Assembly: GCF_007744075.1 (NCBI RefSeq)
Contig: NZ_CP036266.1
Location: 372,001 to 436,000 of the forward strand
Direction: 5' to 3'
Length of the DNA: 64,000 nucleotides
Origin: Gimesia chilikensis
Lineage (GTDB): Bacteria > Planctomycetota > Planctomycetia > Planctomycetales > Planctomycetaceae
The position numbers were made by a program, and so were the translations under genes. Positions 1 through 64,000 of the stretch are shown piece after piece (positions within the stretch are counted from its first letter, which is position 1; every line of letters starts with the position of its first letter). The notes below the pieces were generated by a model. It was not told the DNA's origin, did not search any database, and worked only from the letters and a program-made list of their open reading frames with translations.

Positions 1-1235
1 TGTGGGCGGCGCCGATTGGCTTGCAGTTCGGAAAAGGGATCGTGGCTCCGAGTCGTGACTGGGAATTTCTCAAGATTGAGGGCGACCGGCTTCAGGAGAA
101 AGAGGGTTACTATGAACTGCGGATTACGGAAGAGCTCTGGGAGGCGGGTTACTTCGACCTGATTGAACTGACGGCCGTCGATCATCCGGCGGAGGTGGAG
201 ATCTTTTCCAATGAAAAGGTGGGGCCACCCGATCTGGCTGCATTCAAGATTCATGCGGCGCGCGAAACACAAACACCGGTCGGGGCCGTCAATCATCGCG
301 GACGGGATGTCCTGCCGGAGATACGAGACGTAGATGACGTGTATGCGAAGACGTTCGACGAAAAGCACCGTCAGGGTTTAACCGAAGTGCATACGCTCGA
401 ACTGGATTTGAATACCGCAGCGGTGAAGCAAGCGAAAACGCCACGCATCAAGCTGTTCCTGACAGGCTGGCTGTATCCAACGGACACGGGGATTAACCTG
501 GCGCTCGATGAGAATCCTGCGCTGCCTTCGCCACGACCTCCATCACTGGCAGTGCCGGATAACAGCGGTGGCTGGAAAACGATCCAGCCGTTTATGGGTT
601 TTCCGGGTGGCAAGACGAAAACGATTGTTGTGGACCTGGCAGATCAGTTTCTGACGGATGACTATCGCGTACGGATTGAAACCAACATGGAATTCTACTG
701 GGACCAGATCTTTTTCACGGTCGACGAGAGTCCGGCTGAGTTCATGACACACGTCTGTCCCCTCGAAACTGTGGACTTACAGCACCGGGGTTTTTCAACG
801 CCGATCATCCACCCGGGGAATGGTCCCGAGCGGTACGATTATCAGAAGCTCACTGAGCAGATTCAGTGGCCGCCGATGCAGGGGGGCTTTACCCGTTATG
901 GGGATGTGAAACCGCTTGTGGAAAAAGCAGACAACCGACTGGTGATTCTCGGGGCCGGTGATGAGATGCGGCTGCGATTTCGCGTTCCCGCTGGTCCCCC
1001 GCGTCCGGGCTGGAAGCGGGACTTCATTCTGCATAATGTGGGTTGGGACAAGGATGCGAACCTGCATACGATTCTGGGCCAAGCGGTGGAACCGCTGCCA
1101 TTCCGGGAGATGCGCAGCTATCCGTATCCGACCGAGGAATATCCTGAGGGATCTGTACTCAAGTCTGATCGGGAGCAGTACCATACCCGTCGGCAGGACA
1201 GTGCCGCTTTCTGGAAACACTTGTCCCGTCCCTGA
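1..1235 (+). CDS. CRTAC1/FG-GAP-type protein, C-terminal part (5' end outside window)
   Basis: The reading frame is open from base 3, so the gene begins upstream of the window. The visible part, about 410 residues, matches from memory the conserved C-terminal module that follows FG-GAP/ASPIC-UnbV or TPR regions in large CRTAC1-family proteins of Planctomycetes and Acidobacteria. Family-typical stretches are YELRITEELWE, DHPAEVE, HRGRDVLPEI, GKTKTIVVDL, FTRYGDVKPLV and GWDKDANLHT, in that order. No catalytic residue set is known to me for this module. The FG-GAP calcium-binding motifs expected in the N-terminal part cannot be checked here. The end lies 83 bp before a co-oriented secreted beta-propeller gene. 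Family assignment is fairly secure; function is unknown. Confidence 0.75.
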   Translation, partial: WAAPIGLQFGKGIVAPSRDWEFLKIEGDRLQEKEGYYELRITEELWEAGYFDLIELTAVDHPAEVEIFSNEKVGPPDLAAFKIHAARETQTPVGAVNHRGRDVLPEIRDVDDVYAKTFDEKHRQGLTEVHTLELDLNTAAVKQAKTPRIKLFLTGWLYPTDTGINLALDENPALPSPRPPSLAVPDNSGGWKTIQPFMGFPGGKTKTIVVDLADQFLTDDYRVRIETNMEFYWDQIFFTVDESPAEFMTHVCPLETVDLQHRGFSTPIIHPGNGPERYDYQKLTEQIQWPPMQGGFTRYGDVKPLVEKADNRLVILGAGDEMRLRFRVPAGPPRPGWKRDFILHNVGWDKDANLHTILGQAVEPLPFREMRSYPYPTEEYPEGSVLKSDREQYHTRRQDSAAFWKHLSRP

Positions 1236-1318
1236 AGTTTTCAGAAGTGCATTTGCCCGCGGCCTGCGGTAAGATACGAACTGAACTTCATTTTTATTCA
1301 AGCAGGTATTGATTCACG

Positions 1319-2155
1319 ATGCAGATTTTCGTTCAGACGTTTTCCTTACTACTGCTGTTACTGGTCTCCACTCACGCTGGTCTCGCAGCAGAGATGTCAT
1401 ATCCACTCTCCGTTGTCGCAGCTGAGAAAGGTCCCGTTTATGTCGCGGACCGCAAGCTGCCTGGTATCTGGAGTATTCAGGACGGGAAAGTCAGCGAATT
1501 TTTCAAAGGCTCCAAGGTGTTTCGGACACCGCTGAATGCGGTGCGGTGCGTGACCCTGGATGACCAGGGACGTGTGCTGGCAGGCGATTCCTCGACACGC
1601 GAAGTCTACCGGTTTGCTAAAGCGGACGCAAAGCCCGAAGCCCTCACTAAAGGGGGAATTGGTATCCCGATGGACGTAGTGGTGACCAAAGCCGGCGACC
1701 TGCTGGTCTCCGACCTGGAACTGCATCGAATCTGGAAGGTGCCTGCAGCAGGTGGTAAGCCGACGCTGTTTGCGGAAGTCAGTGCACCGCGAGGCCTGGC
1801 TCTGGATCAGGAAGAGAACCTGTGGGTTGTTTCAGGAACAGCAGACCAGTTGCTGAAAGTGACTCCGGATGGGAAAGTCAGCATCGTCGTGAAAGGGCGC
1901 CCGTTCAATTTTCCTCACGATGTCGTCGTTCTGGATGATGGCACAGCCGTAGTCAGCGATGGTTACGAAAAGGCGCTCTGGAAAGTGACGCCCGATGGCA
2001 AGGCTGAAAAATGGGTCTCTGGTGAACCTTTCAAGAATCCAGTCGGGATTGCGGTGCAGGGAAAGAATGTGCTGGTCGCTGACCCGTATGCGAAAACCGT
2101 ATTCTCTGTGGATCCGGAAAAGCAGGTCACGGACCTGGTTAAGAAACAGGACTGA
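1319..2155 (+). CDS. Secreted NHL/SMP-30-like beta-propeller protein
   Basis: The 278-residue protein starts with a clear signal peptide (hydrophobic run at residues 5-20, then AGLAAEM), so it is exported. The rest consists of five or six blades of about 40 residues with recurring pattern PxGLALD...LWVVS...LLKVTPDGK: near residues 70-95, 110-140, 150-180, 195-225 and 235-260. This is the layout of NHL or strictosidine-synthase/gluconolactonase-like propellers, which bind ligands or sugars; no catalytic residues can be assigned. It converges on the FG-GAP gene on the other strand with only 2 bp between stop codons. Function beyond a secreted propeller is not determinable. Confidence 0.8.
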   Translation: MQIFVQTFSLLLLLLVSTHAGLAAEMSYPLSVVAAEKGPVYVADRKLPGIWSIQDGKVSEFFKGSKVFRTPLNAVRCVTLDDQGRVLAGDSSTREVYRFAKADAKPEALTKGGIGIPMDVVVTKAGDLLVSDLELHRIWKVPAAGGKPTLFAEVSAPRGLALDQEENLWVVSGTADQLLKVTPDGKVSIVVKGRPFNFPHDVVVLDDGTAVVSDGYEKALWKVTPDGKAEKWVSGEPFKNPVGIAVQGKNVLVADPYAKTVFSVDPEKQVTDLVKKQD

Positions 2156-2157
2156 GC

Positions 2158-3681
2158 TCACTCTGATTGAGCTGACCTGGATCCCTTGTTCCACCAGATG
2201 GAAAACCATTCGCCCTGATCGACCTGGTCTGTTTCGCGGGCTTCGAAGTTACCCACGGCCAGGTCGGGCTTGCCATCGCCGTCAAAGTCGCCTGCGGTAA
2301 TCACCGGATGCTGTCCCCGGGAATAATCGAGCGGGTGAGGCACAAACTGGCCGGGTTTCGTCTGTTCGTACCAGACGATTGTGTTGCGACGTTGATCGTA
2401 GTTCCAGGTCATGGTACAGGCGGCGAGATCGATGTCGCCATCCTGGTCAAAGTCGCCATGGGTGACGCCATACGCGCCTGTGAGTGGGGCGAGGTGATGT
2501 GGCTTGAACGGAAAGCGACCCTGGTTTTCCAGCCATTGCACGGAGTGACTGGGACGCAGCTCGAAGCTGTCCATCGTGTCGCCGTTGGTATAGAGCAGAT
2601 CCAGATCCCCGTCCTGATCGAGGTCCACCAGGTCGATGCACGATGAGCCGTAGGCGGGGTCGGGGGCCTGGAAGATGGTTTCGGTGCGAAACTGGCCTTG
2701 TCCCTGGTTGAGAAAAGCGACGATGGTTTCATGTTCCTGCGAGAAGAGGGCGACAAAGTCGGGCAGGCCGTCCTGGTTCCAGTCGGTGATCAGCACATGG
2801 CTGGCGCCGTGGCGGGGATCGAGTACCTGCAACCGATATTTGAGATCGTCTGTTGCTGGCGAGACATTTTCCAGATAGAGCAGACGTCCAGTTTTGTGCC
2901 AGCCAAACTCGGCGACGATCAGGTCAAGATCTCCGTCGGCATCGAAGTCGGCAGCTTTGGCGTCAGCAACCCGTCCCAGTCCTGCCTGGAGTGACTGCTG
3001 TCGATAACTGTCTGATTGCGGATCGAAGAGCAGGGCTTCGACGGAGCCCCGGTCGTGGTCTTCCGGCCCGAAACTGCCCAGGTCGGCGATGAGGTAATCG
3101 TCGTGCTGGTCTCCGTTGAGGTCGATGCGTTCAATGTGAGCCGGATGGTGTAGTTTGGCCAGCGGTTCGAATAAGGGCTGTCTCTCTGAAAAGCGGATGC
3201 GACCGACACGTCCGGAACCCAGATCGGTGAGCAGCAGTTCGTGAGGTGTCTTGCCAGCGACCCAGTTGAGATTCGAAACGCCGGGCAGGGGATCGTCGTC
3301 GAGACGGGGAAAGGGTTGCCGCTGAAAATCAACCGGGCCGGGGGCGAGGTTCTCGATTTGTGAAGGCAGCTCATGTTGTTCGGGCGCCAGCGCCTCAAAG
3401 TAACGGATGACTTCGGGCATCGGCGGGACGCGCAGGCTCTGATTGGGGGACTGTTCGTAGTGCGCGTATTCGCGGGGAATCTGCATCCGCCAGGCAGCTT
3501 TGGTCAGCACACCCGGATCGGGACAGGCATGACAGTGGCCACAGAAATTTTGGATTTCCGTTTCAAATTCCGTGTGCCGTGTCTCTGTCGTGAAGGTGTC
3601 CTCGGGAGGCGAGGACGATTCCTGTTTCCCGCACGCCATGAGCAGTGCGAGAAACAGAAAACAATAACTGCGGGCCGGCAT
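2158..3681 (-). CDS. FG-GAP/VCBS-repeat lipoprotein with a c-type haem motif
   Basis: 507 residues. The N-terminus carries a lipobox ending at Cys17 (LMAC), so it is probably a lipoprotein. A CxxCH haem-attachment motif (CGHCH, residues 47-51) follows, and then at least six calcium-binding FG-GAP motifs of type DxNxDxxxD or DxDxDGDxD (for example DFDADGDLD, DLDQDGDLD, DFDQDGDID, DFDGDGKPD), which would form a seven-bladed propeller. A small N-terminal cytochrome-like segment plus an FG-GAP propeller is a combination seen in Planctomycetes and Verrucomicrobia. Its start codon overlaps the stop of the upstream SGNH hydrolase gene in a TAATG arrangement, which implies translational coupling. The electron partner and ligand are unknown. 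Confidence 0.82.
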   Translation of the reverse strand: MPARSYCFLFLALLMACGKQESSSPPEDTFTTETRHTEFETEIQNFCGHCHACPDPGVLTKAAWRMQIPREYAHYEQSPNQSLRVPPMPEVIRYFEALAPEQHELPSQIENLAPGPVDFQRQPFPRLDDDPLPGVSNLNWVAGKTPHELLLTDLGSGRVGRIRFSERQPLFEPLAKLHHPAHIERIDLNGDQHDDYLIADLGSFGPEDHDRGSVEALLFDPQSDSYRQQSLQAGLGRVADAKAADFDADGDLDLIVAEFGWHKTGRLLYLENVSPATDDLKYRLQVLDPRHGASHVLITDWNQDGLPDFVALFSQEHETIVAFLNQGQGQFRTETIFQAPDPAYGSSCIDLVDLDQDGDLDLLYTNGDTMDSFELRPSHSVQWLENQGRFPFKPHHLAPLTGAYGVTHGDFDQDGDIDLAACTMTWNYDQRRNTIVWYEQTKPGQFVPHPLDYSRGQHPVITAGDFDGDGKPDLAVGNFEARETDQVDQGEWFSIWWNKGSRSAQSE

Positions 3682-4838
3682 TACTGTGCCTGCTCCTGCT
3701 GTTCCAGAATCGGTCGCAGTGCTTCTTCAAAGGCGTCGGCCTGACGGAAGAAGCCCAGGTCGGTGGGGTGAGAACTGTCGACGGTACCTTCAAAATCATC
3801 GCCGAGTAGATTGTCTCCTTCCAGGTAATAGAGGTTTTTGACGCCTTCTTTTTTGAGCTGCTCGTAGCCCGCTTTGAGTGCTGCGCGGCTGGTACGGTGC
3901 CGTTCCTGACTGCTCGGTTTGAGATAAGCGTTGGTGTAGGTCCGGTCTTCGACCAGCAGGATTGGCGTTTCGGGATGCGCGGCCCGCAGCGTTTTGACGA
4001 GAGGGACCGTCTCTTTTTTGACGGTATCAGCGGTGACGTTGGGGAGGCAGTCCATGATGAAGACGCTGGCATCGAGCTCGGCTACGAGTTTAGCGACTTC
4101 CGGTTCCATGCGGCCGTTCCCCGAGAAGCCGAGATTGATCACCGGGCGATCGAGACGGCGACCGAGGATCGCGGTGTGGACCATTCCAGTGCGTGAGGCA
4201 CAGCCTCCCTGAGTGATGGACGTTCCCCAGAACACCAGCGGTTTATCTTTGCCTGCTTCGCGAGCGGGTGCTTTCCAGAGCTGACTGGATTCAGGAATGC
4301 CAATCTCCACCGATTTGACACCGTTATACAGGGGCAGGTAGAGCATGTATTCCCGTTTGCCGGGGATGATACCTGTAACCAGCGTGGCGGTTGTTGTCTG
4401 CTGAGCAGGACGACCAACGCCGAGCCAGCGCCATTTACCCGATTCGGTTTTGACATAGAGGTCCAGGCCGCTGACGCCGGTGGCTGCCATGTGGTTCATG
4501 GCCAGCGAAGCGGAAGTGAGCGTCCATCTGGCTTTGATCGTGGTCGCATCGGTGACGAAGCGAACGGCCATGCCGGCGGAGTGTTTGGAGAGTGACCAGA
4601 CCGGAGGACGGACGACGCCTTTGGCTTTTTGGGGCAGGCGATCGTAAAAGCTTTCCGTGTCGGTCCAGCCTTTGCCTTCCACATCCAGGTTCTGGATATC
4701 AAACCAGTGGGTTTTGTCTTTTTCGTCCGTGGTAAAATCAGTTAACGGCTGATCGGCGGCCTGCAGGATTGTTGCCGATGCCAGCAGACAGACCAGGGAA
4801 AAGACGCGCAGCCAGATGGTTCGTTGATTCACTCTCAT
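3681..4838 (-). CDS. Secreted SGNH/GDSL-type hydrolase
   Basis: 385 residues with a signal peptide (hydrophobic residues 9-27, ending LQAADQ). The N-terminal ~170 residues form a jelly-roll-like SGNH_hydro_N region. The catalytic domain shows block I as WGTSITQGG (nucleophile Ser), block II Gly in NLGFSGNG, block III Asn in MDCLPN and block V as DSSHPTDLGF, giving the Ser/Asp/His set. The family includes carbohydrate esterases and deacetylases; the substrate is not readable from sequence. It is the first gene of a coupled pair with the FG-GAP haem lipoprotein. Confidence in the family is high. Confidence 0.85.
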   Translation of the reverse strand: MRVNQRTIWLRVFSLVCLLASATILQAADQPLTDFTTDEKDKTHWFDIQNLDVEGKGWTDTESFYDRLPQKAKGVVRPPVWSLSKHSAGMAVRFVTDATTIKARWTLTSASLAMNHMAATGVSGLDLYVKTESGKWRWLGVGRPAQQTTTATLVTGIIPGKREYMLYLPLYNGVKSVEIGIPESSQLWKAPAREAGKDKPLVFWGTSITQGGCASRTGMVHTAILGRRLDRPVINLGFSGNGRMEPEVAKLVAELDASVFIMDCLPNVTADTVKKETVPLVKTLRAAHPETPILLVEDRTYTNAYLKPSSQERHRTSRAALKAGYEQLKKEGVKNLYYLEGDNLLGDDFEGTVDSSHPTDLGFFRQADAFEEALRPILEQQEQAQ

Positions 4839-4867
4839 TGCTGTTCCTGTTTATGCTCTTAGATGCG

Positions 4868-4895
4868 TAAAAGATGGTTGTTGTTTCACCATCTT
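4868..4895 (-). terminator. Rho-independent terminator after the DUF1559 gene
   Basis: On the minus strand an 8-bp perfect stem (AAGATGGT / ACCATCTT) with a 9-base loop is followed directly by TTTT. It lies between the end of the DUF1559 gene and the start of the SGNH hydrolase gene, so it probably separates the two transcription units. Confidence 0.5.
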
Positions 4896-4942
4896 AACAG
4901 GAGCCAGCGGGAAAAAGAAAGCGGGGGTCGAACGATTGCCGG

Positions 4943-5947
4943 TTAGAATTCGCCGATGACTTCGCCGTTCATCCGGGTACCCAGTGCCCTCCAGATTTCC
5001 AGCGAGATGTTTTCACTGATCGTGCGGACGGACCCATCGACGAGCACCGCGTTCACAACCCCTGTATGGAAACTGCGGGAGGTGATAATCGCGTAGGTGG
5101 GGGAACCGGCGGATCCGTTCTTCCCTTCCTGCCAGGAGTTGAAATCGGCGTCGTACTCAGTGCCGCCACTGGTGTAAGGAACGTAGGTGTTGGGATTCAT
5201 GGTCACGGTAAATCCGGTGTGGTGCACTCGCCCATCGGGCCATTCGGTGTGCCCGGTATTGGTTTTAAAGTCGGCTCCTGAAGCTACGATGGTGGCCGCT
5301 TCGGAAGCCGTGCCGGGAATGGTTGTCGTCGATGGACCGCCGTTGCGGGTGTAGGGCTGCCAGCCTTTGACTTCGGCTGCGAGCAGTGTGTTACTGGTAC
5401 CGTCGGTGAAGCTGGCCATGGTCAGGCTGGCGTTCGGATAAAAGGCGCCGTTGCCGCTGCTGCCGTTCGTGGGATCAAAGACGAACCAGGTTCCGTAGTT
5501 AAATCCGTAGTTGGTGGGATAGAGTTTAACTTTTCCGCCACCGGGGTCACGGACTCTGTCACTGTTGGGATCACTGGGGCAGGCGTAGACGGGAATTTTC
5601 AGTCCATCAATGGCGGCCTGGAAGTCCCAGGCGGTCGAGAGATCGACATTGTCGTAGAGGTTGCCTTGTTCCAGCATGGGGAGAATCCGACCATGCACGC
5701 CCCAGGAACCATTGTTGCCTGTGGAAGTCACGGCAAGATCGACACTGGCGCCGGGAGGCAGATAGCGATAGCTGCTGACATAATTATGGATCGCGAGCCC
5801 CAGCTGTTTCAGGTGATTCTTGCATTGGGTACGACGCGCGGCTTCCCGGGCCTGTTGAACGGCGGGTAAGAGAAGGGCAATCAGGATCGCGATGATGGCG
5901 ATCACCACTAGAAGTTCGATCAGGGTAAATCCACGGCGGGGACGCAT
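4943..5947 (-). CDS. DUF1559 pseudopilin-like protein
   Basis: 334 residues. It opens with a type IV prepilin/pseudopilin signal ([19 protein letters not shown]; cleavage expected after the Gly, with Glu at +5), followed by the conserved [27 protein letters not shown] helix characteristic of DUF1559. The C-terminus has the H-X9-DG motif (HTG...LVDG). Such proteins are hugely expanded in Planctomycetes and are thought to be processed by prepilin peptidase; their individual functions are unknown. A related protein is encoded at 20761-21771. The gene stands alone, with a terminator candidate downstream. Confidence 0.92.
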
Positions 5948-6292
5948 AACGGTGTTTCCAGCTTACTTTGTACGGCGGGTAGTGAGAAGCACAATTCTAT
6001 GGATGAACTGCAGGCAAAGAATATACCAAAGCCTTGTATTTCACTGACTTTGCTGCAAGTCCAGGTGTTTGAGCGTGAATAAAATGGCTGAAGCAGGAAG
6101 AGGTGTCGCACTGAGCGACACCGGAGTCGTTTCAAGCGACATTGCGATTGGTGAATTCTGGCACCGAGCGGGGCCCCGGTTCTAAAAAACGAGGTTGTCA
6201 GAGTGGTTTCAAAGTATTTTATGATCCCTGTTTCTTCTAAAATGGGAGGAAACTCTCAACTCTGATTTTACATGTGCAGGAAAGTTCCCGTT
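5948..6292. other. Divergent intergenic region between pseudopilin and kinase genes
   Basis: 345 bp between divergently transcribed genes, so it must hold promoters for both. A sigma70-like element for the kinase operon is listed separately. No gene is visible. Confidence 0.5.
6195..6225 (+). promoter_or_regulatory. Candidate sigma70-type promoter for the kinase/regulator operon
   Basis: TTGTCA (6195-6200) and TATGAT (6220-6225) each match the -35/-10 consensus at five of six positions, but the 19-bp spacer is longer than optimal. It lies about 68 bp upstream of the chosen kinase start. Planctomycete promoters are poorly defined, so this is tentative. Confidence 0.3.
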
Positions 6293-7708
6293 ATGCGCTG
6301 GCCGTTACGGTACCAGATTTTGATTCCGATGGTCGGCATCATGGTGTGCGCGATTGTGGGTGTGACTTTATTGCATGCCTGGCTGGCGACGCATCAGATC
6401 AAGGTACAGGTGCGGGATCAGTTTCGGCAGATTGCGCATACGTTGAACGATGCGACATTTCCGCTGACCGTGGCGGTGTTAAACCAGACGAAAGGATTGT
6501 CGGGAGCCGACTTTGTTCTTGTGGGGGCGGAAGACCAGGTGCTCTCGTCCACGCGTCCCGACTTTACTCCCGCTCCTATACAGGGGACGCCTCCCAGCTG
6601 GGATGAGCTACAGATTTCGGACGTGATTGAAGCCGGGGATGCTCCTTTTTTTCATTCCGTGGTGAAACTGCAACCCCGGATACCAGGGGCAGGCGTACGT
6701 TACCTGCATATTTACTATCCGGTACGTCAGTATCGTGAGGCGATTGCCAATGCCGTTTATCCGTCGTTGATTGCCGGAAGTATTGCGCTGATTGTAGTCG
6801 CGATTCTGGCAACGGTGATCGCTGCCCGTGTGACACGGCCGTTACAGCGTCTGGACCGTAAAGTGGTACAGATTGCCCGGGGAGATTTCCAGCCGATGAT
6901 CCTGCCGGAACGCGATGATGAAATTCGCGACTTGAGTACCTCGATCAACCAGATGGCGGAACTGCTGGGGGATTACGAAGACGAAGTCAAACGTAGTGAG
7001 CGGCTGAAAACACTGGGGCAGTTGCGGGGGGCGATTGCTCACCAGCTCCGGAATGCGGTGACCGGGTGCCGGATTGCGCTGGATCTGTATCTCCGTAAAT
7101 CCCCCGAATACCAGGAAGACGAAACGCTGCAGGTTGCGAACCGTCAGCTGTGTATGATCGAGCAATACCTGCAGAGCTTTCTGGAGAACAAGGGGGGGCA
7201 CTTCTCCAGTTTTGAGCCGGTCTGCCTGAATGAGCTGGTGGCGCGGGTGGTCAGTCTGGTGGATCCGACGGCGCGGCATGTGGGCATCGCTTTGAAGGAT
7301 GAAACCGGTTCTGAGCCTCTCGTAGTGGAAGGGGACGCGGAATCGCTGGAGCAGTTGATTTCCAATCTGGCGCTCAATGCGATCGAAGCTGCGGTTGCTG
7401 TGCAGGAAGCGCAGGGCATCTCGGGAGAGGTTTGCGTCAGGTTATTCCCAACAGGGGAAGAGTCTGTTACTTTGGAAGTGTCTGATACGGGCCCCGGACC
7501 GGAGTCGTCGATCGTAAATAAAATGTTTGAACCGCTGGTGACCGCCAAACGTGACGGGACCGGCCTGGGTTTATTTGTGGCCAGAGAGATCGTGCAGAAT
7601 CACGGCGGCGAGATCCTCTGGGAACGGCGTGAGGAGCGTACCTGTTTCATGGTCGAGTTGCCTCTGGTGCAGACGGAGAAAGCGTGTGTCGAAACTATTG
7701 ATCGTTGA
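6293..7708 (+). CDS. Membrane sensor histidine kinase (NtrB/AtoS-like)
   Basis: I chose the ATG at 6293 because an AGGAAAG ribosome site lies 8 bases before it; an ATG at 6272 is also possible. The 471-residue protein has a transmembrane helix near residues 8-30, an extracytoplasmic sensor segment of about 125 residues, a second helix near 160-180, a HAMP linker (RPLQRLDRKVVQIARGDF), a HisKA dimerisation helix with phospho-acceptor His about residue 250 (IAHQLRN), and an ATPase domain with N box NLALNAIEAA, G1 DTGPGPE and G2 GTGLGLF. The stop overlaps the start of the response regulator gene, so the two form a two-component pair controlling sigma54 promoters. The signal sensed is unknown. Confidence 0.88.
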   Translation: MRWPLRYQILIPMVGIMVCAIVGVTLLHAWLATHQIKVQVRDQFRQIAHTLNDATFPLTVAVLNQTKGLSGADFVLVGAEDQVLSSTRPDFTPAPIQGTPPSWDELQISDVIEAGDAPFFHSVVKLQPRIPGAGVRYLHIYYPVRQYREAIANAVYPSLIAGSIALIVVAILATVIAARVTRPLQRLDRKVVQIARGDFQPMILPERDDEIRDLSTSINQMAELLGDYEDEVKRSERLKTLGQLRGAIAHQLRNAVTGCRIALDLYLRKSPEYQEDETLQVANRQLCMIEQYLQSFLENKGGHFSSFEPVCLNELVARVVSLVDPTARHVGIALKDETGSEPLVVEGDAESLEQLISNLALNAIEAAVAVQEAQGISGEVCVRLFPTGEESVTLEVSDTGPGPESSIVNKMFEPLVTAKRDGTGLGLFVAREIVQNHGGEILWERREERTCFMVELPLVQTEKACVETIDR

Positions 7709-9098
7709 TGATGAAGAATCCATCTGCTGGGGGCTGAGCCAGTTGGGCGAAAGCCACGGCCACGAGGTGATGATGGCTTCAACAGCCGAACAGGCATTGA
7801 GCCTGGCGGAGAAAGACCGCCCCGATGTGGTGGTGATGGATGTGCGTCTGCCCGGCATGGATGGGCTGACGGCGATGCAGGGACTTTACGAGCGGATTGG
7901 TCCAGTGCCTGTGATTGTGATTACCGCCTATGGTGATCTGCAGACCGCTGTGGAAGCGGTGCGAAACGGAGCGTTTGACTATATCGTAAAACCATTTGAT
8001 CTGGCTCAGATGGAGCAGGTGCTGGAGAAAGCGGTCAAGGAAGCGGGACGCGAAGAGCTGCAACCGGGTGAACCGCGACAGCTGGAAGGGCTTGTGGGTT
8101 CAACACCTGAGATGCAGCTGGTCTTCAAGTCAATCGCGCTGGTGGCGGCTTCGGATGCGAGTGTGATGCTCACGGGAGAAAGCGGGACCGGTAAGGAAGT
8201 GGCGGCGCAGGCGATTCACCGCTTCAGCGATCGTGCTTCGGGACCGTTTGTCGCCGTGAATATTGCTTCGCTCAGTGAGAGCCTGGCGGAGAGTGAACTG
8301 TTCGGTCATGTGCCGGGGGCGTTTACCGGCGCGGAGTCGGGGCGGATGGGTTTTCTGGAACAGGCCAACGGAGGTACGCTGTTCCTGGATGAAGTGGCCG
8401 ACATCCCGCTGTCGATTCAGATCAAACTGCTGCGGGCCCTGGAAGAAGGTGAAGTACTGCCCGTGGGTTCGACGCAGCGCGTGAAGACGAATTTCCGTGT
8501 GATCACCGCTTCGCATCGGAACCTGGAATCGCTGATCAAGCGGGGCAAGTTCCGCCACGATCTTTATTTCCGCCTGTGTACGTTTGAGATCGACATTCCC
8601 CCCTTGCGGAAGCGGGTGGGAGATATTCGTCTGCTGGCCGAGTTCTTTCTGGAACGCTTTGTGGATCGGCAGACGGGGATGCAGCATCGGCTCACCGCAG
8701 AGACGATTACCGAACTGGAGCGTCGGCCCTGGTATGGCAATGTGCGCGAGTTACGCAATGCGATCGAACACGCAGCCTTACGGGCGCGGGGCGGAACGAT
8801 TCTTCCCGAAGATCTGCCTGCGCCGGTATCGCAGTCCTTTCTGGGTCTGGATGAGTCTCAAGCCGGTTCGGATGCGGAGATCAACGAGCTGCTCAAGCAG
8901 TGGGCCGAACAGCAGTTTCTAGATCCGGAATCTGCGGCCGGGATTTATGAGAAACTGCTCACCCTGGTTGAGCCGCCGGTGATGGAAGTGGCTTTGGAAA
9001 AATTTCATGGGCAATGTGCGCCCGCGGCCCGCTGTCTGGGCTTGCATCGGACTACCCTGAGTAAGAAACTGAAACAGTACGACATTGAAAACAGCTGA
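7686..9098 (+). CDS. Sigma54-dependent response regulator (NtrC family)
   Basis: The start is the GTG at 7686, preceded by GGAGAAA, so the gene overlaps the kinase by 23 bp. The 470 residues carry a receiver domain (acidic pair after LLIV, phospho-acceptor Asp52 in MDVRLPG, conserved Lys in VKPFD), an AAA+ domain with Walker A GESGTGKE, the sigma54-contact motif GAFTGA, Walker B LFLDEV, and a C-terminal Fis-type helix-turn-helix (AARCLGLHRTTLSKKL). All residues needed for phosphorylation, ATP hydrolysis and sigma54 activation are present. It is expected to activate RpoN promoters in response to its partner kinase. Its targets are not evident; the sulfatase 25 bp downstream might be in the same transcript. 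Confidence 0.92.
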   Translation: MSKLLIVDDEESICWGLSQLGESHGHEVMMASTAEQALSLAEKDRPDVVVMDVRLPGMDGLTAMQGLYERIGPVPVIVITAYGDLQTAVEAVRNGAFDYIVKPFDLAQMEQVLEKAVKEAGREELQPGEPRQLEGLVGSTPEMQLVFKSIALVAASDASVMLTGESGTGKEVAAQAIHRFSDRASGPFVAVNIASLSESLAESELFGHVPGAFTGAESGRMGFLEQANGGTLFLDEVADIPLSIQIKLLRALEEGEVLPVGSTQRVKTNFRVITASHRNLESLIKRGKFRHDLYFRLCTFEIDIPPLRKRVGDIRLLAEFFLERFVDRQTGMQHRLTAETITELERRPWYGNVRELRNAIEHAALRARGGTILPEDLPAPVSQSFLGLDESQAGSDAEINELLKQWAEQQFLDPESAAGIYEKLLTLVEPPVMEVALEKFHGQCAPAARCLGLHRTTLSKKLKQYDIENS

Positions 9099-9123
9099 CA
9101 CTGAAATCCTGAGGTGAACCTGC

Positions 9124-10611
9124 ATGAGACTGATGACGCGCTCCCTGATTCTGCTGGCTTTGATCTTAGTGGCTGGTCCCGGTTTGCAACTGAGGGCTGC
9201 CGAGAAATCCAAACCGCTCAACTTCGTCTTCATTCTGGTGGACGATCTGGGCTACATGGATGTGGGCTGCAATAACCCGGATACCTTTTACGAAACGCCA
9301 CACATTAACCGGCTCGCGAAGTCCGGCATGCGGTTCACCAATGGTTACGCTGCGAATCCGGTCTGCAGTCCCACGCGATACAGCATCATGACGGGTAAAT
9401 ATCCAACCCGCGTGGATGCGACGAATTTCTTTTCCGGGAAACGTGCGGGTAAGTTTCTGCCGGCTCCCCTCAATGACCGGATGCCTCTGGATGAAGTGAC
9501 GATTGCCGAAGCACTCAAGGAGCACGGATACTCCACGTTCTTTGCAGGGAAGTGGCATCTGGGACCGAGTGAAGAGTTCTGGCCGGAGAAACAGGGTTTT
9601 GACGTCAACAAGGGAGGCTGGTCGCGCGGCGGTCCTTATGGAGGCAAGCGATACTTCTCGCCTTATGGTAATCCGCGGTTGAGTGATGGTCCGGATGGCG
9701 AGCATCTGCCCGATCGTCTGGCGACGGAGACGGCGGAGTTTATCGACGCGCATCGCGAGCAGCCGTTCTTTGCGTATCTCGCTTTCTATTCGGTGCATAC
9801 CCCGTTGATGGGACCCAATGCACTGGTCAAGAAATACAAAGAGAAGGCGCAGCGACTGGGGCTGGAAGGCAAAGTCGAATTTGTTGACGAGGAACAGGTC
9901 TTCCCCACAGACCAGAAGCGAAAGGTGCGGATTCTGCAGAAGCATGCCGTGTATGCGGCGATGGTGGAATCGATGGACCGGGCCGTGGGGAAAGTTCTGC
10001 AGCAACTGGAGGCATCTGGCGTGGCGGATAATACCGTGGTGATGCTGACGGCCGATAACGGGGGTCTGAGCACCTCGGAAGGATCGCCGACTTCCAATCT
10101 GCCTCTGCGGGGCGGTAAGGGCTGGTTATATGAAGGAGGGATTCGCGAGGTCTTTCTGATTCGTTGGCCGGGAGGGGGAAAGCCGGGAAGTGTCTGTGAC
10201 GAGCCTGTCATTACTACCGATTTCTACCCGACAATTCTGGATCTGGCCGGGTTGCCTTTAAAGCCGGAACAGCATCTGGATGGTGTGAGTCTGAAACCAT
10301 TCCTGCAGGGCGAAGAACCTCTGAAGCGGGAAGCGTTGTTCTGGCATTACCCGCATTATTCCAATCAGGGCGGGATACCCGGTGGTGCAATCCGGATGGA
10401 TGACTGGAAACTGATCGAGCGTTTTGAAGATGGACAGGCCCACCTTTACAATCTGAAAACCGATGTGGGAGAGAAACAGGACCTGGCAGCGGCAGAGCCG
10501 GAACGTGTGAAAGAGATGCGTCGTCGATTGCACCAGTGGTACACCGAAACCGATGCGAAGTTTCTACAGGCCAAGCCCGGGGGACCGGAGCCCTGGCGTC
10601 CCGAAAAATAA
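9124..10611 (+). CDS. Secreted formylglycine-dependent sulfatase
   Basis: 495 residues with a signal peptide (residues 6-25, ending LRAAE). The alkaline-phosphatase-fold metal site begins with the Asp pair in FILVDDLGY, and the sulfatase signature CSPTR at residues 81-85 marks Cys81 for conversion to formylglycine, which needs a separate maturase. GKWHLG and the later metal ligands in TADNGG are also present. The enzyme should hydrolyse a sulfate ester outside the cytoplasm; marine planctomycetes use many such enzymes on sulfated polysaccharides. The exact substrate cannot be inferred. It follows the two-component pair by 25 bp and may be co-transcribed. Confidence 0.93.
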   Translation: MRLMTRSLILLALILVAGPGLQLRAAEKSKPLNFVFILVDDLGYMDVGCNNPDTFYETPHINRLAKSGMRFTNGYAANPVCSPTRYSIMTGKYPTRVDATNFFSGKRAGKFLPAPLNDRMPLDEVTIAEALKEHGYSTFFAGKWHLGPSEEFWPEKQGFDVNKGGWSRGGPYGGKRYFSPYGNPRLSDGPDGEHLPDRLATETAEFIDAHREQPFFAYLAFYSVHTPLMGPNALVKKYKEKAQRLGLEGKVEFVDEEQVFPTDQKRKVRILQKHAVYAAMVESMDRAVGKVLQQLEASGVADNTVVMLTADNGGLSTSEGSPTSNLPLRGGKGWLYEGGIREVFLIRWPGGGKPGSVCDEPVITTDFYPTILDLAGLPLKPEQHLDGVSLKPFLQGEEPLKREALFWHYPHYSNQGGIPGGAIRMDDWKLIERFEDGQAHLYNLKTDVGEKQDLAAAEPERVKEMRRRLHQWYTETDAKFLQAKPGGPEPWRPEK

Positions 10612-10766
10612 AAACGTTGGAGAGGGAGCCGTTCCTGAGCGGGGCCACAGTGAGGCGCGGTATCCTGTATTGTAACTGTTTGATAAGGGGTTCATGAAAA
10701 ATTCAAATTTGACCGAACTGGTTGGGAATTCTTGATATGTAGTCCTTTTATTTCCCTCGGATCTGC

Positions 10767-10772
10767 TATAAT
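10767..10772 (+). promoter_or_regulatory. Candidate -10 element upstream of the MoxR operon
   Basis: A perfect TATAAT lies about 103 bp upstream of the MoxR start in the 263-bp gap after the sulfatase. No good -35 hexamer is found at 16-18 bp, so this is only suggestive. Confidence 0.2.
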
Positions 10773-10874
10773 CGAGCTGTCACCCGACGTCAGTGATATC
10801 GCATCTACTTTTCGATGTCTCCGTTGAATTCTGCATTTCCCCGATCAAACTCTAATGATGATTGAGATAGTCGT

Positions 10875-11837
10875 ATGGCACAGTCCACGCTGCCGGAACA
10901 GAGCGAAAAATACGTTCAGAAGCTAAACCTGTTGAGAGACAATCTGAGCGGCGTGATCCGGGGCAAATCTGAGAGCATCGACATGATGATGGTCGCGCTG
11001 CTTTCCAACGGTTCTGTGCTGATGGAAGATGTGCCCGGGACTGGAAAGACGACGCTGGCCAAAGCACTGGCCCGTTCGCTGGATGTTCCTTTCAATCGTG
11101 TGCAGTTTACGCCCGACCTGCTGCCGACCGATATCCTGGGATCATCAATCTATAACCCGGTAGACGGTACTTTTCATTTTCGCCAGGGGCCGATCTTCTG
11201 TAATATTCTGCTGGCTGATGAAATTAACCGGGCATCGCCCCGTACGCAGTCCGCGCTGCTGGAAGCGATGAGCGAATCGCAGGCGACGATCGAAGGCGTC
11301 CGGTATGAACTGCCTTCCCCGTTCTTTGTGCTGGCGACGCAGAACCCCGTTGATTTCCACGGAACCTATCCACTGCCGGAAGCGCAGCTGGACCGCTTTC
11401 TAATTCATCTGCAACTGGGATACCCGGATGCGGAAAATGAAATGGAGATCCTGTTCGCCCAGTCGACAGAGCACCCGGTCGATCATCTGGAGCGGGTGTT
11501 GAACCACGAAGAAGTGGTTCGGATGCAGGAGCAGGTCAAGACGGTGCATGTCGAACAGAGTGTTGCCCGCTACATGATTGATCTGGTCCAGGCGACGAGA
11601 AACGATCCGCGGTTGAAGCTGGGCGTGAGCCCCCGTGGTTCTCTGATGTTGTTTCGGGCGTCCCAGGCGATTGCCTATCTGAAATCGAGAACCTACGTGC
11701 TGCCGGATGATGTGCAGCAGATGGCAGACTATGTGCTGGCGCATCGTCTGATTCTGACATCGAAAGCAAAATACAGCAGTATCACCAAAATGGATGTGGT
11801 GTCCGATATTGTCAGCAAAGTGAAAGTTCCAAACTAA
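10875..11837 (+). CDS. MoxR-family AAA+ ATPase
   Basis: 320 residues with Walker A VPGTGKTT (about residues 53-60), Walker B ILLADEINRA, the EAQLDRF segment and the C-terminal lid typical of MoxR ATPases. MoxR proteins act as chaperone-like remodelers and are nearly always encoded with DUF58 proteins, as here: the next gene, 88 bp downstream, encodes a DUF58 protein, followed by a transglutaminase-like membrane protein. That three-gene set is widely conserved in bacteria. The client is unknown; envelope assembly or stress functions have been proposed for the family. Confidence 0.93.
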   Translation: MAQSTLPEQSEKYVQKLNLLRDNLSGVIRGKSESIDMMMVALLSNGSVLMEDVPGTGKTTLAKALARSLDVPFNRVQFTPDLLPTDILGSSIYNPVDGTFHFRQGPIFCNILLADEINRASPRTQSALLEAMSESQATIEGVRYELPSPFFVLATQNPVDFHGTYPLPEAQLDRFLIHLQLGYPDAENEMEILFAQSTEHPVDHLERVLNHEEVVRMQEQVKTVHVEQSVARYMIDLVQATRNDPRLKLGVSPRGSLMLFRASQAIAYLKSRTYVLPDDVQQMADYVLAHRLILTSKAKYSSITKMDVVSDIVSKVKVPN

Positions 11838-11925
11838 CCGGGAAACACGTTACCAGAGTATTCCTCTGCCGGAGCGGGAGTGTTGCTGATTCCTGCGATG
11901 GCAGTCCAGTCATGTTGAATCCGTT

Positions 11926-13263
11926 ATGCACGTCTCGGAATACGATCCTTATTCGCCCACGATTCGCAAGAAAGACTCGTTCACCAACCGGCTGCTGCTG
12001 GTGCGGATGCACAAGCATTACTGGTATTACCGGGTGACTTATCCCGGAAAGGTGTTACTGTTCGGTTTCTTCCTGTCGGGCATTGGTACGATTTCAGTGT
12101 CGGTGCCGATTTATAATCTCTTCAGTATTCTGATGGCATTGATCCTGGTAGACGGGCTCGCTTCCTGGTTTTTTCGTCCCCGCTGTGAACTTGAGGGGGA
12201 CTTCCCCTCACAGACGACGGCCGGACAGCCAGCGGTGGGACACTTTACAGTGACGAATCGGGGTTGGCTGCCCGTGTATGATATGGCGGTCGCTTTCCGC
12301 TGGCTGGAGAAGCCACTGGCCCAGATCGACCGGGATGATACTTTGAATTACCTGCCCAAAGGCGAATCGGCCGAGGTGACTGTTACCATCGACGCACCGC
12401 AGCGGGGCTTTTATGCATTACCCAAGCTGGGCGTACACACGCTGTTTCCTTTTCATCTGAACCGGTCGGGGAGTGCAGCACTGCCGGGGAAATCGCTACT
12501 GGTGCTGCCTGCGTTTCATAAGCTGACGAGTGTGGATTTACCGGTGGGGAGCAAGTTTCAGCCGGGCGGAATTGCGTTGACATCCAACGTGGGGGAATCT
12601 CCCGAGTATGTGGGCAACCGCGAATATGTGCCGGGTGAACCGGCGCGGCGACTCGACTTTCGCTCCTGGGCGCGACTCGGTAAACCGGTGGTTCGCGAAT
12701 ACCAGGAAGAATATTACTGTCGCATCGCGCTGATTCTGGATACCTATATGCCGACGGAACCCTGGCTGAAGCGGAAGTGGAAATCACTGGGGCAGCGGAC
12801 CGGGTTGGGAACTCCCACCGCGGAGACGACGAATGTGCTGGAAGCGGGGATCAGCCTGACGGCATCGATAGCGGATGCACTGGCGCGGGGTGAGTATCTG
12901 ATCGACCTGTTTGCGGCGGGACCGGAGTTGTATGTGTTTCGAGCCGGTCGGCATACGGCCCATTTTGATAATGTGCTGGAGATTCTCTCCTGCGTCGATC
13001 GTTGTCCCGACGATCCATTCGAGACGATCGGACCTGCGGTATTTGAAGAGCTGTCGAATGTCTCGACGGCGGTCTGCCTGTTCCTGGACTGGGATCATCA
13101 GCGGGAAAAGATGGCGCGGGCGGTACTCGATTCCGGCGCGAGTCTGAAGACGATTATCATTCATGACGGTCCGACAACGGTGCCTTACAACGCAGACGAA
13201 TTCGGCGAAGCATATCATTTCACACCTGAAGAGATCGCACGCGGAAAGGTGGAAACGATATGA
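11926..13263 (+). CDS. DUF58 domain-containing membrane protein
   Basis: 445 residues. Two hydrophobic segments near residues 43-80 anchor it. The DUF58 signature YVPGEPARRLDFRSWARLGK lies near residues 230-250, followed by a von Willebrand A-like region. DUF58 proteins partner MoxR ATPases. The stop overlaps the start of the following transglutaminase gene (ATGA at 13260-13263), so the two are translationally coupled. No enzymatic residues are known for the family. Confidence 0.88.
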   Translation: MHVSEYDPYSPTIRKKDSFTNRLLLVRMHKHYWYYRVTYPGKVLLFGFFLSGIGTISVSVPIYNLFSILMALILVDGLASWFFRPRCELEGDFPSQTTAGQPAVGHFTVTNRGWLPVYDMAVAFRWLEKPLAQIDRDDTLNYLPKGESAEVTVTIDAPQRGFYALPKLGVHTLFPFHLNRSGSAALPGKSLLVLPAFHKLTSVDLPVGSKFQPGGIALTSNVGESPEYVGNREYVPGEPARRLDFRSWARLGKPVVREYQEEYYCRIALILDTYMPTEPWLKRKWKSLGQRTGLGTPTAETTNVLEAGISLTASIADALARGEYLIDLFAAGPELYVFRAGRHTAHFDNVLEILSCVDRCPDDPFETIGPAVFEELSNVSTAVCLFLDWDHQREKMARAVLDSGASLKTIIIHDGPTTVPYNADEFGEAYHFTPEEIARGKVETI

Positions 13264-15278
13264 ATGCGCAGCGGACGATTGCTTTCACGATGCTCAGCCT
13301 GGAATGTGCGACGTTTTCGATTCTCTCGGAGACGCTGTTTTTCTCCTTCAGCATCATCGTGCTGGCGGCGCTGTCGTATTTCTCCGTATTGCGTTACTCG
13401 TTTTCCAAACGGCAGGTATTCTGGGTTACCAGCGCTCTAGCGGTGCTGTTTATTGTGAAGTACATGCTCTATCAGCATGATTTTACCCTCGACCGGCTGG
13501 CGATTCGCACACCGCTGGCCTACGCGGCGGCACAGTTCGTGATGACGGTGCAGTTGCGGCAGCTGTTTGACAGTCACTTCGAACCGTTTCTGCCAGCCTC
13601 ATTTCCACTGCTGGGAGTGATCGTTTTCATTCTGACCGGCGATATCCTCGTGTATGGATCGAAGGGGCTCTACTACCAGGTGCTGGTTTTCAGCTATGCA
13701 CTGCTGACGGGCGTTTATTTCCAGATCGGACATGCGGCACGTAAACCTCGAGAAACCGAACGCTCTCTCTGGTCCGTCTATGTCATTCGAGCCGGGTTGT
13801 TTGCAACGATCTGGCTGCTGGGCTGGCTGACAGCCACGGGTATGGACCGCTACGAACGGGAACTGGATCAGCTGTATTACCGGCTGATTGAACCCCGCAC
13901 AGCCGGTATCGCTTCGCGGGCCGGGTTCTCGACCATTTCCCGGCTGGGAAGCATGACGTCTCACTTTGACCAGGGAGCCGATCAGATCCGGTTACGGGTC
14001 AAGTCGACCGATGAGCCGGGCTATTTCCGCGGTCGGGCATTCGTCCAGTTTCTGAATTCGGAATGGCATTCGGAAGTGGGGAGTCATAATGTCCCGATCA
14101 TTGCGATGCCTCCGGCGGGGGTGCGGGCCAGTGTTCCCGATGATGGTACCTGGTTTCTACTGGGGCAGGCGAAGTCACCCAACTGGATTGAGTACCAGGT
14201 CTGGTCCCAGGATCCGGGTCATATCTTTGCACCGCTGAATACGCCGCTTGTGTACGCCTTCGCTGACAGTATTCAGTTCGACAGCCAGGAAGTGCTGACT
14301 TCGCGGACGATGGCCAGTGGCTTTCCTTATTCGGTCTTTTATCCCCGTCAGCTGCTGCCACAGCGTCCCGAACACGATGCAGCGCTGCAGCGGTTGTTGC
14401 AGTTGCCGGATGAGATCGACCCCGCAATCAAGCAACTGGCGGAAGATGTGTTCGCGGGCTGTGAAACTTCCGAGGCAAAGATCCAGCGGGTGCAGGCTTA
14501 CTTCCAGAACAACTATGAGTATGAACTGGGAATTAACGTACCGTACGGAGAAGACCCGTTGACCTACTTCCTGCGGGAGAAGCCGGCGGCCCATTGTGAA
14601 TACTTCGCTTCGGGGACGGCTCTGTTGCTCAGACTTGCGGGCGTGCCCTGTCGTTACGTTACGGGATATGTGGTTCGCGAACGGAATGCCTATGATCAGT
14701 TCTGGGTCGCTCGTAGCCGTCATGCGCATGCGTGGGTGGAAGCCTGGGATGATAATCGGGGCTGGGTGACTGTCGAATCGACGCCGTTCGCCGGGCAGCC
14801 GGAGTTCGAAACACCTGGTTCGGCACGTCAATACTGGGAATCGTTTATGGGACAGTTCTCCCGTCTCAAGATGGCTCTGCAACAGGGGCAGTGGATCCTG
14901 GCGATGTCGGAAGCCCAGTTGCCTCTGCTGCTGCTGGTGGGTGGTGTGGTACTGTGGTTCCTGGTGCGATGGGGGTTGCATCTGGTCCTGCGACAGCTGA
15001 AAACGCGTGCGGAGTTTCGCGAGAATCCTTTACATATTCAGGAGTTACATCGCCTGCTGTCTCAGATGGATCGTCTGCTGGCCCGCAAACGTCTGGTTCG
15101 TGAGCCTGGGGAAACGTTGATGCAGTTTTCCCGTCGGATTCAGAATCAGGAGATCTCCCACTGGTATCAAACCTATGCCAGCAGCCGGTTTATGCCGGAA
15201 AATGAGTCGCTGCAGGAGCAGATCAGCCAACTGCGGTCGCAGCTGCAGGAAATCCGCAGTCGGAAAGCCTCTGTCTGA
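13260..15278 (+). CDS. TgpA-like transglutaminase membrane protein
   Basis: 672 residues. The first ~190 residues contain about six transmembrane helices (DUF3488-like), and a further helix lies near residues 555-575. The intervening domain is transglutaminase-like with Cys near residue 446 (AHCEYFASG), His near 491 (SRHAHAWVEAW) and Asp in EAWDDNRGW, a complete Cys-His-Asp triad. The C-terminal ~90 residues resemble the DUF4129 tail. It overlaps the DUF58 gene by 4 bp and completes the MoxR-DUF58-TgpA operon. In Pseudomonas TgpA is essential, but its substrate is not established. Confidence 0.9.
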   Translation: MNAQRTIAFTMLSLECATFSILSETLFFSFSIIVLAALSYFSVLRYSFSKRQVFWVTSALAVLFIVKYMLYQHDFTLDRLAIRTPLAYAAAQFVMTVQLRQLFDSHFEPFLPASFPLLGVIVFILTGDILVYGSKGLYYQVLVFSYALLTGVYFQIGHAARKPRETERSLWSVYVIRAGLFATIWLLGWLTATGMDRYERELDQLYYRLIEPRTAGIASRAGFSTISRLGSMTSHFDQGADQIRLRVKSTDEPGYFRGRAFVQFLNSEWHSEVGSHNVPIIAMPPAGVRASVPDDGTWFLLGQAKSPNWIEYQVWSQDPGHIFAPLNTPLVYAFADSIQFDSQEVLTSRTMASGFPYSVFYPRQLLPQRPEHDAALQRLLQLPDEIDPAIKQLAEDVFAGCETSEAKIQRVQAYFQNNYEYELGINVPYGEDPLTYFLREKPAAHCEYFASGTALLLRLAGVPCRYVTGYVVRERNAYDQFWVARSRHAHAWVEAWDDNRGWVTVESTPFAGQPEFETPGSARQYWESFMGQFSRLKMALQQGQWILAMSEAQLPLLLLVGGVVLWFLVRWGLHLVLRQLKTRAEFRENPLHIQELHRLLSQMDRLLARKRLVREPGETLMQFSRRIQNQEISHWYQTYASSRFMPENESLQEQISQLRSQLQEIRSRKASV

Positions 15279-15477
15279 CCGGGAAAGCGGCAGATTTTGC
15301 CTGTAAAAACGGGGTTGGCAGACTGCGAGCTCCGGGCTAGAATCCGCCCCTCATCTCTCAAATCTCAAACTATTTCCAAAAGACTACATCAGTTTTCAAA
15401 GACGGACCGGGCGTTCGCCTGTATTTGCATGCGCGTCTGTCTTTGACACTTCCTTTACCAGAAACGGGATTCTCTCA

Positions 15478-15687
15478 ATGAAAGTTCTCTCCAAAGCACT
15501 CCTCATCGTGATTCTTCCGAGCCTGTCTCTGTTTGCCACCGGGTGCGATTTGTTACCGCACGCGTTTCATCCCAGTCAGTGGCATAAACTGAATCGGCAG
15601 CCGGCACCACGGCAGGATACTTACTTCTCTGTCCCCGACCATATTCCGGAGCGGGACTTTCCTCATCAGACAGAGAACGACAAATAA
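15478..15687 (+). CDS. Small putative lipoprotein
   Basis: 69 residues with a signal sequence ending in a lipobox (FATGC, Cys23), so the mature protein would be only about 47 residues. It has no recognised domain; the tail is rich in Pro, His and Asp/Glu. The ATG is preceded by a long 200-bp gap after the TgpA gene, so it probably has its own promoter. I accept it because the lipobox and the reading frame are convincing, but the function is unknown. Confidence 0.6.
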   Translation: MKVLSKALLIVILPSLSLFATGCDLLPHAFHPSQWHKLNRQPAPRQDTYFSVPDHIPERDFPHQTENDK

Positions 15688-15738
15688 AAAATGGCCAGCG
15701 GGCTGAAGGCAGTGACAGATACGGAAGCCTGATCGGGC

Positions 15739-16881
15739 TTACTGAGACTTCGCTGCTGAAAATGTCTGACGGTCGAGCACATCACCTTTGAGGTTTTTCA
15801 GCTCAGCCGTCATGGTGCCTGCTGCGCGGTCGCAGGTGAGCAGCAGGTAGCTATCCTGTCCGGCGAGGAATTTCGAATGCGGGTCCGGGTACTTTGTGCC
15901 TGTGCCACTGAGTGAGGTGTTGTAACAGGTCAGGCCGTCCACCTCGGCCCGCTCGGCGAAATAGCCGAAGCCGGTGACGCAGAGCGTTCCCCGTTGAAAG
16001 AGCTTGTGCCAGTCTCCCTTGAGCTTACCCCGCATGGTGGCGTTGCTCTCATTATACAGGGTTACGGTGAGACCGGGATTGGTCTGCGTGAGCTGTTCGT
16101 ACCAGCGATACTGTTCTGAGTCGTGACCAAACGGATGACAGGTCTGCCAGGTGGTGCCGAAGTCAGACGTGTGGTTGAAGTCGAGGGCGATCAACCGCAG
16201 GTCGAAATCCGGGAGATCGAAGTGCCACTTCCATTCTTCGCCGGGTAACGCGAAGACGCGGCGGAACGCGGTTGCTTCGACATCGTAGACGGCGTGTGCC
16301 GGGGGCTGCTGACCTCGGGGATGCGCTTCGCGGTCATGATTGCCGAGTACCGGCATGAAGGGAGTCGAGCGGAACAGTTGCGGGTATTTGCCGATGAGCT
16401 GCAGGTAGGGCTCAATGCATTCCGGTTTCCCGGGGCCGCAGGTCTGCCAGAGATTGCGGATGTTGTCGCCGGCGGTGAGTAGCAGATGTGCATCGTCTTT
16501 TTGCAGCTGTGACAGATCGGGTTGTGACTGCCAGTCCGCGGCGACCGCGATGCGCAGGACATCGGTGGGAAACGCTTTGAATGTCGCGAGCGGCGACTTT
16601 TGGGTTCCGGTCTGGACTGAGTAATGGTAGACCGTATCGCGCTGAGGCAGCGGGATCTCGACATGATGCAGTCTTGCGTTACCCGGTTGACTGATGGTCT
16701 GCAGGGAATCTGGAGAGGTGCCGAAGTAAACCACGGAGTCGCCGGGCTGGTCGCTGTACCAGTTGACCACAATTCGATCGGGGCGATGATTGTTGCAGGT
16801 CAGCCAGATGCGTTCGATGTCGGCTGCGGTGACCGTGAGGGGAACCAGGAAGAGGCTGAGCAGGAATGCGGATAATCTCAT
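15739..16881 (-). CDS. Secreted metallophosphoesterase with purple-acid-phosphatase-like N-domain
   Basis: 380 residues with a signal peptide ([21 protein letters not shown]). Residues about 20-110 resemble the fibronectin-III-like domain that precedes the catalytic domain in purple acid phosphatases ([19 protein letters not shown]). The metallophosphatase core shows AADWQ, LLTAGDN and VLGNHDRE, that is the Asp/Asn/His metal-binding blocks, although the first block has ADW rather than the usual GDxH. It is probably a secreted phosphoesterase. It converges with the small lipoprotein gene. Confidence 0.78.
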
Positions 16882-17234
16882 GGAAGTCTCGTGTGTGGGA
16901 GGTCGATCGTTTCAATATGGATTAGAAGTCAGTGTAGGCTGAGATACAACTAGATGCCATGTTGGCTTTGATTGTAACGTGCGAATACTGATCTTTTGTG
17001 TTGGCGGTGTTAAAGTTGTTTATTTATCGTGGTCGCGAGATCCAACAACGCGGATGCGGTTCGCGTAAGAGTAAACAGCCCTTGAATCCTGCTGAAGAAT
17101 TGGCATTTTTAAGGATGAATGCCGCTTTTAGACAGGAAATGCAGGGTCAAGCGGTCTAAAATTACGTTCCCGGAGGCAGCAGAGGCCCGGCAGTGCCTCG
17201 ATTTTTTTGATGAAACGATAGATGCGGTGCTCGA
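16882..17234. other. Intergenic region between phosphoesterase and TPR genes
   Basis: 353 bp separating divergent genes; promoters for both are expected. No hairpin, repeat or gene stands out. Confidence 0.4.
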
Positions 17235-18689
17235 TTGCGTTCCCAGGCGACTGATTCAACTGAGACAAACACGAAGACAACGGCGCGAAAGAAACGTCTG
17301 CTGGTGGTCGGTCTGATCCTGCTGGGCATCGTGGGCAGTGCGCCTTTCTGGGGGCAGGGATTGTGGGTCGATTTTTGTCAGCAGCGGGCGGGAGCAAATC
17401 TGCTTGCACGCGATCCGGAACGAGCCCTGGAGTGGATTGCCTCTGCGGAGCGGTATGCAGCTGAGAATCCCCGGACGACGCTGCTGAAGGCACGTGCTTT
17501 AAGGAAGGCTCACGATGTGGAAGGCGCTTATACTGCGTTGAAAAACTATTTCGAGCTGGCAGGCGCCACACCCGCGTTTGAACAGGAGCAATGGTTGCTG
17601 AAAGCGCAGGTGGGAGATAATTCTGACCTGCAGATGCATCTGGGTAAAATGCTGATCGAGCCAACCGGAAGTATTCAGGATATCTGCGAGACCTATGCCA
17701 ACAGCTGTATTCTGAACTATCAGTTCGACGATGCCTTGAAGATCCTGCAATTGTGGGAAGCGGACTTTCCTGACGATCCGCTGCCCAATTTCATGCGGGG
17801 AAAAATGTATGAGCACAATCTCGCCTGGAAGGAAGCCGGGGTCGAGTATGAGTCTTCGCTGAGCAAGGATCCCGGTTTTGCGCCGGCGGCTTACAGTCTG
17901 GGGCGCATTCAGTTGACGCTGAAGAAAACGGAGCAGGCATTGGAGTATTATCAGCGGGCCGTTGAGAGTGCAGATCAGCCGGGACCGGCCCAGGTGGGAG
18001 TGGCCCGTTGTCTGCGGTTGCTGAACCGGAATGCCGAGGCGAAAGCGTTGTTGCAAGAGGTGCTGGCGAACGAACCTGAGGCGCTCCAGAAAGCTTATCA
18101 GGCTTTGGGGGATCATAAAGCAGCGGCGCTCTCGGAGCCGCAACTGGAAATGGCCAGGCTGGAACTGGGGGCGAAGAATTACGAAGCGGCACTCAAGTGG
18201 CTGGAGCCGGCAGCGGAGGCAAATCCCCTGGACCTGGGAATTAAGAACTCACTGGTGCAGGTCTACAGCCGTCTGGGACGCAAGGAAGAAGCACGCGAAT
18301 TGGGGCAGGTCGTCAAGGAGACCAATGAAGTTCTGGCAGAGATTCCCAAGCTATTGGATCAGGTACAGGTGAATCCGGGGGATGTGGCACTGCGGTTTGA
18401 AATTGGTCGAAAGTACCTGAAGTACGTTTCGGAGGAGCAGGGCGTTGTCTGGCTGAACAGCGTGCTGAGTTACCAGCCGAATCACCGGGGTGCCCACCAG
18501 GAACTGGCAAAATACTATGAGCAGAACCTCTCCCGCGGTCCCAACTTTGAGCGACTGGCCAGGCTGCATCGGCAGCGGGCAGAGGAACTGGCGGGCCACG
18601 GCGAGAACCGGGATGTGCCTGTCAGCACCAATGAGAATAATCCGCAGGCGACACCTGTCGAAGAGCCTGTTAAGGCGAGTCAGCCATGA
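17235..18689 (+). CDS. TPR-repeat protein with N-terminal membrane anchor
   Basis: 484 residues from a TTG start; no in-frame ATG or strong ribosome site was found nearby, so the start is uncertain. A single transmembrane helix (residues 20-40) anchors it, and the remainder is a string of TPR-like helical pairs with alanine and leucine at the expected positions (for example residues 45-80, 195-260, 290-340). TPR arrays mediate protein-protein contacts. The end overlaps the CRTAC1 gene by ATGA, and TPR-CRTAC1 pairs and fusions are common in this phylum, so the two products probably work together outside the cytoplasm. Confidence 0.8.
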   Translation: MRSQATDSTETNTKTTARKKRLLVVGLILLGIVGSAPFWGQGLWVDFCQQRAGANLLARDPERALEWIASAERYAAENPRTTLLKARALRKAHDVEGAYTALKNYFELAGATPAFEQEQWLLKAQVGDNSDLQMHLGKMLIEPTGSIQDICETYANSCILNYQFDDALKILQLWEADFPDDPLPNFMRGKMYEHNLAWKEAGVEYESSLSKDPGFAPAAYSLGRIQLTLKKTEQALEYYQRAVESADQPGPAQVGVARCLRLLNRNAEAKALLQEVLANEPEALQKAYQALGDHKAAALSEPQLEMARLELGAKNYEAALKWLEPAAEANPLDLGIKNSLVQVYSRLGRKEEARELGQVVKETNEVLAEIPKLLDQVQVNPGDVALRFEIGRKYLKYVSEEQGVVWLNSVLSYQPNHRGAHQELAKYYEQNLSRGPNFERLARLHRQRAEELAGHGENRDVPVSTNENNPQATPVEEPVKASQP

Positions 18690-20413
18690 ATGTAAAGTCG
18701 ATGATCTCCCTGTTTCAATCCGGACGGTTTTGCTGGCTGGTGCTGCTGACGCTGTTTGTCGGCTGTCAGTCTGATACGGAGTCGGTCAAGTCGAGCACGA
18801 ACTCCACCCAGGAAGGAACGCAGGCATCGAGCCCCGCAGAGGGAGTGGCACCTGTGTTTCGAGATGTCTGGCCGGAGCTGAAGCTGGACTTTACTTATCG
18901 CAATGGACGCGAAGCGGGAGAGCTGGCGATCCTGGAAACCATCGGGGGCGGTACCGCGATCTTCGACTATGATCGAAATGGTGAGCAGGATCTGTTCTTT
19001 CCTGGTGGTGGAACGTTTGAGAATAAGAGCACAAAGGGTTATCCATCCGTGCTGCTGAGGCACACGGGGGATTTTCAGTTTGAAGATCGAACTGTTTCGG
19101 CGGGACTGGATCTGGCGGCGTTTTACAGCAATGGTTGTGCTGTGGGCGACTATGACAACGATGGTTTTTCCGACCTGCTGGTGACCGGCTATGGCGGTTC
19201 GGTGCTCTGGAGAAACCTGGGAGACGGAACCTTTGAAGAGGTGGCTGTCGATGCAGGTGTGCGTGACTGTTTCATGGGGACGAGTGCCGGCTGGGGGGAC
19301 CTGAATGGTGACGGTCTGCTGGATCTGTATCTGACGCAGTACGCGGACTGGTCGTTCGAAAATAACCCACCGTGTGAACTGACTCCGGGCGTACCCGATG
19401 TCTGTTCGCCTCATTCTTTCACAGGCAAGAAAGACAAGGTTTATTACAGCAAAGGGGACGGCACCTTTTACGATGCGACCGAGGAAGCGGGCCTGGTACC
19501 GGAGGGCAAAGGATTGGGTGTGTTGCTGGCAGATCTGGATAATGATGCGGATCTGGACGTCTATGTGTGTAACGATACGGTCGAGAATTTCCTGTACCTG
19601 AATGACGGGAAAGGGAAGCTGGAAGAGGTCGGCATCATCAATGGTGCCGCCGTCGATGATGGAGCCACACCGAATGGAAGCATGGGGGTGGACATCATGG
19701 ACTATAACCACGACGGTCTGCCTGATCTGTGGGTGGCGAATTATGAGAAAGAGGCGTTTGCCCTGTATCGCAATGACGGGGATGCCCAGTTTCTGCACGT
19801 GAGCAACGATACGGGAGTGACCTCGATTGGAACCCTGTTTGTCGGTTTCGGGACCGCCTGTGCGGACTTTGATCTGGATGGGGATGAAGACGTAATGGTG
19901 GCCAACGGGCATGTCGCGTACTATTCGACCCACTCACCGTTTCGGCAGAAGCCACTTTATCTGGAAAATCGGGACGGACGTTTTCTGCAACAGGAGTTCT
20001 CTGGCGACTCATATCTGGGGCAGGCACACACCGGCCGGGGCCTGGCAGTTTCCGATTTAAATCAAGACGGGAAGCTGGATGTCGTCATATCTAATTTTTA
20101 CGATCCTCCGGCAATTCTCAGAAATGAGACAGAGGGTTCAGGCTCCTGGGTTGCCGTGCGTCTGATTGGTATACAGAGCAATCGAGACGCGATAGGAGCA
20201 CGGCTGGTGCTGCATACTTCAGCCGGCGATCAGGTCAGACAGGTCAAGGGGGGCGGCAGTTATCTGTCTGCCAATGACCTGCTGGTGCACTGGGGAGTAC
20301 CTGAGGGCGTAAGTGTCGACAGTTTAGACATTTACTGGCCCTCTGGGATTCAACAGACGCTGAAAACCGTGAATCAGCGCGAGATTAACCAGATTCTGGA
20401 GCCGACTCCCTGA
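18686..20413 (+). CDS. CRTAC1-family lipoprotein (FG-GAP propeller plus ASPIC/UnbV domain)
   Basis: 575 residues with a lipobox (LFVGC, Cys about residue 27). The body has repeated calcium-binding FG-GAP motifs, for example DYDRNGEQD, DYDNDGFSD, DLNGDGLLD, DLDNDADLD, DYNHDGLPD, DFDLDGDED and DLNQDGKLD, enough for a seven- or eight-bladed propeller. The last ~80 residues are an ASPIC/UnbV domain (GARLVLHTSAGDQ ... VKGGGSYLSAND ... LDIYWPSG). This architecture defines the CRTAC1 family. It is translationally coupled to the upstream TPR gene. Its role is unknown; extracellular ligand binding is a reasonable inference. Confidence 0.9.
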   Translation: MNVKSMISLFQSGRFCWLVLLTLFVGCQSDTESVKSSTNSTQEGTQASSPAEGVAPVFRDVWPELKLDFTYRNGREAGELAILETIGGGTAIFDYDRNGEQDLFFPGGGTFENKSTKGYPSVLLRHTGDFQFEDRTVSAGLDLAAFYSNGCAVGDYDNDGFSDLLVTGYGGSVLWRNLGDGTFEEVAVDAGVRDCFMGTSAGWGDLNGDGLLDLYLTQYADWSFENNPPCELTPGVPDVCSPHSFTGKKDKVYYSKGDGTFYDATEEAGLVPEGKGLGVLLADLDNDADLDVYVCNDTVENFLYLNDGKGKLEEVGIINGAAVDDGATPNGSMGVDIMDYNHDGLPDLWVANYEKEAFALYRNDGDAQFLHVSNDTGVTSIGTLFVGFGTACADFDLDGDEDVMVANGHVAYYSTHSPFRQKPLYLENRDGRFLQQEFSGDSYLGQAHTGRGLAVSDLNQDGKLDVVISNFYDPPAILRNETEGSGSWVAVRLIGIQSNRDAIGARLVLHTSAGDQVRQVKGGGSYLSANDLLVHWGVPEGVSVDSLDIYWPSGIQQTLKTVNQREINQILEPTP

Positions 20414-20760
20414 TTCGTTAAACTGGTGCTGAATGTCCAGAATAGCTCGTATTGGCTCGGCTCACCGCTATCGTCAGCAGGCTGGGATGCACTGAACGGT
20501 GTGTACGCAAGTCTCTAATCTTAAATAAGTTAAGTAAATCAAAATTCGTACAAAAACAGCGTCTTTGGTCGATACATAAGTGTGAAGAGATTGTTTTATA
20601 TTGAAGAAATTATAGAATAGAGGGTCCAGGAGAGCCTTGAGGGCTCCCGGACTTTAAGTCCCTGGCACACCAGACCTCTGTCTTACGTCTGGATAGCTCA
20701 TGTTGCCAGTTATTGTTTTTTAAAGTGCTCATTTTTTCTATTTTCTGCAGGAGAGTGTTG
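20414..20760. other. AT-rich intergenic region before the second pseudopilin
   Basis: 347 bp that are clearly more AT-rich than the surrounding genes, especially 20515-20625. An imperfect hairpin (GTCCAGGAG... / ...CTCCCGGAC, about 20630-20652) sits about 110 bp before the gene and could be the end of the CRTAC1 transcript or a leader structure. No gene is visible. Confidence 0.4.
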
Positions 20761-21771
20761 ATGAGAGTCTTCCAGAGAAGACGCGCATTCACGCTGATTG
20801 AGTTGCTCGTCGTGATCGCGATTATTGCCATTTTAATTGCCTTGCTGCTGCCAGCGGTGCAGCAGGCGCGTGAGGCCGCCCGTCGGTCGCAGTGTAAGAA
20901 CAACCTGAAACAGTTCGGGCTGGCTCTGCACAATTACCATGAAGCCCATGGCTGTTTTGGTCAGATGACCCTGTCGTCTTACTATCATGGCAGTTCACCC
21001 GGAATTAAGCCGTGGACCGGTTTCAGCCAGCAGGCGATGCTGCTTCCCTTCCTGGATCAGGCCAACATCTACAACCAGTTTGATTTCCAGTTCTCTTGTG
21101 AAGAAGCACCGAACACCAACAATCGGAATGCAGGTATCGGCGTTTTCCGTTGTCCGTCCGATCCTCGTTACACTAATTATGGTGAAGGCTCTCTGAACTA
21201 CTACATGTCGGTAGGTCCCTGCATGGGGTGGGCAGTAACTCCCGGTTCCCAGGTAGGATTTTCCCGGTATTCACTGGTAACGCGTATTTCTGACATTCTG
21301 GATGGAACTTCCAACGTGATTGCTATGAGTGAGCGAATCGTCGGAACCAACAATTCAGGAGTGTTTAATATCAATGGCGATGTGAAACGCGATGCTCCAG
21401 ACTTTCCGGGACCGAATGGTAACAACACTACATTTCCATCCCAGACAGATCTGAATGCTCATGGCACTTCATGTGCCGCGGTAACTAACTTCTACTATCA
21501 TCGTGGTTCTCGCTGGATGCGGGCTGATGAGTGTTGGTTCAACACTTGGAATGTACCAAACTCACCCAATCAAGACTGTAGCACGGGGAATGGAGGCCAT
21601 GCCGGCGGTGATGCACCTGCAGCGCAGGCCCCCCGTAGCCGACATACTGGTGGTGTACATGTACTGATGGCAGATGGCTCTGTGCATTTCGTGTCGAATA
21701 ACATCGACACAGATAAATGGCAGCAACTAGGCGGTATTGCTGATGGTGCCGCTGTCAGTATCAACGAGTAG
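20761..21771 (+). CDS. DUF1559 pseudopilin-like protein
   Basis: 336 residues from the ATG at 20761, which has AGGAGAG 7-13 bases upstream; upstream codons in the same frame are not needed. It begins [20 protein letters not shown], so prepilin peptidase should cut after Ala in place of the usual Gly, followed by the [31 protein letters not shown] helix and the C-terminal H-X9-DG motif (HTG...LMADG). It belongs to the same family as the protein at 4943-5947. A strong terminator follows. Confidence 0.93.
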
Positions 21772-21808
21772 TCCGATTTCTGACATCGCTTAGCGATAAC
21801 GAATCCTC

Positions 21809-21842
21809 AGCCCGGCAATTTTCGTTGCCGGGCTGTTTTCTT
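21809..21842 (+). terminator. Rho-independent terminator after the DUF1559 gene
   Basis: A perfect 10-bp GC-rich stem (AGCCCGGCAA / TTGCCGGGCT) with a 6-base loop is followed by GTTTTCTTTC, 38 bp after the stop codon. Confidence 0.85.
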
Positions 21843-21852
21843 TCGATATAAT
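21825..21852 (+). promoter_or_regulatory. Candidate promoter of the small lipoprotein gene
   Basis: TTGCCG (21825-21830), a 16-bp spacer and TATAAT (21847-21852) lie 55 bp before the ATG at 21907. The -35 hexamer lies inside the right arm of the preceding terminator, so terminator and promoter overlap. Confidence 0.4.
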
Positions 21853-21906
21853 CGGGCATGAACTCACTTCAATTGCCCTCCAACATTCAGAGAAAGGTAG
21901 AGTACC

Positions 21907-22215
21907 ATGTCGAAGCTGGGGCCCTTATGTCTCGCGCTGAGTTTAATTTTCACGGGCTGTGGTGGAGGAGAAGGAACCGGTGAAACCTCTTCCGCAAATC
22001 AGGAGACTCCACCCACACAGGATCTGTCCGCTGTGAAATCGACTTTGAACGATATTGCACAATCAGGTGAAGTTAACAGTGCCTTTTATGGGATTCCGGA
22101 AAGCCTGGAACAGGCTGGCAAACCGGAGCTGGCGGAAGAAGCGAAGAAACTGGGTTCTTTGAAGAGTCCGAGCCAGATTAAAGCTGCCGCGAAAAAACTG
22201 GCAGACAAGCTCTAA
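21907..22215 (+). CDS. Small lipoprotein of unknown function
   Basis: 102 residues with a lipobox (LIFTGC, Cys18) followed by a Gly-rich linker (GGGEGTGE) and a helical C-terminal half with several lysines and alanines. An AGAAAGG ribosome site precedes the ATG. Small lipoproteins of this build are often found next to DUF1559 genes in planctomycetes, as here, where the pseudopilin gene lies 135 bp upstream. I recognise no domain. A strong terminator follows. Confidence 0.75.
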   Translation: MSKLGPLCLALSLIFTGCGGGEGTGETSSANQETPPTQDLSAVKSTLNDIAQSGEVNSAFYGIPESLEQAGKPELAEEAKKLGSLKSPSQIKAAAKKLADKL

Positions 22216-22251
22216 ACGCTGGTCGCTTGAAGCGAATTGATAGTAACTTAG

Positions 22252-22283
22252 AACCTTCGGCTTAACGGGTCGAAGGTTTTTTT
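22252..22283 (+). terminator. Rho-independent terminator after the small lipoprotein gene
   Basis: A perfect 8-bp stem (AACCTTCG / CGAAGGTT) is followed by a run of seven T residues. Confidence 0.85.
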
Positions 22284-22311
22284 ACGTACGCAGGTTCTTG
22301 AATCCGTGCGT

Positions 22312-22342
22312 AAAAAAGGGAGTCGACAAACGGTCGACTCCC
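22312..22342 (-). terminator. Rho-independent terminator after the Gfo/Idh/MocA gene
   Basis: On the minus strand a perfect 10-bp stem (GGGAGTCGAC / GTCGACTCCC) with a 5-base loop is followed by TTTTTTA, 28 bp after the stop codon. Confidence 0.85.
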
Positions 22343-22370
22343 TGGGTATGAACTGTCTGATTAAATCAGA

Positions 22371-23657
22371 CTAAACTTTGGGTTCCCAGCCGGGTTCGTA
22401 TTCACGTCCCCAGAAGGTCATGGCATCTTTATCATCAATGATGTGCCCGTTGGTCGTATCGCACTGCAGGGTACGTCCGGTGCGGTGGGCGATGTTACCG
22501 AGATGGCAGAGCAGGGTACTTTTGTTGCCGATTTCGATTTCAGCGTTGAGGTTCAGCGGCTCGTTATTGCGGATGGCATCCACAAAGTTCTGAGCATGTT
22601 CGCTCATGCCCTGGTTGCCGTCAACTTTCTTGACTTCCTTATCTTTCGCATCCAGAACTGTGTAACCGCCGGAGGTACCGAGGATCAGGTTCCCTTTGCT
22701 GCCGAAGAAGATCACGAAATCATTCTTGTGACGGTTGCAGCTGGTTCCCTGCCAGGTGATCTGCTTGCCGCCATCAAATTCAAAAGCGACGACATGTGTG
22801 TCGGGAGTCTGCTGATCGTCGCTGTAGAAGTAACGACCACCGCTGGAAACTACGCGGTTAGGAATTTCTGCACCCAGACCCCAGCGACAGAGGTCGAGCG
22901 AATGCACGCCGTTGTTCCCCAGTTCGCCGTTACCGTATTTCCAGAACCAGTGCCAGTTGTAGTGAATCAGGTTGTCCACGTACTTCTGACGGGGCGCTGG
23001 TCCCTGCCAGAGGTCGTAGTTCAGTTCGGGAGGCACAGCAGCCGGTTTTCCTTTGCCGATGGAACCGCGGGCACTCCAGTAGTAGGCCCGTGCCAGGTGA
23101 ACATCACCGATGATGCCTTCTTTGAGCTGCTGAATGCCTTCCTGAATGGATTCACTGCTGCGACGCTGGCTTCCCATCTGGACGGCTCGTTTGTTTTTGC
23201 GAGCAGCCTCGACCATCATTTCCCCTTCTTTGGGGTTGTGGCAGCAGGGCTTTTCAACGTAGACGTGCTTGCCGGCTGAACAGCCGAGAATCGTACCAGG
23301 AGCATGCCAGTGGTTGGGAGCAGCGACGATCAGAGCGTCCACGTCTTTGTCGTCGAGGATTTTGCGGAAATCGCCGATGGCCTGTGGTTTCTTTTTCGTG
23401 GCTTTTTCCACGGTCTGGGCTGCTTTGCCGGCACGGGTGTCATCCGTATCACAGACGTACTTGATTTCGACCCCATCCAGGGCACCAAAAGTTTTCGCCA
23501 GGGCCAGACCACGCTGCATCCCCATGATGCCGATGGTAACTTTCTCACTGGGGGCTTTGTTGGCGGCGGACAGAATCGCCGGGGCGGTGATGCCGGCAGC
23601 GGTGGCAGCTGCGGCAGTCTGTCCCAGGAAAGTACGACGATTGACGGAATCGGACAT
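22371..23657 (-). CDS. Tat-exported Gfo/Idh/MocA-family oxidoreductase
   Basis: 428 residues. The N-terminus is a twin-arginine signal (NRRTFLGQ then an Ala-rich stretch to about residue 32), so a folded, cofactor-loaded protein is exported. A Rossmann domain follows (TIGIMGMQRGLALAKTF) with the VEKPCC segment containing the conserved EKP lysine near residue 135, and then the alpha/beta C-terminal domain. The family uses NAD(P) to oxidise or reduce sugars and related polyols; Tat-exported members are numerous in Planctomycetes. A terminator follows. The substrate is unknown. Confidence 0.92.
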   Translation of the reverse strand: MSDSVNRRTFLGQTAAAATAAGITAPAILSAANKAPSEKVTIGIMGMQRGLALAKTFGALDGVEIKYVCDTDDTRAGKAAQTVEKATKKKPQAIGDFRKILDDKDVDALIVAAPNHWHAPGTILGCSAGKHVYVEKPCCHNPKEGEMMVEAARKNKRAVQMGSQRRSSESIQEGIQQLKEGIIGDVHLARAYYWSARGSIGKGKPAAVPPELNYDLWQGPAPRQKYVDNLIHYNWHWFWKYGNGELGNNGVHSLDLCRWGLGAEIPNRVVSSGGRYFYSDDQQTPDTHVVAFEFDGGKQITWQGTSCNRHKNDFVIFFGSKGNLILGTSGGYTVLDAKDKEVKKVDGNQGMSEHAQNFVDAIRNNEPLNLNAEIEIGNKSTLLCHLGNIAHRTGRTLQCDTTNGHIIDDKDAMTFWGREYEPGWEPKV

Positions 23658-23759
23658 AATCTCTTTCTCCGTAGAATAGACTTAAAAGCGGTATGCTAAA
23701 GGCAGGATGTTAATATGACAAACCGTATTCTAGTCGCTTTTCAGGCCAAATAACACAGT

Positions 23760-23820
23760 AAAAACCGCGCAGCGGCCTATTTCTTAAAAAAGCTAACAAT
23801 CTCTTGTGCTGTCGCGGTTT
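23760..23820 (-). terminator. Possible terminator after the 627-residue gene
   Basis: On the minus strand AAACCGCG-A-CAGC can pair with GCTGCGCGGTTT (one bulged base) across a loop of about 35 bases, followed by a short T run. The long loop makes this uncertain. Confidence 0.4.
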
Positions 23821-23844
23821 ACCGTTAGAGTGCGGATGAACGCA

Positions 23845-25728
23845 TCAGGCTTTGCGAATGTAATGAGCGGCGTAACTGCGGACTTCCTGCCCGTTGAGGA
23901 CATGGAACATACGAAGCTGCTGGATGGTTTCCTGGCTGAAGCGGCCCAGAGGGACGTGGATCAGTTTTTTCTGGTAGCGTTTGGCGAGGCGCTTCCAGCC
24001 GATGCCTGGCGGCGATTCGCTGAGCAGGGCGATATGCGATTCTTCGCTGTAATGGCAGGCAGCGACGAGCAGTCGTTCTTCGAGGGTGTCGACGAAGTCG
24101 AAATTGACTTCATTCCAGATGTCATACACCGGTCGGGGTGGAAAGAGGAACATCGCGCCTCCGTAGGTGGAGACGCCGATTCCCGGTCCGACCATTTCCT
24201 GACGGTAGTCGGTGGCGAAGAAGGCCAGCGTCGATTCGTCCTGGTGTTCTGCATGCCAGGTGAGGCGGTAGGGATAATCGCGCGGGTCCGCCGGGGAGTC
24301 AAAGAGCATGATCACGCAATCGAGTCGACCGCGACTGGGGGGAAGCACTTTGACGTGGATCTCACCCGTGTGCCAATTGCGGAGGGTTTCGCGGAGATCG
24401 AGACCGTCTTTCATACTGGTTGTGAATTTTTCGGTCCGGGCCAGATCGACGCCGAGCAGGTTCAAGGCGTGGTCTTTGACGCTGGTGCGGAACTTTTCGA
24501 TGGCGACATCTTCGGGCGGCCAGCTGCACTGCTTAAAGGGATTCCATTTCATCTCCCATTCGTTCTGCTGCGGTTTGGGTGGCCGGGGAACCAGCTGACA
24601 GCTGCGCCAGGAAATGGGATTGCCGGGCAGGCGGTTGCTGAGTTCGACCGTGGTACCATTGGGGAGCTGGGCCTGTTCGATGCCGAAGCGGAGTGTTTCG
24701 AACGGAAGTAAGTGCACGAACGGGTATTCGCGGGCGGTCTCCGCGATCTGGATCGCGTACTGATCGCCGGCGACCTGTTGAGCGGCTTTGACCAGCGTAT
24801 ACAGGTCGGGAGTCATGCGGCGTTCGATGAGCGAGAGGTTTCGCACATAGCGGAAATAGACCGAGAGCAGTTTGGGGGTAATCTTGCGTCCCCGGGATTT
24901 GAGTTCGACTTTGTAACGGTCCCGGGCGGTGAGTGCAAGTTCCTTGATGCCGTCGACCGAGAGGTTTTCATCGTCTTCCAGTTCAGAGCGGGCGGCTTCA
25001 TAGAGCCCCGTGATGTAAGGAAGTTCCCCCAGCATGAACAGCAGCGTTTCGGGGTCGGCTGTATAAATGGAGGTGTCGTTGACCTCTTCGTCTTCGACTT
25101 CGAGGGGCAGTTGATCGATGTAGGCGTCGTGAATCCAGGGCCAGTCAGACAGCGAGCAGACCAGCAGGATTGATTTGTATTTTTTCTCCAGTTCCCGCAG
25201 GCGATGTGCCATCATTGTGCAACGGTCGAGGGGCTGTCCCTCGGGCAGTTTGCTGAGCGCGGGCAGGACGGCGGCGGAAAACTTTTCGAGGGGCACCTTC
25301 TTCAGTGCATAGGGATCCGGGAGGACGGCGGACATACTCTCGAAACGCTGTGTTTCCAGATCGATGAAGTGCCGGTCGATGTGTTCCATCATCGCGATGC
25401 GGAGTGCGGCGATGACCCCCTGGCAGGGATCGATGGGCACGTAGCTGTACATCTTCTGGTTGTCTTCGTCGTCCTCATCCTGCTCCCAGGGTGGTGCTCC
25501 GGAAATGGGGGGCTCTTCCTGCAGGACCGCGGTGATACTGGGGAGAAAGGTAATGGCCCGTTCGACATCTTCCTGAAACGAGGCGGGCAGTGGAACGGCG
25601 AGGCAGTCGAAATCGTTGTTAAGCATCACGCGACGGACTTCGATCGCGAAGTCGCCACTGCCGTGAATGAGGGGCAGCACGGAGATGCTTGGGCTGATCT
25701 TCAAAAAACTGGAATGAGGGGCTGTCAT
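23845..25728 (-). CDS. Large protein of unknown function, possibly EreA/TraB-like fold
   Basis: 627 residues without signal peptide or membrane helices, so probably cytoplasmic. I do not recognise it securely. The N-terminal ~220 residues have features reminiscent of the EreA/TraB/DUF5682 group: HGSGDFAIEVRRVM near the start, a segment on a protein's dependence on locus (YVPIDPCQG..AALRIAMMEHIDRHFIDLE) and a strand-like ILLVCSLSDWPWIHDAY that resembles the late His/Asp strand of those proteins. The later half is rich in Leu, Arg and Glu with no motif I can name. It lies 59 bp after the 2-hydroxyacid dehydrogenase gene on the same strand and may share its transcript. The gene is certainly real; the fold assignment is weak. 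Confidence 0.7.
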   Translation of the reverse strand: MTAPHSSFLKISPSISVLPLIHGSGDFAIEVRRVMLNNDFDCLAVPLPASFQEDVERAITFLPSITAVLQEEPPISGAPPWEQDEDDEDNQKMYSYVPIDPCQGVIAALRIAMMEHIDRHFIDLETQRFESMSAVLPDPYALKKVPLEKFSAAVLPALSKLPEGQPLDRCTMMAHRLRELEKKYKSILLVCSLSDWPWIHDAYIDQLPLEVEDEEVNDTSIYTADPETLLFMLGELPYITGLYEAARSELEDDENLSVDGIKELALTARDRYKVELKSRGRKITPKLLSVYFRYVRNLSLIERRMTPDLYTLVKAAQQVAGDQYAIQIAETAREYPFVHLLPFETLRFGIEQAQLPNGTTVELSNRLPGNPISWRSCQLVPRPPKPQQNEWEMKWNPFKQCSWPPEDVAIEKFRTSVKDHALNLLGVDLARTEKFTTSMKDGLDLRETLRNWHTGEIHVKVLPPSRGRLDCVIMLFDSPADPRDYPYRLTWHAEHQDESTLAFFATDYRQEMVGPGIGVSTYGGAMFLFPPRPVYDIWNEVNFDFVDTLEERLLVAACHYSEESHIALLSESPPGIGWKRLAKRYQKKLIHVPLGRFSQETIQQLRMFHVLNGQEVRSYAAHYIRKA

Positions 25729-25787
25729 GTTGCAATCGTCCAGTTTCTCAAGGGACCGGAGTCAGTTCGCTGGGATCCGTGACGAGA

Positions 25788-26777
25788 TCAGCGGGTCCAT
25801 TTCCAGTCGGGGGTCTGTTTCAGGTTGACCACACACTCTTCCGGCCACTCGCCCTGATACAGTTTCACAATGTTGTGAGCCGCCATCGCGTAAGCATCAC
25901 GGTGCGATTCCTGGTCCAGTCCGCCGATGTGACAGCTCAACAGTACATTGTCCATCTTGATCAGGGGACTTTCAACAGGCAAAGGTTCTTTTTTGAAGAC
26001 ATCGAGACCGGCGGCGCGGAGATGTCCCGACTGCAGGGCTTCGATCAGGGCGTCTTCGTCGACGAGGCCCCCGCGGGCAGTGTTGATGAGGACCGAGCCC
26101 TGTTTCATTTTGGCCAGCGAGTCCTTGTTGATCAGGTCGACAGTTTCGGGAGTGACGGGGAGGTGCAGCGTGACGTAGTCTGACTGGGCCAGCAGATCGT
26201 CGAGGCTGACCAGTTTGATGCCGTGCTGATCGACGAACTCCTGATTGGCGAAGGGGTCGTAGGCGAGAACGTGCATGCCCATGCCGATCGCGCGGGTTGC
26301 GACTGCCTGACCGATGCGACCGAGGCCGACGATCCCGATGGTGCTGCCCCAGACGCGGGGAGTCAGAGCCCGTTCCCATTCACCGCGGCGGACTGCCTGG
26401 TCCTGGGAGCGGGTGAGTCGGGCGACGCCCATCAGCAGCGCGAAAGCCTGTTCGGCGACCGAGTGATGATTCACTCCCGGAGTGATGGTGACTGCGATGT
26501 CCAGATCGTCAGCGGCTGCCAGATCGACGGCGTCGAAGCCGACTCCATAGCGGGAGACGATTCTCAGGTCGGGCAGTTGTGCGAGTACTTCGCGGGAATA
26601 GATTTCTGCACCGGCCAGAACGGCATCGTAGCCCTGAACCTGTTCGACGACGCGGTGGGGTTCCTTGCGGAGATCGACGTCAGTCGGGACGGTGTCCACC
26701 TCGAAGCCTGCAGCCTGCAGGATTTCAAAGTGCGGACCGAATTCACACATTTTGGCAGTACAGATGACGCGAGGCAT
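25788..26777 (-). CDS. D-isomer-specific 2-hydroxyacid dehydrogenase
   Basis: 329 residues covering the usual length. The NAD-binding Rossmann motif is IGIVGLGRIGQA near residues 146-157, the catalytic Arg is in NTARGGLVDEDAL, and the catalytic His is in SCHIGGLDQES near residue 285. This is the phosphoglycerate dehydrogenase-like branch, acting on 2-hydroxy acids or 2-oxo acids with NAD(H). It lacks the ACT regulatory domain of the true SerA enzymes and could serve as glyoxylate/hydroxypyruvate reductase or another acid reductase. It may be transcribed with the large downstream gene. Confidence 0.9.
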   Translation of the reverse strand: MPRVICTAKMCEFGPHFEILQAAGFEVDTVPTDVDLRKEPHRVVEQVQGYDAVLAGAEIYSREVLAQLPDLRIVSRYGVGFDAVDLAAADDLDIAVTITPGVNHHSVAEQAFALLMGVARLTRSQDQAVRRGEWERALTPRVWGSTIGIVGLGRIGQAVATRAIGMGMHVLAYDPFANQEFVDQHGIKLVSLDDLLAQSDYVTLHLPVTPETVDLINKDSLAKMKQGSVLINTARGGLVDEDALIEALQSGHLRAAGLDVFKKEPLPVESPLIKMDNVLLSCHIGGLDQESHRDAYAMAAHNIVKLYQGEWPEECVVNLKQTPDWKWTR

Positions 26778-26901
26778 GTTTCCGTTTCTTCTTCTAATAC
26801 AGGTTTCGGAGATGAATAACCGTACTGTTACTCTAGCGAATCCCGTGGTTGGCTGACAGTCAGCCGGAAGGAAAAACGGAAGGCCCGCGAAGAGTCGGCA
26901 T

Positions 26902-28089
26902 TTAATAAAAGCGTTCAGCCCGTTTGACGAGTTGGGGATCCCGATCGCGGATGAGAGTCAGGTATTTTCGGGCCCGGGCGGCGGTAGTGGCGTCGGGACC
27001 GCCGTCCGAGGGATCGGAATAACGGGAAGCGACCAGCAGGTAGCGGATGATGGCCTGGCGGATACCTTTGTAGTCGTACCCTTCGGCATCGTAAAGAGAG
27101 ACGAGTCGATCCATAACGGTCCAGTCCTGCCAGCGCGCGAGGTCGGCAATGACGAGGTCAGCCAGTTCCGGACGATTGAGCAGCATCCGCATGGACTGTC
27201 GCAGGCGTTCGGGGGGAATCTGATAACGTCCCTTACCGTACGTCCACATGAACGAGACCGCTTCGCGGGCAGCGAAGAGTTCGTTGGGCGATGTATTCTT
27301 CTGCTGGAACTTGGAGCGCTCCAGGTGGTCCAGTCCTTCGCTGCCGGTGAGCATCAGGTAGCCGGACATCAAGCCGCCGATGCCCGAGCGGAGCCCTTGT
27401 GCCTGGACGTTGATTTTATCTTCCATGAAGTCGATGTCATCTTCATTTCCGCAGAGTCCCAGCATGAGACCGTATAAGCCGAGGCGAGGCGCGGGCGTCG
27501 ATTTGCTGCTCAGCCAGTGGTGCAGCTTTTCGCGGGGGAGTTGTGGTGTCAGCGGGACGATGTCTTCAAAGGGGGCGTTAGCGAATTCCGCGAAAGCATC
27601 GTTGGCGATGATCATATCCTGATGTTCGAGGAACTTCAGAAAGTACTGCAGCCTTTCGGTGGTCGGTTTCTGCAGCGAGGGCGCCTGCATGACGTACGCA
27701 TAGCTGGCAGGGGTGATGGCTGTCGGGTTTTCCCAGAGGGGCTTGGGTCCGTGAGTTCCGGTGAGCAGGAACGGGCCGCCAGGCTTGCTGAAGTGATAGT
27801 GGTTGACCGTGATCAGCGAACCTTTTTCGTACTGAGTGCCCTGCGACTGTTTAATGACCTTCAATACTTTGAAGACCGTGTGTCCCGGCTTCTCGATGGT
27901 GCCGGTATCGCCTTCGACCCATCGGACCAGACAGGCGGTGTGGGCGTGTGTGAGCTTTTCGGTCAACGGGACAGAGGCCCCGGGGCAGAACGGACAGGCG
28001 GCGAGTTTCGTTGTCAGTACTGTGATCAGCAGGCAGCAGAACAGCCCAGGCCATCCGTGGCAGGGTCGGATTCGATTCCGGTCGGTCAT
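26902..28089 (-). CDS. Secreted CPFC-motif protein, paralogue of next gene
   Basis: 395 residues. A signal peptide (hydrophobic residues 15-30) is followed at once by ACPFCPGASVPLTEKL, a CxxC pair at the mature N-terminus. Then comes an OB- or netrin-like beta region (HTVFKVLKVIKQS ... YEKGSLITVNHY) and a long helical C-terminal half with HEAT-like character. It is clearly homologous over its length to the protein at 28182-29387: shared landmarks are ACPFC, TVFxVxxxI, KGxxIT, RLxYFLKFLE, NDAxAEFANAP, GLYGLMLGLCG, GYLMLTGSxGLD, FMWTYGxGR, LRxSMRxLLxRPEL and DLVxADLARWxDW. It forms the last gene of the minus-strand cluster. No function is known. Confidence 0.8.
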   Translation of the reverse strand: MTDRNRIRPCHGWPGLFCCLLITVLTTKLAACPFCPGASVPLTEKLTHAHTACLVRWVEGDTGTIEKPGHTVFKVLKVIKQSQGTQYEKGSLITVNHYHFSKPGGPFLLTGTHGPKPLWENPTAITPASYAYVMQAPSLQKPTTERLQYFLKFLEHQDMIIANDAFAEFANAPFEDIVPLTPQLPREKLHHWLSSKSTPAPRLGLYGLMLGLCGNEDDIDFMEDKINVQAQGLRSGIGGLMSGYLMLTGSEGLDHLERSKFQQKNTSPNELFAAREAVSFMWTYGKGRYQIPPERLRQSMRMLLNRPELADLVIADLARWQDWTVMDRLVSLYDAEGYDYKGIRQAIIRYLLVASRYSDPSDGGPDATTAARARKYLTLIRDRDPQLVKRAERFY

Positions 28090-28181
28090 ACCAGTTCCTT
28101 CTGGTAAAAATGTCAGTCAGTCTCGGTCAGTTCCTGCTGTTGAGCGCGACTGCAGGAACGTCGTCAGCTTCTCAGTGCGAA

Positions 28182-29387
28182 TTACTTCAGGAAGAAGAAG
28201 CGTTCGGCACTTTTGACGGTCTTGGGATCTTCTTCGCGGAGCTTGGCAAGAAGTTCCTTGGCTTTTTCCGTCGTGGCGGCATCGGGGCCACCGCCATTTT
28301 TGTTTTTCCCTTTGGAGGCGACGAGCAGATAACGCACGATGGCCCGTTTGATGGAGGGAATGTTGTAGTCTTCGGCGCCGTACATTTCCATCAGGCGGTT
28401 CATGACGCTCCAGTCATCCCAGCGAGCGAGGTCCGCGACAACGAGGTCGGTCAGTTCAGGGCGATCGAGGAGCAGTCGCATGGATTTCCGCAGGCGTGCC
28501 TTGTCGATGCGTCCGTCGCCATAGGTCCACATGAAACGCAGAGCCTGCATGGCGGCGTAGGTTTCACTGAAGGCGACATCCTTGGGGACGAACTTGGATT
28601 CGTCGATTTTATCGAGCCCGTCCGATCCGGTGAGCAGCAGGTAGCCGGAGATGACGCCGTCGATCCCCAGGCGGAAGTCTTTGGTGGGTTCATTGATTTT
28701 CTTTTCCATGAACTCCACATCTTCACCCTGGCCACAGAGTCCCATCAGCAGTCCGTAGAGACCGATGCGGGTGACGGGGGTTTCGGGATCGGAGAGCCAC
28801 TTGCGGATTTTTTCGCGGGGCATGTCTTTGGACAGCGTGGCGATATCTTCGTAGGGGGCGTTGGCGAATTCGGCATAGGCGTCGTTCGAGATCATCTGGT
28901 CCGGGAATTCCAGGAACTTCAGGAAGTAACGCAGACGCTTGGATGTTTTTTCTTCCGGCGGTGGTGCCTGGGAGACGTAGTGGTAGCTGGTTTCGGTGAC
29001 TTCGATCGGATCGCCCCAGTCGACTTCTGCGCCCTTGGTGCCCAGCAGCATGAACAGGTTGCCTTTCTTGCCGGGACGATGGCGATTGATGGTGATTTTA
29101 TCGCCGACTTTGAGCTTGTCCTTATCTGACTGGCGGATGATCTCTTTGACTTCGAAGACGGTTTTACCCGCTTTTTCGAGGTCTCCTTTCTCGGCTTCGA
29201 TCCACTGGACGAGCACGGCGACGTCTGACTGAGACAACTGTTCGGTCAGGGTCAGCGAGGGAGCGGAGCAGAAGGGACAGGCCTGGGCCACAGGTACCTG
29301 GGCCAGCAGGATCAGTCCGCAGAGCAATCCCATGACGGTGCGTTGTTTGAGGATGCGATGTTGGAAGAAATTTGTCAGACGATTCAT
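28182..29387 (-). CDS. Secreted CPFC-motif protein, paralogue of previous gene
   Basis: The start is taken as the ATG at 29387, with GAGGT 9 bases upstream; earlier in-frame codons overlap the preceding gene. The 401-residue protein has a signal peptide (residues about 18-35) followed by ACPFCSAPSLTLTEQL. Domain layout as in the neighbour: CxxC at the mature N-terminus, beta-rich region with DKITINRHRPGKKGN, then helical repeats. The two proteins are tandem paralogues. The CxxC could bind a metal or haem-free redox centre, or form a disulfide; nothing in the sequence decides. It lies 64 bp downstream of a CCFG-motif lipoprotein gene. Confidence 0.8.
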   Translation of the reverse strand: MNRLTNFFQHRILKQRTVMGLLCGLILLAQVPVAQACPFCSAPSLTLTEQLSQSDVAVLVQWIEAEKGDLEKAGKTVFEVKEIIRQSDKDKLKVGDKITINRHRPGKKGNLFMLLGTKGAEVDWGDPIEVTETSYHYVSQAPPPEEKTSKRLRYFLKFLEFPDQMISNDAYAEFANAPYEDIATLSKDMPREKIRKWLSDPETPVTRIGLYGLLMGLCGQGEDVEFMEKKINEPTKDFRLGIDGVISGYLLLTGSDGLDKIDESKFVPKDVAFSETYAAMQALRFMWTYGDGRIDKARLRKSMRLLLDRPELTDLVVADLARWDDWSVMNRLMEMYGAEDYNIPSIKRAIVRYLLVASKGKNKNGGGPDAATTEKAKELLAKLREEDPKTVKSAERFFFLK

Positions 29388-29451
29388 GAGCCAGACCTCG
29401 TGGCGGTAGTTAACAATTTTGTAAAACGCGTTTTGTTTCCGTAAACATTTA

Positions 29452-30336
29452 TTATTGATCGATGACGATGGCGTCGTCAATCAAGTAGATCCGCTCCAGT
29501 TCTCCGTCGATGGTTTCAGCCTTGATGTGGAAGACGCCGACCACGTCGAAGGGGCGGTTCAGAATGTAGTCTGTTGTGACGCCGTCCTTGAGGAGTACGG
29601 GGAACAGGTCGTAGATTTTCGGGTTCTTGCCGAAGCAGCAGATCTGGTTGTCCCGGGCGAGGAGGAAATACTCATTGCCGGTCTGCTGGAACGGGGGATA
29701 CATGAAACCGCGAATGCGAATTCGTTTGCCGTTCAGATCCTTCAGCCACTGAGGCATGAGCTCGGGGGCTTCGGGAGTGACCGGTTCCATATTCATGACT
29801 TTGAGCAGGTCGATGTCATCGTAGCTGACCTGCAGGGCATCGTTGGGTGCGACGTGTCGGAAGGATTTGTTTTTGACCAGGATCTTGACTTCCCGCGGTT
29901 CCATTTTCGCCGTCTGCTGCTGTTCCTCTTCCGGAGTGAGTGCCCGGAGGCTCGGATCGGGACGCTGCGCGATCAGGGGGAGGAATTCGTCGGTGGCATC
30001 GACGGCGGCAGTGGTTTCCGTGGGGGCCGGTTTGGCTGTGGTTCCGGTCTCCAGTGGCATCGGTTCAGCCGATTTGACTGCGGAGGTCTGGGTAATGGTT
30101 TCCGGTTCGGGTTCTACCGGCTCCGACTGTTCTGGAACCGTTGCGGCGACCTGTTCGGGCTGGTTGTCAGCGGCGTCTTTCTGCTCGGGGGATTTGGCAT
30201 CGATCTGTTCGCTGTATTGACGGTACTCGGTCTGGTCTGATGAATTGCAGCCGGCTCCCCAGAAGGTGAGGCTGCAGAGGGTGAGGATTATCAGACTGAC
30301 TGGTGAGTATCGGGTGGGATTGTGGTGGGCCTGCAC
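29452..30336 (-). CDS. CCFG-motif lipoprotein, DUF3299-like
   Basis: I chose the GTG at 30336 because CAGGAG lies 9 bases before it; a TTG at 30372 is the upstream alternative. The 294-residue protein has a lipobox (FWGAGC) and then a long low-complexity region rich in Glu, Pro, Thr and Ala (about residues 35-130), probably a periplasmic spacer. The C-terminal ~100 residues contain GKRIRIRGFMYPP, FLLARDNQICCFG and a closing beta region, which resemble in order the DUF3299 pattern (G-basic-x-hydrophobic-x-GF...P ... FLLV ... CxH). The same module occurs in the upstream gene at 30507-31223. DUF3299 proteins accompany ABC transporters for zinc in Vibrio, which fits the ABC genes 4-6 kb upstream. 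Confidence 0.7.
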   Translation of the reverse strand: MQAHHNPTRYSPVSLIILTLCSLTFWGAGCNSSDQTEYRQYSEQIDAKSPEQKDAADNQPEQVAATVPEQSEPVEPEPETITQTSAVKSAEPMPLETGTTAKPAPTETTAAVDATDEFLPLIAQRPDPSLRALTPEEEQQQTAKMEPREVKILVKNKSFRHVAPNDALQVSYDDIDLLKVMNMEPVTPEAPELMPQWLKDLNGKRIRIRGFMYPPFQQTGNEYFLLARDNQICCFGKNPKIYDLFPVLLKDGVTTDYILNRPFDVVGVFHIKAETIDGELERIYLIDDAIVIDQ

Positions 30337-30506
30337 GTGATCAAACTCCTGATGATCGGGTGGTTGCACCAACTTCTGGATAAAGTTGATAATGGCTCAG
30401 ACTGTGAATCAACCTGAGCCATTCAAATTCGTAACGAGGTAATAAACGCGTTGGTCTGGGTCTCCGGTGTTTTCAGGCGGGTGTCTCTGTGTGGTTGTCT
30501 GTTCGT

Positions 30507-31223
30507 TTATCTGTAGGAAGTACGAGCCTGTTCGAAGTGGGTCCCCTTCAGCTGGTAGACCGGACGTAATTCACCGGCCTGGGTCGGGGCTTCTGCGACG
30601 AATTCACCGGCAACGGAAACGAGACCGGAATAGAAGTCGGCCCGATTCTTACCCTGCATTTCGACCAGGATCATATCTTTCACGTCGGGCTGGCCGCCGA
30701 AGCAGCACTGGCCGTTATCTTTAACCAGAATGAAAGACTGCAGGTCTTCGGTCTGGCGTGTGGGGTACATGTAACCTTTGACGAAGACTTTCTGCTTGTC
30801 CATTTTGAGTACGTCGGGATTGACGCTGGTCACGCCATCTTTCTGGACGAATTCTTTGGCCGAAATGTCGGTGGCGAAGTTGATGCGCTGGTAGCCTTCG
30901 GGAACTTCGTGTGCATAGACGAAGGACTGATAGCTGATGCCGGTGCCCAGGAAGAAGGTCGACAGCATGAGGCCGGCACGGGCCACCATTTTGCCGCCCA
31001 GTTCACCGCCAGCCCGGCGGATATTGAACATACTGATCAGCGAGACCACGATACCGAACACGGCCACACCCAGACCGATGATCCCGAACAGGGCGATAAA
31101 GGAGAGCAGCCCCAGTACCAGGCCCACGACAGCAGTCGGGGGAACCGGCTTGTAGGAAAACTCATCCTGACCTTCGAAGGAATTTTGCAGCGAGTGATTG
31201 GAGCCATCAAGAACTTGCGACAT
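30507..31223 (-). CDS. Membrane protein with DUF4190-like helices and CCFG (DUF3299-like) domain
   Basis: 238 residues. Two transmembrane helices (VVGLVLGLLSFIALFGIIGLG and the following GVAVFGIVVSLISMF, about residues 30-70) are followed by NIRRAGGELGGKMVARAGLML with a third hydrophobic segment, the arrangement of DUF4190 proteins. The C-terminal part from about residue 145 carries QKVFVKGYMYP, FILVKDNGQCCFGGQPDVKDM and a final beta region, homologous to the neighbouring lipoprotein. The domain should face the periplasm. The pair of CCFG proteins may cooperate with the histidine-rich ABC transporter upstream. Function is inferred only from context. Confidence 0.75.
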   Translation of the reverse strand: MSQVLDGSNHSLQNSFEGQDEFSYKPVPPTAVVGLVLGLLSFIALFGIIGLGVAVFGIVVSLISMFNIRRAGGELGGKMVARAGLMLSTFFLGTGISYQSFVYAHEVPEGYQRINFATDISAKEFVQKDGVTSVNPDVLKMDKQKVFVKGYMYPTRQTEDLQSFILVKDNGQCCFGGQPDVKDMILVEMQGKNRADFYSGLVSVAGEFVAEAPTQAGELRPVYQLKGTHFEQARTSYR

Positions 31224-31679
31224 CTTGCAAGGCCTTTCAAAATTCAGCAGAAATAAACAGGGAATACAGTTAATTATCGCAGAATCACAGGTTGCCCGGC
31301 CAGAACAACTGGCTGAAGTTCAGAACGGGGTCTGGATTTTTTACTATCATATCAGGGAGGAGGGATGAGAACATCCCTGAAATCATCCAGAACCGGTCAG
31401 AAAATTCTGAAGTTCCGGGTAAAGTGAGCCTGACTCTGTAGATCCCTTGCTGAGCGACAGGCAGAATGCTCCCTGAAACCAGTCCTTTATAATAGTATAT
31501 ACGGGATCGCGTCGATTTTCGTTGAATTTTTATCAATCTTAACTTAAAGCGGGGCCCGCCAGGATGTCATGTGCCGCAAGGCTATGTCAGGAAACAGTTT
31601 ATGGCTGTGTTTCAGGTGTTGTGGCAAAAAGGGAAAACTGCCGAATGGAGGGCCGGATTGGGCGGAGGTCACTCCCCGA
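31224..31679. other. Intergenic region between CCFG gene and phosphonate-type operon
   Basis: 456 bp with no credible gene. On the minus strand an AT-rich patch (around 31480-31500, TATACT/TATTAT type) could be part of a promoter for the CCFG gene, but no matching -35 is convincing. No terminator after the HD-domain gene was seen. Confidence 0.4.
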
Positions 31680-32282
31680 TCAATGTTCCAGACAGCTGAG
31701 TACTTCGACGCGGTAATCTTCCAGACCTGGTACCGAGAGCCCTCTGACCTTGGCGCCGTCATCCCAGCGGCGGAGAAGCACAGCCGTATGATGGAAGGGC
31801 TGGCTTTCGAACCGTGCCACTTCCTTGTCGCTCATCAGCCCTCCCTGCAGGGCGAAGCTCCTCTGCGAAGCGAGTGACAGGCCATTGAAGTAATCGGGTT
31901 CGACGGTGCAGAGATAGCGCTTGGCGGGGACGTGCAGAAAGATCGGATCGGTAATCGCTCTGCCGAAAAACGGTTCCAACTGACGGGCGCCGACCGTTTC
32001 GTGTTCCCAGTCTTCGGAGAGGAAATCGTCGTGTGCCTCATGCTCGTTCATCAGGAAGTGGCCGATATCGTGCAGCAGGGCAGCGGTGATCTGTTCCATG
32101 CTGGCCTGACTGCTGCGGGCGAGTTGTGCGGCCTGCAGAGCATGTTCCAGTTGCGTGACTGCTTCATCGTAGTAGCTCTGTCCCTGTACCTGCATCAGTT
32201 CGAACAGGCCGTCGACTCGCTGGTCGGGAGTTTTTTCGAGTGAGAGGACATCGTGCAGGGAGATTTCGATTTTTTCTTTCAT
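31680..32282 (-). CDS. phnZ: PhnZ/TmpB-like HD-domain diiron oxygenase
   Basis: 200 residues. The residues that PhnZ uses, as I recall them (Tyr24, Glu27, His34, His58-Asp59, His62, His80, His104, Asp161), map onto Tyr37, Glu40, His47, His71-Asp72, His75 (in HDIGH), His94, His117 and Asp174 with the same or nearly the same spacing. PhnZ is a mixed-valence diiron oxygenase that cleaves the C-P bond of 1-hydroxylated 2-aminoethylphosphonate to glycine and phosphate; TmpB acts on the trimethylated analogue. The start overlaps the stop of the preceding dioxygenase gene by ATGA, matching the PhnY-PhnZ pairing. Substrate choice between the two pathways is not decidable here. Confidence 0.8.
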   Translation of the reverse strand: MKEKIEISLHDVLSLEKTPDQRVDGLFELMQVQGQSYYDEAVTQLEHALQAAQLARSSQASMEQITAALLHDIGHFLMNEHEAHDDFLSEDWEHETVGARQLEPFFGRAITDPIFLHVPAKRYLCTVEPDYFNGLSLASQRSFALQGGLMSDKEVARFESQPFHHTAVLLRRWDDGAKVRGLSVPGLEDYRVEVLSCLEH

Positions 32283-33061
32283 GACCGTTCCACAGGCTTT
32301 CCGTTAAAATGGCCGATCTTACTGATCTGTAGTTTCTCGGCGCTGGTTTGTCCGATTTCCGCTAATGAACGTCGTTTATCTGCGTAGTATGCTTCACGCC
32401 GGTCTCCCTCCGCGAGTGCGTTGTAGGTGAGGTAAAGCGTGCGGCGCGGTTGCTCTGTTTTGTTGGGCGGACTTTTATGGGGAGCGTATGAGCTGAAGAA
32501 CAGGGCATCACCCGGCTGCATGGGCACCGGTTCCCAGTTCAGCGTTAAAGCGAACTCGGGTTCGATGCAGCCGTGTTCATCCAGGTGCAGCAGTCCCTGG
32601 CGATGCAGATCGGGGGCGAAGAACAGGCAGCCGTTTTCCGGAGTGGCCGCGTCGATGGCGATCGAACAGGTGATGTGATTGTGGATGAACTCGTAAGCGG
32701 GGGCATCCTGATGCGGGGCATAGCCGCCTCCGCCCGGATACTTGTAGTTGATCTTTTCTTTGTAGAGGACCGCCGGTTCGCCTATCAGGGAGCCGGCGTA
32801 TTCCGGAATCTTGCCTGTGGTGAGCAGCGATCGGATGCCGGTGTGGAAGTCGAGCAGATACTCGGTGCGGGCGAGACGAATGCCGGCGGGAGTCTGTTCG
32901 AAGTGGTGCATCCACTGGTCATCGCTGGCGGGCCATTCGCTGATTTCCTCGACCCACTCCTGCAGATTCCGGGTTTCATCGGGTGTGAGGAAGCCGGGCA
33001 GTTTGAGGTAACCGGTCTGCTGCCACTGGTCCTGTTGTGCGCGGGTAATGCTGATAGTCAT
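32279..33061 (-). CDS. phnY: PhnY/TmpA-like Fe(II)/2-oxoglutarate dioxygenase
   Basis: 260 residues of the phytanoyl-CoA dioxygenase (PhyH) superfamily. The facial triad is His117-x-Asp119 (APHQDAP) and His195 (YAPHKSPPN), with the 2-oxoglutarate-binding Arg in PRRTLYLTY. PhnY and TmpA hydroxylate the carbon next to phosphorus in 2-aminoethylphosphonate or its trimethyl form, making the substrate for the HD oxygenase. Assignment rests on the overlapping downstream PhnZ-like gene as much as on sequence. Both ends overlap neighbours by 4 bp, so three genes are coupled. Confidence 0.75.
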   Translation of the reverse strand: MTISITRAQQDQWQQTGYLKLPGFLTPDETRNLQEWVEEISEWPASDDQWMHHFEQTPAGIRLARTEYLLDFHTGIRSLLTTGKIPEYAGSLIGEPAVLYKEKINYKYPGGGGYAPHQDAPAYEFIHNHITCSIAIDAATPENGCLFFAPDLHRQGLLHLDEHGCIEPEFALTLNWEPVPMQPGDALFFSSYAPHKSPPNKTEQPRRTLYLTYNALAEGDRREAYYADKRRSLAEIGQTSAEKLQISKIGHFNGKPVERS

Positions 33062-34455
33062 GATACGATGCCTGTATTGGTGCCTAAGCGATTGTCGGTT
33101 TCGAGTTTGAGCTGCGGTGCCGGCGCGGGTTGGCTGACCGACTGTCGCAGGTGGAAGTAACGGATGACGTACAGGGTGCCTGCGATGGAGAGGGGCGAGA
33201 TGATCAACGCCAGCCAGAAGAGCAGGGCGACGAAATCGAGGTTGTTTGCGAATACCAGATTGACGGTGGCCATTAAAATAACGGTGCTGAGATAGCCTGC
33301 GAAATCGCCAAGGTAGAGCAGGTAGCCGACATTGCTCTTATAGCGGAGCATGGCGATGACCCGTTCGTAAATCGTGGTGTGAAAGAGGACATACGGGACG
33401 TAGAGGCTGATGCCGATCAGCACCATGAACTGAAACGCTGCCTGTTCGGTCCAGCTGGTGGTGCCCCAGTAGTAGAGCGTAGTGCCCAGTGCGGTCGCGA
33501 AGCCGATTCCTGTCAGGAGCATGCCTGTGAAAAAGGCGCGATAGTTCGCTCCAATAAAGACGGCAATCGCACTGAGGGCGACGACCACCGCGGCGACCAG
33601 GGTTTCGGACTGCGCGAAGATGGCCGGTTTTTCGATGCCGAACCCGGACCAGATTTCGGCTGCGTAATCGTCGCGGACGCTGCGGAACAGCGTGAGGAGA
33701 ACCATCAGCAGGATCAGCACGGTCAGGCCGCCGGCGTGGTTTCGAAAAAACTGGCGTCGTTCTGCACCATTGAAGGGGGAGCGAACCGCACGAGCCGAGA
33801 TGTCACTTTCTCCGGGGGGCGGGATCTGCTGCAGCATCCAGACACCTACCAGAAGTGGCAGCCAGAACAGGCCGCCTGTGGCGAACGGCATCCAGAATTC
33901 CGACACGCCGTAGTTCTGCATCAGGACCGCACCGACGGTTTTGACGGTACCCGAGGCCATGATGAAGCTGGCACACAGGCCGGCGGCCATGGCTTCGGTG
34001 ACGCGTCTCCCCTCCAGAAATGCGAAGACACATCCAAAGACCATGCCCAGCGGCAGCCCGTTCAGGAACAGAAACAGCGGTTTGAGCCAGTAGGGAGCGA
34101 CGGCGTAGGGGAGCAGCGCCAGATGTGCGATGGCAATCAATGAGAGAATCATGGTAGCGCGGCGGTTGGCGGTCATCTCGGAAATGACCTTGATGCCGAT
34201 CAGTTTGGAGAGAGCGTAGCCGCTGATTTGCGCGAACAGGAGAATGACTTTATAGCCGAGTCCCCAGAAGACGAGGTCTTCATACTGGGCCACCGTAAAC
34301 GGTTTACGGAAGGCGTACATGCAGAAATAAGTCGTAAAGGCAGCGATCACAGACCAGAGGGTCAGAACCCCCTGGTGACTCTGTTCCAGACGCGTCGAGA
34401 TGTACCGTGATCGAAATCGCATGGAGCGTCTTTTCGCGAAGCTGATGTCGGACAA
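33058..34455 (-). CDS. DUF5690-type multi-pass membrane protein, putative phosphonate transporter
   Basis: 465 residues from a TTG start (ATG at 34422 is an alternative). About 12 hydrophobic segments are visible, starting VIAAFTTYFCMYAFRKPFTV and ending ALIISPLSIAGTLYVIRYF; the FRKPF and cytoplasmic basic loops recall major-facilitator proteins, and the pattern fits DUF5690, a family without known substrate as far as I recall. It is the first gene of the three-gene operon and overlaps the dioxygenase by ATGA, so uptake of the phosphonate, or export of its product, is the simplest role. That role is inference from position alone. Confidence 0.7.
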   Translation of the reverse strand: MSDISFAKRRSMRFRSRYISTRLEQSHQGVLTLWSVIAAFTTYFCMYAFRKPFTVAQYEDLVFWGLGYKVILLFAQISGYALSKLIGIKVISEMTANRRATMILSLIAIAHLALLPYAVAPYWLKPLFLFLNGLPLGMVFGCVFAFLEGRRVTEAMAAGLCASFIMASGTVKTVGAVLMQNYGVSEFWMPFATGGLFWLPLLVGVWMLQQIPPPGESDISARAVRSPFNGAERRQFFRNHAGGLTVLILLMVLLTLFRSVRDDYAAEIWSGFGIEKPAIFAQSETLVAAVVVALSAIAVFIGANYRAFFTGMLLTGIGFATALGTTLYYWGTTSWTEQAAFQFMVLIGISLYVPYVLFHTTIYERVIAMLRYKSNVGYLLYLGDFAGYLSTVILMATVNLVFANNLDFVALLFWLALIISPLSIAGTLYVIRYFHLRQSVSQPAPAPQLKLETDNRLGTNTGIVS

Positions 34456-34561
34456 TGAATCAGCTTCGAGATGGTACAGTACACGCGTGAAGGACTGATG
34501 ACGGGGATGTGAATAGCCGATGAAGGGCTGGTGTCACAGTGGCCCCGGTCGTCAAGCAGGA

Positions 34562-35923
34562 TCAGGTATCACTCAAAGTACTGGCGACGTCGGTGCGGTA
34601 GGCGGTCATCGCGGGGATGAAGCCGACCAGTGAGGCCAGGACGATCAGGATCGGGAGCAGGACCAGTTCCAGTGAGTTGAAGGCCAGAGGGTTAATCAGC
34701 AGGCCGCTACGAGCTTCAATGATCGGGGCGGCGACAAAGACCAGTCCGTGACCGAGCAGGATACCCAGGATCCCCCCGCCGAGACAGAGCAGGACCGATT
34801 CCGACAGAATGATGGCAAAGACTGTCGTACGGCCGGCACCCAGGGCACGCATGATGGCGATCTCCCGTTTACGGTCGGCCATGGAGTTGTAAATACTGAC
34901 GAAAATACTGACTCCGGAGACGATGATGATCAACGAGGTCAGAACGACCAGCATCGTGCGGACATTGCCGACAATGTTCTGCATTAACCAGCTGATCTGC
35001 CTGATCGGATTGACGGCCATGGCCTGGTTGGCTTCCTGCAGTTCGGATTGAAACTTGATCGTGGAGAAGCCGCGGAGGCGGTCGCCTTTCATCTGGACCA
35101 GAATCGCGGTGACTTCTTTCTGGGCATCAGGCACTTCGTGATCATGGCCATGGCCGTGATCGTGTCCGCTGTGATCATGGTGATCGTGAGCCGCCTGTTC
35201 TTTCATGAGTGCTTTCAGTTTTTCTTCATCGAGTTTTTCGCCGAAGAAGGCAGCTTCCCGCTTGAGTGCTTCATCCAGTGGCTTTTCGTGTCCAGAGACC
35301 TGGTAGAAGCCGCGCAGGTTGACGAAGACGGTGCGGTCGTTGGGCGTACCGGTAGGCGCGAGGATGCCGACGATCTTGAATTTTTCATCGTGCACATGGC
35401 CGGCTTCTGCCGACCCGTGAATCAGCTGAAATTCATCTCCCATTTTCCAGTTGTTCTGCCGGGCGACGGCAGAGCCGATGACGGCATCCCAGGTGCCAGG
35501 CAGGAATTTGCCATCCTTGTTGATGCGGAAGTGCCGACCGGGGATGTATTCCAGAGCGAAGTAGCGGGGAATGGTACCGACAATCGGAAAGCCACCTTTC
35601 TGGGTGACATCACCAATGGCGAAGGGGATGGCTTCTTCAATACGGGGGTCTTTTTTGATCTCTTCGTAATAACGGTAGGGGAGATTTTCAATCGGGGCAC
35701 CGACGCGAAATACGGTGCTCAAAATGAGCTGCAGCTTGCTGCCCTGGGCACCCACGACCAGGTCATAGCCACTGGCCGTCTGGTTAAACATCTTGTCGAT
35801 GATTCCGTTGATGACGAGCACGGAGACTAAGAGCGTTACACCCAGTGCCACGCTGAGGGCGGTCAGTGCAGAGGCGAGGCGACGTTCTTTGATACTTTTC
35901 CAGGCGATGGTCAGTGTATTCAT
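34562..35923 (-). CDS. FtsX/MacB-type ABC transporter permease with histidine-rich loop
   Basis: 453 residues with a first transmembrane helix near residues 18-40, a large extracytoplasmic MacB-like core and three C-terminal helices that include the FtsX signature MADRKREIAIMRALGAGR. A histidine-rich insertion (HDHHDHSGHDHGHGHDH) lies near residues 245-265 in the extracytoplasmic part. His-rich loops bind zinc, copper or nickel, and zinc-linked ABC operons such as Zrg of Vibrio encode a permease of this type. The ATPase gene precedes it by 64 bp. The phosphonate-like operon lies immediately downstream and then the CCFG genes. Confidence 0.85.
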   Translation of the reverse strand: MNTLTIAWKSIKERRLASALTALSVALGVTLLVSVLVINGIIDKMFNQTASGYDLVVGAQGSKLQLILSTVFRVGAPIENLPYRYYEEIKKDPRIEEAIPFAIGDVTQKGGFPIVGTIPRYFALEYIPGRHFRINKDGKFLPGTWDAVIGSAVARQNNWKMGDEFQLIHGSAEAGHVHDEKFKIVGILAPTGTPNDRTVFVNLRGFYQVSGHEKPLDEALKREAAFFGEKLDEEKLKALMKEQAAHDHHDHSGHDHGHGHDHEVPDAQKEVTAILVQMKGDRLRGFSTIKFQSELQEANQAMAVNPIRQISWLMQNIVGNVRTMLVVLTSLIIIVSGVSIFVSIYNSMADRKREIAIMRALGAGRTTVFAIILSESVLLCLGGGILGILLGHGLVFVAAPIIEARSGLLINPLAFNSLELVLLPILIVLASLVGFIPAMTAYRTDVASTLSDT

Positions 35924-35987
35924 GATAGAAAGCTGCTTTGTGTATGGTTCGCAAAGGGATGACGATTCACTGAAACAGGAAGTCCGC

Positions 35988-36662
35988 TCAGGTCGTCACG
36001 ATGGCTTTGTTGAAGTCGGAGAGGGTTTCAACCCGTTCAAACTGGCTGGCGACTTCCTGGGAGTGTGTCACCAGCAGCATGGCGATCTGGTGCTGAGTGC
36101 AGGCGTCGCGGAGCAGTTTGAGAATGGTTTCCTGATTGCCGACATCGACGTTCGCCGTCGGTTCGTCGGCCAGCAGCAGTTTGGGTTGATTGGCCAGGGC
36201 ACGCGCGACGGCGACGCGCTGCTGTTCCCCGACGGACATCTGTTTGGGGCGGTGATTCAGGCGATGCTCGAGCCCCACGAGGGCCAGCAGTTCTTTCGCC
36301 CGGTCGCGGCTCGCTTTTTTTCGCGAGAAGCTCATGCCGAGCAGGACGTTTTCCAGGGCCGAGAACGCGGGGAGCAGATTGAAGGTCTGGAAGACGAAGC
36401 CGATGCGTTCGGCGCGAAAGCGGTCGCGGACGACTTCGGGCATGGAGGCGATTTCGGTTCCCGCGATGGTGACTTTCCCACTGTCGGCGGTGGTAATGCC
36501 GGAAATGACGTTGAGCAGTGTCGATTTCCCCGAGCCACTCTCGCCGATGAGAACAACCTGTTCCTGTTCTTTGACTTCAAAGCGTTCGATATCCAGGATG
36601 GGGAGTGTCGAGCCATCCGGTTCGCGGTAGCTCTTTTTGACATTTTCCAATAGCAGGGACAT
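35988..36662 (-). CDS. ABC transporter ATP-binding protein (LolD/MacB-type)
   Basis: The start is the ATG at 36662, with GAGGT 7-11 bases upstream; 224 residues. Motifs: Walker A GESGSGKST, signature MSVGEQQRVAVARAL, Walker B LLLADEPTANVD and switch His in LLVTHSQEV. The size and short helical domain match ATPases that serve FtsX/MacB-type permeases, and the permease gene follows after 64 bp. Energises extraction or transport of a substrate at the outer leaflet; the permease's His-rich loop points to metal. Confidence 0.92.
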   Translation of the reverse strand: MSLLLENVKKSYREPDGSTLPILDIERFEVKEQEQVVLIGESGSGKSTLLNVISGITTADSGKVTIAGTEIASMPEVVRDRFRAERIGFVFQTFNLLPAFSALENVLLGMSFSRKKASRDRAKELLALVGLEHRLNHRPKQMSVGEQQRVAVARALANQPKLLLADEPTANVDVGNQETILKLLRDACTQHQIAMLLVTHSQEVASQFERVETLSDFNKAIVTT

Positions 36663-36981
36663 GCTGACCTCGTCTGATGGGAATCTGGCCACGCCGCAAA
36701 CCGTGGTTCCGGCGTCGGGCCGTATAGTTTGTTTTTGCAAATGTTATGCAATTAGCCGGGTGTTGCCTAGGGTTGTTCTGTCAAATCTTCCTGATTCCTG
36801 CGGAACTCAGGGAACCGCGGGTCGGATCTTAAACAATTATTAATATATGACTTACGTCTCCCCGGTGGCAAGTCGGTTTTCACAGAATCGCCGTAGGCTT
36901 AATCAGGGGGATTTGCTATAGTCCCGACTCTCTGATTTTAACCGAAGCGTATCCGTATTGTGAATCAAGGATGATGGCAAG
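36663..36981. other. Divergent promoter region between ABC and L,D-transpeptidase genes
   Basis: 319 bp separating divergent transcription units. It has AT-rich stretches (36830-36850) and a TATAGT (36916-36921) upstream of the transpeptidase gene without a good -35. No gene is visible. Confidence 0.4.
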
Positions 36982-38250
36982 ATGCGAAGTCGTAACCGGG
37001 GTCGATGGATTACTCCTTTTCGTTTCATCATGGTAACTGGACTGGGAATTCTAGGGGCGGTCGCCTGGAAGATGGATCTGCTGCCTTTCCAGGTGAGCAG
37101 TGCTCCTACAGGCGCGCTGCACGAACAGGAGACTGCAGGCAAGTCGTCCGGCAAGACGACTGTGCAGCCGGAAGAATACAAAGAGCCCGTCCTGGAAGAA
37201 GCCACGATTCAGGCACAGTCGGAGCCGCCTGCGGAGGAACTCTCAGACGGGGATGACAACCAGCGGCTGTTCCGCAAAAGCGAAGTGGAGATGCCCCGGG
37301 TTTACACGCGTACGTTGAACGGGGCGATCGTGGAAGCGGAGACCTCCGTCGATCCACTGTTCGCGGAAACCGAGCCTCCGGCCCAATTCAAAGGGTCCGC
37401 CCGTCCTGTTGAGCGGCTGCCCGAACCGACGGCTGCCATGCCTGAGCCCAACGCACCCGCGAAGCTGAATCCTCCCGAGGGGATCAAGCGGGCCAGCAAT
37501 CCGGTGATCAAGACTGCGAAGCATGCCAGCTATAAAGAAGAGATTGGTGGTGAGGCTGCCAAACAGGCCGTACCCGATCTGATTGCGATTGACGAACTGA
37601 TTTCACAACGGAAAATCATCGAGGCTCACAAGCGACTGTCCAAAATTTACTGGGATCAGCCCGAGGTCTATCCGGTCATTAAATCACGTATTGAAGAGAC
37701 GGCGCGGATGATCTATTTCGCACCGCAGCCGCATTTCATGAAGCCTTACGAGATCGAACCCGGCGACCAGCTGCGGAAAGTCGCACAGCAGTACGGCATC
37801 ACCTGGGAATACCTGGCGAAGCTGAACCAGATCGATCCCAAGCGGATTCGTCCGGGGCAGAAGCTCAAGGTCATCAAAGGGCCCTTTCATGTGTTCGTTG
37901 ATTTGAGCGACTTCACACTCACGGTGCATTCGCACGGTTACTTCGTCAAACGCTATACGATTGGTACCGGCAAGGATCATTCGACGCCGACCGGCAAATT
38001 TGTCGTTAAGGACAAGCTGGTCGATCCGACGTATTACGGTCCGGATGGTGTGATTGCCAATGATGATCCGACCAATCCCCTGGGCGAACGCTGGATTGAT
38101 ATCGGCGACAGCTATGGAATTCACGGCACCATCGATCCGGCATCGATTGGCAAAGCGGAGTCCAAAGGTTGCGTGCGGATGCAGAATGACGATGTGGCCG
38201 AGGTGTACGATCTGCTGGGTGTTGGCTCGGAAGTCGTGATTCGCCCCTGA
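36982..38250 (+). CDS. L,D-transpeptidase with LysM domain
   Basis: 422 residues. An N-terminal transmembrane helix (residues 13-32) anchors it, followed by a disordered acidic linker to about residue 200, a LysM-like domain near 255-300 (EPGDQLRKVAQQYGITWEYLAKLNQ ... RPGQKLKV) and a YkuD catalytic domain at 305-422 with His381 (YGIHGT) and Cys397 (SKGCVRM). The enzyme forms 3-3 cross-links in peptidoglycan or attaches proteins to it. It supports the view that planctomycetes make peptidoglycan. The gene precedes pyrE by 188 bp. Confidence 0.92.
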   Translation: MRSRNRGRWITPFRFIMVTGLGILGAVAWKMDLLPFQVSSAPTGALHEQETAGKSSGKTTVQPEEYKEPVLEEATIQAQSEPPAEELSDGDDNQRLFRKSEVEMPRVYTRTLNGAIVEAETSVDPLFAETEPPAQFKGSARPVERLPEPTAAMPEPNAPAKLNPPEGIKRASNPVIKTAKHASYKEEIGGEAAKQAVPDLIAIDELISQRKIIEAHKRLSKIYWDQPEVYPVIKSRIEETARMIYFAPQPHFMKPYEIEPGDQLRKVAQQYGITWEYLAKLNQIDPKRIRPGQKLKVIKGPFHVFVDLSDFTLTVHSHGYFVKRYTIGTGKDHSTPTGKFVVKDKLVDPTYYGPDGVIANDDPTNPLGERWIDIGDSYGIHGTIDPASIGKAESKGCVRMQNDDVAEVYDLLGVGSEVVIRP

Positions 38251-38438
38251 TTTCAGAGAGATTCGCGTCAGCTGGGAATTCTTTGCCTGCAGTCCGTTTG
38301 AATGTTGAATTCGACCCTGTAGAATACGTGTGTTTGAGCCGGTCCGCGGTGTTTTTATTAAACATTGTTTATGCGAACGGACCGTGGCGGCTTCTGATTT
38401 GAGCACATCACACATTCAGGGTAGAGAAGAGAGCATTC

Positions 38439-38999
38439 ATGTTTGATCGCGAAAAGCTGATCGAGTTGTTTCGGGAGCGGGCGTTAAAATTCGGCGATTT
38501 CACGCTGGCTTCAGGTAAGAAGAGCACCTATTACCTCGACGGCAAACAGGTGGTCCTGCATTCACACGGTCTGCGTCTGGTGAGTGCCGGCCTGCTGGAA
38601 ATGCTGGACGATGTCGAATTCGACGCGATCGGCGGCATGTCGATCGGCGCTGATCCGATTGTCGCGGGTGTGCTCGCGGTTGCTGCAGAGCAGGGCCGAG
38701 CGCTGAACGGGTTTATGGTCCGCAAAGAACCCAAGGGGCACGGTACCAACAAATATGTCGAAGGCCCCGTGCAGCCTGGTGACAAAGTGGTGATCGTGGA
38801 TGACGTCATCACGACCGCCGGCAGTGCACTGCTGTCCGTCGACCGGGCCGAAGAGTTCGGTTGCAAGGTTGTGCAGGCCCTGGGAGTTGTCGATCGTCTG
38901 CAGGGGGGCGCTGCCAACTTTGAGAAACGCAACATCCCCTTCAAAGCGTTACTCTCAATCCGCGACTTCGGTATCGAGCCGCCTGCGGAAGATCAGTGA
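38439..38999 (+). CDS. pyrE: Orotate phosphoribosyltransferase
   Basis: 186 residues, a normal length. The PRPP-binding motif is VVIVDDVITTAGSAL near residues 115-130, and the catalytic loop (RKEPKGHGTNKYVEG) is intact. The enzyme makes orotidine 5'-phosphate from orotate and PRPP in pyrimidine synthesis. An AGAGAAGAGAG-rich ribosome site precedes the ATG. It is followed by pgi in 43 bp and may be co-transcribed with it. Confidence 0.97.
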   Translation: MFDREKLIELFRERALKFGDFTLASGKKSTYYLDGKQVVLHSHGLRLVSAGLLEMLDDVEFDAIGGMSIGADPIVAGVLAVAAEQGRALNGFMVRKEPKGHGTNKYVEGPVQPGDKVVIVDDVITTAGSALLSVDRAEEFGCKVVQALGVVDRLQGGAANFEKRNIPFKALLSIRDFGIEPPAEDQ

Positions 39000-39042
39000 T
39001 CCCCCTCTCAATTTATCCACTCTGACGAAAGCGTGATCTCTC

Positions 39043-40452
<1,410 letters not shown>

Positions 40453-40482
40453 GGCGACATTCAGAGCAGTACTAATATAGAG

Positions 40483-40523
40483 AACGCCCCGGATCAGGCA
40501 GACACTGGTCCGGGGCGTTTTTG
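40483..40523 (+). terminator. Rho-independent terminator after pgi
   Basis: A perfect 11-bp stem (AACGCCCCGGA / TCCGGGGCGTT) across a 15-base loop is followed by TTTTTG, 30 bp after the pgi stop. The stem lies 25 bp from the end of the convergent FabZ-like gene, so it may serve both. Confidence 0.85.
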
Positions 40524-40547
40524 TTCAGTTTTGATTTCAGGGGCCGC

Positions 40548-41051
40548 TTAGCTGGGGACTTCCTGATTTTTGTCGATGGGGACGCCGATCATCTGGCCAC
40601 TGAAGACCATGCTGTTGTTGACGAGTCCCTGGAAGTTGAATTCTGCCCGTTTGCCGGCACGGATGCGGGCCAGCTGAGCCATAATCACCAGTCGCTGATT
40701 GGGGAAAACGGGGCTGCGGAAGCGAACATCGTTCATTCCGCCGAAGCCGAGGAAGTCGCCTCCCAGCAGTTTGAACTTGCGGGCATAGAAGCCGGCCAGT
40801 TGAGCGGAACATTCACAGAGGATGACGCCGGGCATCAGGGGGAAGTCGGGCATGTGGCCACGAACCCAGAATTCGTCTTCGGTGACATCTTTGAAGCCGA
40901 CGATGCCATGCTTTTCATTATCTACATGGACAATCCCCGTCAGCTGCTCCATTTCAAATCGCTGAGGATTGATTTCTCTGATGTCTTCGATTCCAAAAAT
41001 CGGGTTTTCAAAATCGAAGTCAATTCCTTCATAAAGCAATTTGGGAGGCAT
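40548..41051 (-). CDS. FabZ-like hot-dog dehydratase
   Basis: 167 residues with the FabA/FabZ signature RGHMPDFPLMPGVILCEC: catalytic His66 and Glu80. FabZ dehydrates 3-hydroxyacyl-ACP in fatty-acid elongation. The protein has about 20 extra N-terminal residues (LLYEGIDFDFENPIFGIEDIREINP) that pre-date the hot-dog core and are common in planctomycete homologues. It is not in a fab cluster here, so a paralogous or specialised role is possible. It converges on the pgi terminator. Confidence 0.88.
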   Translation of the reverse strand: MPPKLLYEGIDFDFENPIFGIEDIREINPQRFEMEQLTGIVHVDNEKHGIVGFKDVTEDEFWVRGHMPDFPLMPGVILCECSAQLAGFYARKFKLLGGDFLGFGGMNDVRFRSPVFPNQRLVIMAQLARIRAGKRAEFNFQGLVNNSMVFSGQMIGVPIDKNQEVPS

Positions 41052-41236
41052 GGTCTCTCTTCTCCAATAAGGGCGTCAATATCTGAGGTACGACCCTGGT
41101 TCCCTTTCAGGGCCATCAGGTGCAGGAAATGTATATAGTCAATGGGTTTAGGTGTCAGACGGGTTGGTTCATCCAGGTGGAAATGCGAGCCCGGTATCTG
41201 ATAAGCCAGAAATATTAGCAGAATCGGTGGAATATG

Positions 41237-42193
41237 TTAATCGAGGATTTCAGCTATTTGGCTCAAATTGGTGATCAACCTGTCAGGTTTGGTATCAGGG
41301 CTTCTGACTTCTGCTTTGCTGGCGTGAATGCTGAGTGAATCGCCGGCAAACAGGGCGGTTTTCATCCCGAAACTCCGGGCGATCGCCAGGTCATCGGGGA
41401 TGCGGGAGCCGACGTGCAGAATTTCCTCAGGGGGGATGCCCTGCTGATCGAAGCGTTCAAGGAGTGTCTCGTACAGACTGGCCGAGGGTTTTCGGACTGT
41501 TTTGCGATAAGAGAAACAGAAACATTCCTGCGTGAACAGCTCGGACAGGGGCGGAAGTGTTCCCTGAGTGCCTAATGACCGCAGGAGTTGCACCAGAGTG
41601 AACGGCTGGGCATCCGCAAACAAAGCGACTTTCTTGCCGTACTGACTGAGCTGGCAGAGTGACTCCAGGGCATTGGGCATGGGAGCGATTCCCTGCAGGC
41701 TGGAGTGGAAGAAGTAGGCGACCTTCAGACTGAAGTCGTCGAGGTTCCCGTAAAAGGATTCGTCGAACGTGTATTCGTTTTTCTGCAGGCGTTCGATGAG
41801 CAGTTTCCAGAGGTCGGCGGAGTTGATTTCCGGCTTTTCCCCTTTGGCGACCTTTCCGCCGAGTTGCTGGTCTTCGAGCAGCGAGCGGTATTGGGAGAGC
41901 ATGTATTCCCAGGGGGCCCCCGGTTTGCGGGACATGCTGTTCCACATATTGAACTCTTTGATTGTCTTATCGAGGGCGATCTGCATGCGGAGCTGTTGTT
42001 GATGGTCGAACAGAAGTTCGCCGTCGGTGATGTGCAGCAGGGTGCCATAGATACTGAAGGTGATCGCGGAGATGCGTTTCAGCGGTTTTAGAAAGGGCGT
42101 CGCCTTGGGGGTTTCCAGCGCGGGAGCCGTGGGCCAGATCAGATCATCCCGGTTGGATAACCAGTCAGCGTATTCTTGAAGAGTCTGCGGCAT
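41237..42193 (-). CDS. HAD-like protein with lost catalytic aspartate
   Basis: 318 residues. The overall order matches L-2-haloacid dehalogenase-type HAD proteins: motif I ITFSIYGTLL, cap domain (residues 60-165), motif II VALFADAQ, motif III Lys in RKPSASLYE and motif IV HVGSRIPDDLAIA followed by FGMKTALF. However the motif I nucleophile Asp is Ser47 (codon AGT on the minus strand), the motif II Ser/Thr has become Ala-Asp, and the first Asp of the motif IV GD pair is Ser. A phospho-aspartate intermediate is therefore not possible by the usual route. It may be a binding or regulatory pseudoenzyme. It is not in an operon with the neighbours. Confidence 0.8.
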   Translation of the reverse strand: MPQTLQEYADWLSNRDDLIWPTAPALETPKATPFLKPLKRISAITFSIYGTLLHITDGELLFDHQQQLRMQIALDKTIKEFNMWNSMSRKPGAPWEYMLSQYRSLLEDQQLGGKVAKGEKPEINSADLWKLLIERLQKNEYTFDESFYGNLDDFSLKVAYFFHSSLQGIAPMPNALESLCQLSQYGKKVALFADAQPFTLVQLLRSLGTQGTLPPLSELFTQECFCFSYRKTVRKPSASLYETLLERFDQQGIPPEEILHVGSRIPDDLAIARSFGMKTALFAGDSLSIHASKAEVRSPDTKPDRLITNLSQIAEILD

Positions 42194-42563
42194 AAGGGTT
42201 GTATTTCAGATCGTATATCGAGTCAGCTGTCGCTGGAAGCAGCTGACATTCAGAAACCAGAACGGGCCTGTCGGGAATGTGATGAACGATTCGGTGAATG
42301 CCGTTGTAAACTCTGCCTGGGAGATGAATTTGACAGACAGACAACCGGAATTCAATGTGATCTTAGACGGGTGGATATGGACAGGGCAAGCGAAAAGGCA
42401 AAAATCGGTTGGCTTCTCCGGTGAACAGGCTATGAGGCCGCAGGAAAAAAAGAACCAACACTGATCGATATATCCGTCGTAATAGAGACGACAGTTCCAA
42501 TACATTGAACCAGAGACGGGTTGCTGTTGTCATAACGGTTATCCGCTCGGAGCAGGCTTACCC

Positions 42564-42642
42564 CGGGGAAAATCAGCGGAACCTGATACGAAAACTCAAG
42601 TCACCCCAGAAATAAGGTTCACATCTTAAGCATTTCCCCGGG
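42564..42642. repeat. Inverted repeat CCCGGGGAAA/TTTCCCCGGG
   Basis: CCCGGGGAAA at about 42564-42573 can pair with TTTCCCCGGG at about 42633-42642 across roughly 60 bases. Each arm also contains the palindrome CCCGGG. The function is unknown; it lies in the 1-kb leader of the HTH-receiver gene. Confidence 0.4.
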
Positions 42643-43023
42643 ACGTATTAAGTGCCTGTTTTACAGGGCATTAGAGCATAATATCCCTCACAGCTGATTC
42701 TTCCGTACCAGCTATTCCGAGTGTCTCTGTCACTACTGCACTCTCTCTTGTCAAAGAACTTAAAGTCCTCACGGCAGTTTCGTCGATGCAATTAGGGCAG
42801 ACGGTTGAAACCGGAAAGACGTAAAAACCACGTCGAGCCAGTCAACACCAGTTTGAATGGTTCAATCCGATCAACAGTCTGTAAGGGGGGAGAGGACAAG
42901 ACGGATCTAGTCTGACGAACTGATCTGAATGGTATTGCGATTGTCATTCAGTCCGACCCCAAAAGTATTACGTACCAGATCCCAAATTTCCTTAAAATTA
43001 AAGATTGGCATTTTGAAACAGTT

Positions 43024-43044
43024 TCTGGAGATGCTGTCTCCAGA
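43024..43044 (+). repeat. 8-bp perfect hairpin upstream of the HTH-receiver gene
   Basis: TCTGGAGA (43024-43031), loop TGCTG, TCTCCAGA (43037-43044). It is 142 bp upstream of the start codon. There is no T run after it, so an operator or a leader structure is likelier than a terminator. Confidence 0.5.
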
Positions 43045-43186
43045 GACAAACCCCGACCCAAGACTACACAGGTTACAACGTGAACTGACTGGCCAGGATA
43101 GCCGCAAACTGTAGTAGGGGTTAAAGCAGAAGAAAAGTAACCTTTCTTCGACGAGATTTGCCAAGCATGTGATTGGAGAGCCCGCA

Positions 43187-43759
43187 ATGAAAACGATCTT
43201 CACTACTGGCCAAGTAGCAAAGATCTGTAAGGTTGCACCCCGCACGGTTAGTAAGTGGTTCGACTCTGGACGCCTGAGAGGCTACCGGATCCCCGGTTCT
43301 CAGGACCGCCGAATCCCACGTGAGCACCTTATTCGATTTCTTAAAGAACACGGCATGCCATTAGGCGAACTGGAAGACGAAGCGATGGGCAAACTGCTGC
43401 TCGTCGGTGCCGATACCCAGGTTCGAGCCAGCCTTGACGATCTGATGGCAACAGAAGACTTCAAAATTGAATACGCCGTGAGCGGTTTTGAAGCCGGTAT
43501 CCAGGCAGAATCACTGCACCCCGACTGCGTAATCGTTGATTTCGCCATGGGTCGCAACGAAGCTCTGATGATCGCACAAAACCTGCGACGCAACAAAGAC
43601 TACACCGACTCTGTTCTGATTGCCCTGCTGAGCGATGAAGACAACGCCAGCGGTTTCGACAGAACACTGTTTAACGAAACTTTCCGGAAACCATTTGACG
43701 CTGCATTGCTGGCCGAACGGATTCGGACCCTGGTTGGACGTAAAAAGCAGATCGCCTAA
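43187..43759 (+). CDS. Excisionase-type HTH fused to a receiver domain
   Basis: The ATG at 43187 has GGAGAG 7-12 bases upstream; 190 residues. The first ~60 residues are a MerR/excisionase-like winged helix (TTGQVAKICKVAPRTVSKWFDSGRLRGYRIPGSQDRRIP). Residues about 70-190 form a response-regulator receiver: phospho-acceptor Asp118 (VIVDFAMG), Lys168 (RKPFD), and an N-terminal acidic site reduced to VGAD. The usual order is receiver first, DNA binding second; here it is reversed, an arrangement I know from Planctomycetes. No cognate kinase is adjacent. A 993-bp noncoding stretch precedes it and a strong terminator follows. Confidence 0.88.
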   Translation: MKTIFTTGQVAKICKVAPRTVSKWFDSGRLRGYRIPGSQDRRIPREHLIRFLKEHGMPLGELEDEAMGKLLLVGADTQVRASLDDLMATEDFKIEYAVSGFEAGIQAESLHPDCVIVDFAMGRNEALMIAQNLRRNKDYTDSVLIALLSDEDNASGFDRTLFNETFRKPFDAALLAERIRTLVGRKKQIA

Positions 43760-43894
43760 TAGACCGGGCAGGAATGCCTTAAGGTGAGATTGCCAGGGAC
43801 GTGTAGTTCTCGATATTATGGACGGTGTCGAGAGAACGGCCCGCTGGCCAACCAGAACAATCGCAAAGGGATTTGCTGGTTTGCGTGAACGACT

Positions 43895-43935
43895 AAACCC
43901 GGCCAAGAGGTAACACTCTTGGTCGGGTTTTTTTA
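43895..43935 (+). terminator. Rho-independent terminator after the HTH-receiver gene
   Basis: A 15-bp stem with one G-T pair (AAACCCGGCCAAGAG / CTCTTGGTCGGGTTT) and a 6-base loop, then TTTTA. The next gene starts 25 bp further on. Confidence 0.88.
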
Positions 43936-43959
43936 TTGCGCCCCGGAAGTAATGTCACC

Positions 43960-45627
43960 ATGAATCAATCCACAACACAAGCGCCGCTGAGCACCCGCGA
44001 GAAACTGAAGCCCGCCGCCTGGTATGCGCTGCTGGCCTGCCTGGCATTTCTGCTGGTGGCGGCCCGCCTGGACTGTGCCCAGGATCTGTCGCTCACCGGT
44101 CCGGGCCCCGGGATGACGGTCGACGAACCGTTCAACGTGGGGCAGGGTGTGTTCCTGGTGCGTGCGATTCGCGTCTATGGGCTGGGTATCATCGCCCCGG
44201 AGAGCCTGCGGGAGATCTTCGAACATGAGAACTATCTGCCCGATCATCCGCCGCTGGGACGTCTGTTGATTGGCATCGCCCATGAAACGGTGGCGGGGCT
44301 GGCGGGAGAGGGAGAGCGACCGTTCGTGGTGACCTATGGTCGCTACGCGTCGGCACTCTGTTTCGCCTGCCTGGTGTTCGTGGTGGGCTGGTTTACCTCT
44401 CAGCGGTCCGGTCATTTCGCGGGCGTAGTGGCTGCTGTCGCGCTGATCGCGCTGCCCCGGGTGTTCGGACATGCGCATCTGGCGGCACTGGAGACGGTGA
44501 CGGCGCTGTTCTATGTGACCGCGGTGCTCGCGGTGATCCGGTTCTGGGATACTACGGAACCGCCGACCGCGAAGCGGGCCTGCCTGACCGGTATTCTGCT
44601 CGGACTGGCGCTGCTGACCAAGATTCAGGCGGTACTGATTCCGATTCCCGTGATCATCTGGGCGCTGTGGAAGTGGCGTCTCAAGGCGATCAAGCCGCTC
44701 CTCTGCTGGGGAGGTGTGGGTGTGCTCGTCTTCTTTGCGGGCTGGCCATGGCTCTGGTTTGATCCGGTCGGGCACCTCAGTGAATACCTGGGACGAACCA
44801 CGGGCCGGGCTGCCATCTATATCGATTACTTTGGAACGAAATACGCCGACCGCGATGTTCCCTGGCATTACCCCTGGGTGATGCTGCTGGTGACGATCCC
44901 ACTGGGTTTGCTGGTACTGGCGTTGATTGGTGGCTGGAAGACGGGCCGCCGTTCAGAGGCAGAGCGTGAGCAGCGATCCAGCGGTGGAGTGCTGCTGATC
45001 GGTTCGCTGCTCTGGCCACTCATGCTGTTTTCCTGGCCCGGGATTACGGTCTACGACGGCGTGCGGTTATTTCTGATGGTCTTTCCCATGGCGGCGATTC
45101 TGATCGGTGTGGGGGCAGCACAGAGCTGTGAGTGGCTGCAGCAGCAATTTTCCATGCGAGTAGCCCGCACTGCGGTGGGACTGCTGATCCTGACGCAGGC
45201 GTATGCTGCATTCGCTTTCAGTCCCTGCTGGCTGAGTTATTACAGCCTGCTGACAGGGGGACTGCAGGGAGCGAACGCACTGGGGATGGAAGTCACCTAC
45301 TGGGGCGATTCCATCACCGCGGACATGCTGCACGATGTGGTGGAGCGGGTGCCCGAGAATTCGTATCTCCAGCTGGCACCGATCCTGCATCCGGCTTACA
45401 TACAGATGCTACAGGAGACGCCGGAAGTGAAACGGAAGGGGATCAAGCTGATCCCCTTCGATTCCGAACGTCAGGGCGTTTCTGAATATGTGTTGTACTT
45501 CCAGCGGAAGCCTTACCTGCCGGAAGAACTGCAGCCACGTGAGTCCGCTGCGTGGCAGACCGAGATTGCCGTCGTGCGGAAGCAGGTGCCTTTAGCACGG
45601 CTGGTGCGACTCAATCCGCCCCGCTGA
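43960..45627 (+). CDS. Membrane glycosyltransferase, GT39/ArnT-like
   Basis: The ATG at 43960 follows a GGAAG 11 bases upstream; 555 residues. About 11 transmembrane helices are predicted by eye. The first extracytoplasmic loop carries the conserved acidic DEPFNVGQG (nucleotide/lipid-sugar metal contact) and DHPPLGRLLIG, typical of the PMT_2/ArnT family, which transfers sugars from polyprenyl-phosphate donors to proteins or lipids on the periplasmic side. The acceptor is unknown. It ends 4 bp from the convergent SMP-30-like gene. Confidence 0.82.
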   Translation: MNQSTTQAPLSTREKLKPAAWYALLACLAFLLVAARLDCAQDLSLTGPGPGMTVDEPFNVGQGVFLVRAIRVYGLGIIAPESLREIFEHENYLPDHPPLGRLLIGIAHETVAGLAGEGERPFVVTYGRYASALCFACLVFVVGWFTSQRSGHFAGVVAAVALIALPRVFGHAHLAALETVTALFYVTAVLAVIRFWDTTEPPTAKRACLTGILLGLALLTKIQAVLIPIPVIIWALWKWRLKAIKPLLCWGGVGVLVFFAGWPWLWFDPVGHLSEYLGRTTGRAAIYIDYFGTKYADRDVPWHYPWVMLLVTIPLGLLVLALIGGWKTGRRSEAEREQRSSGGVLLIGSLLWPLMLFSWPGITVYDGVRLFLMVFPMAAILIGVGAAQSCEWLQQQFSMRVARTAVGLLILTQAYAAFAFSPCWLSYYSLLTGGLQGANALGMEVTYWGDSITADMLHDVVERVPENSYLQLAPILHPAYIQMLQETPEVKRKGIKLIPFDSERQGVSEYVLYFQRKPYLPEELQPRESAAWQTEIAVVRKQVPLARLVRLNPPR

Positions 45628-45631
45628 AGTC

Positions 45632-46663
45632 TTATTGATCCAGGGGCAGTGAAGGGTGGAAACCCGGGATCTTGCAGGGGATGCGATACAAACCGCTGCC
45701 TGCGGTGATGTAGAGCGTCGATGCATCCTTGCCGATGCCGAACGTGCAGTTGGTAGGCATTTCCGGCGTGGGGATGTAGGCCAGTTCTTTGCCTTCAGGA
45801 GAGAAGACCACGATGCCATACCGGCTCTCGGCGCGAAAGGCGGCGTAGACGTTTCCTTTCTGATCGACGGTCATGCCGTCAATGCCGGTCTCTTTCGAAC
45901 CGAAGTCGGCCAGGACTTTTTTCTTACCCAGAGAACCATCGGCCTTGATCGGGAAGGCGTTGAGGGTCATCCGTTTTTTGGGGTTTTTCGGAGGAACTTT
46001 CTCGAGTCCAGAGAGACCGTTGTTGGTTTCTGCGACGTAGAGGGTTTTGCCATCCGGGGAGACGACGACGCCGTTGGGTTTGGTAATGTCGGTCGTGGCC
46101 CGCTGGACGGTTTTCTTTTTCGGGTCATAGCGGAAGACGCTCATGTGATCGAGTTCGAGTGGTTCGAATCCGACGTAACGGGGATCGGTGAAATAGACCC
46201 AGCCTTTGGGGTGGATTACCAGGTCGTTCGGTGCGTTGAATTTCTTGCCTTCGAATTTGTCGACCAGGCAAACGGGTTTGCCTGTTTTGGAGATCCGCGC
46301 CAGGCACTGTTTGCCGTTGTTGGCACCACAGGCTGCGAGCAGTCGTCCCTTCTGGTCGATCATGAGTCCGTTGCTCTGACCACTGTCCGCACTGAAGACG
46401 CTGGTCTTACCGGTTGTGGGATCGAAGGTCATGATTTTGCCTTTACCGCCGGCGAAGTTGATATCGCTGAAGTAGATCAGCCCGTCAACATCGACGCAGG
46501 CTCCTTCGGTGAAGCCTTTGTCGACCCAGAGGGTTTCGACTTTGGCATCCGGGGAGACGATCGACGCGTCGCCGCTGGGGGCGGCGGTTTCAGCAGAGAC
46601 CCGGGAGCCGGTCAGTCCGGAGATGACGATTCCCAGTACAAGAACGTGTTGCCAGTGGATCAT
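45632..46663 (-). CDS. Secreted SMP-30/gluconolactonase-like protein
   Basis: 343 residues with a signal peptide (residues 5-22, ending VSAETA). The SMP-30/gluconolactonase propeller is seen in EGACVDVDGLIYFSD (metal-ligand Glu), SNGLMIDQKGRLLAACG, NDLVIHPKGWVYFTDPRY (Asn ligand), KPNGVVVSPDGKTLYVAE and GIDGMTVDQKGNVYAAF (Asp ligand). The enzymes hydrolyse lactones using one divalent cation. The gene is last in a minus-strand row with a NIP-like aquaporin and a PhyH protein. Confidence 0.87.
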   Translation of the reverse strand: MIHWQHVLVLGIVISGLTGSRVSAETAAPSGDASIVSPDAKVETLWVDKGFTEGACVDVDGLIYFSDINFAGGKGKIMTFDPTTGKTSVFSADSGQSNGLMIDQKGRLLAACGANNGKQCLARISKTGKPVCLVDKFEGKKFNAPNDLVIHPKGWVYFTDPRYVGFEPLELDHMSVFRYDPKKKTVQRATTDITKPNGVVVSPDGKTLYVAETNNGLSGLEKVPPKNPKKRMTLNAFPIKADGSLGKKKVLADFGSKETGIDGMTVDQKGNVYAAFRAESRYGIVVFSPEGKELAYIPTPEMPTNCTFGIGKDASTLYITAGSGLYRIPCKIPGFHPSLPLDQ

Positions 46664-46738
46664 GGTTTGTTCCTCTTCTGTAACTGTGAGAGCAGGTCGA
46701 GCGAATGAATGAGCACAGCGAGCGGACTTTGATCTAAC

Positions 46739-47422
46739 TTAAGACGCGGGTTCCTCGGCGGTTTGTGTTACGGGGGCTTGTGAATTATTGCGTACGAGCC
46801 AGAGCGAAGGCACCGCGAGGACGGCACCGGCGGTCGGGCCGATGAGATAGAGCCAGAGTGATTCCAGATGGCCGCTGACCAGGGCCGGGGCCAGGGAACG
46901 GGCCGGGTTCATCGAGGCGCCGCAGATCGGGCCGGCGAACATGGCTTCCAATGCGATCACGGCGCCAATCGCGACACCGGCGAGGATGCCGGTCTCTTTC
47001 GCGCCGGTACTCACGCATAAGACGACGAACATCAGGATCCAGGTGAGGACCGCTTCCAGTATCAGCGACTGGATCTCCGTGCCTGCAGGCAGGGTCATGC
47101 CGTAGTTGGTCAGGCCCGGGAACGTGATTTTCAACAGCAGGCAGGCGGCGAGGGCGCCGATGACCTGGCAGATGATATAGGGGAGCACCTGGTTGCCCGG
47201 GAAGCGTTTGCCGACCCAGAAGGCGATCGTGACAGCGGGGTTTATATGTGCGCCGGAGATTTCGCCGATGGCGTAAATAATCGCGGTGACAACCAGGCCG
47301 AAGACCAGGGCGATGCCGACGTGCGTCACGGTTCCCTCGGAAACCTGGTTAGTGACAATGGCGCCTGCGCCGCAGAACAGCAGAATGAAGGTACCGAAGA
47401 TCTCCGCGAAGTATTTTTGCAT
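46739..47422 (-). CDS. NIP/AqpN-type aquaporin
   Basis: 227 residues, six helices, with both NPA boxes: HINPAVTIAF (Asn61) and SMNPARSLAPAL (Asn172, Arg175). The sequence around the second box, MFAGPICGASMNPARSL, matches nodulin-26-like intrinsic proteins rather than AqpZ or GlpF, and the His of the AqpZ selectivity filter is replaced by Ala near residue 159, which gives a wider pore. Bacterial NIP-like channels (AqpN) are thought to pass metalloids such as arsenite or silicic acid and small polyols. No ars genes are visible. It sits between PhyH and SMP-30 genes with short gaps. Confidence 0.85.
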   Translation of the reverse strand: MQKYFAEIFGTFILLFCGAGAIVTNQVSEGTVTHVGIALVFGLVVTAIIYAIGEISGAHINPAVTIAFWVGKRFPGNQVLPYIICQVIGALAACLLLKITFPGLTNYGMTLPAGTEIQSLILEAVLTWILMFVVLCVSTGAKETGILAGVAIGAVIALEAMFAGPICGASMNPARSLAPALVSGHLESLWLYLIGPTAGAVLAVPSLWLVRNNSQAPVTQTAEEPAS

Positions 47423-47467
47423 CAGTGGTCGTATCCCGTGGGTGATTTTTAAAGGGGCAGTGGTCGT

Positions 47468-48304
47468 TTAATCGTTTTTCGGTCGAGGTGGATTGAGCCA
47501 GTGTCCGGAAGGATCGGAGCCGGCGACAATGACACCTTTGGCGTTCCAGTCCATCCCGGCGCGGACGTCTGCGGCACAATAGCGGAGAGTAAGTCCACAG
47601 CGGCGGCGGTCGGACTGGTTGGCTTCGGAACCGTGCAGGAGCAGGTCGGAGTGAATCGAAATCTCGCCGGCTTTCAATGTATCGTCAACGGGAGCGCCGT
47701 ACTGTTCGGGATTGTCGATGGTCTGATTGAGTACGTTGTCTTCATGGGAACCGCTGGGGCGGTAGGTCATGTGTCCGTAGTGATGACTGCCGGCGATGAA
47801 CCGCATGTTGGCGTTTTCCGGGTCGGCGTCATCGATGGCCAGCCAGACCGTGACCGCCTTAGAGGGGGACAGCGGCCAGTAACTGGCGTCCTGATGCCAG
47901 GAGACGGCCTTCCCGTCATGGGGCATTTTGCAGAAGAAATGCGATCCCCAGGCAATCACGTTATCGCCGAGCAGGTCTTTGACATGGGCGACGATCCTGG
48001 GATGGGTGAGCAGATCGTAGACTGTGCCGTACTTCATGTGGGCGGTGCTTATCGAGTAGCTGTTCCCACCCGCGGCGATGACCTGCTCCAGCAGTCGATC
48101 AAAGTATTCGCGGTTGGCGATGACTTCCTGGTCGTCAAAGATGCGAATGCCACGGAGGAAGCCGTCACGGTTGAAGTCTTCGATCTGTGCAACCGTCAGC
48201 AGTTGCGGATCAGCAGTGGTGGAAGGATAAAACTTGAGATCGCGCTCAAGTTGAGACAGTTCTTCTTCGAGGGGGACTGCCTTGAAGTCTTTGGAGTCAG
48301 CCAT
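47468..48304 (-). CDS. PhyH-family Fe(II)/2-oxoglutarate dioxygenase
   Basis: 278 residues. The triad is His137-x-Asp139 (SWHQDASYW) with distal His224 (LLLHGSEANQ) and Arg234/235 for 2-oxoglutarate. The protein is different from the PhnY-like enzyme at 32279-33061 and belongs to the more common planctomycete PhyH group with VTVWLAIDDADPENANM. The substrate is unknown. It is the first gene of a minus-strand row with the NIP-like channel (46 bp away) and the lactonase-like propeller. Confidence 0.87.
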   Translation of the reverse strand: MADSKDFKAVPLEEELSQLERDLKFYPSTTADPQLLTVAQIEDFNRDGFLRGIRIFDDQEVIANREYFDRLLEQVIAAGGNSYSISTAHMKYGTVYDLLTHPRIVAHVKDLLGDNVIAWGSHFFCKMPHDGKAVSWHQDASYWPLSPSKAVTVWLAIDDADPENANMRFIAGSHHYGHMTYRPSGSHEDNVLNQTIDNPEQYGAPVDDTLKAGEISIHSDLLLHGSEANQSDRRRCGLTLRYCAADVRAGMDWNAKGVIVAGSDPSGHWLNPPRPKND

Positions 48305-48834
48305 ACCGGTTCTCGTCGTGTTTCAAGAGAATGAATGAGTCGCTGTTTCAGCCGGCGGAAGTGCCGGTTCTCCCACGGGAGAGATCAGAATTCATTGTAA
48401 ATCGGAACAGGTCGGGGAACAACTTAGAAGTGGAAGTTCACGAGGATCGAGGTAGAACGGGGCGAATAGGGCTCCCATCGTCAGGTAACCGGGGATGTAT
48501 TTAGTCATCAATCAGGTCGGGTGGCCTCGAATGGAATTCGAGGTTGTCGGAGACAACAGGAGGTTGCGGTGTACGTGTTCTGTTGTGGGAGGTTGTGCCT
48601 TACTTCAGGGAAAAAGGTAGGTGTCTTTGTTCTGCAGAGATCGATTTTTCTGAGACCTCCTGCTCGCTGCGCTCGGCTCGGATGATATCCGAGCCCACCC
48701 TTTCTATTGGGGGCCTGGATGGAGCAGTTGGTGCTGCTGAGTGAGAATGTGTCTTTGCAAACGGGAAGAACCGTGGCTAACATCCTGCAGCTAATTTTGA
48801 ATTGCCGCGCAGTCGAAAGGGTTGTTGCAAGTGT
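48305..48834. other. Intergenic region containing a dispersed repeat
   Basis: 530 bp with no convincing gene; 48516-48704 is one copy of a dispersed repeat. The rest shows nothing recognisable. Confidence 0.5.
48516..48704 (+). repeat. Dispersed repeat, module A (copy 1)
   Basis: About 190 bp closely matching 60432-60622. Shared landmarks in order: GTCGGGTGGCCTCG, GACAACAGGAGGTTGCGG, GATCGATTT, TGAGACCTCCTGCTCGCTGC and a hairpin GGCTCGGAT-3 bases-ATCCGAGCC. Noncoding, no ORF conserved between the copies. Confidence 0.8.
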
Positions 48835-49794
48835 CTACGACTTGCTGGCTGCTTTATCCGTTTTGGTTTTGGCCGTCGTGGTGGTGGTTGTGGTCGCTTT
48901 GCGGCTGGCGGCACTGGCGGCGAGCCCCTCGGCGGAGATCAGGTGCACGAGGTCCTGGGCATTCTGGTCCATCTCCATCACGAGTCCATCCACGCGGCCG
49001 GCCAGGTACATGTACATGATCAGCGAGGGGATGGCGATGCCCAGACCGAAGGCGGTAGTGAGCAGGGCCATCGCGATGCCAACGGCCAGTTCTTCCGCTT
49101 TGCCCATCGCACTGCTGTTGGCGATTTCGTTGAAGGCCTGGATCATACCGATCACGGTTCCCAGCAGACCCATCAGGGGGGCGACCGTAGCGACGCCGTT
49201 GATCACGCGGAGGTGTTTACGAAGTTGTGAGAGCTGACGTTCGCCGCCATCGATAATGGCCTGTTCGACTTCGACACTGGGCTTGCCCCATTTTCGAACG
49301 CCGTGCGCGAAGACCGAAGCGATCGGGCTCGGGTTTTCCTCACACAGTTTGAGGGCGGAGCGTGCGTTGAGCTTGCCGTCCCGCAGCAGCTTGAGAAAGC
49401 GGCTGACAAAATGCCGGGGAATGACGCGACCAGAGCGGAGAATCACCAGGCGTTCGATGATGAACCACATGGAGATGATGGAGGCGATCACGAAGGGGAG
49501 CAGGAAGTAGCCCATCTCTTCGATGATGTCTTCCGGCGTGGAAGGGATCACCTGCCGTTGTTTGACGGCGGCCACCGATTCGGGCAGGGGACCGTCGGGA
49601 TCCGCTGCTTCCACGAGTTGATCTCCCCGCTGTTCGACGACTTTGGGCAGTCGCTCCTGGGCCGAGGCGAACGGGGAGAAGAGGACCAGCGTCACCAGGA
49701 GTGTCACGACCAGACTGACCAGTCGTCGAGAGGGACTCTGGACCGCGAGATCGGGAGTAGAGAATTCCTGTGGACTGTGGAAGAGTTTGATCAT
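48835..49794 (-). CDS. MotA/TolQ/ExbB-type proton channel protein
   Basis: 319 residues. A cleavable or retained N-terminal hydrophobic segment (residues 26-46) precedes three transmembrane helices: GYFLLPFVIASIISMWFIIE near 92-115, VAPLMGLLGTVIGM near 200-225 and ELAVGIAMALLTTAFGLGIAI near 235-265, the ExbB/TolQ layout with the conserved TVxGM and TxxGL helices. The C-tail is low complexity (a run of threonines and alanines). It couples proton flow to work in the envelope with an ExbD/TolR partner, which is not in this window. It follows the large TPR gene on the same strand, a common planctomycete pairing. Confidence 0.88.
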   Translation of the reverse strand: MIKLFHSPQEFSTPDLAVQSPSRRLVSLVVTLLVTLVLFSPFASAQERLPKVVEQRGDQLVEAADPDGPLPESVAAVKQRQVIPSTPEDIIEEMGYFLLPFVIASIISMWFIIERLVILRSGRVIPRHFVSRFLKLLRDGKLNARSALKLCEENPSPIASVFAHGVRKWGKPSVEVEQAIIDGGERQLSQLRKHLRVINGVATVAPLMGLLGTVIGMIQAFNEIANSSAMGKAEELAVGIAMALLTTAFGLGIAIPSLIMYMYLAGRVDGLVMEMDQNAQDLVHLISAEGLAASAASRKATTTTTTTAKTKTDKAASKS

Positions 49795-50018
49795 GAACCA
49801 GGGGTATCGCTGTGTAATGACTAATAAACCGGCCCGGAGCTTAGCCGGATCAACCGGAAGAGAGGCGCGGGATTGGATGAACCTGACTTACCCGGAATGG
49901 GGAATTCAGGTCGTGCTCTAGTTTACGCGAGATGCAATATGGCGTCGAGTCTGGATTGGGATTTCCCGCAGTTGGATTTCCTGATGCACGAACTTTGGGA
50001 ACAGGCAGACAGTGTCCG

Positions 50019-53000
50019 TCAGGTGCCGGCCCGGGGCTGGACCTGCTGGATGCGTTCTTTGACGCGGGCGGCCAGTTCGTGTTCCGGGAAACGCTTCAAA
50101 AAGTCCTGATATGTTTTCAGCGCCTGTTTCCATTCCTTCAAAGCTTCGTGGCACATGCCGGCCTGAAACAGGGCCGGGGCCTGCCATTCGGGGAATTTAT
50201 ATTGAATATCGACCTGCAGATAGGCGAGCAGGGCTTCCTTGAATTTCTCCTGGATCATCAGGGTTTCAGCGAGCAGGAACTGGCATTTAGCCGCGGTTTC
50301 GGTGCGGCGGCTGTTTTCCGAGTCGATGATCTTCTGGAAGACTTTGCGGGCCTCATCGAATTTGGCCTGATTCTTCAGGCTGCGTCCCAGGACTTCTTCC
50401 GCCTGGTAGAGGAAGGGGCTCTCCGGGTCCCAGCTGCGGAACTGGTCGACGGTTTTCTGGACTTCCGCATATTTTTTCTGCCGGAAGTAGGTCTCAGCGA
50501 GCAACACCCAGACCCGTGGATACCAGGGACGGTCGCCCAGCTGTTCGGTCTGTTCTTTGGTTGTCAGGGTCAGCAGTTCTTTCTGAGCCGCTTCGACCTG
50601 GTTCAGGTACAGGGCGGCTTCCGCCTGGTGGAAACGGGCGAAGGCCGCGTATTCATTCTGGGGGAACCGCTTGAGCAGATCCTGGCTGAACTTCTCGACC
50701 TCTTTCCATTTCTGCTGTTCCAGATTGATTTCGATCAACCGGTAGAGGGAGACTTCCTGCACCTTCTGATCGGAATTTTCGGAAGCCTGCAGGGCGTCGA
50801 ATTCTTTCGCGGCGGCATCGAGTTTGCCGGCAATGAGATCGCTTTCGGCGAGGCTCAGACGGGCATTGTCAGCCAGTTCGCTGTCCGGGGTCTCTTTGAC
50901 GAGTCGGCGGAAGATCGCGTCTGACTCGTCGAACATTTCGGCTTCATAATTGATGAGTGCCCATTCATCGAGGATCTTATCCAGGTTGTCGGGCTTGGGG
51001 AATTTCGTCAGCAGGGCTTCGTAGGCCTTGTTGACTTCATCGATTTTTTTCAGCTGGAACAGCGTGCGGGCGGCCTGCAGTCCCGAGAGCATCGCATAAC
51101 GCGAGGGGGCGAACTGCTTGAGGGTCTGTTGATAAACGTCGACTGCGGGCTGGAGCTTCTGGTCGCTTTCCAGGCTGCGGCCCTGCATGTAGGAGGCTTC
51201 CGCGGCCAGCGGGTTCTTAGGGAACTCTTTGGTGAACTGTTCGAAGTGTGTTGCCGCCGCGGGGAATTCATTCAGCTGAAACTCACTCCAGGCGAGACCC
51301 GACAGGCCGGCCGGGAATTCGGGAGAGGTCGCACCGCGCTCCACAATCTCAGCGAAGAACTTCTTCGCACGGCTCCACTGCTGGTTTTCGTAATTGCGTT
51401 CGGCCAGTTGTCGATAGGTCTGGATCAGCAGATCGAGATTCGGTTTGCGTTTTTCCAGTTCGGCCAGGTACTGATCGACTTCCGCGGGCTTGTTGTTTTT
51501 GGAAGTCAGGATAATCAGGTTTGCGAGGATCTGATCGTAGCGAGGTTCATTGGGGAATTGCTTAAGATACGTTTTGGCCAGCGACTCCGCTTCCGGGAAT
51601 TTCTGCAGCGAGTTGAAGTTGTTGCTCTGCAGGATCAGGGCGTCCGCGTATTCGCTGGTGGTTTTGTCGGTGTTCGTGTCATCGAGGTACGGTTTCAGAA
51701 CGTCGATCGACTTCTGGTATTCTTTCAGCTTCTGATAAGTCCGCGCGAGGTACAGTCGGGCCAGCAGTTGTGTGTTCTCAAGCTTGCTCTGGTCGAGTAC
51801 GTTTTGAAAGTGTTTGACGGCGGCCTGCAGATCTTCGGGCTTGCCCTGGGCATCGCTGATGCGTCCTTTGAGCAGTTCCTGATGCAGGCGGAGTCCACTT
51901 TGGGGATACTCTTTTTCAAACCGGGCAGCGAGTTGAGCGGCTTCTTCGAGTTGATCGCTGAGCAGGGCGGCTTCGATGGCGAAGTGCAGGCTGTCGTCAG
52001 CCAGCTCACTCTGAGGCGACTGCTTGACCAGTTCCAGGAACAGGGTTTTGGCCTGAGCCTGTTTACCGCTGCGGAGCAGGGCGTCGGCCAGTTGATAGTT
52101 GATTAAGGGCTGCTGAGCGGACGAAGGTTTGGCTTTCTGGGCCTGTTCCAGCGCGGTGATGGCTTCCGAGAGCTGACCGGCGGCTTTGAGGCTGACCCCT
52201 TTCCAGTAGAGGGCATTGGCGGCCTGCGCGGGATCTTTGGCGACGATGTCGAACTGTTCCACGGCCTTGTCGTACTGTTTCAGATCGTAAAAGGCATAGC
52301 CGGCATTCAGGCGAGCCGTGATGCCCAGGGGACTTTCGGGGAATTTGGTGGGCAGTGCCAGAAAGGCATCCGCGGCTTGTTGGAATTGTCCGCGATCAAA
52401 GAGTGATGTGGCCAGTGCCATCTGGGCGTCGCTGGCCCGGGAATGGGTTTTCTGACTGGCGATCTGCAGGAAGCGTTTCTCTGCTTCCTCGGGTTGTTTG
52501 TTCTGCAGGTAAGCGGACGCGAGACCGAACTGGGCGTCCTGCGACATGGCGCCTTCCGGGTGCCGATCGAGGGAACGCTGGAAACTCTTGATCGCCAGGT
52601 CGGCTTTCCCCTGCCGGAGCAGCGCATCCCCGAAATAGGCATAGGCCCATTCTTCGAGGGCGTGATTGGGGTAGCGTTTGAGGAAGTCGGTGAACTCGGA
52701 CTCGGCTGCTTTCAGGTCATCGAGCAGGTAACTGCACTCGGCGACGCGATACAGAGCGTCGGGGAGATTTTTATTCTGGGGATACTGCTTCACGAACTCC
52801 CGCAGAATGTCGCGGGCTGCTTTATACTTCTGCTGATTGACGAGCGTGAGCCCCAGGTAGAATTTTGCCAGGGGCACGTTTTCGTGGTTGGGGTACTCCT
52901 TGAGGTACTTCTGAAACGTCTCGGTCGCCAGTTCCCAGCGGTTCTGCTTGTAGAGGCCGATGGCCAGCTGAAATTCATCACTGGCTTTGTCGGCCCGGAC

Positions 53001-53099
53001 CAGGGTGGTCGGGAGCAGGCAGAGGCAGAGTAAAATCAGGGCGAACCTGCGGAGGGAAAAGGCATCAAAGGAAGGGAGCCGGAAACGTTGATTCATCAT
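50019..53099 (-). CDS. Large secreted TPR-repeat protein
   Basis: 1026 residues with a signal peptide (residues 17-36, ending TTLVRADK). Almost the entire length consists of about 22 TPR-type units of 34-38 residues, for example AIGLYKQNRWELATETFQKYLKEYP near 45-75 and KEWKQALKTYQDFLKRFPEHELA near the C-terminus, with the LYLGLTLVNQQ-type helix A and PxN linkers. The pattern is that of YbgF/CpoB/BamD-like envelope TPR scaffolds. It lies directly upstream of the ExbB-like gene (223 bp gap), suggesting a Tol-Pal- or Exb-associated scaffold. Confidence 0.85.
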   Translation of the reverse strand: MMNQRFRLPSFDAFSLRRFALILLCLCLLPTTLVRADKASDEFQLAIGLYKQNRWELATETFQKYLKEYPNHENVPLAKFYLGLTLVNQQKYKAARDILREFVKQYPQNKNLPDALYRVAECSYLLDDLKAAESEFTDFLKRYPNHALEEWAYAYFGDALLRQGKADLAIKSFQRSLDRHPEGAMSQDAQFGLASAYLQNKQPEEAEKRFLQIASQKTHSRASDAQMALATSLFDRGQFQQAADAFLALPTKFPESPLGITARLNAGYAFYDLKQYDKAVEQFDIVAKDPAQAANALYWKGVSLKAAGQLSEAITALEQAQKAKPSSAQQPLINYQLADALLRSGKQAQAKTLFLELVKQSPQSELADDSLHFAIEAALLSDQLEEAAQLAARFEKEYPQSGLRLHQELLKGRISDAQGKPEDLQAAVKHFQNVLDQSKLENTQLLARLYLARTYQKLKEYQKSIDVLKPYLDDTNTDKTTSEYADALILQSNNFNSLQKFPEAESLAKTYLKQFPNEPRYDQILANLIILTSKNNKPAEVDQYLAELEKRKPNLDLLIQTYRQLAERNYENQQWSRAKKFFAEIVERGATSPEFPAGLSGLAWSEFQLNEFPAAATHFEQFTKEFPKNPLAAEASYMQGRSLESDQKLQPAVDVYQQTLKQFAPSRYAMLSGLQAARTLFQLKKIDEVNKAYEALLTKFPKPDNLDKILDEWALINYEAEMFDESDAIFRRLVKETPDSELADNARLSLAESDLIAGKLDAAAKEFDALQASENSDQKVQEVSLYRLIEINLEQQKWKEVEKFSQDLLKRFPQNEYAAFARFHQAEAALYLNQVEAAQKELLTLTTKEQTEQLGDRPWYPRVWVLLAETYFRQKKYAEVQKTVDQFRSWDPESPFLYQAEEVLGRSLKNQAKFDEARKVFQKIIDSENSRRTETAAKCQFLLAETLMIQEKFKEALLAYLQVDIQYKFPEWQAPALFQAGMCHEALKEWKQALKTYQDFLKRFPEHELAARVKERIQQVQPRAGT

Positions 53100-53327
53100 A
53101 TTGAAATCGTCTGATCGGTCTTAATTAAGGAATCGTGAACACGCTCCCATCTTATCGTGGGAGTTCAGGCCGAGGCAAGCGGGCATCGCGAAAACTGCTT
53201 GTTCCCCGACGAAAACCCGCTCTTGAGGCTGTATTCTGCGCAGAAATATCCCCGTAACCCAACTGTCGATCCTTGGTTATCGACTGGTGTTCAGACTACG
53301 GGGAATCGGCGGACGGACGAACCGGGA

Positions 53328-54605
53328 TCAACTGCCCTGGAAATGCTGGTCGGCGAAGTTGAGGTACTGTTCCCAGTCGAAGTCGGTCACATCGTGTTTG
53401 CCGGTGCGGATGTGGTAACCCATCTGCTTCTGGACGGGTTCGTTAATGCCGGGCATCTTGTCTGCACCGAAGCCGGAGGTGCCAAGCAGCTTGTAGACGG
53501 GCTCCGCATATTTGACCGAGAGGAATTCTCCCTTGGGATCGGCCCAGCGGTCTTCAACGGCACTCGCGACGTAGACGGGGCGGGGTGCGATCAGTGAGAT
53601 CAGCATGTGTTGATCGACGGGGAGATCGTTTTCCTTGTCGATGTACTTATTGAAGTTGTCACAGAACCAGTGCGGGAATGCGTTGTTGATGACGTGCAGC
53701 GTTTCGCCGAAGCGACGACGGCTGAGGGCGGCACCGCCACATCCGGAGTCGTTAGAGATGACGAGGGCGAACCGTGGATCCTGTGCGCCGGCCCAGAGGG
53801 AGGTTTTCCCGAGACGGGAGTGTCCCATGACGGCGACTTTGTTCGCGTCGATCTGTTTGTCGGTTTCGAGGTAATCCAGGGCGCGGCTGAGTCCCCAGGC
53901 CCAGGCAGCGATCGTGCCCCATTCATCGGGCGCGGGTTTCTGTTTGGAATTGTAGAGGGCGTGCACGCCGTTCTTGAAGCCGTCGTCATAGTCGGGATCG
54001 ATGTCGCCGCAGTAGATGGCGACGAGTCCGTAGCCACGATCGATGATCTTTTCGATGGGCCAGCGGGACGATGATTTGCCCCGTGAGTCTGCGGTGGCTT
54101 TATGATCGACGATGCCTTTCTCTTTGTTGGCCCGCATCCAGTGGTCGTTGAGTTTGACGTCTGTCTCATCGGTGATGGTGTGGTTGCCGTAAAAGTTGAG
54201 ACCCATGAAGACAGGGACCGGCTTGGTGGCTTTGGCGGGGAGATAGATCAACAGATCCATCCGCGGTTCTTCTTTCTTGCCCGAGAAGTAGACCGAGACT
54301 TCTTTCCGGATGGCCTTGCCGCCGAGGGCATCGTTCTTGACGGAGGTGACTTCAAACAGCATGTCCTGGGGGGCTGCGGGGCTTTTGCCGTAGACTTCGG
54401 TTTCGAAGAGCTCCAGAATTTCGGGGCGGCGAACCTGCTGCCACTCCTCCGCTGAGTCGACCTTTTTTCCCTTGCTGGTAACAAGCGGGTCGGGGAGCTT
54501 GAATTCCGGGACCTGGCTTTCATCGTAATTGGGTTTGGGACGCTGGGCGTGGGCGGCGGGAGTCAGCAGCAGCGTAAGGCTGAGCAGGAACAGCAGACGT
54601 TTCAT
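53328..54605 (-). CDS. Secreted CE15 glucuronoyl esterase-like protein
   Basis: 425 residues with a signal peptide (ending PAAHAQ). The alpha/beta-hydrolase nucleophile is Ser263 in GHSRLGK, the CE15 fingerprint NDSGCGGAALSRRRFGE follows, and the catalytic His is in GKHDVTDFDWEQYL near the C-terminus. CE15 enzymes cleave ester bonds between glucuronic acid and lignin or other alcohols in hemicellulose. The gene stands alone on the minus strand beside the first dispersed repeats. Confidence 0.92.
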   Translation of the reverse strand: MKRLLFLLSLTLLLTPAAHAQRPKPNYDESQVPEFKLPDPLVTSKGKKVDSAEEWQQVRRPEILELFETEVYGKSPAAPQDMLFEVTSVKNDALGGKAIRKEVSVYFSGKKEEPRMDLLIYLPAKATKPVPVFMGLNFYGNHTITDETDVKLNDHWMRANKEKGIVDHKATADSRGKSSSRWPIEKIIDRGYGLVAIYCGDIDPDYDDGFKNGVHALYNSKQKPAPDEWGTIAAWAWGLSRALDYLETDKQIDANKVAVMGHSRLGKTSLWAGAQDPRFALVISNDSGCGGAALSRRRFGETLHVINNAFPHWFCDNFNKYIDKENDLPVDQHMLISLIAPRPVYVASAVEDRWADPKGEFLSVKYAEPVYKLLGTSGFGADKMPGINEPVQKQMGYHIRTGKHDVTDFDWEQYLNFADQHFQGS

Positions 54606-54665
54606 GGTGAGGCGGCCTTTATATTCTGGTGGGTCATCGATTGTGAGTTAAGAGGTTACTATTCT

Positions 54666-54712
54666 CAATCGTGCCGGTTTCCGCAAGGATTGGCAATATG
54701 AAACCGGCGGTG
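54666..54712 (+). repeat. GCAATATGAAA element (copy 1)
   Basis: Shares TTCCGCAAGGATTGGCAATATGAAA-type sequence with 55777-55823 and 56699-56750. In the third copy the ATG starts an accepted gene. This copy would code only MKPAVDRERYEIL before a stop. Confidence 0.6.
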
Positions 54713-54762
54713 GACCGCGAAAGATACGAAATTTTATGAACCATGGTCGTAATGGAAAAATT

Positions 54763-54798
54763 TATGAACCACGAAATGCACGAAAGACACGAAAATTT
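54763..54798 (+). repeat. CACGAAA 9-base periodic repeat (copy 1)
   Basis: TATGAACCACGAAATGCACGAAAGACACGAAAA: three CACGAAA blocks spaced nine bases. Similar elements lie at 55871-55903, 58274-58306, 60242-60265 and 62095-62128, with degenerate versions at 55341-55366, 59196-59227 and 62510-62530. Confidence 0.75.
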
Positions 54799-54901
54799 TG
54801 GTGTATTTCTTTTGGTTATTCAGGATGATTGCGAAGCAAGTGTTTGATCTTTGATTCGATGATTCAGGCCCGCAATTGACGTCATGTGTCGAACACAGAA
54901 A

Positions 54902-55309
54902 TCAAGCGAGATCATTAAAGGAGAGGTGAAACTGAAGATCAGCTTCCTTAGCTGTTTCTAATGCTTGAAGAAGACTGTCAAAAAATATGATTAACCGACT
55001 GGTGGAATATTTTGTCTGCTTCTTAAGGATGCGTCTGCGTAACTCGCCAACTAATTCAATCGCATCCTGTGGTTGAAACCACTCTTCAAGATTGTCTTCG
55101 TCATTTTTGTCTTTTTCCTCCATCAGTTCATGTTCCAGTAAATAAGCCTGATCTGCTGAAAAGAAGTCTTCAATAAAATTACAATCTAACTGGTTACACA
55201 TATTGAATAAGTCTTTTCTAAATCGTGAGTAAAATCTCGCATCTTCGAGATTTCCCCAGTCAGCCCCGTTAATGCTCTGGCTGAATTTGATATAGATTTC
55301 TGATCTCAA
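54902..55309 (-). CDS. Small protein of unknown function
   Basis: 135 residues, rich in Glu, Asp, Phe and Leu, without signal peptide or membrane helix. The DNA is clearly more AT-rich than the housekeeping genes, and it is flanked by repeats, so recent acquisition is plausible. I recognise no domain. The ORF is coherent (helical segments such as LVGELRRRILKKQTK), but without homologues seen here its status remains moderate. Confidence 0.55.
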   Translation of the reverse strand: MRSEIYIKFSQSINGADWGNLEDARFYSRFRKDLFNMCNQLDCNFIEDFFSADQAYLLEHELMEEKDKNDEDNLEEWFQPQDAIELVGELRRRILKKQTKYSTSRLIIFFDSLLQALETAKEADLQFHLSFNDLA

Positions 55310-55395
55310 CAGTTCTATCCTTTTTTCAATGCTTTATAGGAACCGCGAAGGATACGCAAAAAAAACTTCAAATAGGGAGTTGTGTAGCAGCTGGT

Positions 55396-55716
55396 TTAGA
55401 ATGAACCAAATCGATCGTAACTGGCGATGACATGACCGTCGCGAAACTTCACTGCATAAGTGGTGTGTTGATAGCGTGGCCAGCCGAGATAATATTCCGG
55501 GCTGTCCTCAAAGGCGAAGTGCTGCGCCGGCTTGCCCAGGATTTCCTCGACTTCTGACCTGGTTTGTCCTCGTTCAATTTTCTCAAACCGGGCATGGAAC
55601 TCGGGGGCGGTATGCCAGTAGAGAGTCAGCGCATCTCGAAAGTGCCACACTGTTGAGATGAGGATGACAACGAGCGTCGCTGGAATCAGATATCGCGGCT
55701 TGAGTCTGGTTTGCAT
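55396..55716 (-). CDS. Small membrane-anchored SmpA/BamE-like protein
   Basis: 106 residues. One N-terminal hydrophobic segment (residues 8-24) acts as an anchor or signal. The motif RGQTRSEVEEILGKPAQ is the typical start of SmpA/OmlA (BamE)-like domains, and the later beta strands YLGWPRYQHTTYAVKFRDGHVIAS fit. It has no lipobox, unlike BamE itself. Function as an envelope protein is likely; details unknown. It is flanked by repeats. Confidence 0.65.
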   Translation of the reverse strand: MQTRLKPRYLIPATLVVILISTVWHFRDALTLYWHTAPEFHARFEKIERGQTRSEVEEILGKPAQHFAFEDSPEYYLGWPRYQHTTYAVKFRDGHVIASYDRFGSF

Positions 55717-55776
55717 GGTTCTCTGGTGGATTGAAATTCGTGATTTCCCTTACACATTGTGACATTTCCTGTTGGT

Positions 55777-55823
55777 AATCGTGTCGTATTCCGCGAGGAT
55801 TAGCAATATGAAATCGGGTTGGG
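55777..55823 (+). repeat. GCAATATGAAA element (copy 2)
   Basis: ATTCCGCGAGGATTAGCAATATGAAATCGGG; its ATG opens a frame of about 38 codons (MKSGWDGKSS...) that runs into a CACGAAA repeat and is not accepted as a gene. Confidence 0.6.
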
Positions 55824-55870
55824 ACGGGAAAAGTTCGAAATCTGGGAACTGTAAAAGTTATGAATATTAT

Positions 55871-55903
55871 GATGAACCACGAACAGCACGAAAGACACGA
55901 GAA
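55871..55903 (+). repeat. CACGAAA 9-base periodic repeat (copy 2)
   Basis: GATGAACCACGAACAGCACGAAAGACACGAGA; same spacing as the copy at 54763. Confidence 0.7.
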
Positions 55904-55930
55904 TACTGCTGTGTGATATACTATTGAAAA

Positions 55931-56548
55931 TCAAGGAATACTCAGTGATTCCAGTTTTTTGATGACATCATTGTATTTCGCGGAGACAAGTCCGGCCCTT
56001 GGGTGGTACCGGAATCCGGAGTGTTCACGACCTGCAGCTTTCAGTGCCTGTTCGGCATGGCTGCGGGCCGATTCTACATCATCGGTATCAGCGGCAATCA
56101 AGGCGTGGGTGGTGTGCCAGAGAAATTCGTCCAAGGGTAACTCCAGGTCGGAGGCTGCCAACTGCAATAATTCACTGGCGCGGTTGTAGCAGTCTTGAAT
56201 CCCGCCCGTGGCAATCAAGTAAGGGAGATTGTGTCTCGCACGACTCTGCACGTTGGGAAACTCGGCCTCGCGGGCAAGTGCGTCTTCATAAGCGACCAGT
56301 GCCTCCTCAATGCGGTCGAGTGACAGTAGTGCTTCGGCTCGTGTGCCGTGAGCCCATGCTAGAAATAAATCATCATATTCAAAGTAGCGATCAAGTAATT
56401 TAAGGGAGACCTCGGGATGAGTTTCTACCAGTGTGGTTGCCTGGATCCGGAGGTACTGAGCCTTATCTCGTGCTCGCGTCAACTTTTCATTGAAAGCACG
56501 TTCAATTTCAGCGTTCCAGGTTGTGTTTCGATACCAGTCATCGTTCAT
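55931..56548 (-). CDS. TPR-like protein of unknown function
   Basis: 205 residues, cytoplasmic. Helical pairs resembling TPR units are seen at residues 50-85 (PEVSLKLLDRYFEYDDLFLAWAHGTRAEALL), 75-105 (IEEALVAYEDALAREAEFP) and 160-175 (VESARSHAEQALKAAG). No catalytic motif. It probably mediates protein contacts. It lies in the repeat-rich accessory stretch, and no partner is evident. Confidence 0.7.
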   Translation of the reverse strand: MNDDWYRNTTWNAEIERAFNEKLTRARDKAQYLRIQATTLVETHPEVSLKLLDRYFEYDDLFLAWAHGTRAEALLSLDRIEEALVAYEDALAREAEFPNVQSRARHNLPYLIATGGIQDCYNRASELLQLAASDLELPLDEFLWHTTHALIAADTDDVESARSHAEQALKAAGREHSGFRYHPRAGLVSAKYNDVIKKLESLSIP

Positions 56549-56698
56549 TTACACGAGATTCTTCGTCAAAATGGTAGAAATGGTTTTTATAATTTGAAAG
56601 TATGATTCTGTGCAGCAAGGTCGAGTCTTTCTGTATCCTGCCTCGGATCGAATCCCAGCATCGATTCACAAAATGTGATCTTTCTACTTTGCAAGCGT

Positions 56699-56750
56699 GA
56701 TCAATTTCGCCACGATTGGCAATATGAAATCAGAATCAGATTGGAAAAGC
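56699..56750 (+). repeat. GCAATATGAAA element (copy 3, at a gene start)
   Basis: TTCGCCACGATTGGCAATATGAAATCAG; the ATG at 56724 starts the membrane protein that follows. Confidence 0.55.
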
Positions 56751-57116
56751 TGGTTGTTTCTTTATCCGCTGCTGCAGGGGCTGGGCGGCGTGGGGTGGTG
56801 GTGTCTGTTGCTGGCGGTGCCGGAAAGTCGTGTGCTGTTTCTGTCGGAGACGCTGTCGGAGCGGGTGCTGCTGGCGTTCTGGCTGCCGGACGGGGTGGTG
56901 TTTGTGGGCGGTTCTTTTGTGCTGGCGTATGGTCTCTGGCGGCAGCGCTGCTGGGCGGGGCCGGTGTTGTATTTTCTGACGGGCGGCATTACTTACGTGA
57001 GCCTGTACTGTCTGTCGCTGAGCCTGGCGACGCAGGGGGGCTGGCTGGGAACCTGTCTGATGCTGGTGTGTCTGGGACTGATGCTGCTGGTTGTTTTTCT
57101 TGCAAAACGTTTTTGA
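56724..57116 (+). CDS. Small multi-pass membrane protein of unknown function
   Basis: 130 residues from the ATG at 56724 (MKSESDWKSWLFLYP). Four hydrophobic helices are visible: SWLFLYPLLQGLGGVGWWCLL, LAFWLPDGVVFVGGSFVLAYG, AGPVLYFLTGGITYVSLYCLS and GTCLMLVCLGLMLLVVFLA. No domain is recognised. The start lies inside a copy of the GCAATATGAAA element, so the leader may have been supplied by that repeat. It is followed after 19 bp by an unknown gene on the same strand. Confidence 0.65.
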   Translation: MKSESDWKSWLFLYPLLQGLGGVGWWCLLLAVPESRVLFLSETLSERVLLAFWLPDGVVFVGGSFVLAYGLWRQRCWAGPVLYFLTGGITYVSLYCLSLSLATQGGWLGTCLMLVCLGLMLLVVFLAKRF

Positions 57117-57135
57117 TGATAGATGTGAGGATGTG

Positions 57136-57681
57136 ATGGGTGAAGATCGGGTTTATTTCCTGGGATACGAAAATGAACAAAACAGAGAGATTCGTGATGG
57201 TCTGCGGAAGCTGATGATCTCCGGTTGCACATTGACTGAACTCATCCATTTTGTTGAATCACGCTTGGGAAATGATATTGATCATAGAATTATTAAACGC
57301 TATTTGAGCGATGCTTTTGATGTGTTCGTCCGGAATTTTAAGAATACGGATAAAATGAAGCATCCACTTGAGCTGTCGATATTGACTTCGGCATTTATTA
57401 CTCAGATTGTTGCCAACAGAGATGAATGGCAACCTGTGAATGATCGTCAAGATTGCTGGATGGACCACATTTACTCACAACCACCATTGGATGTTGAAGA
57501 TTCAATACCGTTTAGTCTATCCAAGGAAGGTTGGGAGTCGCTTTCTGCTACGGATCAAGAAGCCCTTCATTTAGCGCGTCGAAACAGTGAAGAAACTGGC
57601 TATCGATCAGTCGTTCTTTCTGTGCTCTGTGAACAGCTGCAATTCCAATTGCGTGAGCTCAAAAGCCAGGATTCTTTGTAA
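57136..57681 (+). CDS. Protein of unknown function
   Basis: 181 residues from the ATG at 57136, with TGAGGATG upstream; an in-frame start further upstream overlaps the previous gene. The DNA is AT-rich relative to the rest of the window. The sequence is helical with a Glu/Asp-rich N-terminus (YENEQNREIRDGLRKLM) and an SATDQEALHLARRNSEETG segment near the end. I recognise no domain. It probably forms a two- or three-gene transcript with its neighbours. Confidence 0.6.
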   Translation: MGEDRVYFLGYENEQNREIRDGLRKLMISGCTLTELIHFVESRLGNDIDHRIIKRYLSDAFDVFVRNFKNTDKMKHPLELSILTSAFITQIVANRDEWQPVNDRQDCWMDHIYSQPPLDVEDSIPFSLSKEGWESLSATDQEALHLARRNSEETGYRSVVLSVLCEQLQFQLRELKSQDSL

Positions 57682-57710
57682 GATTAATGCTGTGAGGAAG
57701 AAAGCCGGGG

Positions 57711-58262
57711 ATGTTCAAGATCACGTTTCGACCGACGCGGGCTGAGACGCCACTGTGGTGGCTGCTGCTGAAGATTGTGCTGCAGACGGTCGTGTTCTGG
57801 ACGCTGTTTCTGCTGGTGATTCCGGCGGGGCTGATCTGGCTGGAAGGGACCCTGGGCTGGCCGGCGTTTCGGTTCGACGGGCAGCGGGTACTGGGAGTGA
57901 TCCTGTTTGTGCTGGGGGGGAGCCTGGGGCTGACGAGCGGGGCGACGATGGGCATTTATGGTCGCGGGACACCGGTCCCTTTCGATACGGCACGGCAGCT
58001 GGTGGTGGCGGGACCGTATCGGTTTGTACGGAACCCGATGGCGATTGCAGGGCTGGTGCAGGGGGCCGCCGTGGGTTTGTATTTTGGTAGCGGGCTGGTT
58101 CTGGCGTACGTGGTAGTGGGCATGGTGCTGTGGAATATTTGTGTGCGGCCGGTGGAGGAACAGGACCTGGAGACGCGATTCGGGGAGGCGTTTGTGGAAT
58201 ATCGCCGGGAGGTGCGGTGCTGGGTGCCGCGATGGAAGGGGTATCGAGTGGTGGGTAAATAA
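57711..58262 (+). CDS. Isoprenylcysteine carboxyl methyltransferase (PEMT/ICMT)-like membrane protein
   Basis: 183 residues with about four transmembrane helices. The hallmark sequences are GPYRFVRNPMAIAG near residues 100-113 and EEQDLETRFGEAFVEYRREVRCWVPR near 145-170, the SAM-binding and membrane-proximal motifs of the bacterial ICMT/PEMT-type methyltransferases (DUF1295-like fold). The enzyme methylates a lipid or a small hydrophobic substrate. It follows the unknown gene in 29 bp. Confidence 0.87.
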   Translation: MFKITFRPTRAETPLWWLLLKIVLQTVVFWTLFLLVIPAGLIWLEGTLGWPAFRFDGQRVLGVILFVLGGSLGLTSGATMGIYGRGTPVPFDTARQLVVAGPYRFVRNPMAIAGLVQGAAVGLYFGSGLVLAYVVVGMVLWNICVRPVEEQDLETRFGEAFVEYRREVRCWVPRWKGYRVVGK

Positions 58263-58273
58263 AAGGAAATTTG

Positions 58274-58306
58274 TATGAACCACGAAATGCACGAAAGACA
58301 CGAAAG
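58274..58306 (+). repeat. CACGAAA 9-base periodic repeat (copy 3)
   Basis: TATGAACCACGAAATGCACGAAAGACACGAAAG; nearly identical to the copy at 54763. Confidence 0.75.
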
Positions 58307-58517
58307 ACTGCTGGGGAGGATTTGACTCGTAAGAGAGGCCATTAAGATTTTGGGAAATCAACCGGTTGATGTTGATCGTTTGTTGCCGGGTTAAGAAGAT
58401 GGATTGCTGATCTGGCATGTGTCTGAATTCGATTTTATGATCATTAATCGCTGCAACGAACAATGTATCTGGGTAGAACCGTTTCTTTCCCTTTTTTCGA
58501 ACCTGGGAAATAGTGTA

Positions 58518-59102
58518 ATGCCATACACGGCTGAGCAGTTTCAATATTTCGAGCAGTTGATCAGGGGGGAAGCTGATATCAGCTGGCGCGCCTGGTGGAA
58601 ACGGAATGAAGCGACGCTGAAAGTGCAGTTGCCACGGGCAGAATATCTGCGGATCAAGTTTGGACTGATTGAGTACGCTTTTAAGCTGTTGCAGGAAGCG
58701 GGGGTCGATATTGAATGGGGACCGGCGGCGTCTCGCGAGCACTACTATGCAAGACTGCATGAATCAGTGCTGGATGAAAAGGGGCGTCCCTCGGCTGAGT
58801 TCCAGCGGCAAAAGTACCAGGGTGCGTTACGGGACTTGAAGGCGGGAGATCAGGAAAAGGCTCAGAGGAAGATGAAAAGGATCATCAGGCAGGCGTTGAA
58901 AAACCGCGAAGAATATGAGTGTGAAGAACTCTGTGACATCCAGTTTGATGGAGCGCAGATGCTGGCCAGTGGCATTGATGATGAAATTAAGCTCGGCCTT
59001 GCTCTCACCCGAGAGATCGCCAGCCTGGATGACACCGATGATATCATCGGTGTGCCAATTCGGTATGCTCGAGACGCGTTGGCGAAATACGAAGGTACCT
59101 GA
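58518..59102 (+). CDS. Helical protein of unknown function
   Basis: 194 residues from the ATG at 58518 (MPYTAEQFQYFEQLIRG), chosen over upstream in-frame starts in a poorer context. No signal peptide or membrane helix. The sequence is helical, rich in Arg, Glu and Lys, with an Asp-rich C-terminal LDDTDDIIGVPIRYARD. It has no recognised domain. It lies between copies of the CACGAAA repeats, in the accessory stretch. Confidence 0.6.
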   Translation: MPYTAEQFQYFEQLIRGEADISWRAWWKRNEATLKVQLPRAEYLRIKFGLIEYAFKLLQEAGVDIEWGPAASREHYYARLHESVLDEKGRPSAEFQRQKYQGALRDLKAGDQEKAQRKMKRIIRQALKNREEYECEELCDIQFDGAQMLASGIDDEIKLGLALTREIASLDDTDDIIGVPIRYARDALAKYEGT

Positions 59103-59195
59103 TGAGGGCGGGGATTCTGGTGCTGACGAGTCTCTTCTGTCAGTATCCTGCTCGCTGCGCTCGGCCCGAGTTGCGTTCGGGGCGACCCGTTGAGG

Positions 59196-59227
59196 AACCT
59201 CGAAAAACGCGAAAGATTCGAAAAATT
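59196..59227 (+). repeat. Degenerate CACGAAA-type repeat
   Basis: AACCTCGAAAAACGCGAAAGATTCGAAAAATT: same nine-base periodicity in a degenerate form, after a module-A fragment (CCTGCTCGCTGCGCTCGGC at 59146-59165). Confidence 0.5.
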
Positions 59228-59264
59228 GTGAGCGGGATGGGGGCTGGACTCGAAAACTGCTTGA

Positions 59265-60050
59265 TCAGTCATCCTCTTCTGTCTTTTCGAACTCGCTGGA
59301 GTGGGTTTGCGAATTTTTTCTGATGAGTTCTTCGAGGCTTGTGATTCCCATAAAAGCGGGCATCGCGCCCATTGATTTGTCGGTAGGAATAAATACGACA
59401 GAAGACTTCCCCTCGAGGCAGATTTCATAGAGCATATTCATAGATCGCAGTTGAAGGGCAATGGGATTGTCTGCGTATTTTTTGGAAGCAGCGATAATGG
59501 CATCGGCAGCCAGTTGTTCCGCATCAGCCAGGATCACACGTGCGCGTTTTTCGCGTTCCGCAGCCGCTTCGCGAGCGATGGCATCTTCCAGCTCTTTGGC
59601 AACAATGACGTCCTTGATTTCTACAGAAATCACGGTCACTCCCCATTTGGAAACGAATCCGTCAATGTGCTCTTTCAGCCGCTTTCCGATTTTGTCCCGT
59701 TCGGCGAGGAGCTCGTCAAGATTGGATTTCCCTACCATGTCCCGGATCGAGGATCGCGCGCTAAGCTGTGTGGCTTTATGGTAGTTATCGACGTTCAAAA
59801 CGCACGCCTTGGGATCCATCACCTGGTAGAAGAGGATCGCATCCACTTCTACCGGAATGTTGTCTTTCGTCAGCCCTACCTGCATGGGGACCGTGTAGGT
59901 GATAATCCGCAAGTCGATCCGGTAGAGAACACGCGTGACGAGGGGGATGTAAAAGTATAAACCGGGCTCAACCATCCGGTAAAACTTCCCGAGGAAAAAC
60001 AGGGCGTGACGCTCCCATTCTTTCACTGTACCAAAGAAAAACATGTGCAT
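59265..60050 (-). CDS. Stomatin/slipin-like SPFH protein without N-terminal hairpin
   Basis: 261 residues of the band 7/SPFH family: EWERHALFFLGKFYRMVEPGLYFYIP near the N-terminus, the IPVEVDAILFYQVMDP core, and a coiled-coil helix rich in Ala, Glu and Lys (EDAIAREAAAEREKRARVI) typical of stomatin-like proteins. Unlike ordinary slipins, the 25-40 residue membrane hairpin that should precede EWERHALFF is absent, so the protein may be soluble or rely on another anchor. Slipins scaffold membrane microdomains. It stands alone in the repeat-rich stretch. Confidence 0.85.
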   Translation of the reverse strand: MHMFFFGTVKEWERHALFFLGKFYRMVEPGLYFYIPLVTRVLYRIDLRIITYTVPMQVGLTKDNIPVEVDAILFYQVMDPKACVLNVDNYHKATQLSARSSIRDMVGKSNLDELLAERDKIGKRLKEHIDGFVSKWGVTVISVEIKDVIVAKELEDAIAREAAAEREKRARVILADAEQLAADAIIAASKKYADNPIALQLRSMNMLYEICLEGKSSVVFIPTDKSMGAMPAFMGITSLEELIRKNSQTHSSEFEKTEEDD

Positions 60051-60241
60051 TGTCCTGGATGGAGGAAGCCGACATGGAGCCAGTTATGAAAGTGCGCCAC
60101 ATGAAAAGCGGCAGGTCTCAAAGGTGCTGTTTCTCTTATCATCCCCGAGTTCTGATGACTTAACAACTGCTTTTTAACAGATTAACGATTTTCCACGCAG
60201 TGGTTAAGTATTTTTCTGTAATACCGTTGAATGACGGTTTT

Positions 60242-60265
60242 GTGGAACCACGAAATGCATGAAAA
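60242..60265 (+). repeat. CACGAAA 9-base periodic repeat (copy 4, partial)
   Basis: GGAACCACGAAATGCATGAAAAG: one and a half units. Confidence 0.55.
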
Positions 60266-60269
60266 GTTG

Positions 60270-60330
60270 TGGGCGGAATGGCGTTCGCCACCGGTTCTGG
60301 GATCGGCGTCAACCTTTTCTACCGGTGGCC
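60270..60330 (+). repeat. GGAATGGCGTTCG module (copy 1)
   Basis: Matches 62247-62312: GGCGGAATGGCGTTCG ... GATCGGCGTCAACCTTTT ... ACCGGTGGC versus GAGCGGAATGGCGTTCG ... GATCAGCATCAACCTTTTT ... ACCGGCGGC. Confidence 0.75.
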
Positions 60331-60431
60331 AGGTAGCGTTTCTTATTTCGGATGGTCTATACCAAAGTCGTTTCAACCGGGGCTAATGCCCTGCGACTCA
60401 TTTTCTGAGAGCATTTGCTGCGATTCATTCT

Positions 60432-60622
60432 GTCGGGTGGCCTCGGATGTAATCCAAGGTTGTCATGAGACAACAGGAGGTTGCGGAGCACGCGTTCTGT
60501 TATAGGGAAACGTACCTCATTATTCTGGAATGGAAAAGGTTGGTAACTTTGCTCTGTGCTGATCGATTTCTCTGAGACCTCCTGCTCGCTGCGCTCGGCT
60601 CGGATTTTATCCGAGCCCACCC
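60432..60622 (+). repeat. Dispersed repeat, module A (copy 2)
   Basis: See 48516-48704; ends in the same GGCTCGGAT-TTT-ATCCGAGCC hairpin and CCCACCC. Confidence 0.8.
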
Positions 60623-60629
60623 GTCGTTC

Positions 60630-60843
60630 TTTTTTACCCGCGGCTGGCACCTTGCCGCTCGGGGTTGGTGGGGGGACTGTGATTCCCTTTAGGCGTTGGT
60701 ACTGGTGGATTGTCGCCAGGCGGGCGACCACATGGGTTCGCCCCTACAACTCAAGGGTTGGGTTCCTTGTGATGAATTGATCTGTTGCTCTGACAGTTTC
60801 CTGTTGCCTGTCGGCAATCCCGGATTGCATCCGTGACCATCCG
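60630..60843 (+). repeat. REP-bearing module (copy 1)
   Basis: Matches 62293-62498 along its length. Core palindrome GGGCGACC-ACAT-GGGTTCGCCC at 60722-60743; tail TTGCCTGTCGGCAATCCCGGATT shared with the second copy (TTGCCTGTGGCAATCCCGGATT). Confidence 0.8.
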
Positions 60844-60862
60844 TGGGCACTGATTGGGGCGA

Positions 60863-61975
60863 TTACTCGCCGAAGTGTTGTTTGAGGAAGGCGAGGCTTT
60901 TGTTGTTGGACCAGCGGTGGCCGCCTTGGAAGAAATCGGCGTCGATGTTTTCTTCTGCTCCTAAAACCTGGTAGACCTGCTGCAGTTTTTTGTAGCCCTG
61001 GCGGGCGGCGTCGATGGGGAAGATTTTGTCTTCGATGCCGTTGATGAGCAGGACCGGGCGGGGGGCGTGCAGGGCGACGACGTCGGACATTTCGCCGAAC
61101 CGCATCATCTCGGGCATACACTGACACAAGCAGTGCGGCATGGCGTAGTAGGAGGCGCGGTAGGTTGAGAAGGCGCCGGCGATCATGGTGAGCTTGACGC
61201 GTTCGTCGAGGACGGGGAGGTACATGGCGGTGGCTCCGCCGCCGGAGAGGCCGGCGGCTGCGATGCGGTCCGGATCGACTTCGTCCTGTGTCTGCAGGAA
61301 GTCGATGACGCGCATGGCGTCCCAGCTGCGCTGGCCCTGCGGGGTACTGCCGATGAGGAGGGCGTTCATGGTCATCTGCAGACAACTGCGTTTGGTGTGT
61401 GAGACGCCGCGATCCTGGTCGCCGGCGGTTTCGTTCCAGCCCCGCATGACGATGGCGGCGGAGACGTAGCCGTGCTTCGCGAAGTAGACGGCGTAGTCGA
61501 GTTCGCTCTGGCGGGTCTTTTCTTTGTCGGCTTTGGTTTTGCCTTCATCGATGTAGGGGATGATGCCGCTGTGTCCGTGCATGCAGACGATCGCGGGGAC
61601 TTTTTTCTTTAAGTTGTGCGGGACGAAGTAATAGACGGGAGCCCAATAGGCGGCTTCGGTGCGGATAAAGACTTTGTGGCGGGTGAAGGTGTCGAACTCT
61701 TTCTTTTCGGCCCACTTGACTTCCAGGGGGACGCGCTCGGGCATTTTACCCAGGATGCGGGTGACGGTCGGATGAAACTGTTTCCGCCAGGCTGCGTGCT
61801 CGGTTTTGTTTGTGGCCTGCCAGGCCTGCAGCGGTTCCATGGCGTTGGCGAGTTGCTGGTAGCTTTCGGTGACGGTATATGGTTTCTCGGCGGGGTCGCG
61901 TTCTGCTGCGGTTGCCGGAGTGATCAGCAGGCTGGTCAGGAGGGTGACGAGCAGGCTGCGGGTGAGTGTTTGCAT
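60863..61975 (-). CDS. Secreted alpha/beta-hydrolase (dienelactone-hydrolase/acetylxylan-esterase-like)
   Basis: 370 residues with a signal peptide (residues 8-24, ending TPATAAE). The nucleophile elbow is GLSGGG (Ser in the middle, near residue 240) and the His-Asp part of the triad is expected in the C-terminal third; APRPVLLINGIEDKIFP is the typical acid-strand region. It resembles the abhydrolase/DLH-like esterases found with polysaccharide enzymes in planctomycetes. The substrate is not known. Confidence 0.82.
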   Translation of the reverse strand: MQTLTRSLLVTLLTSLLITPATAAERDPAEKPYTVTESYQQLANAMEPLQAWQATNKTEHAAWRKQFHPTVTRILGKMPERVPLEVKWAEKKEFDTFTRHKVFIRTEAAYWAPVYYFVPHNLKKKVPAIVCMHGHSGIIPYIDEGKTKADKEKTRQSELDYAVYFAKHGYVSAAIVMRGWNETAGDQDRGVSHTKRSCLQMTMNALLIGSTPQGQRSWDAMRVIDFLQTQDEVDPDRIAAAGLSGGGATAMYLPVLDERVKLTMIAGAFSTYRASYYAMPHCLCQCMPEMMRFGEMSDVVALHAPRPVLLINGIEDKIFPIDAARQGYKKLQQVYQVLGAEENIDADFFQGGHRWSNNKSLAFLKQHFGE

Positions 61976-62094
61976 GAGGTTTGACCGTTGTTCAAAAACA
62001 GGGGGCGGGTGACTTAGTGTATCATTCTATTACAGGGGAACGCTGGGGGAAGGTCAAGGGGGAGAATGGGGGTGAGGCTCGATCTGGGGTTTTC

Positions 62095-62128
62095 TGAACC
62101 ACGAAATACACGAAAGGCACGAAAAAAT
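62095..62128 (+). repeat. CACGAAA 9-base periodic repeat (copy 5)
   Basis: CTGAACCACGAAATACACGAAAGGCACGAAAAAA; three units with nine-base period. Confidence 0.7.
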
Positions 62129-62246
62129 TGTGTGCATTCGTCACCGCCTGATAAGGGAGAGTGCTCATTCGAGTGGTGACTGATGTGAGTGCCTGGTGTG
62201 TATCTCGCGTGAGGGGGGCGGCTGTGTAGAATGCAGGCCGGTTTAC

Positions 62247-62312
62247 GTTGTGAGCGGAATGGCGTTCGGCATTGACTCTCGATCAGCATCAACCTTTTTA
62301 CCGGCGGCTGGT
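62247..62312 (+). repeat. GGAATGGCGTTCG module (copy 2)
   Basis: See 60270-60330. Confidence 0.75.
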
Positions 62313-62498
62313 GCCTTGGCGCTCACGGTTGGTGGGTGGGCTGTGCTTTCCTTTGGGTGTTGATACCGGTGGTGTGTCGCCAGGCGGGCGAACGCATGGG
62401 TTCGCCCCTACGACAGACAGGGGGTTGGTTTCGCTGTTGAGCGGTTGTTCTGTGACCTCCTGTTGCCTGTGGCAATCCCGGATTTCATTCGGGGTTAC
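62293..62498 (+). repeat. REP-bearing module (copy 2)
   Basis: Core palindrome GGGCGAAC-GCATG-GGTTCGCCC near 62385-62407. Same order of landmarks as 60630-60843. Module A is missing between it and the GGAATGGCGTTCG module. Confidence 0.8.
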
Positions 62499-62650
62499 CT
62501 ATTTTCTTTACCGCGAAAGGCACGAAAATATTTTGTGCGAGGTCAGCACAGTCTGGCGAGCCGACTGTGGCACCCGTTGTGTAATTTGTTTTTTGAGAGG
62601 TTGTCATGTTGAGAACGAAATTCGTGAACCGAGACAGGGAGGCCAGGACA

Positions 62651-62735
62651 GAATTTTGTCCCGATGTGGCCGGATTTTGTCCTGGTGTGTCCAGGTTTTT
62701 GTCCCTGTGTGACCGGAGTTTGTCCTGGTCTGCCG
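62651..62735 (+). repeat. Imperfect 20-22 base tandem array, four units
   Basis: Units GAATTTTGTCCCGATGTGG..., GATTTTGTCCTGGTGTGTCC..., GGTTTTTGTCCCTGTGTGAC... and GAGTTTGTCCTGGTCTGCC... share TTTGTCC-x-x-G-T-G. Unit lengths are 22, 21, 22 and 20. Confidence 0.7.
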
Positions 62736-63105
62736 TGAACAATATGTGGGAAACATTTTGCATGAGTTCTGTTTGCTCCAGTGAAAACCCGGTGAATAGC
62801 GGCGGGGATTCAGGTGCTGTTGCGTCAGTGGTGTCTGGTGTTCCGGTGCACGCTGACCTGCCTCGCGCGCGAGCCAGAGGGGAACAGCATACGATTCGGG
62901 AGGGGCGGTTCAAGGGGAGTTTGTGCAGTAAATACGGGTAAAATGAGCACCTGATTGCGGGGTTCATGTCAGGGGAAACGACAAATAAGTTCCTCAATCT
63001 CGTATTTCTGGTATATAATGGCTAAGATATTCGCTTCGAACCGAGAACTGTCTGAATCTTCACAACTGACATATATCGGCACTATGGGGTGCCTGGATCT
63101 GATTT

Positions 63106-63552
63106 ATGAAACATCTGTCTCAAGCAGAAGAAATTGAGGAAATCCGCCAGCTGGTGCGGAAGAGTGGCCTGCGGAGTACGGCGGCCCGGATTACCGTGAT
63201 CCAGTTTTTGCGGAAGGCGAAGTCTCCGCTGACGCACGCCGAGATTGCAGAAGATCTGACCCCCATGGGCTTTGATAAAGCGACCGTGTATCGCAACCTG
63301 ATTGACCTGGCGGATGCAGGTCTGGTGAAACGGACCGAGCTGGGCGATCATGCCTGGCGGTTCGAATTACGGAACCCGGATGAGCCGGAAGATGCAGAGC
63401 ATCCGCACTTTGTCTGTACGGAATGCGGCAGTGTTTCGTGCCTGCACGATGTGGATTTCAAGACTCCCAAGAACAAGCAGTGGGCGGCGGTCGGTAAAGT
63501 GACCGAGATCCTGCTTAAGGGAATCTGCAGCGAGTGTGAAGAGGAAGAGTGA
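63106..63552 (+). CDS. Fur-family transcriptional regulator
   Basis: 148 residues. The N-terminal winged helix includes LRSTAARITVIQFLRKAKSPLTHAEIAEDL and the DKATVYRNLIDLADAGLVKR recognition region. The dimerisation domain carries two CxxC pairs, Cys104/Cys107 and Cys141/Cys144, which bind structural zinc, and His99/His101 of the regulatory site in EHPHFVC. Which metal is sensed (Fe, Zn, Mn, or peroxide) is not decidable, but the neighbouring convergent gene encodes a ZIP transporter, so zinc regulation is a plausible inference. Confidence 0.93.
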   Translation: MKHLSQAEEIEEIRQLVRKSGLRSTAARITVIQFLRKAKSPLTHAEIAEDLTPMGFDKATVYRNLIDLADAGLVKRTELGDHAWRFELRNPDEPEDAEHPHFVCTECGSVSCLHDVDFKTPKNKQWAAVGKVTEILLKGICSECEEEE

Positions 63553-63559
63553 GCGCTGG

Positions 63560-64000
63560 TCAGTGGTCGTGCTTGTGCTCGTGGGAATGCGAGTGACCGT
63601 CGTCTGATTCTTCCGCGTGCGAGCCGTGGTTGTGAACGTGTTCGGGTTCGAGAAAGCCGATGCCGTACGCGAGGGCGATGCCGAGCAGGAGTACGAACGA
63701 GAGTCGGAAGCGGTTATGCGAATGGAATTCCATTTCCGGCAGCAGGTCGCCCAGCGAGATACAGATAAAGACGCCCGCGGCGAAGGCCAGGGCACAGCCG
63801 ATGATGATGTGCTGGTTATCGGAAAACTGCTGTACTCCGAGGAAGAAGAGCAGGGCACCGAGGGGGCACATCAACGCGAAGCCGATGTTGACGGCGTTTC
63901 TCCAGCCGGCAGACCAGCCACCCGCAGCCATCAGCGATGTGATCGAAACGGCATCTAGTGGTTTGTGTAGTGCGATCGCCAGAAAAGTTCCGAGGCCGAA
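63560..64000 (-). CDS. ZIP-family metal transporter, C-terminal part (runs off the end)
   Basis: The frame stays open to base 64000, so the gene begins beyond the window. About 147 residues are visible. The segment FLAIALHKPLDAVS matches the metal-binding helix IV of ZIP transporters (His), and SLGDLLPEMEFH in the next helix matches the second site (Glu/His). A His-rich tail (EHVHNHGSHAEESDDGHSHSHEHKHDH) follows. ZIP proteins import zinc or iron into the cytoplasm. It converges on the Fur-family gene with 7 bp between stops. Confidence 0.88.
   Translation of the reverse strand, partial: FGLGTFLAIALHKPLDAVSITSLMAAGGWSAGWRNAVNIGFALMCPLGALLFFLGVQQFSDNQHIIIGCALAFAAGVFICISLGDLLPEMEFHSHNRFRLSFVLLLGIALAYGIGFLEPEHVHNHGSHAEESDDGHSHSHEHKHDH

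What the first reader, a model, noticed from the sequence alone, without database searches (positions are those of the whole stretch)
31680..34455. PhnY/PhnZ-like operon with a DUF5690-type transporter
Three genes overlap by ATGA at both junctions. The HD protein retains the whole PhnZ residue set with matching spacing (Tyr37/Glu40/His47/His71-Asp72/His94/His117/Asp174), and the preceding PhyH-type enzyme has its Fe triad. The first gene is a 12-helix protein of a family with no known substrate. The operon predicts oxidative cleavage of a C-P bond in a planctomycete and a possible new phosphonate permease. PhnZ residues are from memory; the transport role is inference.
Basis: partly seen in the sequence, partly recalled or inferred. 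Interest (0 to 1): 0.75.

Follow-up and report, generated by a model that had tools for sequence, protein, structure and literature searches.

The report
Methylphosphonate operon with candidate phosphonate permease
Two of these genes are the known enzymes that turn methylphosphonate into phosphate and formate, and the uncharacterised membrane protein made with them belongs to a large family found beside phosphonate-degrading genes in several bacterial phyla, so it is probably a missing uptake protein for such compounds.

Summary
The three overlapping genes are real. The enzyme pair is not new: the 260-aa and 200-aa proteins pass the NCBIfam equivalog cut-offs for methylphosphonate (MPn) hydroxylase PhnY and hydroxymethylphosphonate dioxygenase PhnZ1, the Gimesia maris pair, and the HD protein fails TmpB. 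The predicted substrate is therefore MPn, not the AEP proposed for assay. The open question was DUF5690, and the linkage test is strongly positive. In 170 family genomes, 45 of 87 DUF5690 genes lie within 5 kb of a PhnZ-type gene; about 0.08 expected. Of the 80 best loci of a genome scan (several phyla), 62 hold a phosphonate-catabolic gene I accept, 7 a weaker candidate, 11 none. Annotated records read DUF5690-phnX-phnW in Bacteroides and Parabacteroides. The model is a 12-helix MFS fold. Residues that align with GlpT's phosphate-binding R45, Y76, K80 and R269 are invariant in 197 of 197 sequences. Most likely DUF5690 is an MFS phosphonate permease family, here for MPn. Transport, direction, substrate and coupling are inferred; homology to the OPA family is suggested, not shown.

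The parts
33058..34422 (-). DUF5690 (PF18943), 454-aa MFS-fold protein, proposed methylphosphonate permease; ORF as listed runs to a TTG at 34455
   Evidence: R39, Y69, K73, R247 invariant in 197 of 197 relatives
32279..33061 (-). PhnY-type methylphosphonate hydroxylase, 260 aa, Fe(II)/2-oxoglutarate enzyme
   Evidence: NF052437 538 bits, cut-off 500; PhyH E 7.1e-31; H117-x-D119, H195
31680..32282 (-). PhnZ1-type hydroxymethylphosphonate dioxygenase, 200 aa, HD-domain diiron oxygenase
   Evidence: NF052439 407.9 bits, cut-off 300; named residues present; PDB sequence neighbours TmpB and PhnZ
33058..33061 (-). ATGA overlap of the DUF5690 stop and the PhnY start
   Evidence: sequence
32279..32282 (-). 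ATGA overlap of the PhnY stop and the PhnZ1 start
   Evidence: sequence

Best explanation
A three-gene operon for methylphosphonate use. DUF5690 is an MFS permease that takes up MPn (possibly also hydroxymethylphosphonate) through a central site where arginines of the two halves (R39, R247), with K40, Y69 and K73, hold the phosphonate head. PhnY hydroxylates MPn to hydroxymethylphosphonate with Fe(II), 2-oxoglutarate and O2. PhnZ1 oxidises that to formate and phosphate. Across the family DUF5690 serves different phosphonates according to the enzymes it travels with. Shown here: gene identities, overlaps, predicted fold, residue conservation, linkage. From published work on orthologues: the enzyme chemistry. 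Inferred: that DUF5690 transports at all, its direction, substrate and coupling (proton symport, or exchange for phosphate as in GlpT).
For: Equivalog models passed. In the genus 7 of 8 PhnY loci have DUF5690 beside them; the eighth keeps remnants of it. Family: 45 of 87 DUF5690 genes within 5 kb of Phn-HD; co-occurrence 71 genomes, DUF5690 only 11, HD only 14, neither 74 of 170. Of 80 scan loci, 62 with an accepted phosphonate-catabolic gene. ATGA overlap with phosphonoacetate hydrolase PhnA in L071. DUF5690-phnX-phnW in Bacteroides and Parabacteroides, DUF5690-TIGR03364-phnX in Novosphingobium. Six of six Gimesia AEP-type operons examined lack DUF5690 and carry a GlpT-like MFS gene with the enzyme genes, while four loci of other genera have DUF5690 and no such gene. 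Fold and residues. Precedent: AepP, a GlpT-related MFS AEP permease (PMC8316502, passages).
Against: No transport data exist here. 11 of 80 scan loci have no such neighbour and 7 only a below-cut-off one; 11 of 82 family genomes with DUF5690 have no Phn-HD, and in 24 more it is not within 12 kb (some are broken assemblies). PhnY-PhnZ1 pairs also occur without a DUF5690 neighbour: in G380 it is about 5 kb off on the other strand, in G369 none in the 10.5-kb contig. G181 has lost the gene and keeps PhnY and PhnZ1. All eight genus genomes have PF12974 (phosphonate-binding) matches elsewhere, not examined further. Profile comparison with the OPA family is weak and a half-swapped control scores nearly as well. 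A 1:1 exchange for phosphate would give no net phosphorus.
Confidence: 0.72

Rival explanations
1. DUF5690 is an exporter tied to these pathways: it lets out surplus phosphate (or formate) made by phosphonate breakdown, while the phosphonate enters by another route.
For: The GlpT-like residues would bind phosphate itself (PMC4598623, passages). PMC8316502 mentions phosphate export during growth on AEP as nitrogen source (passage). Other PF12974 proteins exist in the genus.
Against: The three annotated operons opened list no other phosphonate transporter within about 7 kb (the plasmid gene table is incomplete, and the Bacteroides one has an MFS gene about 3 kb off). GlpT-like proteins, relatives of a proven AEP importer, take its place in Gimesia AEP operons.
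Confidence: 0.12
2. DUF5690 carries organophosphates more generally (for example phosphate esters), and the link to phosphonates is one side of that.
For: Some loci without phosphonate genes have a PhoD-like phosphatase (L180) or PHP-domain genes (L134, L140 scanned) beside DUF5690.
Against: 62 of 80 scan loci have phosphonate-specific genes.
Confidence: 0.1
3. The operon degrades AEP or its methylated forms.
For: PDB sequence neighbours of the HD protein are TmpB and PhnZ. G. maris PhnZ also cleaves (R)-hydroxy-AEP (PMC10574752, section 11).
Against: PhnY sets the substrate and passes the MPn hydroxylase cut-off; the HD protein fails TmpB (148 of 300 bits) and TIGR03276 (196.4 of 214.6). A separate AEP-type operon lies about 200 kb away in the same genome.
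Confidence: 0.06

Closest known systems
Gimesia maris MPn oxidation pathway, PhnY*/PhnZ1 (Gama et al. 2019; that paper not read, described in PMC6581173 passages and PMC10574752 section 11)
   Same: Both enzymes pass the equivalog cut-offs built on that pair
   Different: The accounts seen here name no transporter; DUF5690 is the addition
AepP, MFS AEP permease of Pseudomonas putida BIRD-1 (PMC8316502, passages)
   Same: MFS protein linked to phosphonate-degrading genes, with GlpT-type phosphate-binding residues
   Different: AepP is recognisably related to GlpT (27.75% identity, as that paper states); DUF5690 finds no PDB chain by sequence profile at E up to 1 and has its own Pfam family
GlpT / SLC37A4, organophosphate:phosphate antiporter (OPA) family
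   Different: Weak profile similarity (probability 34%); many other MFS chains tie in Z
PhnCDE-type ABC importer beside phnY-phnZ in Prochlorococcus MIT9301 (PMC6581173, passages)
   Same: Transport partner of a phnY-phnZ pair for MPn
   Different: ABC system there; a single secondary carrier here

Membership tests
Methylphosphonate hydroxylase PhnY (NF052437) | Score over the curated equivalog cut-off, full length | tested here: met
   538 bits, cut-off 500, residues 1-260 of 260
Methylphosphonate hydroxylase PhnY (NF052437) | Hydroxylation of MPn | not testable with these tools
   needs assay
Hydroxymethylphosphonate dioxygenase PhnZ1 (NF052439) | Score over the curated equivalog cut-off, full length | tested here: met
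   407.9 bits, cut-off 300, profile 1-199 of 199
   all eight residues at the stated positions
TmpB (NF049941) | Score over the curated cut-off | tested here: not met
   148.1 of 300 bits
Phn-HD (TIGR03276) | Score over the curated cut-off | tested here: not met
   196.4 of 214.6 bits
DUF5690 (PF18943) | Score over Pfam's gathering score | tested here: met
   415.9 bits, cut-off 25
MFS superfamily | 12-helix MFS fold | tested here: met
   model pLDDT 90.1, pTM 0.88; top Foldseek and VIA-align matches are MFS chains
OPA family (GlpT, SLC37A4) | Sequence-profile homology | tested here: inconclusive
   hhalign P 4.2e-4, probability 34%; reversed control P 0.17, half-swapped control P 1.4e-3
OPA family (GlpT, SLC37A4) | Phosphate-binding R45, K80, R269 (GlpT numbers) | tested here: inconclusive
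   R39, K73, R247 align with the invariant residues of GlpT-like relatives and are invariant in 197 of 197, but the alignment is low-confidence
OPA family (GlpT, SLC37A4) | Exchange of organophosphate for phosphate | not testable with these tools
   needs transport assay

The most novel reading that the evidence does not exclude
DUF5690 is a separate MFS family, thousands of proteins strong, whose job is phosphonate uptake: a main phosphonate carrier of Planctomycetota, Bacteroidota (gut Bacteroides included) and Verrucomicrobiota, with a GlpT-like two-arginine site, serving MPn, AEP, N-methyl-AEP or phosphonoacetate according to lineage.
Probability: 0.6. Interest if true: 0.75.

Novelty: new variant of a known kind. 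Interest (0 to 1): 0.62.

Why it matters
It would give a function to a protein family with no mention in the library searched (4876 matches at E up to 0.001 among 7997 scored) and name an entry step for phosphonates in phyla that carry phosphonate enzymes. MPn routing bears on the marine methane budget: the oxidative route makes formate instead of methane (PMC6581173, abstract), and no PhnJ of C-P lyase was found in the eight genus genomes searched. Gut Bacteroides with DUF5690-phnX-phnW make the idea testable in a commensal genus.

Tried and rejected

Dropped or weak rows. In one search my ORF picker missed the DUF5690 gene in four loci (L052, L053, L063, L069) and the PhnZ gene in two (L083, L089); these are not used in neighbour statements. 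It also missed a PhnX gene in L076, found by tblastn. The cut-offs were applied as E-values that I worked out from the bit cut-offs; PhnZ was counted at E 1e-55, looser than the TIGR03276 cut-off. Those scans give totals, so which members failed was inferred from BLAST scores (PhnX in L112, L115, L116, L157, L168; PhnZ in L158). PhnW (4 loci) and PhnA (2 loci) were called by BLAST; of these only the L133 PhnW was itself scanned, and L117 and L127 are accepted on PhnW and PhnA alone. PHP-domain genes were scanned in L134 and L140 only; L154 and L169 join them by BLAST cluster. Phylum labels were typed from record titles. The 80 loci are the best 80 of at least 566 relatives, not a random sample. 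The Fisher test is not corrected for phylogeny. The chance figure assumes a 6.7-Mb genome.

Full report
What is there. Three minus-strand genes in the order DUF5690, phyH-type, HD, with four-base ATGA overlaps at both junctions. The one change is the likely start of DUF5690, ATG at 34422 rather than TTG at 34455. The window lies in an 8.29-Mb single-contig genome; the named ones among its closest DUF5690 relatives are Gimesia.

The enzymes are known. The 260-aa protein scores 538 bits on NF052437, methylphosphonate hydroxylase (cut-off 500). The 200-aa protein scores 407.9 on NF052439, hydroxymethylphosphonate dioxygenase PhnZ1 (cut-off 300), and misses TmpB (148.1 of 300) and TIGR03276 (196.4 of 214.6). 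PMC6581173 (passages) and PMC10574752 (section 11) report that the G. maris pair converts MPn through hydroxymethylphosphonate to formate and phosphate. PhnJ of C-P lyase was not found in the eight genus genomes searched. A second, AEP-type gene set with matches to PhnW, PhnX, PhnZ, TIGR03364 and TIGR03366 proteins lies about 200 kb away.

DUF5690 in the genus. Of 170 family genomes 8 have a PhnY over the cut-off, all in this genus. Seven carry DUF5690 about 0.9 kb from the PhnZ match on the same strand. The eighth, G181, has only pieces from both end regions of the gene in the gap of about 0.4 kb.

DUF5690 in the family. It is in 82 of 170 genomes, Phn-HD in 85, both in 71 (odds ratio 34, not corrected for phylogeny). 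Of 87 DUF5690 places 45 lie within 5 kb of a Phn-HD gene and 47 within 12 kb; random placement would give about 0.08 within 5 kb. The layouts differ: same strand with genes between, or divergent. In a phylum-wide draw 23 of 294 genomes have DUF5690; comparing places by eye, 6 of the 23 have a PhnZ match beside it.

DUF5690 beyond Planctomycetota. The 80 best loci of a genome scan fall in Planctomycetota (48), Bacteroidota (18), Verrucomicrobiota (9), Pseudomonadota (2), Acidobacteriota (1) and two unnamed. At least one accepted TIGR03364, PhnX, PhnZ, PhnW or PhnA gene is present in 35, 9, 8, 0, 1 and 2 of these, 55 in all; of 14 loci with only a TIGR03366 candidate 7 pass that cut-off; 11 have none. 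Family checks: TIGR03366 32 of 50 candidates, TIGR03364 38 of 38, PhnX TIGR01422 27 of 32 with 5 matching PhnX-like TIGR03351, TIGR03276 34 of 35 at E 1e-55. In 32 of 80 loci DUF5690 overlaps or nearly touches such a gene on the same strand (below-cut-off TIGR03366 candidates are included and some overlaps reflect over-long ORF starts). In the plasmid collection 4 records match; the three opened read DUF5690-TIGR03364-phnX (Novosphingobium) and DUF5690-phnX-phnW (Bacteroides finegoldii, Parabacteroides distasonis), as annotated by others. In L071 DUF5690 overlaps by four bases a phosphonoacetate hydrolase PhnA over its cut-off. TIGR03364-type PbfD enzymes oxidise N-methyl-AEP and AEP, one of them from the planctomycete Mariniblastus fucicola (PMC10590968, passages).

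A telling exchange. In six of six Gimesia AEP-type loci examined (L076, L079, L080, L082, L090, L091) a GlpT-like MFS gene stands with PhnW, PhnX, PhnZ, TIGR03364- and TIGR03366-type genes, and DUF5690 is absent; in L057, L059, L062 and L064 of other genera DUF5690 stands with PhnX, TIGR03364- and TIGR03366-type genes (PhnZ too in three of four, PhnW in none) and the GlpT-like gene is absent. The GlpT-like protein scores 194 bits on TIGR00881 (below cut-off) and E 1.8e-31 on GlpT 1pw4. AepP, a GlpT-related MFS protein, is a genetically shown AEP permease (PMC8316502, passages).

Coupling. A strict 1:1 exchange for phosphate would bring no net phosphorus. Either DUF5690 is a symporter, or the pathway serves another need, as AepP serves nitrogen supply. 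This is open.

Print record. No paper in the library holds 'DUF5690'. Searches on phosphonate with MFS, major facilitator, permease and related words listed no title or abstract start that ties this family to phosphonates. The library lacks most subscription papers, the Gama paper included.

Verdict. The enzymes are ordinary new members of a known pathway. The permease assignment is well supported by linkage, moderately by residues, and untested by experiment.

Noticed in passing
G000:C1:195000-212000 (locus L076, outside the window): AEP-type phosphonate gene set with a GlpT-like MFS gene in the place where other genera have DUF5690.
   Followed up: partly
L075 10400-10900 (genome G181): DUF5690 reduced to remnants beside intact PhnY and PhnZ1 frames, so this genome keeps the enzymes without the carrier.
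   Followed up: partly
L134, L140, L154, L169: In four Bacteroidota loci a gene of one cluster of about 290 aa lies just upstream of DUF5690, overlapping it by 8 bases in three; the two scanned have a PHP domain. A possible phosphonate or phosphoester enzyme.
   Followed up: no
window 29452-30372 and 30507-31223, minus strand; L078 4112-7592: Two genes downstream of the operon (one a weak DUF3299 match) have relatives beside a PhnZ-type gene in another genus (G274), so this stretch of synteny may be old.
   Followed up: no
L192 6555-8637 (genome G522): A DUF5690 63% identical to the window's, beside a PhnZ1-like gene with no PhnY match in the locus; it might serve hydroxymethylphosphonate directly.
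   Followed up: partly
window 26902-28089 and 28182-29480, minus strand: Two neighbouring proteins of similar sequence, a likely tandem duplication of unknown function.
   Followed up: no
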